Shown here in pieces: positions 1 through 40,384 of a DNA stretch of 40,384 bases. Position 1 is the stretch's first letter. The number at the start of each line of letters is the position of its first letter. The translations under genes were made by a program, and so were the position numbers. The notes under the pieces are model-generated. The model did no database searches, was not told where the DNA came from, and was given only the letters and a program-made list of their open reading frames with translations. The stretch comes from Chitinophaga pinensis. Lineage in GTDB: Bacteria; Bacteroidota; Bacteroidia; NS11-12g; UBA9320. The DNA lies in NCBI GenBank assembly GCA_945897885.1, contig CAMDGU010000026.1, positions 1-40,384 of the forward strand, given 5' to 3'.

Positions 1-322
1 GTAACTATCAAATAGTGAGTTGTATTTTCAATCATCTTTTGACAAATTTACAAATAAATGTAAGTATACGATGCTATTTGCCTTATTTTAGCTAATGGCT
101 GGTAATGAATGGTTACTATTTATGCATACTTCCCAACCGAGTCTCAAAATACTTCATCATTCTTAAAAGTCTATTCGCAATTTACCTATAATGAGGTCAA
201 AAGACAGTATCAAAATTAAAATTACTTCTCAATTGAGTATCAAAAATAAGAATTTGTGATGGGAAGTTGGATTCGGTGGCTCCAAGTTAGGCCGCCGAGT
301 CCCCGCCAGGCTTAACCTTTGC
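1..322. other. Non-coding stretch with diverged repeats
   Basis: No convincing gene was seen. Positions 127-150 and 223-247 are a diverged direct repeat; both read TACTTC-CAA--GAGT-TCAAAA. The arm TTCCCAACCGAGTCTC at 130-145 is an inverted near-copy (15 of 16) of GAGACTCGGCTGGGAA at 329-344. The stretch therefore looks like decayed repeat DNA around the hairpin repeat at 287-348. Confidence 0.5.
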
Positions 323-348
323 TCATGGGAGACTCGGCTGGGAAACAA
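287..348. repeat. Hairpin repeat, copy 1 (CCGAGTCCCC / GGGAGACTCGG)
   Basis: GCCGAGTCCCC is followed after about 25 nt by GGGAGACTCGGC, which can form a stem. A second copy with the same layout lies at 28331-28391 (GCTGAGTCCCC ... GGGAGACTCCGC, followed by a GGAAACAA block). Here the repeat supplies the last codons and the stop of the 208-residue gene on the minus strand. Confidence 0.7.
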
Positions 349-949
349 TGAATTTGCCAGCTTTTCGATACCTTAATTTTCTTACATATTTAGGGTCAAT
401 TAATATCTTATACCCAGGATACTCTGAGTATAAAAACCCTAATGGGCCTATTTCAGGAGAAAAATAAAATTCCGCATCCGTTTTATGGTGGCTGTCCATT
501 TTAAATATATAAACATTAATTCCGTTTTGCTTTTTAATAATTTTTGGCGTCAATTCAACTAAATAATCGTGATTGTTCAGTTTTTGTTTTTGAATCCAAT
601 AAGTCTTACTTTTTAACTTAAAACTGTCAATTGAGAAAAAATTGTAAAAACTATCGTTGTGTTTATAAGTCCAGACATTGTTGATGCATTTAAATGTGTC
701 AGAATGTTGAAGCCCTTTTGCTTCTGAGAAACTCCCTATAAAAAAAGAATCAATAAATATCGAATCGTCAACGAAAGTTCGAATTAACATAGAAATTGGA
801 ATTGCTTTTTTCTTAAACACTAATCTTTTGTCATTGCCAATTTCACCGCTGCTTTCGTAATGAATGTATCTTAATTCCTGTTTCTTTATTCGCTGTGAGA
901 ATAAATTTAGAGTTTCAAAAAGCAAAACTAAAAGGAAGATTAATCTCAT
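323..949 (-). CDS. Putative secreted protein of unknown function
   Basis: This 208-residue protein begins with a signal peptide (about residues 1-19, a Leu/Phe-rich core ending in FSQ), so it is probably exported. No domain is recognised; the mature part is Lys- and Phe-rich with a probable beta-sheet character and a segment AEFYFSPEIGPLGF near residue 170. The start is an ATG at 949. The last residues (about FIVSQPSLP) and the stop codon are encoded by the hairpin repeat at 287-348, so the native C-terminus may have been replaced by repeat insertion. It stands alone, with repeats on both sides. Function unknown. Confidence 0.65.
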   Translation of the reverse strand: MRLIFLLVLLFETLNLFSQRIKKQELRYIHYESSGEIGNDKRLVFKKKAIPISMLIRTFVDDSIFIDSFFIGSFSEAKGLQHSDTFKCINNVWTYKHNDSFYNFFSIDSFKLKSKTYWIQKQKLNNHDYLVELTPKIIKKQNGINVYIFKMDSHHKTDAEFYFSPEIGPLGFLYSEYPGYKILIDPKYVRKLRYRKAGKFIVSQPSLP

Positions 950-1013
950 TATTGTTATTCTTAACTCAAGGTATTAACGTAAAATTGTCAGCAGTTAGGA
1001 GTTGTCCATAAAA

Positions 1014-1125
1014 TGCCCTATAACATGGTTATAGGGATGATTTTTCCATCCTTATCTACCTAAAATTGGGTAGATAAGGATGGTTTTTGTCATCCTTTAC
1101 AAATCTATATTATTTTATCAATCGT
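1014..1125. repeat. Imperfect hairpin repeat, copy 1 (partner at 39802)
   Basis: Two nested hairpins are visible: GCCCTATAAC / GTTATAGGG and a 15-bp stem CCATCCTTATCTACC / GGTAGATAAGGATGG (1056-1084). The block aligns along its whole length with 39802-39915, including the flanking CATCCTTTACAAA and a trailing GTCCAA. It lies directly downstream of kynureninase, and the strong stem could also end transcription there, although no U-tract is obvious. Confidence 0.7.
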
Positions 1126-1150
1126 CCAAGTCTATCCTGGGTTTAGTATT

Positions 1151-2398
1151 CTAATAACCCTTCAAAACCTCCCCAACTCGCCACACATCTTCAAACGAAT
1201 TGTAAAGCGGGGTGGGAGCCATGCGAATCACATTGGGTTCACGCCAGTCGGCTATAATGCCGTGCTTTTGCAGGTGTTCAAACAAGGCTTTGCCATTGGC
1301 ATCCGTTAATATGGATAGCTGACAGCCGCGCTGTTCGGGGGTTATAATTTTTAAACCTTTTCCGCTTTGTTCCAGCACATACTGCAAATAGGCGGTCAAT
1401 GTTTTGCTTTTAGTAGTAAGGGCTTCCATCCCCGTTTCTTCAAAAATACTAAGCGAGGCATTGTGCACCGCCATGGTAAGTACCGGGGCATTGCTCAGTT
1501 GCCAGCCCGCAGCACCGTATTCAGGTATGTAGCCTTTTTTCATCAAAAAGCGTTCGCTTTCCTTATGGCCCCACCAGCCCGCAAAGCGCGGCAACTCAGG
1601 GGCATTGGCAAACCGTTCGTTTACAAACACACCCGATACTCCGCCCGGTCCCGAGTTTAAATATTTATAACCGCACCACACGGCAAAGTCCACGTTCCAG
1701 TCGTGCAGTTTTAACAATAAGTTTCCGGCAGCGTGTGCCAAATCAAACCCAACGGTAATGCCATGCTGATGGCCTGCCGCCGTAATGGCTTCCATATTAA
1801 ACGCCTGACCGCTGTAATACTGAACCCCGCTAAACATGATTAAAGCCGTTTCTCCGGCATTTTTATTTATGGTATCAATGATATCCTCCGTTCTCAGGTG
1901 GTATTCTCCCTCGCGGGGTGCTATTTCAATAATGGCATCCTCCTGGTTATACCCATGAAACCGCACCTGACTTTCCATAGCGTATTGGTCGCTGGGAAAA
2001 GCACCGGCTTCCATTATTATTTTGTAACGGGTGGCCGTGGGGCGGTAAAAACTCACCATCATCAAATGAAGGTTTACGGTAAGGTTGTTCATCACCACTA
2101 CTTCGTGGGGCAAGGCTCCAACTACTTTGGCGGCTTTTTCTGTTAAAAATTTATGGTAATGAAACCAGGGGTTTTTGCCATGAAAATGGCCTTCTACACC
2201 GTAGTTTTTCCAGTCTTCCAGTTCTTGCTCCAGGGCAGCCAAAGCCGTTTTGGGTTGCAGCCCCAAAGAGTTTCCGGTTAAGTAAATGGCTTCTTTGCCA
2301 TTAAGCTTTGGGAAATAAAACTCCTGGCGGTATTTAGCCAATACATCGTGTGCATCAAGCGACTTTGCAAATTCGAGGGTGTTTGTAAATTGGGTCAA
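1151..2398 (-). CDS. kynU: Kynureninase
   Basis: A PLP-dependent hydrolase that splits L-kynurenine into anthranilate and alanine (or 3-hydroxykynurenine into 3-hydroxyanthranilate) in tryptophan breakdown or de novo NAD synthesis. At 415 residues it has the family's usual length and the class-V aminotransferase fold. The PLP lysine is K245 in WCGYKYLNSGPGG; the conserved start LTGNSLG and the FDLAHAAGN block are intact. The start codon is TTG at 2398, nine bases after the stop of the upstream TPR gene and in the same frame; no ATG lies nearby, and the N-terminus fits the family. It is the last gene of the LolA-like/YidD/TPR operon, which gives no obvious functional link. The other pathway genes are absent from the window. 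Confidence 0.95.
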   Translation of the reverse strand: MTQFTNTLEFAKSLDAHDVLAKYRQEFYFPKLNGKEAIYLTGNSLGLQPKTALAALEQELEDWKNYGVEGHFHGKNPWFHYHKFLTEKAAKVVGALPHEVVVMNNLTVNLHLMMVSFYRPTATRYKIIMEAGAFPSDQYAMESQVRFHGYNQEDAIIEIAPREGEYHLRTEDIIDTINKNAGETALIMFSGVQYYSGQAFNMEAITAAGHQHGITVGFDLAHAAGNLLLKLHDWNVDFAVWCGYKYLNSGPGGVSGVFVNERFANAPELPRFAGWWGHKESERFLMKKGYIPEYGAAGWQLSNAPVLTMAVHNASLSIFEETGMEALTTKSKTLTAYLQYVLEQSGKGLKIITPEQRGCQLSILTDANGKALFEHLQKHGIIADWREPNVIRMAPTPLYNSFEDVWRVGEVLKGY

Positions 2399-2407
2399 AA
2401 TAGAGTT

Positions 2408-3253
2408 TTAATTTATGGGTGGTAATGTTTTTAATAGAGAATTATAAAGCTTATTTTTTTCGGTTTCGCGTTTTTTTTCAGCCAGTTTGTAGGCTTTCAT
2501 AATGCCGCCTTTATAATAGCGGTTAAACCATGGATACACAGTAATCAATCCATCCAGAAGGGTGTACTTTAAGCTTATATCAACAAATAAAACGATAAAT
2601 GTCCCGCTAAGCAAAAAGGCATTGGCACTTTCTTTATAATAGCCACACCAAGCCTGCCCAAGTCCGGGAACAATGCTCATCCATTCCACCATGGTGGGAT
2701 TATACCGGCGGTTTGTTTTTTTAGTTTTTTTGAAAAACGATTGGATGGCTATTTTATCCAGGCTATCAATCACGGTAATGGACAAAAAATGATTTTTTGC
2801 ACCGGTGTATCGTCCGCTTTTGTAGTCCAAAGTCCCCATCATCAAATGAAGTTTATCGTTTACACGGCTGCTTATTTTGGTTTCGGGAATATTTAACAAT
2901 TCGTTATAGGCCATGATGGTATCATTGGCGGCCAGGTAGTTTAAAGCACTTTCAAAAAGTATTTCATAGCGGATGGTATCCACGGTTTGGTTGTTGTAGG
3001 CATTGTTGTAATGCACCGATGCTTTTTCAAAATCGCCAAGGTTGGAGTAGGCTCTGGCCAAAGGCAAGTAAATGGATTTGTTTTGTTTATCTGTTCCAAA
3101 AAACAATAATCGTTCATACACCTCAATGGCTGAAGTGTAATTGCCTTGTTGGCTGAAAGTTTCTGCCATAGTTTGGTATGTCTTCAGGTTGTTTTGACCT
3201 GAAACCGAGGCTGCAAAAAAGCTGCTGATAAAAATAAAATACCAAAATTTCAT
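2408..3253 (-). CDS. TPR protein with C-terminal membrane domain
   Basis: This 281-residue protein has a signal peptide (residues 1-19, ending SVSGQ), three to four TPR-like helical hairpins (about residues 25-150: FSQQGNYTSAIEVYERLL, YSNLGDFEKASVHY, DYKSGRYTGAKNHF), and a C-terminal hydrophobic domain opening with the motif IVPGLGQAWCGYY (about residue 193). That GLGQ motif is typical of small Bacteroidetes membrane domains of the DUF5683 sort. The tail is charged. The ATG overlaps the stop of the YidD-like gene (ATGA), so the two are translationally coupled. The likely role is a periplasm-facing scaffold in the inner membrane working with the YidD-like partner; this is inference from context. 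Confidence 0.8.
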   Translation of the reverse strand: MKFWYFIFISSFFAASVSGQNNLKTYQTMAETFSQQGNYTSAIEVYERLLFFGTDKQNKSIYLPLARAYSNLGDFEKASVHYNNAYNNQTVDTIRYEILFESALNYLAANDTIMAYNELLNIPETKISSRVNDKLHLMMGTLDYKSGRYTGAKNHFLSITVIDSLDKIAIQSFFKKTKKTNRRYNPTMVEWMSIVPGLGQAWCGYYKESANAFLLSGTFIVLFVDISLKYTLLDGLITVYPWFNRYYKGGIMKAYKLAEKKRETEKNKLYNSLLKTLPPIN

Positions 3254-3633
3254 TCTACAGGGTCTATATAAACTTTGTTCTCGGCATCATAAGGGTAGTT
3301 TTCATGACTCAAAGGATTGCACCGTGCAAAACGGTCAAAAAAATCAATAACCCCAATAATAACCCCATGTTTTTTAATACTTAAAAACGCAAACTCAGAG
3401 CAGGAAGGTGAAAACCCGCAGGATTGCCCGTCCTGAGTAGAAATGTAATGTTTGTAAAAGTGGAACAGGCTTTTTAATGCAGTGGTTCCATCTTTGGTAT
3501 CGCCTTTTAAAAAGGCAAAGGAATTTTGAGATACGGCAACGGTATCTTTTGAAATTAATAATTTGTTTAATGATTGTGCTTTGGAAAAACTACTCCAAAG
3601 TGTGATCATACATAGTATCGTTGCCGGTTTCAT
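3250..3633 (-). CDS. Exported YidD-like protein (DUF37/YidD family)
   Basis: The C-terminal half carries the YidD signature: CGFSPSCSEFA, then KHG, then RFARCNP. YidD proteins help YidC insert membrane proteins. Canonical members are about 70-100 residues and have no signal peptide; this one has 127, with an N-terminal hydrophobic segment ending SFSKAQ that looks like a cleavable signal and a linker of about 35 residues before the domain. If it is cleaved, the domain acts in the periplasm, an unexpected place for YidD. The ATG at 3633 lies inside the end of the LolA-like gene (44-nt overlap), and the stop overlaps the TPR gene start by 4 nt, so all three are tightly coupled. Confidence 0.85.
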   Translation of the reverse strand: MKPATILCMITLWSSFSKAQSLNKLLISKDTVAVSQNSFAFLKGDTKDGTTALKSLFHFYKHYISTQDGQSCGFSPSCSEFAFLSIKKHGVIIGVIDFFDRFARCNPLSHENYPYDAENKVYIDPVE

Positions 3634-4267
3634 TTATTACAATGTTTTTAAATTCGGTTATCTGTGTTGATTTTTGTTTGCCACTATACACGAAGGAAAC
3701 TACCCGCGAAGGAATGATTAAATTTTTAACGGTTACATACTCTTCAAAAAATTGCTTTGAAATAATGGTTCCTTTTACATCGTAGGATATCACGCCAAAT
3801 AGTTTTTTGTTTACACTCGATACTTTAATTTTTCCCTTCTTTTTCTTCATTTTAGCCGGAGGAATCCAGGTGGTAATAATCATGGAATCCTGTTTTTCGG
3901 TTTTACTGATGGTGTAGGGAGAACCTTTCAGTCCGTAGTAATCCAACTTACCGGTGAGGCAAAGATTAAACAACGAAAAGTCTAAAAATTCTTTAATGGA
4001 TTTAGAGGAAGTTCGTTTGTTATTTTGAAAAGATATATAAGCCGTGTCGGTAATAATCACGATGGCTTTTTCAGGAAAGGTAATATCGTATACCGCCTTT
4101 CGGGTATTTACATCGTAGTATAAAGTGCCTTTGGTAAGGTTAAATTTACCATCCAGTTTTTTTTCTTTGATGGTTACATTGGCTTTAAAACGGTAGTTCT
4201 GCTGAGCCATACTTGCCAAGGAAGCAAGAAGAAGCACCCAAACTAATATCCGTTTTTTTTGAAGCAT
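3590..4267 (-). CDS. LolA-like periplasmic protein (probable)
   Basis: I take the ATG at 4267 as the start, giving 225 residues. An in-frame extension up to 4309 would begin inside the promoter at 4279-4310. The N-terminus MLQKKRILVW plus a hydrophobic core ending SMAQQ is a clear signal peptide. The rest is beta-rich (FKANVTIKEKKLDGKFNLTK, then alternating strands) and looks like the LolA/outer-membrane lipoprotein-sorting fold, with an IIPSRVVSFVYSGK strand near the end; this assignment is by pattern only. It is the first gene of the LolA-like/YidD/TPR/kynU operon. A role in carrying or sensing lipidated or membrane proteins in the periplasm is inference. Confidence 0.75.
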   Translation of the reverse strand: MLQKKRILVWVLLLASLASMAQQNYRFKANVTIKEKKLDGKFNLTKGTLYYDVNTRKAVYDITFPEKAIVIITDTAYISFQNNKRTSSKSIKEFLDFSLFNLCLTGKLDYYGLKGSPYTISKTEKQDSMIITTWIPPAKMKKKKGKIKVSSVNKKLFGVISYDVKGTIISKQFFEEYVTVKNLIIPSRVVSFVYSGKQKSTQITEFKNIVINETGNDTMYDHTLE

Positions 4268-4278
4268 TTTGTCTTTTG

Positions 4279-4310
4279 CAAACATACTATAAAATGCCAA
4301 CGAGAACAAA
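4279..4310 (-). promoter_or_regulatory. Bacteroidetes-type promoter of the LolA/YidD/TPR/kynU operon
   Basis: On the minus strand TTTG (4310-4307) is followed, after exactly 20 nt, by TATGTTTG (4286-4279). This matches the Bacteroidetes -33/-7 consensus TTTG-N19-21-TAnnTTTG. Transcription should begin near 4272, only a few bases before the ATG at 4267, so the mRNA would be nearly leaderless. This decides the start of the first gene. Confidence 0.8.
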
Positions 4311-4447
4311 AGAACCCTTTACAGATATAGGATTAACGAAAGATGGAATATTAGGTAAAGTTTGGGTAAAAGGAGCGTTGGGTTGTCAAAAATACGGGCG
4401 TGTGTTAGGTAGTGTGGAGGGAGTATATTTTTGACTTGTCTTTTTTG

Positions 4448-4478
4448 TTTACTTTTTTTGACTAAGAAAAAAAGTAAA
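4448..4478. repeat. AT-rich perfect hairpin, TTTACTTTTTTT type
   Basis: The arms 4448-4459 and 4467-4478 are exact reverse complements (12 bp) around the 7-nt loop GACTAAG. It is preceded by TTGTCTTTTTT. A hairpin of the same build, preceded by TTGTCTTGATTTTTT, occurs at 6034-6059, which suggests one dispersed family. Confidence 0.65.
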
Positions 4479-4549
4479 TCGGGGTTATAGGGCTGAAAGG
4501 CCCTAATTCTATTAAATTCATAAAAACTTAACTTTTCTGGCTTCAACTA

Positions 4550-4584
4550 TTTGCTTATAAAAATCCTAAATCAGCTTACCTTTG
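4550..4584 (+). promoter_or_regulatory. Candidate promoter of the FAH-family gene
   Basis: TTTG at 4550-4553 and TACCTTTG at 4577-4584 match both Bacteroidetes elements, but the spacer of 23 nt is longer than the usual 19-21. Predicted transcription start is near 4590, at the left arm of the inverted repeat, leaving a leader of about 90 nt. Confidence 0.55.
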
Positions 4585-4589
4585 CAGCA

Positions 4590-4645
4590 ATGAAATACCC
4601 AAGAAAATTTCATTTACTACAACTGATATAAATTGGGTATTTCAT
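4590..4645 (+). promoter_or_regulatory. 13-bp inverted repeat and mini-ORF in the 5' leader
   Basis: ATGAAATACCCAA (4590-4602) and TTGGGTATTTCAT (4633-4645) are perfect reverse complements with a 30-nt loop. The left arm starts with an ATG that opens a 13-codon frame (MKYPRKFHLLQLI), ending in TAA at 4629-4631 just before the right arm. It could be an operator, an mRNA stem or a leader-peptide arrangement. Confidence 0.5.
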
Positions 4646-4679
4646 ATGACCTTGATATAAAAATATAAGTAGATTCCAT

Positions 4680-5681
4680 ATGAAATTAGTAACCTTTCAA
4701 AAAGAAAATGAAGCCAGACTTGGTCTGTTTTTAAACGATACAGTTTATGACCTTAATGCTATAAATCCCGCCATACCCGATACGATGGCTGAGTTTTTAA
4801 AAGCAGGAGAAGAGGCTATGCAAATGGCTCATGAAGTGGAAAATCATTTGAAAGAAAACGTTGGTGGCGGATACCCAATGGAACAGGTAAAATTACTTGC
4901 ACCCGTGCCTAATCCTACAAGTTGCCGCGATGGTTATGCGTTTCGTCAGCATGTGGCGGCAGCCCGCCGAAATAGAAAGGTGGATATGATTGCGGAGTTT
5001 GACCAATACCCGATTTGGTATTTTACCAATCATAACGCCATCCAAGGTCCGGGTGAAATTTGGTGCATGCCCGATCATTTTCAAAAACTGGATTTTGAAT
5101 TGGAAGCGGCCATTGTTATAGGTAAAAAGGGCAGAAATATTAAAGCTTCTGAAGCTGACCAATACATAGCCGGTTATATGATTATGAACGATATGAGTGC
5201 AAGAACCCTTCAAATGGAGGAAATGCTTTTAAATTTAGGTCCGGCAAAAGGGAAAGATTTTAGTACAGTGATTGGTCCGTGGTTGGTTACTCCCGATGAA
5301 CTGGAACCTTATAAAATACCTGCCAAACCAGGCCACACGGGTAATGCCTATAATTTAGAAATGAAGTGTTGGGTAAATGGGGTAGAGGTAAGCCGCGGAA
5401 ATATGGGGGATATGGACTGGACATTTGCTGAAATAGTAGAACGGTGTGCTTATGGTGTTGACATCCTTCCCGGGGATGTAATAGGCTCAGGAACCGTTGG
5501 TACCGGTTGCTTTTTGGAACTGAACGGAACGGGATTATTGAATGACCCTAACTTTAAACCCCAATGGTTGCAGCCAAATGATGTGGTAGATATGAAAATT
5601 ACCGGCTTAGGTTATTTATCCAATACCATAAAAAAAGAAGATTCTGATTTTTCTATTTTGGCCTTGAAGAAGAAAGGATAA
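4680..5681 (+). CDS. Fumarylacetoacetate hydrolase-family protein
   Basis: A 333-residue FAH-superfamily enzyme. These are Mg/Mn-dependent C-C hydrolases, isomerases or decarboxylases acting on beta-diketo acids; the best-known member ends tyrosine breakdown by splitting fumarylacetoacetate into fumarate and acetoacetate. A short N-terminal domain (1-70) precedes the catalytic domain, with acidic metal-site motifs DFELE (about 138), then AGYMIMNDMSAR (about 165), and the C-terminal GSGTVGTG (about 270). The exact substrate cannot be read from sequence, so no gene symbol is given. The ATG at 4680 follows the leader hairpin. It is divergent from the kynU operon; both suggest aromatic amino-acid catabolism, but no shared regulator is seen. 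Confidence 0.9.
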   Translation: MKLVTFQKENEARLGLFLNDTVYDLNAINPAIPDTMAEFLKAGEEAMQMAHEVENHLKENVGGGYPMEQVKLLAPVPNPTSCRDGYAFRQHVAAARRNRKVDMIAEFDQYPIWYFTNHNAIQGPGEIWCMPDHFQKLDFELEAAIVIGKKGRNIKASEADQYIAGYMIMNDMSARTLQMEEMLLNLGPAKGKDFSTVIGPWLVTPDELEPYKIPAKPGHTGNAYNLEMKCWVNGVEVSRGNMGDMDWTFAEIVERCAYGVDILPGDVIGSGTVGTGCFLELNGTGLLNDPNFKPQWLQPNDVVDMKITGLGYLSNTIKKEDSDFSILALKKKG

Positions 5682-5736
5682 AATTTAGAAATCAAACCTT
5701 CGAAAGGTTATTAACCTCGGGAAAGACTAGTATTAA

Positions 5737-6371
5737 TTAGTCGAGCCTCAAAATTCTGTAGCCCAGGTAATGACAAACTTTGTAAAAAGTTATTAAACTA
5801 GATAATCTGCTAATTTTTTAATTTTTTCTTAAAAACTTTATTGAAAAGAAATAATTCCATTCAATCCTAAATTTTGACAATTTTTCGTTTGAAACGATCA
5901 CTCGGGTTAAGGTGCGGTGGGCTTGACAACACCAAAGGTTCACGAACACCTTTAAAAAAAATATAAATTAGTGAGTAAACGGCGGGGTGCGATGGCAATT
6001 AGCTTGGGAGCATCGTTTTGTCTTGATTTTTTGGTTCTTTTTCATCAAGGAAAAAGAACGTTAACTCAATAGAATGTAGAACATATTAATCGAATATATT
6101 TTTTTATCTCTCCCTTTTTGCTTGCCCAAAAAAGGAGCAAAAAAGGGCACCAACAAAACCAACTTCAAAATGTTAACATAAATCATTCGTGAGGTATAAA
6201 TTTGGTTTTGAAAATTTTGCAGTTCGCTCTTTTCATAAGTAATCCATGTTTATTTTCAATAGTCTTATGCAATGCTTCGCATGTGTTGGATCCCAGCTGC
6301 ACCCATGCGGATGATACCATTCGGACTAATTTTACCTTAAATATAAAATTGATTTTTTGAGGTTCGACTAA
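5737..6371. repeat. Region bracketed by 17-bp inverted repeats (MITE-like)
   Basis: TTAGTCGAGCCTCAAAA (5737-5753) and TTTTGAGGTTCGACTAA (6355-6371) are reverse complements at 16 of 17 positions and lie 601 bp apart. No transposase frame and no clear target duplication were seen. The size would fit a MITE, or two copies of a short dispersed motif in opposite orientation. Confidence 0.4.
6034..6059. repeat. Perfect 10-bp hairpin GTTCTTTTTC / GAAAAAGAAC
   Basis: The arms 6034-6043 and 6050-6059 are exact reverse complements with the 6-nt loop ATCAAG. The preceding TTGTCTTGATTTTTTG resembles the lead-in to the hairpin at 4448-4478. Confidence 0.6.
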
Positions 6372-6402
6372 ATAGAAAAAGGACGTTTCGCAACGCCCTT
6401 CT
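6372..6402 (-). terminator. Rho-independent terminator after ftsZ (end of dcw operon)
   Basis: On the minus strand AAGGGCGTT-GCGA-AACGTCCTT (6400-6379, one G-U pair) is followed by TTTCTATTT. It sits 37 nt past the ftsZ stop and is the only clear terminator downstream of the 15-kb operon. Confidence 0.8.
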
Positions 6403-6438
6403 CATTAATTCTAATGCCTATGAAAAAAAGTTTACTTT

Positions 6439-7818
6439 CTAGTCAACGTTATCATGCAAAAACGAGTTGTTTGATTTCAATTCGGGTTTGCGTTCAGGAT
6501 CGTCAACTAAAGAAAAGCGGGATACATTCGTTTCTGAGGAGTGTGAAATATCATCAAGCTTAACTTGACGGCGTTCATATGCCGGAACATTCTCCAGTTC
6601 TTCACGTCCTGATTCTGTTTTTGACTGGATGCTTAATTCACGCAAGTCGCGAATACGAGCGGTAAGTTCATTATTTTTTAATCGAATCATTTCGCTAATG
6701 CTGTTGCGGGTATCAACCGGTGCGTTTTCTTCCAGCGATATGTATTTTCTATCTTCGGCTACTATTTCCTCTTCATTTTCAGATTCGTCAGCTTTAAATT
6801 CATCCACCACCAACTCTTCTACCAATCGGTTATCTGCCTTGTAAGAATTCTCTTTTCGTGAAAATCCTGTAGCTATTACCGTAACGGATATTTTTTTACC
6901 TATGGAAGAATCAAAGCACAAACCACATTTTAAATTGGCATCCATGCCGGCTTGCTCCTGGAAGAATTGATTTATTTCACTGTATTCATCCATGGTTACT
7001 TCTTCTTCACCATTGGTAATATTTATTAATAAATCACTCGCTCCTTTTATCTTATTATCATTAAGTAATGGCGAGTTAAGAGCCATCTCGGCAGCTCGTA
7101 AGGCACGACCATCACCTTCGGCCACACCATTACCCAAAATAGAAACACCACTGTCTTTCATCGCTGTTTTCACATCTTCAAAATCCACATTAATACTTCC
7201 TGCGATGGTTATTATTTCAGCAATTCCCTTGGCAGCTGTAGCTAATACATTATCTGCATAGCTAAAGGCTTTGGTAATAACCAGGTTTCCAAAAATTTCT
7301 TTTATTCTATCGTTTGAAATAACCAAAAGTGAGTCAACATTTTCCTGCATTTCAGCTATTCCTTTTTCGGCAGCCAATCGTCTTTTGGGGCCTTCAAAGT
7401 GAAACGGAGTCGTAACAATACCTACAGTAAGTATTCCCATTTCTTTGGCAACACGAGCTATTACAGGAGCAGCACCCGTTCCGGTACCACCACCCATTCC
7501 TGCAGTTACAAATACCATTTGGGTATTTACCCCAAGGGCATCTATTATTTCATTGATGCTGCTTTCTGCAGCTTTTCTTCCTACATCAGGATTGGAACCG
7601 GCCCCACGGCCGTCTGTCAATTCATTTCCTATTTGTATTTGGTTAGGAATTGGGCTTGACTCAAGGGCTTGCCTATCGGAGTTGCAAATGATAAAGTCTA
7701 CTCCTTTAATTCCTTCCTTGTACATAAAATTAACCGCATTACCGCCACCGCCACCTACACCTATTACTTTTATGATAGATGATTTTTCTTTAGGAAGTTC
7801 TACTTTAAAATTTGCCAT
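6439..7818 (-). CDS. ftsZ: Cell division protein FtsZ
   Basis: The tubulin-like GTPase that polymerises into the Z-ring at mid-cell. It has 459 residues: a GTPase domain with the N-terminal glycine loop VIGVGGGGGNAVN and the tubulin signature GGGTGTG at 109-115, the T7-loop region near NVDFEDVKTAM, an acidic linker (about 335-440), and the conserved C-terminal peptide ending NSFLHDNVD that binds FtsA. Length is typical for Bacteroidetes. The gene is last in the dcw operon, 14 nt after ftsA, and is followed by a terminator. Confidence 0.98.
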   Translation of the reverse strand: MANFKVELPKEKSSIIKVIGVGGGGGNAVNFMYKEGIKGVDFIICNSDRQALESSPIPNQIQIGNELTDGRGAGSNPDVGRKAAESSINEIIDALGVNTQMVFVTAGMGGGTGTGAAPVIARVAKEMGILTVGIVTTPFHFEGPKRRLAAEKGIAEMQENVDSLLVISNDRIKEIFGNLVITKAFSYADNVLATAAKGIAEIITIAGSINVDFEDVKTAMKDSGVSILGNGVAEGDGRALRAAEMALNSPLLNDNKIKGASDLLINITNGEEEVTMDEYSEINQFFQEQAGMDANLKCGLCFDSSIGKKISVTVIATGFSRKENSYKADNRLVEELVVDEFKADESENEEEIVAEDRKYISLEENAPVDTRNSISEMIRLKNNELTARIRDLRELSIQSKTESGREELENVPAYERRQVKLDDISHSSETNVSRFSLVDDPERKPELKSNNSFLHDNVD

Positions 7819-7832
7819 AATGGTTTTTATAT

Positions 7833-9131
7833 TTAATCAAAATCTGAAAACTCTTTATCGTCCGTTAGCCACTTTTTGATAACATTCATATCAAAAATGT
7901 TAAATCTTTTTTTGTTCTTATTTTCTTGTAAAACGGCATCTGTTCCGTCTTCCTTAATCAAATTTTCATTGTATAAAGCATCATTAAGCCCTTTCATTAC
8001 CAAGCCTATGCCTGTAGCATAAATGGGGCTTTTTACTTCTTCTACCATCCCTTTGGCAAGATGTTCGTTGGGATAACCAACACGGGCATCCAAGCCGGTA
8101 ACCAATGAAGCTAAATGGGTAATATGTTTTAGCATGGAACCTCCACCGGTAAGCACTATACCACCAGCCAATTTCTTTTCTAACCCAGATGATTTTACTT
8201 CAAAATAGACAAGTTCTAATATTTCCTGAAGGCGGGCCTGAATAATTTTGGCTAAGTTCTTAACCGAAATTTCTTTTGGGTCGCGACCTTTTAGACCGGG
8301 AATGGTTATTATTTCATTATCGGCAGCTTCACTTGCCAGTGCTGAACCAAATTTTGTTTTTAAGGCTTCAGCATGATTTTTCATCACATTGCACCCTTCT
8401 TTAATGTCTTCGGTAATAATATTACCCCCATAAGGGATGATGGCCGTGTGACGAATTACGCTATCATGAAAAATAGCCACATCTGTAGTTCCTCCACCTA
8501 TATCCACCAATACAATTCCGGCTTCCATTTCCTCTGGACTAAGAACAGACATTGCTGATGCCAGAGGCTCCAGTGTTAAGTCCGTTACTTTTAATCCTGT
8601 TTTTTCAACACATTTATAAATATTTTTTGCGGCAGTAATCTGACCTGTAATAATGTGAAAGTTTCCTTCCAATTTTACACCTGACATTCCAATTGGGTCC
8701 ATTATTCCCGGTTCGTCATCAACCATGTAATCTTGTGGAATGACATGTAAAATTTTATCACCCGGTTTTACAGCCAACTTATACATATCAGCTTCCAATC
8801 GGTCCAAATCTACCTGACTGATTTCTTTTTCAGAATCATTACGGATAAGCATACCGCGATGTTGCAGGCTATTGATGTGAGCACCTGCAATACCAACCTG
8901 AACATTTTTAATGTTTACATTTGCTACTTCTTCCGCCATTTTTACAGCTTCAGATATTGCAGCTACCGTTCGGTCAATATTTGATACTACCCCACGGGTT
9001 ACTCCCCCGTTTGATGGCACTTTTCCAATCCCAAGAATATCTACTTTTCCATATTCACTAGTTCGGCCAACTATGGCGCATATTTTAGTTGTTCCGATAT
9101 CAAGACCTACTACAATTTTTTGGTTGTTCAT
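7833..9131 (-). CDS. ftsA: Cell division protein FtsA
   Basis: An actin-like ATPase that tethers FtsZ to the membrane and recruits septal synthesis proteins. It has 432 residues, starting with the phosphate-1 motif VVGLDIGTTKICAIVG, a phosphate-2 motif VLVDIGGGTTDVAIF (about 210) and an adenosine motif GGIVLTGGGSMLKH (about 335). The C-terminus NVIKKWLTDDKEF could act as the amphipathic membrane helix. The ATG is at 9131, and a gap of 143 bp with a short palindromic repeat separates it from ftsQ, one of only two sizeable gaps in the operon. Confidence 0.97.
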   Translation of the reverse strand: MNNQKIVVGLDIGTTKICAIVGRTSEYGKVDILGIGKVPSNGGVTRGVVSNIDRTVAAISEAVKMAEEVANVNIKNVQVGIAGAHINSLQHRGMLIRNDSEKEISQVDLDRLEADMYKLAVKPGDKILHVIPQDYMVDDEPGIMDPIGMSGVKLEGNFHIITGQITAAKNIYKCVEKTGLKVTDLTLEPLASAMSVLSPEEMEAGIVLVDIGGGTTDVAIFHDSVIRHTAIIPYGGNIITEDIKEGCNVMKNHAEALKTKFGSALASEAADNEIITIPGLKGRDPKEISVKNLAKIIQARLQEILELVYFEVKSSGLEKKLAGGIVLTGGGSMLKHITHLASLVTGLDARVGYPNEHLAKGMVEEVKSPIYATGIGLVMKGLNDALYNENLIKEDGTDAVLQENKNKKRFNIFDMNVIKKWLTDDKEFSDFD

Positions 9132-9209
9132 GTGATACTTATTTTATTTTCATTTTTAATAAATGGCATTATCGAATCTACGATTTGTAATTTAATTTTA
9201 TTTTTAAAT

Positions 9210-9234
9210 CACGGACGCATGGGACGTCCAACGA
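9210..9234. repeat. Short palindromic repeat GGACGCATGGGACGTCC
   Basis: The sequence CGGACGCATGGGACGTCCAACG, in the ftsQ-ftsA gap, is a GC-rich imperfect palindrome in an otherwise very AT-rich spacer. It looks like a dispersed palindromic repeat of the type found in Bacteroidetes spacers; no second copy was seen in this window. Confidence 0.4.
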
Positions 9235-9274
9235 TATATTTGTTGCTAAAATTAAAATTTTCATGGCCGTTTCA

Positions 9275-10012
9275 TTATTTACAGATTACTTGTCCTTTAA
9301 ATTTTAAATTGATCGATTTGTATTTGTCCCACCCTATTTTGTTAAGTCCTCTTTTATAAAAGACTTCCAATTTTTTAAATTTTTCGTCCAGATTAGAAGT
9401 GTCGCCTAAAATTACTTCATGGACGCCGATATATGGAACAAATAAAATGTCTCGGTTCTCGTTCACAAAGAACTGCTGTATTTGGTTTTTCCAAAAGCTA
9501 TTATTATTAACAAACCCCACTATATAGTACAGTTGCCTGTCTATTTTATCGTTCACAAAACCTGTGGCTGGTATTAAATCAGGTGTAAAGTTATCCGAAA
9601 GGGGTATTTTAACCGTGTCTTCGCAAATGTAATAGCCTCTTCGGCCATTCGGTATTACCCTAAACATAGGGTTTCGCTGGGTTACTTCAATTTTTAAAAC
9701 TCCAGACATTCCGATATAAACTTCGGCACTTTTTATAGTTGAGTTTTTTAAAAGTTTGCTTTCCATTTCGTTCAATTTTAACTTACCTGCATTTTTACCT
9801 ATGAGTTGTGATTTACCTGCCGGAAAACCTAAAATCTGATAAATGTCTTTTTCGGTTAAAAGTGACTGGTCGGTTTTGTAATTTAGGGTTATGCTAACGT
9901 CTTTACATACCTCGCTATCACTGTTTTTTGTAGCAAAAAAATACAGGGCAATCAGCACTGCAGGAATAAGCAGTAGGAGTAAAAGTTTGCCAATATTTAT
10001 CTTTTTGCTCAT
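9275..10012 (-). CDS. ftsQ: Cell division protein FtsQ
   Basis: A bitopic divisome protein linking early and late division components. At 245 residues it has a short cytoplasmic tail, one membrane helix (about 8-27, LLLLLLIPAVLIALYFF), a POTRA-like region (about 35-115, with LLTEKDIYQIL and IGMSGVLKIEVTQRNPMFRVI) and a beta-rich C-terminal domain. Sequence conservation is low, as is usual for FtsQ, so position between murC and ftsA is strong supporting evidence. Its ATG overlaps the murC stop by 4 nt. Confidence 0.9.
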   Translation of the reverse strand: MSKKINIGKLLLLLLIPAVLIALYFFATKNSDSEVCKDVSITLNYKTDQSLLTEKDIYQILGFPAGKSQLIGKNAGKLKLNEMESKLLKNSTIKSAEVYIGMSGVLKIEVTQRNPMFRVIPNGRRGYYICEDTVKIPLSDNFTPDLIPATGFVNDKIDRQLYYIVGFVNNNSFWKNQIQQFFVNENRDILFVPYIGVHEVILGDTSNLDEKFKKLEVFYKRGLNKIGWDKYKSINLKFKGQVICK

Positions 10013-11376
10013 GGTTCTAATGTGGTTTTAATAGAGGGAATAAGGGTGTCAATATCTCCTGCACCAATGGTTAAAATTATCTTCGGATCTAAGGTTTTTA
10101 ACAAAGGCAACAAATCGTCTTTGGTCGTTAAATATTTTTCGGACGAGGTAATATTTTTATGAATTATTTTGGAAGTAACTCCTTCCATTGGCAGCTCACG
10201 GGCAGGGTAAATATCCAGTAATACCGAAACATCTAAAAGGCTTAAACTTTTTGCAAATCCATCGGCGAAATCATTGGTTCGGCTAAATAAATGCGGCTGA
10301 AACACCCCGGTAATTTTTTCATTAGCGTACAAAAGTTTAACAGATTTGATAAATGCCTCAAGTTCGGCAGGATGATGGGCATAGTCATCAATAAATACAA
10401 AATTTGGTTGACGGCAAATAAATTCAAATCGGCGTTTTACTCCTTTAAAATTTTTAAGACCTTTGATAATAGTGGTTTTATCAATACCAAGTTTTAAACA
10501 AACAGCTATGGCGGCCACCGCGTTTTCTATATTGTGGGTTCCCGGAATTCCTAATTGGAGGGATTTCCAATTTTCGCCGTTTCCTTCAAAATTAAAGGTA
10601 AACCAACCTTGCTCAATTCTAATATTTATGGCTTTGTAATCGCCATGTTCTATACCATACGTTTTTATGGAAATGGTATTGGTTACGGGAAAATCAAGCC
10701 CATGTTTGATAAATAAAGTTCCCCCGGGTTCTATTTTATTTATAAAATCAAAAAAGGATTTTTTAAGTTCATCACCGGTTCCATAGATATCTAAGTGGTC
10801 GGCATCCATGGATGTAACGATAGCCAAATTAGGGCTAAGGGTTAAAAACGAGCGGTCAAACTCATCGGCTTCTGTTACGGTAAGAGCCTTCGTATTTATC
10901 GTATTTGTATTAAAATAATTGCTTCCTAAATTGGTGCTTATTCCACCCAAAAATGCTCCAAAGGGTTTTTGGGCAAAATCAAGCATGTGTGCTATGAGGG
11001 ATGAAGTAGTGGTTTTTCCATGGGTTCCTGCTACTGAAATATTAAAGCTGTCTTTGGTTATTAACCCTAGTATTTGTGACCGTTTGTATAAAGTAAAGCC
11101 ATTATTTTTAAAGTAGTTTAATTGCTTGCTATCCTTTGGTATGGCCGGAGTGTAAATTATTAAAGTGCTGTCTTTCTCTAATTTTGAAATGAAATCAAGG
11201 GAATCGGTATAGTTTATTTCCATGCCTTCTGTTTCCAACGCTTCGCAAAGTTCGGAACGGACACGGTCATAGCCCGAAACATTATAGCCCATATCTTTGA
11301 TATAGCGGGCTATAGCACTCATGCCTATGCCGCCGATGCCAAGGAAATAGTAATATTTATAGGTTGAGAGGTTCAA
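10009..11376 (-). CDS. murC: UDP-N-acetylmuramate--L-alanine ligase (MurC)
   Basis: A cytoplasmic ATP-dependent ligase adding L-Ala to UDP-MurNAc, the first step of the stem peptide. It has 455 residues and three Mur-ligase domains: N-terminal UDP-binding (FLGIGGIGMSAIARY), central ATPase (VAGTHGKTTTSSL, about 115) and C-terminal (IDDYAHHPAELEAF, about 330). The start is a TTG at 11376; an in-frame stop lies six codons upstream and the next ATG would cut into the Rossmann motif. It lies 127 bp after murG across a palindromic repeat and overlaps ftsQ by 4 nt. Confidence 0.97.
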   Translation of the reverse strand: MNLSTYKYYYFLGIGGIGMSAIARYIKDMGYNVSGYDRVRSELCEALETEGMEINYTDSLDFISKLEKDSTLIIYTPAIPKDSKQLNYFKNNGFTLYKRSQILGLITKDSFNISVAGTHGKTTTSSLIAHMLDFAQKPFGAFLGGISTNLGSNYFNTNTINTKALTVTEADEFDRSFLTLSPNLAIVTSMDADHLDIYGTGDELKKSFFDFINKIEPGGTLFIKHGLDFPVTNTISIKTYGIEHGDYKAINIRIEQGWFTFNFEGNGENWKSLQLGIPGTHNIENAVAAIAVCLKLGIDKTTIIKGLKNFKGVKRRFEFICRQPNFVFIDDYAHHPAELEAFIKSVKLLYANEKITGVFQPHLFSRTNDFADGFAKSLSLLDVSVLLDIYPARELPMEGVTSKIIHKNITSSEKYLTTKDDLLPLLKTLDPKIILTIGAGDIDTLIPSIKTTLEP

Positions 11377-11418
11377 ACTATTAGTTACTTTTTATTAGTG
11401 CTCAATTATTATTTTGTT

Positions 11419-11478
11419 CTTTGTCATGCTGAGGAACGAAGCATCTCTGGGGATTCCTCGTACCTCGGAATGACAAAG
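11419..11478. repeat. Dispersed palindrome CTTTGTCAT...ATGACAAAG in the dcw operon
   Basis: The arms CTTTGTCAT (11419-11427) and ATGACAAAG (11470-11478) are perfect complements; the inside GCTGAGGAACGAAGCATCTC / GATTCCTCGTACCTCGG extends the pairing imperfectly. The motif GTCATGCTGAGG...GAAGCATCT is a familiar dispersed repeat in Bacteroidetes spacers. It fills the murG-murC gap. Confidence 0.7.
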
Positions 11479-11481
11479 TAC

Positions 11482-11514
11482 CCATTTCCAAATTTCCAAA
11501 TTTTCAAATTTCCA
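11482..11514. repeat. TTTCCAAA/TTTTCAAA short tandem repeat
   Basis: About four head-to-tail units of 8-9 nt (ATTTCCAA, ATTTCCAA, ATTTTCAA, ATTTCCAA). The last codons (DLEI) and stop of murG are encoded within it. A similar run of TTTTCAAA units is at 25371-25406, directly after iscS. Confidence 0.65.
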
Positions 11515-12595
11515 AATCATTCTTCAGTAATTTATAAACCTCATCCACAATTCTCTTCGCAGCCTCGGGTTTCTCCAATTTCTTAATGTTCAATGCAAAT
11601 TCTTCAGCCAAATATTTGTCTTTTATCAGCATTTCAATGGCCATCCATAAATCTGTTTTGGCTTCCCGGTCCTTTACCAATAAGGCGGCATTAACATCCA
11701 CCAAAGCCATAGCATTTTTGGTTTGATGGTCTTCGGCCACATTGAGTGATGGAACTAAAATTACAGGTTTGCCTACAATACAAAGTTCCGTAATGGCAAT
11801 AGCTCCGGCCCTTGAAATTATTATATCTGCCGCTGCATACACCGTTTCCATTTTTTCTATAAACTGTGATACAAACCCAAATTTTGGCTTGTTAATAGCT
11901 TCATAATTTTTACCGGTTTGCCATATTAATTGAAGTTTGTTTTCATCAAACTTTTCAATCAATCCGTCAATTGCTTGATTAATGGTCCGGGCCCCTAAAC
12001 TTCCGCCAACAACTAATATCGTTTTTTTAGATGCATCAAAATTTAATGATTGCAATGCATCATTTTTTAAAGGAAGGTTTAAAATGGATTGCCTCACGGG
12101 ATTGCCGGTAACCACACATTTATTTGAAGGGAAAAATGCTTTAGCTTTTTCAAAACCTAAACAAACTGTGCTTACTTTTTTTCCCAGTAATTTATTGGTA
12201 ATCCCGGCATAACTGTTTTGTTCCTGAATTACAGTTGGAATATCTAACCAGCAAGCCACTTTTAACAAAGGCCCGCTTGCAAAACCACCCGTTCCTATTA
12301 CAACATCAGGTTTAAATTTCTTAAGTATGCGGTAACATCGTTCAATACTCGATATCACTTTCAGTGGAAACAAAAGATTTTTAAATGATAAACTTCTTTG
12401 AAAGCCTGTTATCCAAATCCCGTGTATTTTATATCCTGCCGCCGGAACTTTTTCCATTTCCATGCGGTCGTTCGCACCTACAAATTCAATAATAGCTTCA
12501 GGTTCTCTCGCTTTTATTTCATTTGCAATGGCAATGGCCGGAAATATGTGACCTCCGGTTCCGCCTCCTGATATTAAAAATCTACGCTGTTTCAA
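11504..12595 (-). CDS. murG: UDP-GlcNAc:lipid I N-acetylglucosaminyltransferase (MurG)
   Basis: A GT28-family glycosyltransferase at the inner face of the cytoplasmic membrane. It adds GlcNAc to lipid I to make lipid II. At 363 residues it has the usual two Rossmann lobes: the N-terminal G-loop ISGGGTGGHIFPAIAIA, then GTGGFASGP (about 100) and a UDP-GlcNAc-binding half with VVGGSLGARTIN (about 195) and SRAGAIAITEL (about 260). It starts at a TTG at 12595 and overlaps the end of ftsW by 14 nt, so translation is coupled. Its last codons run into a short tandem repeat. Confidence 0.97.
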   Translation of the reverse strand: MKQRRFLISGGGTGGHIFPAIAIANEIKAREPEAIIEFVGANDRMEMEKVPAAGYKIHGIWITGFQRSLSFKNLLFPLKVISSIERCYRILKKFKPDVVIGTGGFASGPLLKVACWLDIPTVIQEQNSYAGITNKLLGKKVSTVCLGFEKAKAFFPSNKCVVTGNPVRQSILNLPLKNDALQSLNFDASKKTILVVGGSLGARTINQAIDGLIEKFDENKLQLIWQTGKNYEAINKPKFGFVSQFIEKMETVYAAADIIISRAGAIAITELCIVGKPVILVPSLNVAEDHQTKNAMALVDVNAALLVKDREAKTDLWMAIEMLIKDKYLAEEFALNIKKLEKPEAAKRIVDEVYKLLKNDLEI

Positions 12596-13769
12596 CTTCT
12601 ACCTCCTCCTCAGGTTCAGTTTTTGGTGTTTCCATATCTTCTTCAATGTATCGGCTTACACTTAAAATAATTCCAAAAGCCAGACTTGTAAATAGGGTAG
12701 AGGTTCCGCCCATGCTCACAAGAGGCAAAGGCAAGCCCGTAACCGGAAAAATATTTACAGCCACGCCCATATTTATAAATGCCTGAATAACTAAACTAAA
12801 AGCTAATCCTACAGCCAGCAAAGCCCCAAAAGCCTTAGGACTTTTTATTACAATTCGAATGCACCTAAATAGAAAGAAAAGGTATAAAAATATGAGGAAC
12901 AGGCCTCCAATCATGCCGTATTCTTCTAAAATAATGGCAAAGATAAAATCGGCATAAGGCGATGGTAAAAAATTTCTTTGGGTACTTTTTCCGGGGCCAA
13001 CGCCAAATATTCCACCTTTTGCAATTGCAATTTTAGCTTGCTGATTTTGATAACTTCCGTTGGCATCTTTTTTATCTGAAAACGATTCAATTCTGGCTTT
13101 CCATGTTTGCACCCTACCTTGACCGGGTAAATTCATAATTACCGCTAACATTAATCCAAAAAATAGAATAGCAAGACCTGTTAATCCGAGTAATGATTTT
13201 ATAGGGATTCGACCGATAAAAAGCAGAACCATGCAGGTCATAAAAAGAACTAGAGCAGTTGATAAATTGGCCGGAGCAATGAGACCGCAAACAATGATAA
13301 TACTTGCTACAATAGGCCAAAGTGTTTTTTTGCTGTTCCCAATTTCATCTTGTCGTTTTGATAGAAAACGTGCGATAAACATTATAATGGCAAGCTTTGC
13401 CAAATCGGAGGTTTGAAATGAAAGCCCTATTAATGGTAAGGTAATCCATCGACGGGCGTCATTTACATTGCTACCAAAAACTAAAGTATAGAATAGAAGC
13501 GGTATAGCTATAAAAAGTAATATTTGAGATAAACGGGAGTAGTAGCGGTAATCAACCAAGTGCGAAAGCCACATGATAAATAACCCTAACAGGAGCATGC
13601 CTCCCTGTTTTATTAAGTAAAATTCGGTGTTACCGGATTGCTTAGCATAGGCCAAAGTTCCAGTAGAACTATACACTGCCAAAATACCGAATAGCGAAAG
13701 CATACACACCACTAACCAGATGTATATATCGCCCCTCAGATTATTTGCTGCCCATTTTCTTAAGCCCAT
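12582..13769 (-). CDS. ftsW: Septal peptidoglycan glycosyltransferase FtsW (SEDS family)
   Basis: A polytopic SEDS protein of 395 residues with about ten membrane helices. It polymerises lipid II at the septum together with its cognate class B PBP, here FtsI in the same operon. SEDS marks include the segment NDARRWITLPLIGLSFQTSD (about 105-124) and, near the C-terminus, GLPLPLVSMGGTSTL. The C-terminal tail is Glu-rich (EPEEEVEVETA). A RodA assignment is possible from family similarity, but the position between murD and murG points to FtsW. Confidence 0.95.
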   Translation of the reverse strand: MGLRKWAANNLRGDIYIWLVVCMLSLFGILAVYSSTGTLAYAKQSGNTEFYLIKQGGMLLLGLFIMWLSHLVDYRYYSRLSQILLFIAIPLLFYTLVFGSNVNDARRWITLPLIGLSFQTSDLAKLAIIMFIARFLSKRQDEIGNSKKTLWPIVASIIIVCGLIAPANLSTALVLFMTCMVLLFIGRIPIKSLLGLTGLAILFFGLMLAVIMNLPGQGRVQTWKARIESFSDKKDANGSYQNQQAKIAIAKGGIFGVGPGKSTQRNFLPSPYADFIFAIILEEYGMIGGLFLIFLYLFFLFRCIRIVIKSPKAFGALLAVGLAFSLVIQAFINMGVAVNIFPVTGLPLPLVSMGGTSTLFTSLAFGIILSVSRYIEEDMETPKTEPEEEVEVETA

Positions 13770-13804
13770 TTTTTAAAAAGTTAAAGCTAAAAGATTAAAG
13801 TTAT

Positions 13805-15148
13805 TTATAAAGCTTTAACACATGCCTTAAACTGATTGCCCCTGTCTTCGTAGTTTTCAAATAAATCAAAACTGGCGCAAGCCGGTGATAGTAATACAGT
13901 ATCCCCTTTTTTCGAAAATTTGTAGGCGGCTTCTACGGCATCTTCGGAAGAAGTTGTATTTATGATTAAATCTACATCAGCACCAAAGGCCTGATGAATT
14001 TTGCTGTTATCTAATCCCATGCAAACAATTACATTTACCTTATCTTTTACTAATTTTTTAAGGCTTGTGTAGTCGTTTCCTTTGTCGGTTCCACCGGCAA
14101 TCCAAACCACGGGTGTTTCCATGCTTTCTAAGGCATACCAGGTTGAATTTACATTGGTGGCTTTAGAATCGTTAATAAAATCAACGCCTTTAATACGGGC
14201 TACCCATTCCATACGGTGTTCCACATTAGTGAAATCCGAAAAACTTTCGCGAATACTTTCTTTCCTGATTTCGAAAGAGTTTGCTACAATGGCGGCAGCC
14301 ATACTGTTGTAAATGTTGTGTTTACCACTAACTGTTAGTTGATTAATTGGCATGTTAAATTCTTTGTTTAAATTGGTTAGTCGAACGATTATTTCTTTAC
14401 CATGTAAAAAGGCACCGTTCATTACCTCATGGTTTATTGAAAATGCCAGCTTCTGGCCATTTCCTTTGTTAAAATTTAAATTATCCTTTGTAAGTGGGTC
14501 ATCATCGCAATAGATGAATTGGTCTTCGGCTTTTTGATTTTGAGTAATCCTATATTTCGACGCGATATAATTTTCGAGCTTATAATCGTATCGATCTAAA
14601 TGGTCAGGGGTAATGTTTGTTAAAATGGCCTGATGGATGCGAGTTTCCATCATTCCATCCAGCTGAAAACTACTAAGTTCAAGAACATAGCAATCCTGTT
14701 TTTCGGTGGCCACCTGGCGAGCAAAGCTTTTACCAATATTTCCACCCAATCCTACCTTTATTCCACCGTTTTTAAGAATATGATGGGTAAGCATAGTTGT
14801 GGTAGTTTTTCCGTTGGTGCCGGTTATTCCCACTAGTTTGGCATTAGTATATTGTGCTGCAAATTCTATTTCCGAAACAATTTTTATCCCCTCTTCCTTT
14901 GCCTTTTTAATGATTGCAGCCTTATCGGGAATTCCCGGACTTTTTACAATTACATCAGCATTCAAAATTTTTGATTCTGAATGCTTCTCACTTTCCCATT
15001 CTACGCCTAATTCTTTTAACTCATCGGTGTATTTAGGTTTAATAATTCCAAAATCACTTACAAACGTGTCATATCCTTTGGCCAAGCCAAGGACAGCTGT
15101 GCCGCAACCACTTTCTCCTGCTCCTAATATGACTAATCGTTTTGCCAT
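13805..15148 (-). CDS. murD: UDP-MurNAc-L-alanine--D-glutamate ligase (MurD)
   Basis: A cytoplasmic ligase adding D-Glu to UDP-MurNAc-L-Ala. It has 447 residues with N-terminal RLVILGAGESGCGTAVLG, the ATP loop [14 protein letters not shown] (about 108-121), and the C-terminal FINDSKATNVNSTWYAL followed by WIAGGTDKG. Length is normal for the family. Three bases separate it from mraY, and ftsW follows after 35 nt. Confidence 0.97.
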   Translation of the reverse strand: MAKRLVILGAGESGCGTAVLGLAKGYDTFVSDFGIIKPKYTDELKELGVEWESEKHSESKILNADVIVKSPGIPDKAAIIKKAKEEGIKIVSEIEFAAQYTNAKLVGITGTNGKTTTTMLTHHILKNGGIKVGLGGNIGKSFARQVATEKQDCYVLELSSFQLDGMMETRIHQAILTNITPDHLDRYDYKLENYIASKYRITQNQKAEDQFIYCDDDPLTKDNLNFNKGNGQKLAFSINHEVMNGAFLHGKEIIVRLTNLNKEFNMPINQLTVSGKHNIYNSMAAAIVANSFEIRKESIRESFSDFTNVEHRMEWVARIKGVDFINDSKATNVNSTWYALESMETPVVWIAGGTDKGNDYTSLKKLVKDKVNVIVCMGLDNSKIHQAFGADVDLIINTTSSEDAVEAAYKFSKKGDTVLLSPACASFDLFENYEDRGNQFKACVKAL

Positions 15149-15151
15149 TTC

Positions 15152-16408
15152 TTATCTAAGTTTAAAAGTGATAATGGTTAAAATGGCCAGCATAATTCCA
15201 ACTATCCAAAAGCGGGTTACAATTTTAGGTTCGGCATATCCTTTCTTTTGAAAATGATGGTGAAGCGGTGACATCAGAAATATTCGACGTCCTTCACCAA
15301 ATCGTTTTTTTGTATATTTGAAATAACTAACCTGTAATACCACACTTAGATTTTCAACTAAAAAAATACCACACAGGATTGGGATTAATAGCTCCTTGCG
15401 AAGCATAATGGCTATTACAGCTATAATTCCACCGATAGACAAACTACCGGTATCTCCCATAAATACTTGAGCCGGAAATGAATTGTACCATAAAAATCCG
15501 ATGCATGCCCCTACAAATGAGGCAAGAAAAATGGTTAACTCTCCCTGATTTGGGAGGTACATTATATTTAGGTAGTCGGCAAAAATGATATTGCCTGATA
15601 AGAATGCCAATAAGGCTAATGTGGCGCCAATTATGGCCGAACTTCCGGCAGCGAGGCCATCTATTCCGTCGGTAAGGTTTGCTCCATTAGAAACGGCTGT
15701 TACTATAAATATAACAACTATTATAAAGGCAATCCAAGCATATTTTTGTGCTTTTGTATCATTAAAAAAGAATAGAAGTTTGGCATAATCAAATTCATGG
15801 GACTTAACAAAGGGAACTGTGGTTATTGTGGATTTAACGTCCTGAACATAGATTGTTTTGCCATTTTCAAGTTGTCTTACAGTTGAATTAGCTTTTATTT
15901 CTTCTGTTACTTCCTTTTCTGAGTATGTTTCGCGAATGACAACGCTCGGATGAAAATAAAGAGTAGCGCCTACAATAATTCCAATCCCTATTTGTCCTAC
16001 AATTTTGAATCTTCCTGCTAATCCTTCTTTATTTTTTCTGTAAGTTTTAATGTAATCATCCAAAAATCCTATAAGGCCTAACCAGATAGTGGTAATGAGC
16101 ATCAGAACAATATAAATATTGCTAAGCTTTGCAAATAGGAGGGTTGGAATAAGGATGGCTCCAAGAATAATTAATCCACCCATTGTAGGGGTTCCTCTCT
16201 TTGTATTTTCACCTTCCAGTCCTAATTGGCGGATGGTTTCAGAAGCTTGCCTTTTTCTTAAAATATGGATTAAACTTTTTCCGTAAACCAGTGATATGGT
16301 TAAAGAAAGAATAATGGCCAATCCGGCTCGGAAAGTAATGTACTGAAAGGCTCCTGTTCCGGGAACATTAAAGTGCGAGTGTAGGTAATTAAATAAATAA
16401 TAAAGCAT
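15152..16408 (-). CDS. mraY: Phospho-N-acetylmuramoyl-pentapeptide transferase (MraY)
   Basis: An integral membrane enzyme that transfers phospho-MurNAc-pentapeptide to undecaprenyl phosphate, making lipid I. It has 418 residues, about 50-60 longer than E. coli MraY; the extra length lies in a soluble loop (about 155-210, from [13 protein letters not shown] to [11 protein letters not shown]), which is usual in Bacteroidetes. Catalytic landmarks are GFLDDYIK (about 115), [13 protein letters not shown] (about 245), [12 protein letters not shown] (about 325) and the C-terminal HHHFQKKG. Confidence 0.97.
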
Positions 16409-16410
16409 GG

Positions 16411-17868
16411 TTATTTTATGTTTTCAAATGCTTGTTTTAATTTTTTAAAATCATCAAAGTGGCTTTTTAAGCCATTTACTTCTTGATAATCTTCATGACC
16501 TTTTCCCGCCAATAGAATTATATCCCCTTTTTTTGTCTGACTCACAGCCACTTCTATGGCTTCTTCACGATTAGTTATTTTTAGGATTTTTTTTACATTT
16601 TGAACTTTCACTCCCGCCTTCATTTCTGAAATAATAGTTTCAGGATTTTCAGATCGAGGATTATCACTTGTAAAAATTGCCTTATCGCTCAATGAGCTGG
16701 CTATATCACCCATTAAGGGTCTTTTTTCTTTGTCCCTATCTCCTCCGCATCCTATAACCGTTATTAAAACTTCGTTTCTTGTTCTTGCCTTATTTATGGT
16801 TTCTAATACATTTTTAATGGCATCAGGCGTGTGAGCATAATCTATTATTCCAATAACGCCACCTTCGCTCCTCACAATTTCAAATCTCCCTTTAGCTCCT
16901 TTTGTATTAGTTAATGCTTTAATGATTTTTTCTTTCGGTTCGCCCAAAATAAAGGCAGTGCCATATACAGCTAAAAGATTGTAAGCATTAAAATCACCTG
17001 ATAAGCTATACCAAGCTTGGGTTCCGTCAATATCAAGAAGCAATCCTGTAAGGTCGCTTTCAATTATTTTTCCTTTAAAATCAGAAGTAGTTTTAAGGCT
17101 GTATGAATATTTTGAAGCTTTAGTGTTTTGTAATAAAACCAATCCGTTTTTATCATCCTTGTTGGTTAATGCAAATGCGGTTGAAGGTAATTGGTCAAAG
17201 AATTGTTTCTTAGCTTTTAGATAATTTTCGAAAGTTTTATGGTAGTCAAGATGATCATGTGTAATATTAGTAAAAATTCCCCCGGTAAAAGTTAATCCTC
17301 CTATTCTATTTTGATCGACAGCATGACTACTCACTTCCATAAAGCAGTATTCACACCCTTTTTCTACCATATTTGATAAAAGTAAATTGAGAGAAATAGG
17401 ATCTGGAGTTGTATGTGTACTTGGAATAACTTCTTCACCAATCATGTTTTGAATGGTAGAAATTAGTCCGCATTTATATCCAAAGTTTATAAAAAGATTT
17501 TTTAGAAGAGTTGCTACCGTTGTCTTTCCATTGGTTCCGGTCACTCCTATAAGTTTAATTTTAGAAGATGGATTGTTGTAAAAATTTGAAGCTATTTGAC
17601 CAATGATATCTCTTGAATTTTTAACTAAAATATAATTGAAATCTTTTGGGCAATCCGAAGGGATTTTTTCACAAATTATTGCTGAAGCTTTCCTTTCAAT
17701 AGCATCTTTAATAAATAAATGACTATCTATTATGTTGCCTTTTAACGCAATAAAGAGATCATTTTTATTGATTAATCTATTATCAGTTTTTATCGAACTT
17801 ATTGAAATATTTGAATCATAAGATTCTAATACAGCTATATTATTTAATATTTTTCCTAAAGAGGTCAT
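16411..17868 (-). CDS. murE: UDP-MurNAc-tripeptide synthetase (MurE)
   Basis: A cytoplasmic ligase adding the third stem-peptide residue. It has 485 residues, with the ATP loop [15 protein letters not shown] (about 108-122), substrate motif TTPDP (about 151) and, in the C-terminal domain, [13 protein letters not shown]. The DNPR motif is the mark of MurE enzymes that add meso-diaminopimelate, so the peptidoglycan is probably of the mDAP type. The ATG shares one base with the ftsI stop (TAATG), and mraY follows after 2 nt. Confidence 0.97.
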
Positions 17869-19973
17869 TAGATTTTTAGTTTAATAAGTAATGTTTTTCC
17901 TTTAACTAATTTACTCCTTGGCGAAATAGACTGCCAATAAACTCTTCCATAACCTGAGGCTAAAATTTTTAATTTCTTTGCTTCAGCCACCTCGATAGCA
18001 TTTCTCAATCCCATTCCAGCAAGATTAGGGACTAAGTTTGATCCATCTTGATATACGACATAATCATACTCTCCTATGGAATCCTTTTTTGCAATAATCC
18101 AATCCCCTGTCTCACCAGAAGAGTGGTAATCGTAATTTGTGAATTTTTTGAGAAAGTTAGTTGTGAGACTCTTTTTGCCAACAATAGTAATGGGTAGTGA
18201 ATTGTTATCAGCAAAAGTATCAGACAGGCTAGTTCCAATATTTTGGTGGATGCCTGATAATTTTTCTGCAATTTCTTTTGCAATAGGAGCAGCTACAATT
18301 CCTCCAAAATATCCTCCAACTTTAGGCTTATTAACTACTATGATGATTGAGTATTTAGGTTTCTCAGCAGGAAAATATCCTGCAAATGATGAATTATATT
18401 CCCCTTCGGAATAACCCTTTCCATGGGCTATTCTGGCTGTTCCTGTTTTTCCGGCAATTTTTACCCTGCTAGTATTTATCCCTTTGGCAGTGCCACTATC
18501 CACCACCCCACAAAGAAGATTTTTTATTTTTTTAATTGTGCTTTCGCTCGCTATTTCGTCATTAATTATTTGTGTTTTAAATTTTTTCTCAATTTCGCCC
18601 TTTTGACCAATAGCTTTAATAATAAATGGTTTGACCATTTCTCCGTCATTTGCAACTGCGTTGTACACAGTTAGTAATTGCAAAGGAGTTAATCGGATTT
18701 CGTAACCAATAGACATCCAAGGCAAACTTATCCTACTCCACGTTTTGGTTCCTGGTGATTTAACAAAAGGTTTTCCTTCTCCTGATAATTCTAATCCCAA
18801 AGGTTTGTCCAATTTCAATTCTTTAATAAAATCAACAAATTCTTTTGGATTATCTTTAAATACATCCATTACAGAGGTAGAAATCCCTACATTGGAAGAG
18901 TGCTCAAATGCATAGGAAAAGGACTGTTTTTTGAATGGTGACGACTCGGCATCTTCCATTATTTTATCACCTATTTTTAGTTGTCCATAGTTAATTAGAA
19001 CTGAATCATTAGTTTCAATTTTTTCTTTTTCTAAAAGGGCCAATGCTGAAATTATTTTAAATGTGGAACCAGGCTCAAAACTTTCACCAAAAGCATAGTT
19101 GAATGTTTCCTTATAATTATTTATTCCGTTTTCAGTTAAATTGGCAATTGCTTTTATTTCTCCGGTTTTAACATCCATAACAACTACACATCCATGGTGT
19201 GCATTGTGTTTACATAAACCAGTTAGTAACGCCTGGTTAACTATATCTTGGATATTTACATCAATAGTTGTGTAAATATCTTTTCCATCTATAGGTTCTA
19301 CTTCGTTGTTATCATTTACCGGGCGATATCCACCTGCAATACGTTGCATCAACCTGCGGCCTGTAATGCCTGCTAATTCTGAATCATAAGCTCCTTCTAT
19401 TCCAACTCGCTCTTTCCCAACTCCACTGCCAGTATACCCTATAGTTCGGGCCAATAGATTTTTGAAAGGCATAACTCGGTAGTTATCTTCCTCGATAATA
19501 AGTCCGCTTTTAAATCTTCCTTTTTTATAGAGGGGCCATGTTTTTATTTCTTTAATATCTAAGTAACTAAGCTTCCGTTTTAATAAAAAATATCTGTTTT
19601 TTTCAAGCCTTCCCTTTTTAAATTCTAATAGATAGTCAACCTCAGATTGATCTTTAAATTTTTCGGCAAATTTTGCAGATAGCAAAGGAATGTATGCCCT
19701 AAAAGTATCTTGGGGCAATACCGTAAGATCCATTCTTATTTCATAGCGTGGAACTGAGGTGGCCAATAGTGTTCCATCATGAGAATAGATATTTCCGCGT
19801 ACAGCTTGAATTACTTTATATTTTAAGGTTAAACTGTCACTTAAGGCTCTCCATTTGGCGCCATCTACCATTTGAATATTAAATATATACCAAACCACCA
19901 ATGCTGAAAATGCAATGACACAGCTAAAGCTGAAAAATATACGGTTCAATATGGAACGTTTAATATTAGACAT
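17868..19973 (-). CDS. ftsI: Septal class B penicillin-binding protein FtsI (PBP3-like)
   Basis: The transpeptidase that crosslinks septal peptidoglycan in partnership with FtsW. It has 701 residues: a short cytoplasmic N-terminus, one membrane helix (about 13-34), the class B dimerisation/pedestal domain (about 50-230, with RGNIYSHDG), the transpeptidase domain with active-site S303 in STFK (303-306), SSN (359-361) and KTG (509-511), and one C-terminal PASTA domain (about 640-701). The PASTA extension is common in Bacteroidetes FtsI. It follows ftsL after 16 nt and overlaps murE by one base. Confidence 0.97.
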   Translation of the reverse strand: MSNIKRSILNRIFFSFSCVIAFSALVVWYIFNIQMVDGAKWRALSDSLTLKYKVIQAVRGNIYSHDGTLLATSVPRYEIRMDLTVLPQDTFRAYIPLLSAKFAEKFKDQSEVDYLLEFKKGRLEKNRYFLLKRKLSYLDIKEIKTWPLYKKGRFKSGLIIEEDNYRVMPFKNLLARTIGYTGSGVGKERVGIEGAYDSELAGITGRRLMQRIAGGYRPVNDNNEVEPIDGKDIYTTIDVNIQDIVNQALLTGLCKHNAHHGCVVVMDVKTGEIKAIANLTENGINNYKETFNYAFGESFEPGSTFKIISALALLEKEKIETNDSVLINYGQLKIGDKIMEDAESSPFKKQSFSYAFEHSSNVGISTSVMDVFKDNPKEFVDFIKELKLDKPLGLELSGEGKPFVKSPGTKTWSRISLPWMSIGYEIRLTPLQLLTVYNAVANDGEMVKPFIIKAIGQKGEIEKKFKTQIINDEIASESTIKKIKNLLCGVVDSGTAKGINTSRVKIAGKTGTARIAHGKGYSEGEYNSSFAGYFPAEKPKYSIIIVVNKPKVGGYFGGIVAAPIAKEIAEKLSGIHQNIGTSLSDTFADNNSLPITIVGKKSLTTNFLKKFTNYDYHSSGETGDWIIAKKDSIGEYDYVVYQDGSNLVPNLAGMGLRNAIEVAEAKKLKILASGYGRVYWQSISPRSKLVKGKTLLIKLKI

Positions 19974-19989
19974 TAATAATTCCTTGTTT

Positions 19990-20313
19990 TTATTTTATTA
20001 TTATAGGTGGTTCTGTGGCTGGTTTAATTCCTTCTTTTAGCATTTTTTGTTCTAAATTAGAACTCCTGCTACCATTAAGTATTTCCGTTTGAAGCGTTAT
20101 ATATTCAGAGTAGAGTTCTTTAACTTCTCTATTTAATCTCTCAATCTTTCTCACTTTTTTATCACTTCGGTGCGAGAAGAAAATATACATCAATAAAATT
20201 CCTGATAAGAATAAAACAAAGGGTAAGTGCCTCGTGATATTCTCGCGGGGGTTCTTAACAGATGGTGCTTCTGCATTTACATTTTTTTCTTTGTCTACTG
20301 AATTTTCTTCCAT
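19990..20313 (-). CDS. ftsL: FtsL-like bitopic division protein
   Basis: A 107-residue protein with a polar N-terminal tail (1-28), one membrane helix (about 30-46, PFVLFLSGILLMYIFF) and a short periplasmic coiled coil (about 50-90, KKVRKIERLNREVKELYSEY). This build, its size and the location between rsmH and ftsI mark it as the FtsL equivalent that activates FtsWI; sequence identity with classical FtsL is low, as usual. Its ATG shares one base with the rsmH stop (TAATG). Confidence 0.85.
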   Translation of the reverse strand: MEENSVDKEKNVNAEAPSVKNPRENITRHLPFVLFLSGILLMYIFFSHRSDKKVRKIERLNREVKELYSEYITLQTEILNGSRSSNLEQKMLKEGIKPATEPPIIIK

Positions 20314-21224
20314 TATTTTCTTTCTGCAATTCTAAGTTTAGCACTCCTCGCTCTTTGATTTTGAGATATTTCATCTTCATCCGGAGTAATTAGTTTTTTA
20401 TTAACCGGTTCAAAAGGGCGTATCAAGTTTCCAAATCCATCCTTAATATGATTTCCTTCTACATTTCCGGTATTAATGAAGTTTTTCACACATCTGTCTT
20501 CCAATGAATGATAAGACATTATAACCAATCGACCATTTGGTTTTAATAAATCATGGCATTGATTTAAAAAAAGTTCCAAATTTTTAATTTCATTGTTTAC
20601 CTCAATTCTTAACGCCTGAAATACCTTTGATAAAAAAGCATAATCTCCCATTTTAGGAGTTTGACTCTTAATAGCATCAAGCAAGTCCTGAACTTTTACT
20701 ATAGGTTTAAGTTGTCGGTATTGAATAATTGAATTTGCTAAATGGAAAGCATTATTAAGGTCACCATATTCCTTAAAAATTGCAGTTAATTCTTCCTGAT
20801 TATAGTCATTCAAAATATTAACCGCATCAACTTCAGCTCCCTGATCCATTCTCATATCGAGCCGCTCATCAAATCGATAGGAAAACCCCTTGCTCCCTTC
20901 ATTAATTTGAAATGATGAAATACCCAAATCTGCCAATATTCCGTCTACAGGAAGGGCTTTGTGATATTTCAAAAAATGTTTCATATACCTATAATTATGG
21001 TTTATTATTATTAATCGGGGGTCATCCCACCGGTTTTTTATTGCATCATCATCCTGGTCTATTCCAAAAAGTTTTTTAACGCGTTTGTCTGCCAATATCA
21101 ATTTAGCATGGCCACCTCCGCCAAATGTAGCATCAACATAAACACCCCCTTCTTTTATTGCTAGCCCTTCAATGCACTGAGTCGCCATTACCGGAACATG
21201 ATAACTATTCATTGCTGCTTTCAT
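20313..21224 (-). CDS. rsmH: 16S rRNA (cytosine1402-N4)-methyltransferase RsmH
   Basis: A SAM-dependent methyltransferase (old name MraW) that modifies C1402 of 16S rRNA in the decoding centre. It has 303 residues, with N-terminal YHVPVM, the SAM loop VDATFGGGGHAKLIL (about 31-45), DGILADLGISSFQ (about 95), SYRFDERLDMRMD (about 115) and a late SYHSLEDRCVKNF. Two in-frame ATGs (21224 and 21212) both lie inside the end of mraZ; either would give translational coupling. It is the second gene of the dcw operon. Confidence 0.97.
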   Translation of the reverse strand: MKAAMNSYHVPVMATQCIEGLAIKEGGVYVDATFGGGGHAKLILADKRVKKLFGIDQDDDAIKNRWDDPRLIIINHNYRYMKHFLKYHKALPVDGILADLGISSFQINEGSKGFSYRFDERLDMRMDQGAEVDAVNILNDYNQEELTAIFKEYGDLNNAFHLANSIIQYRQLKPIVKVQDLLDAIKSQTPKMGDYAFLSKVFQALRIEVNNEIKNLELFLNQCHDLLKPNGRLVIMSYHSLEDRCVKNFINTGNVEGNHIKDGFGNLIRPFEPVNKKLITPDEDEISQNQRARSAKLRIAERK

Positions 21225-21669
21225 TTTTACGACTCATTACGGTTTCAGCCATTTTTGAAAACTCATCTGGATCAATATCCATCTGGGCTTCGTAGTTTTT
21301 CTTGCTCCACATTTCTATCTTATTGTTGTAAGCATAAAGCACTACGTCATTTTCAATTTCAGCATAAAGCGAAAGTTTTTTGGGTATTAAAATTCTGTTG
21401 GCAGTATCCAATCCTACTTCAGTAGCTCCATTATTAAAAATTCGAATAAATTGGCGGTCTACCTTGTTAAAAGAGTCTAGACCTTCGAGTTTCTGAGTTT
21501 CTTTTTCCCAGTCTTCTCGGGTGTAAATAACAAGGCATTTATCAAATCCTCGATTAATTACAAGGTGATCAGATGAGCCTTCAGGTAGCTGTTTTTTTAA
21601 GCCGACAGGAAGAACCACACGCCCTTTAGCGTCTATTTTTCCATCAAATTCTCCAATAAATTTCGGCAT
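21205..21669 (-). CDS. mraZ: Transcriptional regulator MraZ
   Basis: A DNA-binding AbrB-like protein, the first gene of the dcw operon and in other bacteria a regulator of its own promoter. At 154 residues it has two tandem SpoVT/AbrB half-domains with the DxxxR-type signatures KIDAKGRVVLP (11-21) and LDTANRILIP (about 85). It overlaps rsmH by 20 nt. Spaced TGTG/TGGT motifs upstream (21704-21761) are a candidate autoregulatory operator. Confidence 0.97.
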   Translation of the reverse strand: MPKFIGEFDGKIDAKGRVVLPVGLKKQLPEGSSDHLVINRGFDKCLVIYTREDWEKETQKLEGLDSFNKVDRQFIRIFNNGATEVGLDTANRILIPKKLSLYAEIENDVVLYAYNNKIEMWSKKNYEAQMDIDPDEFSKMAETVMSRKNESSNE

Positions 21670-21703
21670 TGGTATCGGTATTAAAATTACGGGTGTAAAA
21701 TTA

Positions 21704-21761
21704 TGTGTTTATTAAACACAATTTACCACTTGATGACATTTTGAAACACATTTTATCCACA
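21704..21761 (-). promoter_or_regulatory. Candidate MraZ operator upstream of mraZ
   Basis: On the minus strand the motifs TGTGG, TGTGTTT, TGTCATC, TGGTAAA and TGTGTTT recur at roughly 10-12 nt, ending in the palindrome TGTGTTT-ATT-AAACACA (21704-21720). MraZ family members are known to bind several short TGGGN-like direct repeats about one helical turn apart before their own operon. The match here is by layout, not exact sequence. Confidence 0.4.
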
Positions 21762-21940
21762 TGGATTTTAATAGACATAAAATCAATGATTTAAAATTTT
21801 ATATTTTTCTTAAAACAGATGATATTATTTTTAAAAATTGAAGTTTTGAAGAGATATTTTAGATGAAAATTAAAATAAATCTGAAAAGTGGGGCAAGGTG
21901 TTAAAGGTTTTTTTATAAGCTTAAATCGATTTTTCGAGAA

Positions 21941-21971
21941 TTAGGTTTTACTGAAATTTTTGGTATGTTTG
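21941..21971 (+). promoter_or_regulatory. Bacteroidetes-type promoter of the gene at 22010
   Basis: TTAG (21941-21944), a 19-nt spacer, then TATGTTTG (21964-21971), an exact TAnnTTTG element. The -33 box differs from TTTG at one base. Predicted start is near 21977, giving a 5' leader of about 33 nt. Confidence 0.65.
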
Positions 21972-22009
21972 AATAAAAATTAACAAACTAAACTTTAAAT
22001 CTTATTGTC

Positions 22010-22516
22010 ATGAAACCTATCGGAGTATTTTTCTTAGGCCTAATTGCAGGCGTTTTAATTATGGTAACAATGTGTTTAATAGATACTATGCCTATTGATT
22101 GTGGATGCACAGTGGAAGTAATTACTCCACAAGATAGCTTACCTGCATCTCACGGTGATTCAATTAAGGTTAGTGATGTGTGGCAAATGATTAATAGCTT
22201 TGAAACTGATTTTATCAAACCAAATGCAAACCCAGAGCGCTATGTGGCGGAAGTATACGGAGGAAGAATTGGCAGAAAATCATTAGAGCTTTTATTGCGT
22301 GATAATGGGGGGCAAGGCGAATTTATAAATTTCAAGTTTGGTTTTCTTAACGAGCCCTTAGTAATTACTCCACCTCCGGTACCTCCGTTGCAGACGGGGC
22401 AAGTATATTTAATAATGAGCAATGGAATTTTACAAGAGGGTGTTCCAAATGATAATTTAATTATCAAAACAAGTGGAGAAGTGATGGCATTTTGTTCCCC
22501 AAAGTGTGCTGATTAA
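22010..22516 (+). CDS. Membrane-anchored protein of unknown function
   Basis: This 168-residue protein has one N-terminal hydrophobic segment (about 4-24, VFFLGLIAGVLIMVTMCLI) that is either an anchor or an uncleaved signal, followed by an extracytoplasmic part with a Cys pair (CGC near 31-33), a mixed alpha/beta stretch, a proline run PPPVPPL (about 124) and a second Cys pair near the end (CSPKC). The paired cysteines could form disulfides outside the cytoplasm. No domain is recognised. It has its own promoter and converges with the cyclase gene with no intervening base. The gene appears intact. Confidence 0.75.
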   Translation: MKPIGVFFLGLIAGVLIMVTMCLIDTMPIDCGCTVEVITPQDSLPASHGDSIKVSDVWQMINSFETDFIKPNANPERYVAEVYGGRIGRKSLELLLRDNGGQGEFINFKFGFLNEPLVITPPPVPPLQTGQVYLIMSNGILQEGVPNDNLIIKTSGEVMAFCSPKCAD

Positions 22517-24344
22517 TTAATCCTTTTCAATAAAATACATATCTATTTCACCTCTATTATTTACTGGTATTTTTCCTCTATAAATGAAATTTGGGAATTG
22601 ATTTTTTACTATTTCGTAGGTTCCTCCTGAAATATTAATTTTACCGGGCACCGAATTTTGCTCCATTCTGGCGGCTATATTAACTGCATCACCCCAAATA
22701 TCATACGCATATTTTTTTAGCCCTACTAAACCACTTACCACATTGCCGGTATAGATTCCTATTCGGAAATAAAATGCTTGATTAAACTTCTGAAGCATCT
22801 CTTGTTCTATTGATTCATTAAATTCCAAAAATTCGGCGGCGGCTTGAATTATTTCATATGCAGATTTTTGGCTGTCTTTATTAAGTCCTCCCACACACAT
22901 GTAGGCATCGCCAATTGTTTTAATCTTCTCAATCTCGTATTTTTCCGTTATTATATCAAATTGCTTAAAATATCTATCCAACATTTCTAACACTTCGGAA
23001 GGCTTTAAACTCTCGGCAATGTGTCTGAAATTTTTAACATCGCAAAACATAATTGTTGCTTCCGCTTGATTTTTAGGCAAAGATTTTCCGAATTTTTTAA
23101 GCTCCGCAACGGTTTCCTTGGGTAAAATATTAAGTAATAAATTTTCAGTAATCTTTTTCTGTTTGCTCAGTCAGCGGTAGGCAAAAATAATGACAATCAG
23201 AAATATTATAGCAAAAATTGTTATTACTGACAATATCAACTGTTTTATATTTTTGGCTTGTATTTCAAGATTATATTGAAATTCCTTTTCTATCCTGCTC
23301 AGCCTTAATAGTTACTTGTTCTTTTTCAAATTCATAGGTAGCTTGTGCCAAACTTATTTGGGAGGCAAAGTCACTATTTTCAATAGAGTCTTTTAGATTT
23401 TGATATGAATCGAAGTAATAAATCGCTTTTTTATAATCACCTTTTGCTTTATAAATTTGATATAAGATATTACAAGATTCTATTTTAGGGAGGGGGGCAG
23501 TGGTTAAGAGTGAATAATTATAAGCTTTTAGAGCTTCTATTAATGCTTGGCCAAAATCATTTTTTTTATACAGTATCTGAGCAAATGATGTGTGAATAAT
23601 TGAAACAGGAACGAACTCTTTATGACCTAAAAAATAAGGCAATAAGTTTTTGTAATATTTCATGGCCGAATCATAATTCTGTTGCCCTTTATAAATATTA
23701 GCCAAAGCCAGTCTACATTCGTTAATTTCGGTAGTATCTTTTCTAATTAATTTAATAACTAATGCAGAATCAATATAAAGTTTGGCATCATTATATTTTT
23801 GAAGAGCAATTAATGAGTAACCTATTAAATAATGCTGAGTCGACATTCTTCTTTGGTCTTTTAATTTTCTGTTTATTAAGAGTGAACCTTCAAAAAAATC
23901 AATGGCTTTAGCCCAGTTACTTTTAATAAAATAAACTATTCCGATACCCATTTTAGTGCGGGCAGTAAATTCATCATTTTTTATTTTTTCACTTTCCTTT
24001 AAAGAGATGTAAAAGTATTCAATTGCTTTTTTTGGTGCTATTTGCACCGTATAATTGTTACCCAAATAAAAGCTGCTTTCGATTATTCCAATGCTGTATT
24101 TTATTTTTACTGAAAGGTAGTATAGACTTGTTAATAGTCTATTTTCCGATTGAAGTGAATCATTTGACTGATAGTAGTATTTTTCATGTAGCTGCAATCC
24201 TGCATTTATCTTTGCAGTATCTGACTTGTCATTAAGCCACTTATTCTTTAAAGATTCGTAGGATTGTGCATTTGACAGATTAATAAAAAACAATCCTAAC
24301 AGCAGCAGAAAATACTTAATAGATATAGGTTTTAGTTTAATCAA
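22517..24344 (-). pseudogene. Broken TPR-transmembrane-adenylate cyclase gene
   Basis: Read across two lesions, this is one protein of about 600 residues: signal peptide (1-27, ending LSNAQ), six or more TPR-like repeats (to about 340), one membrane helix (LILSVITIFAIIFLIVIIFAY), the linker ENLLLNILPKETVAELKKFG and a class III nucleotide cyclase domain. The cyclase residues look intact: metal-site Asp in MFCDVKNF and TIGDAYM, adenine-selecting Lys and Asp in KIKTIGD and YDIWGD, and the Asn and Arg of DAVNIAARM. Lesion 1 is a frameshift at the T-run 23286-23289: the TPR part runs into a stop, whereas removing one base continues as QYNLEIQAKN. Lesion 2 is an in-frame TGA at 23171-23173, just after the membrane helix. 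The start at 24344 is a TTG. Either the gene is decayed or the sequence has errors. Confidence 0.85.
23271..24344 (-). CDS. TPR part of the broken cyclase gene (still open)
   Basis: This is the N-terminal open portion, 357 residues, ending six residues after the frameshift (DRKGISI). It has a signal peptide and TPR motifs such as FYLGNNYTVQIAPKKAIEYF and LANIYKGQQNYDSAMKYYKNL, and closes with the coiled-coil segment that normally leads into the membrane helix. On its own it would be an exported, unanchored TPR protein. The minus-strand element TATTTTTG at 24380-24373 is a candidate -7 box for it. Confidence 0.7.
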   Translation of the reverse strand: MIKLKPISIKYFLLLLGLFFINLSNAQSYESLKNKWLNDKSDTAKINAGLQLHEKYYYQSNDSLQSENRLLTSLYYLSVKIKYSIGIIESSFYLGNNYTVQIAPKKAIEYFYISLKESEKIKNDEFTARTKMGIGIVYFIKSNWAKAIDFFEGSLLINRKLKDQRRMSTQHYLIGYSLIALQKYNDAKLYIDSALVIKLIRKDTTEINECRLALANIYKGQQNYDSAMKYYKNLLPYFLGHKEFVPVSIIHTSFAQILYKKNDFGQALIEALKAYNYSLLTTAPLPKIESCNILYQIYKAKGDYKKAIYYFDSYQNLKDSIENSDFASQISLAQATYEFEKEQVTIKAEQDRKGISI

Positions 24345-24399
24345 TTGTATGAGTTAAATTCTATAAGGATGTCAAAAATACTCCTTTTTATTTTTATAA

Positions 24400-24436
24400 A
24401 TAAAAAAGTCCTGCTTCAATCAGAAACAGGACTTTG
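24400..24436 (-). terminator. Rho-independent terminator of the isc operon
   Basis: On the minus strand AAAGTCCTG (24435-24427), a 13-nt loop, and CAGGACTTT (24413-24405) form a perfect 9-bp stem followed by TTT and an AT-rich tract. It starts 22 nt past the iscA-type stop. Confidence 0.85.
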
Positions 24437-24457
24437 AATATGTTTAATTATTGAATT

Positions 24458-24802
24458 TTATACTGCGAAACTTTCACCGCAACCACACGTACGGCTAGCA
24501 TTTGGATTTATAAAATTAAAGCCTTTTCCGTTCAACCCATCACTAAAATCTAGTTCGGTGCCGGCCAGATAAAGAAAACTTTTAAGGTCACAAATTACTT
24601 TTATGCCATCATTAATAAATTCTTGATCACCTGGTTTTTGTTCATTATCAAAATCAAGATTGTAACTTAAACCACTGCATCCGCCACCTTTTACTGATAC
24701 ACGGATAAAATAATCATCCGTTAAATTTCCTTCTTCACGTAATGAAGCAATTTTATGTAACGCTTTTTCTGAAACGGTTATATGTCCAACGTCTGCTACC
24801 AT
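24458..24802 (-). CDS. A-type Fe-S cluster carrier (IscA/SufA/ErpA family)
   Basis: A small protein that receives Fe-S clusters from the scaffold and passes them to target enzymes. It has 114 residues, with the three conserved cysteines: one in GGGCSGLSY (about 42) and two in the C-terminal RTCGCGESF. Length is normal. Which of the A-type names applies cannot be decided, hence no symbol. It is the third gene of an iscS-iscU-iscA set and is followed by a strong terminator. A perfect 20-bp palindrome lies in the short gap to iscU. Confidence 0.93.
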   Translation of the reverse strand: MVADVGHITVSEKALHKIASLREEGNLTDDYFIRVSVKGGGCSGLSYNLDFDNEQKPGDQEFINDGIKVICDLKSFLYLAGTELDFSDGLNGKGFNFINPNASRTCGCGESFAV

Positions 24803-24827
24803 ATATAAATTTATTTTTTATTTATTA

Positions 24828-24847
24828 CCGTTGCTTTAAAGCAACGG
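24828..24847. promoter_or_regulatory. 20-bp perfect palindrome between iscU and iscA
   Basis: CCGTTGCTTTAAAGCAACGG is fully self-complementary and lies in the 52-bp iscU/iscA gap. As RNA it would form a 7-8 bp hairpin; no U-tract follows on the minus strand, so termination is unlikely. A regulator site or mRNA-processing stem is possible. Confidence 0.45.
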
Positions 24848-24854
24848 CAATGGA

Positions 24855-25271
24855 TTAGTAATGTTTTTTTCCGTCTACGATTGGTTCCAATCCTTGTTTA
24901 GTTCTGTAATCGTTAATTGCAGCTTTTATAGCATCTTCTGCTAATACTGAACAATGTATTTTTACAGGTGGTAAAGCTAATTCTTCTACTATATCCATGT
25001 TGTCTATGGTTAAAGCATCGTTAATGGTTTTACCTTTTAGCCATTCAGTGGCCAAAGAGGATGAAGCTATTGCTGAACCACAACCAAAAGTTTTAAATTT
25101 TGCATCTTCAATTACTCCGGTTTCATCATTCACCTGGATTTGCAAACGCATTACGTCACCACATTCCGGGGCTCCTACCAATCCTGTTCCTACGTTGTTC
25201 GAACTTTTATCAAGTGTTCCAATGTTTCTTGGATTTTGATAGTGATCTATTACTTTTTCTGAATATGCCAT
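24855..25271 (-). CDS. iscU: Fe-S cluster scaffold protein IscU
   Basis: The scaffold on which IscS-derived sulfur and iron are built into [2Fe-2S] clusters. At 138 residues it shows all ligands: C37 and D39 in APECGD, C64 in FGCGSA, H106 and C107 in KIHCS, plus the chaperone-recognition motif LPPVK (100-104). The asparagine-rich start EKVIDHYQNPRN is typical. It lies between iscS and an A-type carrier; no hscA, hscB, fdx or iscR is present in the window. Confidence 0.97.
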   Translation of the reverse strand: MAYSEKVIDHYQNPRNIGTLDKSSNNVGTGLVGAPECGDVMRLQIQVNDETGVIEDAKFKTFGCGSAIASSSLATEWLKGKTINDALTIDNMDIVEELALPPVKIHCSVLAEDAIKAAINDYRTKQGLEPIVDGKKHY

Positions 25272-25310
25272 TTTAATAATTTATTGTTAAATAGTTTTTT
25301 ACTTCCTTTT

Positions 25311-25406
25311 TTTAAAACACACCCCTAACCCCTCTCAAGAGGGGAATTCCCTCGACTAAATTTGGTAGAGAATTTTCAAATTGTCTCATTTTCAAATTTT
25401 CAAATC
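25311..25406. repeat. Repeat-filled iscS-iscU spacer
   Basis: The spacer has two parts: a GC stem ACCCCTCTC-AA-GAGGGG around CCCCTAACCCCTCTCAAGAG (25322-25346), a motif common in Bacteroidetes spacers, and a run of TTTTCAAA units (25371-25406). The second part matches the short tandem repeat at the end of murG. Confidence 0.6.
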
Positions 25407-25409
25407 TTC

Positions 25410-26624
25410 TTAGTGTTCTGCCCACTCAATGCTTTTCAAGTCAATTCCTTCTTTAAACATTTCCCAAAGAGGGCTCATGTCGCGAAGTTTAATTACTGCC
25501 GTTTTAACGTGGTCAATGGCAAAATCAATTTGTTCTTCGGTAGTAAATCTACCTAACCCAAAACGCAAACTTGAATGTGCCAATTCATCATCTAAACCTA
25601 AATTTTTCAAAACATAGCTCGGTTCCAAGGATGCAGAAGTACAAGCTGAACCGGATGATACAGCAATATCTTTAACCCCCATCATCAATCCTTCTCCTTC
25701 TACATATTTAAATGAAATATTGGTAACGTGAGGCAAACGGTGTTCAGTACTTCCATTCACATACGATTCTTCAAGGGTTAATAATTCACGCTCCAGTTTA
25801 TCGCGTAATTTGGCTAAGCGAACTCCTTCTTCTGCCATTTCGTTCATGGCTAATTCACACGCTTTTCCAAATCCCACTATACCGGTTACGTTTAAAGTTC
25901 CGCTTCGCATTCCACGCTCGTGGCCTCCACCATCTAATTGTGAGGTTACTTTTACCCTTGGGTTTTTACGGCGAACATATAATGCACCGATTCCTTTTGG
26001 GCCATACATCTTGTGCCCTGTAAAAGAAGCCAAATCAATATTGTCTGTCAATACATCAACGGGTATTTTTCCTATACTTTGCGTGGCATCTGTGTGTAAT
26101 AATACTCCATGCTTATGAGCCATTTCACCAATTTCCCGAATCGGGTTTATGCATCCAATTTCGTTATTACCATACATTACCGATATCAATATCGTGTTTG
26201 GTTTAATGGCCGCTTCTACTTGTTCTACCGTAACCCTTCCATCAGGCTGAGGTTCCAAATAAGTTACTTCTGCACCTTGTTTTTCTAAATGACGGCAAGT
26301 ATCGATGATGGCTTTGTGTTCAATGTTAACGGTAATTATGTGATTACCTTTTTCGCGGTACATTTCAAACACACCTTTTAAAGCCAGGTTATTTGACTCG
26401 GTAGCACCACTGGTAAAAATAATTTCTTTTTCACTGGCATTTATAAGTTTTGCTATTTGTTCGCGAGCATAATCTACGGCTTCTTCAGCTTTCCAGCCAA
26501 AAGGGTGATTACGGCTGGCTGCATTTCCAAAATATTCTGTAAAGTAAGGCAACATGGCTTCCAATACTCTTGGATCCATTGGTGTTGTGGCGTTGTTATC
26601 TAGGTATATGGGTAATTTTAACAT
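25410..26624 (-). CDS. iscS: Cysteine desulfurase IscS
   Basis: A PLP enzyme that removes sulfur from cysteine as an enzyme-bound persulfide and hands it to IscU. It has 404 residues; the N-terminus [13 protein letters not shown] is the family signature, the PLP lysine is K205 in [11 protein letters not shown] and the catalytic cysteine is C328 in [13 protein letters not shown]. Length and loop match the group I (IscS/NifS) type and not SufS. It heads the isc set and is preceded by a TATATTTG element at 26653-26660. A NifS label is possible, but the iscU context supports IscS. Confidence 0.96.
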
Positions 26625-26652
26625 CTATTCTTATTTAGACTAATTCTAAGTG

Positions 26653-26660
26653 CAAATATA
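26653..26660 (-). promoter_or_regulatory. Candidate -7 element for the isc operon
   Basis: TATATTTG on the minus strand exactly fits TAnnTTTG. It lies 28 nt before the iscS ATG. A clear -33 TTTG was not found at the right spacing. Confidence 0.55.
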
Positions 26661-26719
26661 ACACTATAAGTTTGAAAAATGTTTTAGATTTTTTAAAGAA
26701 TTTGAAGGCAGAGAATTTG

Positions 26720-26792
26720 GCCACAAAGTCACAAAAGCTCAAAGTTTCACAAAGTTTTCTAGCGGGATTTTGCGTTTTAGTGTTTTAGTGGC
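26720..26792. repeat. Palindromic repeat GCCACAAAGTCAC...TTTTAGTGGC
   Basis: GCCACAAAGTCACAAAAGC on the left pairs imperfectly with GCGTTTTAGTGTTTTAGTGGC on the right. It belongs to the CCAC-rich dispersed repeats of Bacteroidetes spacers. The right arm ends 25 nt before the epimerase start. Confidence 0.6.
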
Positions 26793-26817
26793 GAAAGAAA
26801 AAGAGTATTCTTGTACC

Positions 26818-27219
26818 ATGAACAAAATAGAACATGTAGGAATAGCCGTTAAGGATTTGGAAGCAGCCAATAAACTATATTCCGTTTTATTAAATACAAC
26901 GCCATACAAGCAGGAAGGAGTGGAGAGTGAAGGAGTTATTACATCCTTTTTTAAAATGGGGGAATCAAAAATTGAATTGCTGGCTGCTACAAATCCTGAA
27001 AGCCCTATTGCCAAGTTTATAGAAAAACGCGGGGAAGGAATTCATCACATAGCGTTTGATGTAACCGATATTGATGCGGAGATTGCCCGCTTGCAAACTG
27101 AAGGTTTTGAACTCATAAATAAAACATCCAAACCCGGTGCTGATAATAAATTAATTGCTTTTTTGCATCCTAAAAGTACCGCCGGGGTTTTGGTAGAGTT
27201 GTGTATGGAGAGAAAATAG
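26818..27219 (+). CDS. mce: Methylmalonyl-CoA epimerase
   Basis: A small glyoxalase-fold (VOC) enzyme that interconverts (2R)- and (2S)-methylmalonyl-CoA in propionate/succinate metabolism. I take the ATG at 26818 (133 residues), because the protein then begins MNKIEHVGIAVKD as in the family; an in-frame ATG at 26770 would lie in the repeat. Family motifs are HVGIAV with its metal-binding His, EGIHHIAFDV with the second His (about 76), and the C-terminal GVLVELCM with the metal Glu. The mutase partner is not in the window. Confidence 0.93.
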   Translation: MNKIEHVGIAVKDLEAANKLYSVLLNTTPYKQEGVESEGVITSFFKMGESKIELLAATNPESPIAKFIEKRGEGIHHIAFDVTDIDAEIARLQTEGFELINKTSKPGADNKLIAFLHPKSTAGVLVELCMERK

Positions 27220-27221
27220 TC

Positions 27222-27338
27222 CTACATTTTTCTTCTAATTTTAACAAATAAAAATACTGCTAAAACGGCCACCGCCATAAGTGCCCACCATAAATAGTTG
27301 ATTCCCCAAATAACATATTCTGCTTCTGTATTTACCAT
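27222..27338 (-). CDS. 38-residue single-pass membrane peptide
   Basis: A short frame, ATG at 27338 to TAG at 27222, encodes MVNTEAEYVIWGINYLWW followed by a hydrophobic helix (about 18-32) and a basic end KIRRKM. The charge pattern predicts N-terminus out, C-terminus in. It ends 2 bp from the end of the convergent epimerase gene. A CACCTTTG element near -7 (one mismatch to TAnnTTTG) stands just before the ATG. The coding pattern looks genuine but has no recognised family; support is composition and topology only. Confidence 0.5.
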   Translation of the reverse strand: MVNTEAEYVIWGINYLWWALMAVAVLAVFLFVKIRRKM

Positions 27339-27375
27339 GGCTCAAAGGTGAATACTATGGGCTGTAAAACTGTTA

Positions 27376-27560
27376 CATAACTTTAGAAATTAGTTGCAGT
27401 ATTAATTGGTTTTTTTAATTGTGAAGGGTGATATGAAATAGAATTACACAGAGGTTCACGGAGGTTTCACGGAGTTAAACTGAGAAAAACTCTTTGAGTC
27501 TCTGTGTATTCTCTGTGAATCTCAGTGTAAATCAAAATAAGCTTCGTTGTAAACTTGGCC
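27376..27560. repeat. Long repeat, copy A (GTTCACGGAGG family)
   Basis: About 185 bp that align along their length with 28151-28338: AACTTTA-A-ATTAGTTG at one end, then CACAGAGGTTCACGGAGG, CTCTGTGAATCTCAGTGTAA and finally AAACTTGGCC. The middle is an imperfect palindrome. Copies A and B are in the same orientation and bracket the toxin-antitoxin genes. Confidence 0.8.
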
Positions 27561-27604
27561 ACGGATTCCCTGTCATGCTAATTGCCCTTTTGCTGGAGGA
27601 GAAA

Positions 27605-27889
27605 TTAATACAGCAATTTGCCTATAACAATTTCATGAATAAAAATGGTGTCACTTTCTATTCTAAAAACAATGGCCCATCCATTTATAAAAATGCAGGA
27701 AAAACCCCTTATGGCAAAAGGAAAATGATTGCATAATTTATAACTGACAGATGGTTTAATTTGTGTTTCAATTTTTGAAATAAAGCGTTCCATAAAATCA
27801 AAGCCACTTCCCGAGATGTTAATACTCTCAATGAAGTCTGCCAAACCTATTAAAGATTTTTCAGCATTTTCAAGATAAATGAAGTTCAT
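27605..27889 (-). CDS. Putative ParE/RelE-family toxin
   Basis: This 94-residue protein starts with an alpha-helical half (NAEKSLIGLADFIESI and the helix DFMERFISKIETQIKPS) and ends in the beta-strand pattern of the ParE/RelE fold (YKLCNHFPFAIRGFSC, WAIVFRIESDTIFIHEIV). Toxins of this fold cut ribosome-bound mRNA or poison gyrase; which applies here is unknown. It is 7 nt downstream of a 79-residue gene, the usual antitoxin-toxin order. The stop is close to the end of repeat copy A. Confidence 0.75.
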   Translation of the reverse strand: MNFIYLENAEKSLIGLADFIESINISGSGFDFMERFISKIETQIKPSVSYKLCNHFPFAIRGFSCIFINGWAIVFRIESDTIFIHEIVIGKLLY

Positions 27890-27896
27890 ACCTCAT

Positions 27897-28136
27897 CTAT
27901 TTGGTTTTATAATTTTTAAGTATTTCGGCTCCTGTTTTTCCTTTCCCGTTGTTCGGATAATTTTCAAAATAGGTATTCCATTCGTCATCGGTAAGCGGCC
28001 TTCCAATGCCCAATGCCATTTCAGATGGTGTAATGCGATAAGGTTCTAAAGTCTCAACAAAATTTAGGCTTGCTACCAATTTATCCAACTCCTTAAGATG
28101 CTCTTCACTATCTACCTTATACGTTCTGATTATCAT
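27897..28136 (-). CDS. Putative antitoxin, partner of the ParE-like toxin
   Basis: I take the ATG at 28136 (79 residues, MIIRTYKVDSEEHLKELDKL). A longer reading from 28256 would have to run through the repeat and the promoter element CAAATGTA (28141-28148), which is TACATTTG on the minus strand and lies just before this ATG. The protein has a helical N-terminal half and a motif GRPLTDDEWNTYFEN near 47-61. No DNA-binding fold is recognised with confidence. Antitoxin status rests on size and position before the toxin. Confidence 0.65.
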   Translation of the reverse strand: MIIRTYKVDSEEHLKELDKLVASLNFVETLEPYRITPSEMALGIGRPLTDDEWNTYFENYPNNGKGKTGAEILKNYKTK

Positions 28137-28140
28137 ATTA

Positions 28141-28148
28141 CAAATGTA
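28141..28148 (-). promoter_or_regulatory. -7 element of the toxin-antitoxin operon
   Basis: TACATTTG on the minus strand is an exact TAnnTTTG match, 4 nt from the antitoxin ATG, implying a nearly leaderless mRNA. No good -33 box was found. It adjoins the start of repeat copy B. Confidence 0.5.
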
Positions 28149-28150
28149 AA

Positions 28151-28338
28151 AATAAACTTTAAAGATTAGTTGTAGGATTATTTGGTTTTCTAAAATGGCA
28201 AAAGTTGATATTAAATAAATTGCACAGAGGTTCACGGAGGTTTCACAGAGTTGCACTGAGAAAAAACTCTGTGAGCTTCCGTGTTTTCTCTGTGAATCTC
28301 AGTGTAAATCAAAATAAGTTTAGTTGCAAACTTGGCCG
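28151..28338. repeat. Long repeat, copy B (GTTCACGGAGG family)
   Basis: Second copy of the block described at 27376-27560, in the same orientation. It is continued on the right by the hairpin repeat CTGAGTCCCC ... GGGAGACTCCGC (28331-28391). In copy A the corresponding position has the weaker match ACGGATTCCC ... GGAGGAG. Confidence 0.8.
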
Positions 28339-28512
28339 CTGAGTCCCCACCTTGCTTATGCCTTTCTTCTGGGAGACTCCGCTAGGAAACAAATTCTTAC
28401 ATTCTAAAAGTGAAATTCCAATATTGGTATGAAGGGACTCAAATCCCTTTTTGCTATAATGAGAAACTGTATGGCCACACTTTGAACATGAATATCTGGT
28501 TTGTATTGACAT
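28309..28512 (-). pseudogene. Truncated zinc-ribbon-like gene ending in repeat DNA
   Basis: The first 40 residues look like a small zinc-ribbon protein (YSCSKCGHTV, later LLECKN). From residue 41 the frame runs through the hairpin repeat and into long repeat B (LFPSGVSQKKGISKVGTQRP ...). The expected second CxxC knuckle is missing. The natural 3' end appears to have been lost when the repeat arrived. Product unlikely to be functional. Confidence 0.5.
28331..28391. repeat. Hairpin repeat, copy 2
   Basis: Same architecture as 287-348: GCCGCTGAGTCCCC, about 25 nt, GGGAGACTCCGCTAGGAAACAA. Both copies are at the 3' end of a minus-strand frame. Confidence 0.7.
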
Positions 28513-28624
28513 TTTATTTTTTATTAGTCACAATTTATTCCAAAAGTGGTTTTACTATGCATAAAAGTTATTTTTTTAGAATTTGCATAATTTATAAAAA
28601 ATTGTAATCAAGCATTGACCTTGT

Positions 28625-29245
28625 TTAGTGGTTAATTTCAACGCCTAATAGATTTCTAAATTGACTTTCCAATTCTTTTTCTAAATCCAAAATTTTATTT
28701 AATAGTTGGTCACTTTCAGCTTTCAAATTTAGGAACTTGGGAGTTTTATCATTAATCGCATTTATTTGTTCATCAACAATATTATAAGAAGAAAGGAATC
28801 CCTTAGTTCCCCTATTAATTTTACCCATTTCATTGTGAATGGCATTCATTAATTCAGAATCTTGAATGGAGAAAAAATATTTATTCCTATGAAATGTATT
28901 ACCAAAATCAATTACAGCTTTTGTCCATTGGTCAAGTTTGTATTGTAAATGTTCTTTTGGTTTTTGGTCATCAAGTTTGTCATCAAAAAAATCAAGAATT
29001 GCCAATTTATAATCATAAAGATAGTCGTAAAGATTTTTTATTATTTCGGCTCTTTGAACATGCAAAGAAGAAAATTTTATTTGGTGAGAAATATTTAGTT
29101 TTTCTAATTCGCTTTTATGTGTCTCAATTTTCTTGAGCATATAATTTTCAAAGATTTTCTGTGAAAAATATTTAATCAAAACAAAGGCAGAAATTCCTCC
29201 AAAAGAAATTCCTCCAAAAATTTCAAAAAACTGTTTATAAATCAT
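28625..29245 (-). CDS. Membrane-anchored helical protein of unknown function
   Basis: A 206-residue protein with one N-terminal membrane helix (about 8-26, IFGGISFGGISAFVLIKYF) and a cytoplasmic all-helical body containing the motif HKSELEKLNISHQIKFSSLHVQRAEIIKNLY in two adjoining pieces (about 42-72) and a coiled coil at the C-terminus (LNKILDLEKELESQFR). Proteins of this general type are frequent among bacterial accessory genes but have no known activity. It follows the exported protease after 21-40 nt, so the two are probably one transcript. Confidence 0.75.
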   Translation of the reverse strand: MIYKQFFEIFGGISFGGISAFVLIKYFSQKIFENYMLKKIETHKSELEKLNISHQIKFSSLHVQRAEIIKNLYDYLYDYKLAILDFFDDKLDDQKPKEHLQYKLDQWTKAVIDFGNTFHRNKYFFSIQDSELMNAIHNEMGKINRGTKGFLSSYNIVDEQINAINDKTPKFLNLKAESDQLLNKILDLEKELESQFRNLLGVEINH

Positions 29246-29266
29246 TAGTTCTTTTCTTTTAGCTCT

Positions 29267-30286
29267 TTATTCCTCTATAATCTTAAAATCAAGGATTCTC
29301 GCTTTTATCTTATAGCCACTTTTTAGAATCAGCTTTGGCGGATAACCAACATTAAATTCAATAGACCTAGCCAAGAAAGGTTTTATTTCACCTACATCTC
29401 CATAATAGCCTTTTCCTTCAGCATATGTATCTTCCAGATAGTCAACTACAATGCCTGTAGCATCATAAATTAAAAACAAAATTTTTATATCACTTACTGT
29501 GTAAGAAAGATTGTTTTTTATTGAAAAGGAAATGTGTGTTGGTGACCAATTATAATCTATCACAAGGTTTCTAACAGAAACTCCTTCCTTGATATTTGGA
29601 TTAACTGTTTCTACTTTAGCTGTCTTAGGTTTTGCTTTTATTGTTGATATGGGTATAACAGTTCCGATTTTTGAATTAAGTGTAATAAGATACTTTACAG
29701 GTATTGCAAAATTAAGATTCTGTCCTTCGGAATAGCTGGCAAATGCAATACCAACAACCTGACCCGCAGAGTTTAAAACAGGTCCACCACTGCTGCCAGG
29801 AGAGATAGGTGCGGTTATTTGCAATACTTGATTTGTCACTAATTCTCTAATACCACTAATTATACCTTCGGAAAAAGTTCCGTTCAGACCTTTCGGATTA
29901 CCAACAGCATAAATCTTCTCTCCAATTTCAGGGAAAATTTCAGAACCTAAATTGAGTTTGCTTCCAGCAAGTCCAGGCACTTTTAAAATTATTAAATCAT
30001 TTGTTCTGTCAATTGCGACATAACCACTAACCGTATATTTTTTTTCTTGTCCATTTAACAAAACATAAGCCGAGCCTGCACCTTCAACTACATGTACATT
30101 CGTAACAATTAGTTCATCGGCTATGATAAAACCCGATCCATAACCAAGCGGTTGCGAAATATTATCTAATGCGACAATTGAAACTGTAGATTGAATTCCA
30201 ATTTTGGCAATTTCTATAGCTGATTGACCAGAAACTTCTATTGAGAATAGTAGGTTTAAAAAAATAATAAGTTTAATTTTATTCAT
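29267..30286 (-). CDS. Exported trypsin-like (S1C) serine protease
   Basis: I start at the ATG at 30286 (339 residues); a TTG two codons earlier is less likely. There is a signal peptide (to about SGQ, residue 21), then a trypsin-like domain with the triad His65 (VTNVHVVEG), Asp97 (DRTNDLIIL) and Ser166 (SPGSSGGPV). It resembles HtrA/DegP in the protease part but has no PDZ; instead a beta-rich C-terminal domain (about 225-339) is present. It acts in the periplasm or outside the cell; the substrate is unknown. It is just downstream of dnaX and probably co-transcribed with the membrane-anchored helical gene. Confidence 0.85.
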   Translation of the reverse strand: MNKIKLIIFLNLLFSIEVSGQSAIEIAKIGIQSTVSIVALDNISQPLGYGSGFIIADELIVTNVHVVEGAGSAYVLLNGQEKKYTVSGYVAIDRTNDLIILKVPGLAGSKLNLGSEIFPEIGEKIYAVGNPKGLNGTFSEGIISGIRELVTNQVLQITAPISPGSSGGPVLNSAGQVVGIAFASYSEGQNLNFAIPVKYLITLNSKIGTVIPISTIKAKPKTAKVETVNPNIKEGVSVRNLVIDYNWSPTHISFSIKNNLSYTVSDIKILFLIYDATGIVVDYLEDTYAEGKGYYGDVGEIKPFLARSIEFNVGYPPKLILKSGYKIKARILDFKIIEE

Positions 30287-30328
30287 TTTCAATCTTTTTA
30301 ATTTTTAATACCCTCTAAGTTAAAACCA

Positions 30329-32014
30329 TTACTCCAAATCCAACCCCAACTCCTTACTAAACTCAATCAAAAATGGATTTTGTTCGGCCAGGTAGGTAAA
30401 TTTATCTTTGTTGGTATAGACCTTTAAAATTTTTTGGGCTACTTTTTCAATCTTAAGTTCTATTTGGTAGCTTTTACCGGTGCGGTCGTTTACAAATCGT
30501 AAAAAATCGGTTTTTATTTCGTCAAACTCGTTTTGGTCACGGGTATTGGTGAGGGTTACAATAAGTTTATCGTCTTGCTCCTCGGCCGTTAATTCTTTGA
30601 GCAAGGTAAAAGAAAACTTTTTGCCTTCCAGTTTTTTGACTTCGGCAAAGTCTAATATTATTTCTTTCAGACTAGAAGTGGTTTGCGGCTCGGCAGCTAT
30701 TTTTAAAGGTTCTTCGGTAGTTTTTGGTTCAGGTTTCGCTTCCGGCTCTTCCGGTTTTTTGGCGGTAAAGGCAGTAGGATTATTTACCATATTGCCCAAG
30801 TTGCCCATTCGCAAGGTACTTGGCGGCTTGGAGCCTGAATCGGAAGATGGTTTGGGTGTAGCGTCTTTATTGGCTTGCTGCGAGGTGGTTTTAGGAGTAT
30901 CCGAACTTAACTCAAGGCTTTTTTTTTTAAGTTCCTCGGCCAAATTTATAGCAGCATTTATATTAGCCATTTTTATCAAGGCCAGTTCCACATGCAATCG
31001 TTGATTTCGGCTGGCTTTATAGGTTTGGTCAAACTGGTCGGCTATGTTTATGGCATTTAATAAAAAACCGGCGGTCATTTTATCGGCCTGCGATTTATAT
31101 ACAGGCAGCATTTGCTCCGAACCACTTATCAGATATGCCGTAGCAGTATTTTTTACCACCAATAAATCACGGAAATGCGATGCTAATCCGTTCAGGAAAT
31201 ATTGCCCATCAAACCCATTGGCCAATACTTCATCAAATTTTATTAAAACTTTTCCATAATCGGCAGCATTAAGACTTTGAGTTACTTCAAAATAGTAGTT
31301 GTGGTCCAGTACATTCAGGTTTTCTATAACCCCGGCATAGGTTAGTTTTTTGTCCTTGCTAAAACTCACCATTTGGTCAAACATAGACAAGGCATCACGC
31401 AAGCCACCATCAGCCTTTTGAGCGATGATGTGCAAAGCTTGGTCTTCGGCAGAAATGCCTTCTTTTTCGCAAATAGTTTTTAGCTGAGCTACTATGGCGG
31501 CTGGTTCTATTCGCTTAAAGTTGAATATTTGGCAGCGGGAAAGGATGGTAGGTAAAATTTTATGCCTTTCGGTGGTAGCTAATATAAAAATAGCATAGGC
31601 CGGTGGTTCTTCTAAGGTTTTAAGAAATGCATTAAATGCATTGCTACTCAACATGTGCACCTCATCAATAATATACACTTTGTATTTACCAATTTGGGGC
31701 GGTATCCTAACTTGCTCTACCAATTGCCGGATGTCATCCACCGAGTTATTGGAAGCGGCATCCAGTTCAAAAATATTAAAGGCAAAATCGTAATTTGGGT
31801 CAATGCTTGGGTCGGCCTGGGTATTGATAACTCTTGCCAAAATTCTAGCGCAAGTTGTTTTTCCAACCCCCCGTGGCCCGGTAAACAAAAATGCCTGAGC
31901 CAGGCGGTTTTGTTTTATTTCATTGAGCAGGGTTTCGGTAATATGTTCCTGCCCTACCACCGTGTCAAACGAGGCGGGCCGGTACTTTCGTGCTGAAACT
32001 AAAAATTGCTCCAT
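30329..32014 (-). CDS. dnaX: DNA polymerase III subunit tau/gamma (DnaX)
   Basis: The AAA+ clamp-loader subunit that loads the sliding clamp and couples the polymerases. It has 561 residues, with Walker A FTGPRGVGKTTCARIL (about 43-58), Walker B YIIDEVHMLS (about 118-127), sensor 1 ATTERHK and the SRCQIFNFKRI block. The four zinc cysteines of E. coli DnaX between Walker A and B are missing (ARVINTQADPSID instead), as in many Bacteroidetes versions. A Pro/Lys-rich linker (about 385-440) leads to the C-terminal tau region. No slippery A/T run for a gamma frameshift was obvious. Confidence 0.96.
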   Translation of the reverse strand: MEQFLVSARKYRPASFDTVVGQEHITETLLNEIKQNRLAQAFLFTGPRGVGKTTCARILARVINTQADPSIDPNYDFAFNIFELDAASNNSVDDIRQLVEQVRIPPQIGKYKVYIIDEVHMLSSNAFNAFLKTLEEPPAYAIFILATTERHKILPTILSRCQIFNFKRIEPAAIVAQLKTICEKEGISAEDQALHIIAQKADGGLRDALSMFDQMVSFSKDKKLTYAGVIENLNVLDHNYYFEVTQSLNAADYGKVLIKFDEVLANGFDGQYFLNGLASHFRDLLVVKNTATAYLISGSEQMLPVYKSQADKMTAGFLLNAINIADQFDQTYKASRNQRLHVELALIKMANINAAINLAEELKKKSLELSSDTPKTTSQQANKDATPKPSSDSGSKPPSTLRMGNLGNMVNNPTAFTAKKPEEPEAKPEPKTTEEPLKIAAEPQTTSSLKEIILDFAEVKKLEGKKFSFTLLKELTAEEQDDKLIVTLTNTRDQNEFDEIKTDFLRFVNDRTGKSYQIELKIEKVAQKILKVYTNKDKFTYLAEQNPFLIEFSKELGLDLE

Positions 32015-32098
32015 GGGTATGTTGCAAACCTAATTTAATTTTTGAAGATAATTTGGCGAAAGGAGATTTAGTAATCCAAATTTTACCAACACTGTTTG

Positions 32099-32212
32099 TT
32101 TTTACCACGGAGGCACGGAGGGCACAAAGAAATATAGTGGGTAAATAAAAACAATAGTGTTAAATAATAATTCTCTGTGAAACTCTGTCTTCTCTGTGCC
32201 TCCGTGGTAAAA
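32099..32212. repeat. Long inverted repeat TTTTACCACGGAGGCAC...GTGCCTCCGTGGTAAAA
   Basis: The arms of about 22 bp (32099-32120 and 32191-32212) differ at about two positions and can form a long stem with a 70-nt loop. CCACGGAGGCACGGAG-type arms are a widespread dispersed repeat of Bacteroidetes spacers. It lies 2 bp from the stop of the PHP phosphatase gene and could end that transcript. Confidence 0.75.
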
Positions 32213-32214
32213 CC

Positions 32215-32955
32215 TTACAAAAAATTATTCAACAAATCCAGTTTCAATAGTTCCTGATAGGTTTGGCTGCGTTTAAACTGGGTAATGGTTTGCGAATGGC
32301 GAATTTTATGAATATCCGATCCCACCAAGTGAATCATTTTATGTTTTAGTAAATATTCGGCAGCTTTTTTTATTTGCGGCGAGTAATACCCTGTGAACGA
32401 CAATAAATTGCATTGAAACAAAATGCCTGAATCATGAAGCGTATGAAAAGCCTGATAATTATTTAACAGGTAATTATACCGCTCTGGATGAGCAAAAATT
32501 ACTTTGTACCCTGATGTTTGAAGGTCAAAAAATATTTGTTCCAAAAAATGCGGACGGTCCATATAATTGGTTTCAACCAATATAAAATTGCCCGGAATAG
32601 TGAGCAATTCCATCTTGTCATAGTTTTGGCAAAACCATTCATCCAAGTAATATTCCGCTGATACTTCTATTTCCACATCCATAAAATTTTCAGCCAATGC
32701 CTTTTTTACCAAGGCCAATTTTTCTCTGATTATTTCAGGTGTGTTTGGATAAAGTTCTTTAAAAATATGAGGGGTGGTAATAATGCGTCTTACCCCCTGA
32801 TGCTGAAGTTCGCGAATATTTTCAAGAGAGTCGTTTATGGTTTTACAACCGTCATCAATGCCCGGCAAAAGGTGTGAATGAAAATCAACCCACATGCTGC
32901 GGTCGGGCTCAGCTGCAAATTTTGGCTTGCTCTTAAAAAAGTTAAACAAACTCAC
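32215..32955 (-). CDS. CpsB/CapC-type PHP tyrosine phosphatase
   Basis: A metal-dependent PHP-fold phosphatase of the family that dephosphorylates capsule/exopolysaccharide tyrosine kinases. It has 246 residues, with metal-site motifs DFHSHLLPGIDDG (24-36), TTPHIF (about 60), SAEYYLDEW (about 99), FAHPERY (about 152) and VGSDIHKIRHS (about 215). The start is a GTG at 32955 sharing one base with the stop of the sugar isomerase gene (TAGTG). No kinase gene is in the window; the glycan cluster is about 3 kb away and separated by other genes. Confidence 0.9.
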   Translation of the reverse strand: MSLFNFFKSKPKFAAEPDRSMWVDFHSHLLPGIDDGCKTINDSLENIRELQHQGVRRIITTPHIFKELYPNTPEIIREKLALVKKALAENFMDVEIEVSAEYYLDEWFCQNYDKMELLTIPGNFILVETNYMDRPHFLEQIFFDLQTSGYKVIFAHPERYNYLLNNYQAFHTLHDSGILFQCNLLSFTGYYSPQIKKAAEYLLKHKMIHLVGSDIHKIRHSQTITQFKRSQTYQELLKLDLLNNFL

Positions 32956-33965
32956 TATTCGTCTTCGTCAGATTCATCAATTATTTCAAGATTGGTTAAA
33001 TAATCTTTTAACTCAATAATATTCTCAATTTTCATGGGGTCGTAACCATGTTCATCGGCAAGGAAAAGAGTAACCCAATCCAAACGGTAAATCATATCAA
33101 AAATACTAAAGATGGTAAATTCAGGAACCAAAAGATTTAATACTTTGTTATTTTCCAATTCCAAATGTGAGGTTATAAAATCAAAACGGGCATGAACTCT
33201 TGGATTTAAATCGGTATAAAGAAAAACAAAGTTGGTATTAAGTTTCCCATAATAGGATTCAATAACATTGTGATTAGCCTCGGGCAATACATTTACAAAA
33301 CCTTCTAACTTTGAGTTTTCATTTAGTTGCTGGCAAAAACGAACAGCTACCGGAGCAAAATGTTTATCAGCTACCACCACAAACTTGTTTTTAAAAGAAG
33401 ATTTAAAATAGCGGAAAATGCTTTGAGCTGAATCGATTTGATAGTCGTGCATTTCTTCAAATTTTTCAATTACCTCTTCCAATTCAGGCCGGGTATCCAC
33501 ATCAGCCAATTCACCTAATATTAAAAATAAAAAGGAAAGTCCATAACCAATGGTCATGCGGGGTTGAAATCCACCTTCCAATTGATAAAACGTTAAATTA
33601 TTTTCCTTGGCTAATTCTGCCAATTTTCCTCCTGCAGCTATACAAACTATGTTACATCCTTTTTCCTTTGCTTCGCTAAAAAGGTTTAATGTTTCTTCCG
33701 TATTTCCGGAATACGAATTTAAAATGACCAATGTTTTACTATCGGCAAACCCCGGTAAATTATAATCGGAAATAGTTTCTACCGGTATTGGCATTTTATC
33801 AAAAAACCAAGCCTTGGTTATTTGAGCACCTATTCCGCTGCCTCCAAGTCCACCTATCACTATGTTTGAAAAATTGGAAGCCTTAAGTGAATGGTTATGA
33901 TACGTGTTTAAAACAAATTTTATTTGGGATGTAAAATCGTTTAATGAAGAATGATGTGTAATCAT
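32955..33965 (-). CDS. SIS-domain phosphoglucose/phosphomannose isomerase family protein
   Basis: I take the ATG at 33965 (336 residues, MITHHSSLNDFTSQ); a frame open to 34091 would extend across the divergent promoter and into rluD. It has two SIS (sugar isomerase) lobes; the first carries IGGLGGSGIGAQ (about 37-48) and LNSYSGNTEETL (about 81-92), typical of the bifunctional PGI/PMI family that interconverts fructose-6-P with glucose-6-P or mannose-6-P. It is coupled to the phosphatase gene by a one-base overlap, and diverges from the rluD-type gene. Confidence 0.88.
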   Translation of the reverse strand: MITHHSSLNDFTSQIKFVLNTYHNHSLKASNFSNIVIGGLGGSGIGAQITKAWFFDKMPIPVETISDYNLPGFADSKTLVILNSYSGNTEETLNLFSEAKEKGCNIVCIAAGGKLAELAKENNLTFYQLEGGFQPRMTIGYGLSFLFLILGELADVDTRPELEEVIEKFEEMHDYQIDSAQSIFRYFKSSFKNKFVVVADKHFAPVAVRFCQQLNENSKLEGFVNVLPEANHNVIESYYGKLNTNFVFLYTDLNPRVHARFDFITSHLELENNKVLNLLVPEFTIFSIFDMIYRLDWVTLFLADEHGYDPMKIENIIELKDYLTNLEIIDESDEDE

Positions 33966-33980
33966 GTGAATGTTTAAGAG

Positions 33981-33988
33981 TAATTTTG
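33981..33988 (+). promoter_or_regulatory. -7 element before the RluD-type gene
   Basis: TAATTTTG exactly fits TAnnTTTG; the GTG start is 23 nt on. The corresponding -33 box is weak (TGTG at 33955-33958, 22-nt spacer). It lies in the 45-bp gap between divergent genes. Confidence 0.5.
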
Positions 33989-34010
33989 CCTGCGAAAATA
34001 CAATTTTTCT

Positions 34011-35084
34011 GTGCTTATCAACCCAATCAATAATACATCCGAAGATCAGGATTCTGACGAATCTGTAATACCTGAAGTTTATGTCCTGCACCGTTTTGTG
34101 GTAGATAAAGGACAGGATTTATTGAGAATTGACAAATTTTTAATGGACCGAATTGAAAACGTAACCCGCGTTAAAATTCAGGAAGCTATTGATTCGTTGA
34201 AGGTTTTAGTAAATGACAAACCCACCAAATCGAGCTACAAGGTAAAGCCTGGCGACGAAATAGTTATTATAGCTTTTGAGGCGCCTCGTGACTTAGAAAT
34301 TATTCCTGAAAATATTCCTCTGGACATAGTTTATGAAGACGAGTATTTAGCCATTATCAATAAAAAGCCGGGAATGGTAGCCCACCCTGGTTATGGAAAT
34401 TATACAGGAACGCTTGTAAACGCTTTGGCCTGGCATTTTCAAAAAGGTGCACCCGATGGCACCATTCGCCCTTGGTTAGTTCATAGAATTGACAAGGATA
34501 CTAGCGGACTTTTGATAGTAGCAAAAACTGAAATGGCCATGAATAAGTTGGCCATCCAATTTAAAGAACATACCATCGACCGAATATATAATGCCATTGT
34601 TTGGGGTACGTTTACCGAAACAGAAGGAACCATAAACGGTAACATAGCTCGCAGCGAACGTGACCGTAAAATATTTAAAGTATATGCCGATCCAGAAATT
34701 GGGAAACATGCCGTAACCCACTACAAAGTTTTACAAAATTTAACCTATGTATCCTTAATTGAGTGCAAACTGGAAACAGGGAGAACCCATCAAATTAGGG
34801 TTCATTTAAAGCATATTGGGCATACTTTATTTAATGATACCCATTATGGTGGTAACAAAATTTTGAAAGGTGTGGTTTTTAGTAAATACAAGCAGTTTGT
34901 TGAAAATTGTTTTAATTTAATGCCGCGGCAGGCCTTGCATGCCAAAACCTTAGGATTTGAACATCCGGCAACAGGCGAACGCATGTTTTTTGAATCCGAA
35001 TTGCCCCGTGATTTTGCTTCGGTATTAGAAAAATGGCAAAAAGTGAATGAAACCTATGACCTTACAGGGGAACTAAAAGTTTAA
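34011..35084 (+). CDS. 23S rRNA pseudouridine synthase, RluA/RluD family
   Basis: A pseudouridine synthase acting on large-subunit rRNA. It has 357 residues: an acidic N-terminal tail, an S4 RNA-binding domain (about 37-85, RIDKFLMDRIENVTR) and the catalytic domain with Asp161 in the signature HRIDKDTSGLLIVAKT; GRTHQIRVHLKHIGH (about 258) is also diagnostic. RluD is the most likely member but RluC-like specificity cannot be excluded, hence no symbol. The start is a GTG; no ATG lies before the S4 domain. folA follows after 20 nt. Confidence 0.92.
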   Translation: MLINPINNTSEDQDSDESVIPEVYVLHRFVVDKGQDLLRIDKFLMDRIENVTRVKIQEAIDSLKVLVNDKPTKSSYKVKPGDEIVIIAFEAPRDLEIIPENIPLDIVYEDEYLAIINKKPGMVAHPGYGNYTGTLVNALAWHFQKGAPDGTIRPWLVHRIDKDTSGLLIVAKTEMAMNKLAIQFKEHTIDRIYNAIVWGTFTETEGTINGNIARSERDRKIFKVYADPEIGKHAVTHYKVLQNLTYVSLIECKLETGRTHQIRVHLKHIGHTLFNDTHYGGNKILKGVVFSKYKQFVENCFNLMPRQALHAKTLGFEHPATGERMFFESELPRDFASVLEKWQKVNETYDLTGELKV

Positions 35085-35104
35085 AAAAATAATTCTACTT
35101 CAAA

Positions 35105-35596
35105 ATGAAACTTTCAATAATAGCCGCCATAGGCAAAAACAATGAACTTGGAGGAAACAACACTCTGCTATGGAGATTGAGCGACGACCTTAAATTATTT
35201 AAACAATTAACCATGGGCCATTGCATTATTATGGGCCGTAAAACCTTTGAATCTATAGGGAAAGCCCTGCCCGGAAGAGTAAATATAGTTGTAACCACTG
35301 GACAGATAGAGGTAGAAGGAGTTTACCGAGCCATTGATTTAAACCACGCAGTGGAACTGGCCCGCGAAACCGGTGATGAAGAAGCTTTCATTATTGGAGG
35401 AGGGCAAATATATAGCTATGCCATTGATTTGGCCGATAAACTTTACATAACTGAAGTAGATGCTGAGTTTCCGGAAGCGGATATATTTTTACCCTCTATA
35501 GATTACAATGATTGGAAATTGATGGATTCTAAATCTTTCCAAAAAAGCGATAAAAACGAATTTCATTTTGAATACAAAGAGTATATCAGAAAGTAA
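35105..35596 (+). CDS. folA: Dihydrofolate reductase
   Basis: Reduces dihydrofolate to tetrahydrofolate with NADPH, feeding thymidylate, purine and methionine synthesis. It has 163 residues, with the N-terminal IIAAIGKNNELGGNN (substrate loop), LLWRLSDDLKLFK with the active-site acidic residue near 27-28, IMGRKTFESIGKALPGR (about 44-60) and IIGGGQIYSYA (about 97). Length is normal for the chromosomal enzyme. It probably forms an operon with the pseudouridine synthase; the next gene is convergent. Confidence 0.96.
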   Translation: MKLSIIAAIGKNNELGGNNTLLWRLSDDLKLFKQLTMGHCIIMGRKTFESIGKALPGRVNIVVTTGQIEVEGVYRAIDLNHAVELARETGDEEAFIIGGGQIYSYAIDLADKLYITEVDAEFPEADIFLPSIDYNDWKLMDSKSFQKSDKNEFHFEYKEYIRK

Positions 35597-35760
35597 TTTT
35601 ATCCCTTAAAAACCCTTTTTTATGTTGTTGCGTATATTAAGCTCATCAATTTTATGAGCATGCGGCGAGTCAATACCAGAATAATAAATTAAGGCAACAA
35701 GCACATAATGATGGCCGCTTTAACGTACAATCTTAAAAATAAAAAAATGAATTAAAAATT

Positions 35761-36978
35761 CTAATATTTTTGGGGGAGCTTAAACAGAGGCAGTGTTTTA
35801 TGAAGTTTTTTATTTACTTTGTTAAAAAGAATATAAGTTCTGCTTAATCTTATACCGTTGTTAAAATGAGGCATACCAAATGAAAGATTTAAAACAAAAA
35901 ATATAATGATAATTATGTAATCTTTTATTCTTTTATTTCTTGGATTATTTCTAATAATTTCATGCTTCTCATTTTCAGATTTTAATGTGCTGCCCAATAA
36001 AATTAATATTAAAATAAAGTGTATTGCAATCCATCTTCCCCAATCTATTGCGAGAATAAATAGTGGAATTGAAAATGCAATTGCTGAAATAATCAAAAAC
36101 AGAATTTTGAAACGGTAGTGTTTGGATATATAATACAGAAATAATAAACACCCGTATATGAAGGGCAAAGAGTATAATGCATAAGATTTTACATTGTTTT
36201 TAATATATTCAATGCTGTTAATATTCCAAGTAAAAATTCCGCCATTCATTGTTATTCCTCTTTGATGCAATATTTCAATACTCTTTCCCTTATTTATTTC
36301 TAAGCCGAAACAATAAATTAAAAAAAATGACAAAAAGACTGGAATAAAATAAATAAGAACTACATTAATCTTTGATTTTAGATGATTCTCCTCAGACCTA
36401 AAGTGTAATAAATGTAAAATGATAAAGTATGGAGCGTAGAATAAAATCAACTCATGCCAAAATGTAAAAAAAAATAATAAGAATGATGTTAAAATAAGCT
36501 TAAAATTTGTATGGTTTTTGTTGATGTACCACAATGAGTTTATTGAAAAAAGAGCAAAAATTATTATTTCTTTTCTGCCTAAAGCACTAATGTCGTTGAA
36601 AAAAAATAATAATGTTACAGGAGAAAAAATTAGGATAAAGAACTCTGGTGATATGCGCTTTTTAGATAAAAGTTTATAAAAGCTAATAAAAAATATAGCA
36701 TAGAGAAAAAGCTGTGTGCTATAAACTAAATATATAAGTGAAATGCCTGTAAAGTCCTGAAGTTTGAAAAAGAATGATCCTGAAAGACCTCTTCTTTTAA
36801 ATCCACCATCTTGGTAATTTACTAACCAATCACCTAAAATCCATTCATTTTGATTCAAATCATATCTAAACAATTTGAATGCGATAAAATAGAATAGAAT
36901 TGTTAACCCTAATAGTATTAAATTCCTATAAGTAATTAATCTTACTGCCCAAGTTTTATTCTTAATTACAGACCACAT
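35761..36978 (-). CDS. Polytopic membrane protein, likely glycan polymerase or GT-C type
   Basis: A 405-residue hydrophobic protein with about ten membrane helices. The first extracytoplasmic loop has DWLVNYQDGGFKRRGLSG (about 48-65), a motif found in a family of multi-pass proteins beside polysaccharide genes. The build fits an O-antigen/EPS polymerase or a lipid-sugar-dependent glycosyltransferase; no catalytic motif can be pinned down. It is very AT-rich with Phe/Ile/Lys-rich codons, unlike folA next door. It overlaps the end of the decayed oxidase gene by 13 nt. Confidence 0.7.
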   Translation of the reverse strand: MWSVIKNKTWAVRLITYRNLILLGLTILFYFIAFKLFRYDLNQNEWILGDWLVNYQDGGFKRRGLSGSFFFKLQDFTGISLIYLVYSTQLFLYAIFFISFYKLLSKKRISPEFFILIFSPVTLLFFFNDISALGRKEIIIFALFSINSLWYINKNHTNFKLILTSFLLFFFTFWHELILFYAPYFIILHLLHFRSEENHLKSKINVVLIYFIPVFLSFFLIYCFGLEINKGKSIEILHQRGITMNGGIFTWNINSIEYIKNNVKSYALYSLPFIYGCLLFLYYISKHYRFKILFLIISAIAFSIPLFILAIDWGRWIAIHFILILILLGSTLKSENEKHEIIRNNPRNKRIKDYIIIIIFFVLNLSFGMPHFNNGIRLSRTYILFNKVNKKLHKTLPLFKLPQKY

Positions 36979-37530
36979 AATCTTTCTATTTGAAGTGATA
37001 AGAATTTATTTGATGTTTTGAAATGATTGGGATATGTTTTTTGAAACATTTCCGATGTCATTCTTACATCTTTTGTCAAGCAAAGGTTTACGTTGTATTC
37101 CAAAACTATTTTGTCGATTTTATCTAATAGTGAAAAAACTTTGGGTGAAATTTTGGAATCCAAAGCCAGTATGTATATGACCTCCGTCAGGGAAATTTAA
37201 AAAAGAGGAAAAATCGTCTTTATCACCGAAAGTTGTTAAAAATACTAAAAATGTACCACAACCCGATTCGGTAATTTCTTTCATAATTTCAATCAAGCCT
37301 TCTCTTCCTCTTTCAAATGGTATTACAAATTGATATTGAGTAAAACCATTATTTCCATATATTCTATTCCAATTGTTCAGCATGTCCTATAGGCAGAAAA
37401 ATGTATCATAATGAACAATGGTATCTTTTTCCTTTGATAGTTGATTTTTGTAATAAAGCTTGTTGAAGGGTAAAATATATATGTCTTCAAACCAAAGTGG
37501 ACTTTTTGTTAAGGAGTGTTTCAAACTAAT
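36966..37530 (-). pseudogene. Decayed DprE1-like FAD-linked oxidoreductase
   Basis: Only the C-terminal part (about 185 residues of the 430-450 usual) remains. Reading through: SPLWFEDIYILPFNKLYY, then VHYDTFFCL, an in-frame TAG (37387-37389) where the family has YPLD, then MLNNWNRIYGNNGFTQYQF and the flavin-enzyme tail. A frameshift near 37163-37168 moves LALDSKISPKVFSLLDKID into another frame, after which KDVRMTSEMFQKTYP continues. The FAD-binding N-terminal half is gone; an in-frame stop lies just before (37531-37533). DprE1-type enzymes oxidise polyprenyl-phosphoryl-ribose in arabinan synthesis, but similar oxidases occur in many glycan clusters. Confidence 0.8.
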
Positions 37531-37561
37531 TTAAATTAATATTAATATTTAATTTTAAGTT

Positions 37562-38563
37562 TTAAATAAATGAATTGACATCTTTCAACCAAGCATCTAA
37601 AAGAATGGTTTCTTGCTGATCTACAAAACCTAATTCAATTAATGTATTATAACAGATTTTCATATTCGAAAATATATTCTCAATTCCATCTTTCAACACC
37701 AACTTTTTTAGACTTTTTATTATTTGAGCATTATTAATGTACCCCGGAATTTCATCTTGAAAATCGTTCATTAAATTATGTTCATTTCGCTCTTGCCATA
37801 CCGTGCTTTGATGAAATAAAATAGGCCAACCGCAGGTCCACGCTATTCGCTGAGCAACAAAGGAACGCCAAATATCTGTCATTCTAAAACTACAATGAGA
37901 AGGCAAATATAAGAGCGGAAAAGCTTCTTTAAACCAAGTCGTGTTTTGGCTGTTAAAAGGACAAAATGAATTAATACCTAAAGCAATACTATCAGTTTTA
38001 TCAAATATGATTGGCAAAGGTAAAGTTAGTCGGTATATTGCATCTATATCAGGGTTTTCATCTGCCAACCCTTGTTGTATAGGGCAGTCAATTAATAACC
38101 TATTTTCTAAATTCGGTAATTTATCGTGAATATGTTCAAGTGCAAAACCTCTTGGCCAAATATGGGCTTCTGTAAAGTATTTATATACATTTACCCACCC
38201 CATGCTGTTCAATAAGTGCGCATTTACCCGCTTGGTTCTATAATCCCAAAAGCCTTCTAATGGCAAATTATCATCATCGGTTTCGATAATTATTTCTGCT
38301 CCTTTGGACATTGCAATTAGATAACCCAAATTTTTGCGCGCATAGTGTTTCAATGGTAAAATATTAGCCAATTGAAACTTTAGCATTTGTTGCCGTTCTA
38401 TCGAAAAGAAATCGCAACCAGTCAGATTAAATTCCTTAGGGCTTTTGGTATCACCAATCACAATAAATGGCACGCTGTGTTTTGTTGTTTCTTCTGCAAA
38501 CTGTTTCAATACAGGATTTTCTTGATTTGCAATTGATGTAATTATTAAAAATGTATTTTTCAT
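37562..38563 (-). CDS. STELLO-type glycosyltransferase (DUF288 family)
   Basis: I take the ATG at 38563 (333 residues, MKNTFLIITSIANQENP); an upstream extension to 38740 would overlap the GtrA gene. Motifs characteristic of STELLO proteins are visible: IETDDDN (about 93-99), the acidic cluster expected to bind metal and nucleotide sugar, then WPRGFALEHIH (about 145), with a later CSFRMTDIWRSFVAQRIAW. STELLO proteins are best known from plants and animals, but bacterial homologues exist. The substrate is unknown. It is 31 nt upstream of the oxidase remnant in the same orientation. Confidence 0.8.
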   Translation of the reverse strand: MKNTFLIITSIANQENPVLKQFAEETTKHSVPFIVIGDTKSPKEFNLTGCDFFSIERQQMLKFQLANILPLKHYARKNLGYLIAMSKGAEIIIETDDDNLPLEGFWDYRTKRVNAHLLNSMGWVNVYKYFTEAHIWPRGFALEHIHDKLPNLENRLLIDCPIQQGLADENPDIDAIYRLTLPLPIIFDKTDSIALGINSFCPFNSQNTTWFKEAFPLLYLPSHCSFRMTDIWRSFVAQRIAWTCGWPILFHQSTVWQERNEHNLMNDFQDEIPGYINNAQIIKSLKKLVLKDGIENIFSNMKICYNTLIELGFVDQQETILLDAWLKDVNSFI

Positions 38564-38661
38564 ATTGTCCTTGCTATTTTTGTTGTATTTACAAAATATT
38601 TTCTTACTCCAAAATTCTACCAGTATGTGACAAAAGTTGCGAGAAGCTTTAAAAGTACATA

Positions 38662-38997
38662 TTATAAGCCAATAAACTCGGCAAAACTCCAAATTAAAAG
38701 TGTAATAATTCCCAAGCCTGTTGCTATTATTATGGCACAATAAAAAAATTCATGATGAAGATTCTCAACTACTCTTAACTTAAAAATGCTAAAGTAATAA
38801 TTTAAAACTGTACCAGACATAAAAGAGATAATTGACGATGTTAGGTAGTTCAATCTAGCAAAATAAGTTGAAATGAACAACATGGCGAAGTCAAGAACGG
38901 TGCAAAAACCACCCACGATTAAATATTTTGCGGCTTGTGTAAAAGTTTCATATTTTAAAATAGATAGGGTATGAATCTTATTGATTAATCTTTTCAT
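38662..38997 (-). CDS. GtrA-like membrane protein
   Basis: A 111-residue protein with four predicted membrane helices, starting QAAKYLIVGGFCTVLDFAML, the GtrA-family opening. GtrA-like proteins are thought to move lipid-linked sugars across the membrane for surface glycan synthesis. The start ATG overlaps the GT2 stop by 4 nt, so it pairs with that glycosyltransferase as GtrA/GtrB pairs usually do. Confidence 0.88.
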   Translation of the reverse strand: MKRLINKIHTLSILKYETFTQAAKYLIVGGFCTVLDFAMLFISTYFARLNYLTSSIISFMSGTVLNYYFSIFKLRVVENLHHEFFYCAIIIATGLGIITLLIWSFAEFIGL

Positions 38998-39725
38998 CTT
39001 ACTACCGGAGATTTAAATTTTAACCGAAGTACGAAATAATGAAACAATACATTAAATGAATTATAAATTGCTTTTTTAGAAACACTTGGAGAAGGAGCTC
39101 GATAATGAATTGGTATTTCTGCATAACGACTTTTGCGTAACAAGTAACGCAATTCAGTTTGATAAAAGTGAGCCTTTGATAAGAGTCCATATTTAACAAA
39201 TTCTTCAACTATTTTGGCATGAAAGCCTTGATAACCTGAAGTTATATCATACATTTTTGTACCAAGTAGTAAGTTTGAAAGAATCGTCCCAAACCTTGAT
39301 AAAAAAGTACGTTTCCAATTGGAATCGCAAATTGAACCGCCATTTATAAATCGACTGCCAAATGCACACTCATTCCCTTCGTTTAATACTCTCAAAAACA
39401 TTGGCAAGGCTTTAGGGTCATGAGATAGACCAGCATCCATTTCGATAATAAATTCGTGCTTGTTTTTTAGAGCTTCTTTATATCCGTTTATGTAAGCATC
39501 AACTACATTTTTGTTTTCAGGTGCCCAAATAGTTACAAATCTGCTGTCAGTGGTCGCAAGATTTTTACATAATTCTAATGTATTGTCTTTTGATACCGTG
39601 TCAACAACAAAATAGACTTTGCCACATTCGAGCAGATTCAATACTTCTGTCAAAGACGAAATGAATGGATGGAAATCTTCTTGCTCATTCGCCATGGGTA
39701 TTACTACTGCAAAATTAAATTTCAT
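38994..39725 (-). CDS. GT2-family glycosyltransferase (polyprenyl-phosphate sugar synthase type)
   Basis: A 243-residue GT-A fold enzyme of the dolichol-phosphate mannose synthase/GtrB kind, transferring a sugar from its nucleotide to a lipid phosphate. Motifs are FAVVIPMANE (N-terminal), VDTVSKDNTLELC, the metal-site FIIEMDAGLSHDP (about 91-103) and SGYQGFHAKI (about 165). No C-terminal membrane helices are seen. It heads the GT2-GtrA-STELLO-oxidase-polytopic run, all on the minus strand and AT-rich. Confidence 0.9.
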   Translation of the reverse strand: MKFNFAVVIPMANEQEDFHPFISSLTEVLNLLECGKVYFVVDTVSKDNTLELCKNLATTDSRFVTIWAPENKNVVDAYINGYKEALKNKHEFIIEMDAGLSHDPKALPMFLRVLNEGNECAFGSRFINGGSICDSNWKRTFLSRFGTILSNLLLGTKMYDITSGYQGFHAKIVEEFVKYGLLSKAHFYQTELRYLLRKSRYAEIPIHYRAPSPSVSKKAIYNSFNVLFHYFVLRLKFKSPVVR

Positions 39726-39801
39726 TGCTTTTCAATTTATATATTAATTGTTGTTGTGTAAGCTTCCACAAAAATAGTACAAATTAAAGTTAGCCAACGC
39801 A

Positions 39802-39915
39802 TCGCCCTTAACTTGTTTATCGGGATGATTTTTTTATCCTTAACCACCTTATTTTGGGTTTATCAGGATGGTTTTTTACATCCTTTACAAAAGCATCTTA
39901 TTTCCTTAAATGTCC
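39802..39915. repeat. Imperfect hairpin repeat, copy 2 (partner at 1014)
   Basis: Aligns with 1014-1125: GCCCTTAAC..GTTTATCGGGATGA, then CCTTAACCACC...GGGTTTATCAGGATGG and ACATCCTTTACAAA, and a final TGTCCAACG. The inner stem is more eroded here. Like copy 1, it lies just downstream of a minus-strand gene (asnS). Confidence 0.7.
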
Positions 39916-39951
39916 AACGCCTCGATTAGAGTGCTCTCGAATCGAAAATTC

Positions 39952-40384
39952 CTAAGGCATCAACCGCCCATACATCCTCGGAAACGGAATACTTTCCCTT
40001 ACGTGTTTCAGTTTGCAAACCCAGGTTACCAGGCGTTCAAGTCCAAGACCAAAACCGGCATGTGGCACTGAGCCATAGCGGCGCAAGTCAAGGTACCATT
40101 CAAATTCATTCATAGGCAGGTCATGTTCTTTTATTTTTTGGGTAAGCAGGGCTTCGTCGGTTTCACGTTCGCCGCCACCTACTATTTCGCCATAGCCTTC
40201 GGGGGCTAGTACATCTACACCTCGGGCAAAACGGCTGTCCGTTGGGTTGCGTTTTAGGTAAAATGCTTTAACGGCATGAGGCCAGTCATACACCATAATA
40301 GGGGTTTTAAACAAGCGGGTAATTACTGTTTCATCACTGCCACCAAAGTCGTTGCCATACTCAAAGTTTTTGGCGGAGCTTATC
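39952..40384 (-). CDS. asnS: Asparaginyl-tRNA synthetase, C-terminal part (runs off window)
   Basis: The frame is open to the window end and covers about 143 C-terminal residues of a class II aminoacyl-tRNA synthetase. Visible are FEYGNDFGGSDE, APEGYGEIVGGGERE (motif-2-like region and active site), and the class II motif 3 FGLGLERLVTW followed by HVRESIPFPRMYGRL. The GLGLERL and PFPR ending and the lack of an Asp-enzyme-type insertion point to AsnS over AspS. The start lies beyond position 40384. Confidence 0.93.
   Translation of the reverse strand, partial: ISSAKNFEYGNDFGGSDETVITRLFKTPIMVYDWPHAVKAFYLKRNPTDSRFARGVDVLAPEGYGEIVGGGERETDEALLTQKIKEHDLPMNEFEWYLDLRRYGSVPHAGFGLGLERLVTWVCKLKHVRESIPFPRMYGRLMP

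Follow-up and report, generated by a model that had tools for sequence, protein, structure and literature searches.

A predicted exported YidD and its TPR–PGxG partners in Bacteroidota, Marinimicrobiota and Desulfobacterota

The cassette and its genes

On the minus strand of the window – the whole stretch of 40,384 nucleotides analysed here – lie three overlapping open reading frames, which encode a LolA-like protein (g1), a YidD protein and a TPR membrane protein in this order (Table 1). An earlier note on this DNA had described three genes overlapping by 44 and 4 nt, all with signal peptides and preceded by a Bacteroidetes promoter, and each of these points was borne out. Both overlaps were measured at these lengths, the longer one, between g1 and YidD, being identical in length in all seven members of the genus, and each protein begins with a hydrophobic segment followed by a small residue and then Q. 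The −7 box TATGTTTG is kept at the same position before g1 in 7/7 genus members despite changed flanks, with the complete TTTG-N20-TATGTTTG promoter in three of them; the motif alone occurs 6 times in the window against 4.87 expected, which is not significant.

A TTG start of g1 at 4309 was rejected because the conserved −7 box sits between this codon and the ATG. Rejected, too, was kynU as a part of the module: it begins 9 nt past the TPR gene, and it is probably a passenger, since it is missing behind the cassette in two genus members (G002 and G003), in which the window-type cassette is intact and the surrounding genes differ.

Table 1. Features of the cassette in the window
Feature	Position	Strand	Details
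Promoter, Bacteroidetes-type	4279..4310	-	TTTG-N20-TATGTTTG, immediately upstream of g1
g1, predicted exported LolA-like protein, 225 aa	3590..4267	-	ATG start; predicted signal peptide 1-21 (...ASMA/QQ), 4205-4267
YidD, predicted exported, 127 aa	3250..3633	-	predicted signal peptide 1-19 (...FSKA/QS), 3577-3633
YidD domain	3295..3477	-	C72, C78, C105 and KKHG
TPR2-class TPR–PGxG membrane protein, 281 aa	2408..3253	-	predicted signal peptide 1-19 (...SVSG/QN), 3197-3253
C-terminal PGxG membrane domain	2411..2698	-	relatives weakly DUF5683/TM2-like

The cysteine/KHG signature that had led to the YidD assignment was likewise recovered. The window YidD matches PF01809 at 60.5 bits (cut-off 27; residues 53–113) and TIGR00278 at 60.0 (cut-off 40), carries KKHG and has cysteines – C72, C78 and C105 – that are invariant in A2, the third of them being lost in the copies of families f18 and f36 and in most of those from Desulfobacterota. 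With the YidD insertion efficiency factor family it shares the domain, a conserved Tyr, Cys-x5-Cys-Ser and an Arg. Its structural model has a helical core, with block means of 72–86 from residue 71 onward; a search of PDB sequences with the YidD profile gave 0 matches, and Foldseek returned nothing for the model at E below 3.

For the third gene, the earlier description as a TPR-membrane protein agrees with a TPR_2 match of 33.9 bits (cut-off 27) and a C-terminal membrane domain that matches our PGxG-domain profile at E 1.1e-27, genus relatives being among the profile seeds. Like DUF5683 (PF18935) and TM2 (PF05154), to which it has weak Pfam matches, this domain consists of a PGxG motif and then hydrophobic segments; unlike them, it is joined to TPRs or to YidD, and the matches of its homologues all fall below cut-off (at best 21.8 against 26.7 and 21.9 against 27.9), with no DUF5683/TM2 match for the window protein itself in the Pfam search. 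True DUF5683 genes come after parB in L204, L200, L203 and L209, four loci from the taxonomic order to which the window belongs, and their neighbours gave no clue to function.

The side of the membrane

Ordinary YidD acts at the inner side of the membrane, beside YidC. The window copy departs from it on several counts. Where ordinary YidD has no signal peptide and a positive charge, the window protein has a predicted Q-rule signal peptide and a near-neutral core, and where the usual gene order is rnpA–yidD–yidC, its neighbours are g1 and the TPR–PGxG gene, while the canonical copy of the same genome comes after rnpA. The net charge of the core in the three YidDs of this genome is 0 (window), +3 (a second divergent copy, on contig C10) and +6 (canonical).

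Signal peptidase I substrates of Bacteroidetes typically expose Gln, unlike those of related phyla, as one study states (PMC5837995). Signal peptides were called here with our own hydropathy and pattern rules rather than with SignalP, and YidDs are called linked where a PGxG partner adjoins or is fused. A Q-rule site is present in 48/48 linked Bacteroidota YidDs as against 0/9 unlinked copies, in 3/16 linked YidDs from Desulfobacterota and 14/19 from Marinimicrobiota, and in 0/30 canonical YidDs, a set that leaves out L110, an exported YidD lying at the edge of its contig; like the charge comparison, these counts ignore the shared ancestry of the sequences. The mean net charge of the core is +0.81 in linked copies (n=93) compared with +5.72 in canonical relatives (n=29) and +6.10 in the second canonical set without L110 (n=30). 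The linked sample comprises 93 of 94 copies, L102–L107 having been dropped as repeats and L036 not included. In some lineages the shift is weak (+5 in f16 and f45, +4 in f34), and charge alone is therefore not decisive.

It could still be that the N-terminus is an uncleaved anchor, with the YidD domain inside the cell, working with YidC as any ordinary YidD does, and that the neighbours are coincidental. In favour of this reading, the domain is clearly YidD and retains the three cysteines. Against it, an ordinary YidD is already present directly behind rnpA, the linked Bacteroidota copies uniformly have Q-rule sites, the mean charge of the linked cores has dropped, and the partners are kept over three phyla and fused to YidD in 15 loci; we consider it highly improbable. 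The N-terminus resembles a cleaved Q-rule signal peptide, and even if uncleaved, its short, positively charged end would leave the YidD domain outside. Strong sequence evidence thus argues that this YidD is exported.

Linkage across three phyla

The 57 of 392 Bacteroidota genomes with at least two YidD matches, selected by eye from the tabulated matches, were searched again. In 48 of the 57 divergent second YidD loci a PGxG partner adjoins or is fused, and in nine it is not found. A PGxG-domain profile, iterated over the 2477 ORFs of 182 loci, retrieved 155 ORFs in 103 loci and matched none of the 61 canonical YidD loci (an earlier motif test had given 0/30). Divergent YidDs over the cut-off are found in 18 of 79 Desulfobacterota genomes, 16 of the 18 with a PGxG partner. 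They are also found in 28 of 70 Marinimicrobiota genomes, for 20 of which the divergent copies were examined (plus two others through L110 and L111): 14 combine a signal peptide, YidD and the PGxG domain in a single chain, five have separate YidD, TPR1 and TPR2 (the two partner classes described below), and one is truncated at the edge of its contig, so that 19/20 are PGxG-linked. Single-chain fusions number 15 altogether, namely L049 in Bacteroidota and L167–L180. The cultured species Desulfocicer vacuolatum likewise carries a linked copy (L154). Sub-cut-off fragments were left out of the Bacteroidota (G119:C37, G307:C93) and Desulfobacterota (G470:C46) searches. The neighbours, then, are conserved well beyond the genus, and an obligate pairing of exported YidD with PGxG partners is very likely.

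Some loci lie outside this pattern. No PGxG gene was found within the stretches examined of L145, L149 and L160; the last (in G431) carries a g1–YidD pair, with a complete cassette elsewhere in that genome (L108). Second YidDs at L045–L047, L052, L054, L096, L098, L099 and L101 were rejected as members, the stretches examined being without a PGxG gene, as were the family copies in L041–L043 on the same ground. At L096, L098, L099 and L101 (families f5 and f4) there is a different second YidD, without a convincing signal peptide, which overlaps a gene of 76–87 aa starting MEYKV; the two look like a separate conserved pair. A 177-aa YidD-like protein with an internal hydrophobic segment occurs in yet another context (L216:1528-2061, in G035).

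The distribution is patchy. PGxG-partnered exported YidD occurs in 26/26 genomes of f18 and 12/14 of f36, counts taken by eye from the YidD table and the loci, and is rare elsewhere. A profile built from 22 TPR–PGxG proteins (A10), searched against 198 Bacteroidota genomes, gave 50 matches of at least 115 bits in 25 genomes, the next matches scoring at most 59 bits and covering mostly the TPR part only. These 25 genomes are exactly those of the sample with an exported YidD; as A10 contains proteins from some of them, the absence elsewhere is the telling half of this agreement. All but one of the 50 matches (49/50) lie at a YidD locus. Most Bacteroidota thus lack the module, which therefore is not a general export factor.

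Such a spread would suit a specialised accessory, confined to certain lineages, that serves a single surface or secretion system. No constant neighbouring system accompanies the module, however, the same module is carried by Desulfobacterota and Marinimicrobiota, and the NCBIfam match to the T9SS protein PorW/SprE scores 13.9 against a cut-off of 250, all of which makes an accessory of this kind improbable. The gene behind f18 modules encodes an ACT-domain protein in both loci tested, which is uninformative.

Two classes of partner

Gene order in the module is fixed as YidD–TPR1–TPR2, with two classes of TPR–PGxG protein. In a tree of 154 PGxG domains (L002, L003 and L102–L107 being dropped as repeats of other loci), one branch with a support of 0.915 splits 52/52 first-position copies from 52/52 second-position copies. 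On the first-position side fall all 15 fusions, along with seven unlinked genes from the genus; on the second-position side are the window TPR protein and its genus relatives, as well as the single partner in 15/16 Desulfobacterota loci.

The unlinked TPR1-class gene of the window's genome lies behind accC (L214:4255-5088, on G000:C27) and is the one A10 match away from a YidD locus; each of the remaining six genomes of the genus likewise has an unlinked TPR1-class gene. From the tree placement and these unlinked genes it follows that the window cassette has no local TPR1, which is supplied in trans: the C27 gene completes the module of the window as its fourth component. Throughout the genus (G000 and G002–G007), TPR–PGxG genes are twice as many as exported YidDs in 7/7 genomes (4, 2, 2, 2, 4, 4 and 2 as against 2, 1, 1, 1, 2, 2 and 1, respectively).

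A second cassette in the same genome

Besides the ordinary YidD directly behind rnpA and the window copy, the genome encodes a third YidD on contig C10, as part of a paralogous cassette of a g1-like gene, YidD and two TPR–PGxG genes. Between the window and C10, the g1 paralogues are 23% identical (E 1e-11) and the YidDs 33% over 75 residues (E 2e-11); the window TPR protein matches the second C10 TPR protein (25%, E 6e-9), while its match to the first reaches only E 0.076. Whereas the window-type cassette occurs in 7/7 genus genomes, the C10 type occurs in three.

Flanking the C10 cassette (L044:3363-4953 and 8501-9439) are genes for an ABC ATPase that looks LptB-like by eye, for an outer-membrane barrel protein (PF13568) and for two small exported proteins, of which one is weakly TM2-like; a small protein resembling these comes after the cassette in L053.

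Among the possible functions is that of a chaperone in the periplasm which would assist the quality control or assembly of inner- or outer-membrane proteins, with the TPR arms as client receptors and g1 as an accessory. TPR proteins are typical scaffolds, and the barrel and ATPase genes next to the second cassette fit this idea, as does the ordinary YidD, which a table in PMC8082313 gives as a putative membrane protein insertion efficiency factor, on the strength of transport and crosslinking work. Yet the genes outside the module differ from lineage to lineage, and a chaperone of this sort is possible but, on balance, unlikely.

The LolA-like protein

That gene 1 is LolA-like, as first proposed, can be upheld as probable: weak profile and Foldseek matches favour it, although g1 itself has no LolA-type Pfam match in a profile search. 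Its paralogue on C10 reaches LolA_like at E 6.6e-4, below the cut-off, and homologues score 19.8 (cut-off 30) and 13.6 (cut-off 23.6) against LolA-type Pfam profiles. When 18 g1 sequences were aligned with 18 LolAs of related genomes in hhalign, the match had a probability of 84% (E 7e-6, 62 columns), as against 0.9% and 0.3% for control profiles; a search of PDB sequences gave a best E of 0.61. The AlphaFold2 model, built from 10 sequences, is poor (pLDDT 60.5). With this low-pLDDT model, the best Foldseek matches are of the LolA superfamily (3buu at E 3.6e-5, with a TM of only about 0.28; LolA3 of P. gingivalis at E 5.7e-4). VIA-align gives Z up to 6.4, but this fold match is not conclusive, because unrelated polo-box, CPAP and OspA chains score close to LolA. 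We take the protein to be a probable distant member of the LolA superfamily. Like LolA, LolA-like and DUF4292 proteins (PF03548, PF17131, PF14125), it has a signal peptide and the predicted order of strands and helices; unlike them, it has no Pfam match over cut-off and is linked to YidD, the true LolA of the same genome being encoded elsewhere.

Across Bacteroidota and Marinimicrobiota, 18 distinct loci have g1 immediately before YidD, and its profile matches nothing else within the loci collected. The profile finds no match in the modules of f18, f36 or Desulfobacterota. Most exported-YidD loci are without g1, and a LolA step therefore cannot be core to the module.

These observations bear on a further reading, a dedicated route for lipoproteins or lipid, alternative to LolCDE–LolA–LolB, in which g1 would be the carrier and YidD–TPR1–TPR2 the loading site in the inner membrane. 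The resemblance of g1 to LolA and its 44-nt overlap with YidD favour it. So do passages of two reports, according to which F. johnsoniae is viable without any LolA/LolB homologue (PMC11885536) and P. gingivalis may have alternative trafficking routes, which that study mentions (PMC13103446). On the other side stand the genome's own LolA and the modules without g1. Nor does the reading account for F. johnsoniae, should this species belong to f5, which makes up more of that class in the sample than any other family: all four second copies in f5 are unlinked, and no linked one was found. We find this reading rather doubtful.

A proposed working of the module

The sequences delineate a conserved, predicted exported module, made up of a secreted YidD and one or two PGxG proteins of the TPR1 and TPR2 classes, which in some Bacteroidota and Marinimicrobiota is joined by the probably LolA-like protein encoded directly upstream. 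The earlier reading of the locus as a periplasmic YidD module with LolA-like and TPR partners accordingly holds for export and for the conserved neighbours, while TPR1, the duplicate cassette and the fusions had been missed.

As the best explanation overall we propose a membrane-tethered periplasmic complex that handles clients or lipid, a proposal evenly poised between right and wrong as a whole, its function being read purely from domain resemblance. TPR1 and TPR2 would be anchored in the inner membrane by their PGxG hairpins, extend their TPR arms into the periplasm and hold YidD on that side of the membrane; a YidD that is fused to its partner would be tethered directly. There, the helix before its first cysteine and the C-x5-C pair, perhaps as a disulphide, may contact hydrophobic clients at the outer leaflet – membrane proteins, lipoproteins or lipid being the candidates – in what would be a mirror image of the action of cytoplasmic YidD. 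The handling of envelope clients or lipid at the outer leaflet falls a little short of an even chance. In modules that include the LolA-like protein, this would serve as an optional carrier, taking up cargo and carrying it across the periplasm; that lipidated cargo is passed to g1 is no better than a tentative suggestion. In its boldest form – an old four-part periplasmic machine of LolA-like carrier, exported YidD, TPR1 and TPR2, present in at least three phyla, taking up hydrophobic cargo at the outer leaflet and handing it on, so as to mirror the step of insertion by cytoplasmic YidD/YidC and perhaps to reach the outer membrane independently of Lol – the proposal is quite unlikely.

Among the matches listed in a literature search, titles and the openings of abstracts describe no exported YidD and no module of this kind. 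YidD is near-universal in Bacteroidota (388/392 genomes), its mechanism is poorly known, and an exported version would offer a handle on the activity of the domain: whatever activity the two forms have in common must work independently of ribosomes and of the cytoplasmic side of YidC. The module would provide a natural YidD relocated across the membrane, which is kept with constant partners and in some loci fused to them, and is a candidate for envelope biogenesis in phyla where the lipoprotein and outer-membrane pathways are only partly understood.
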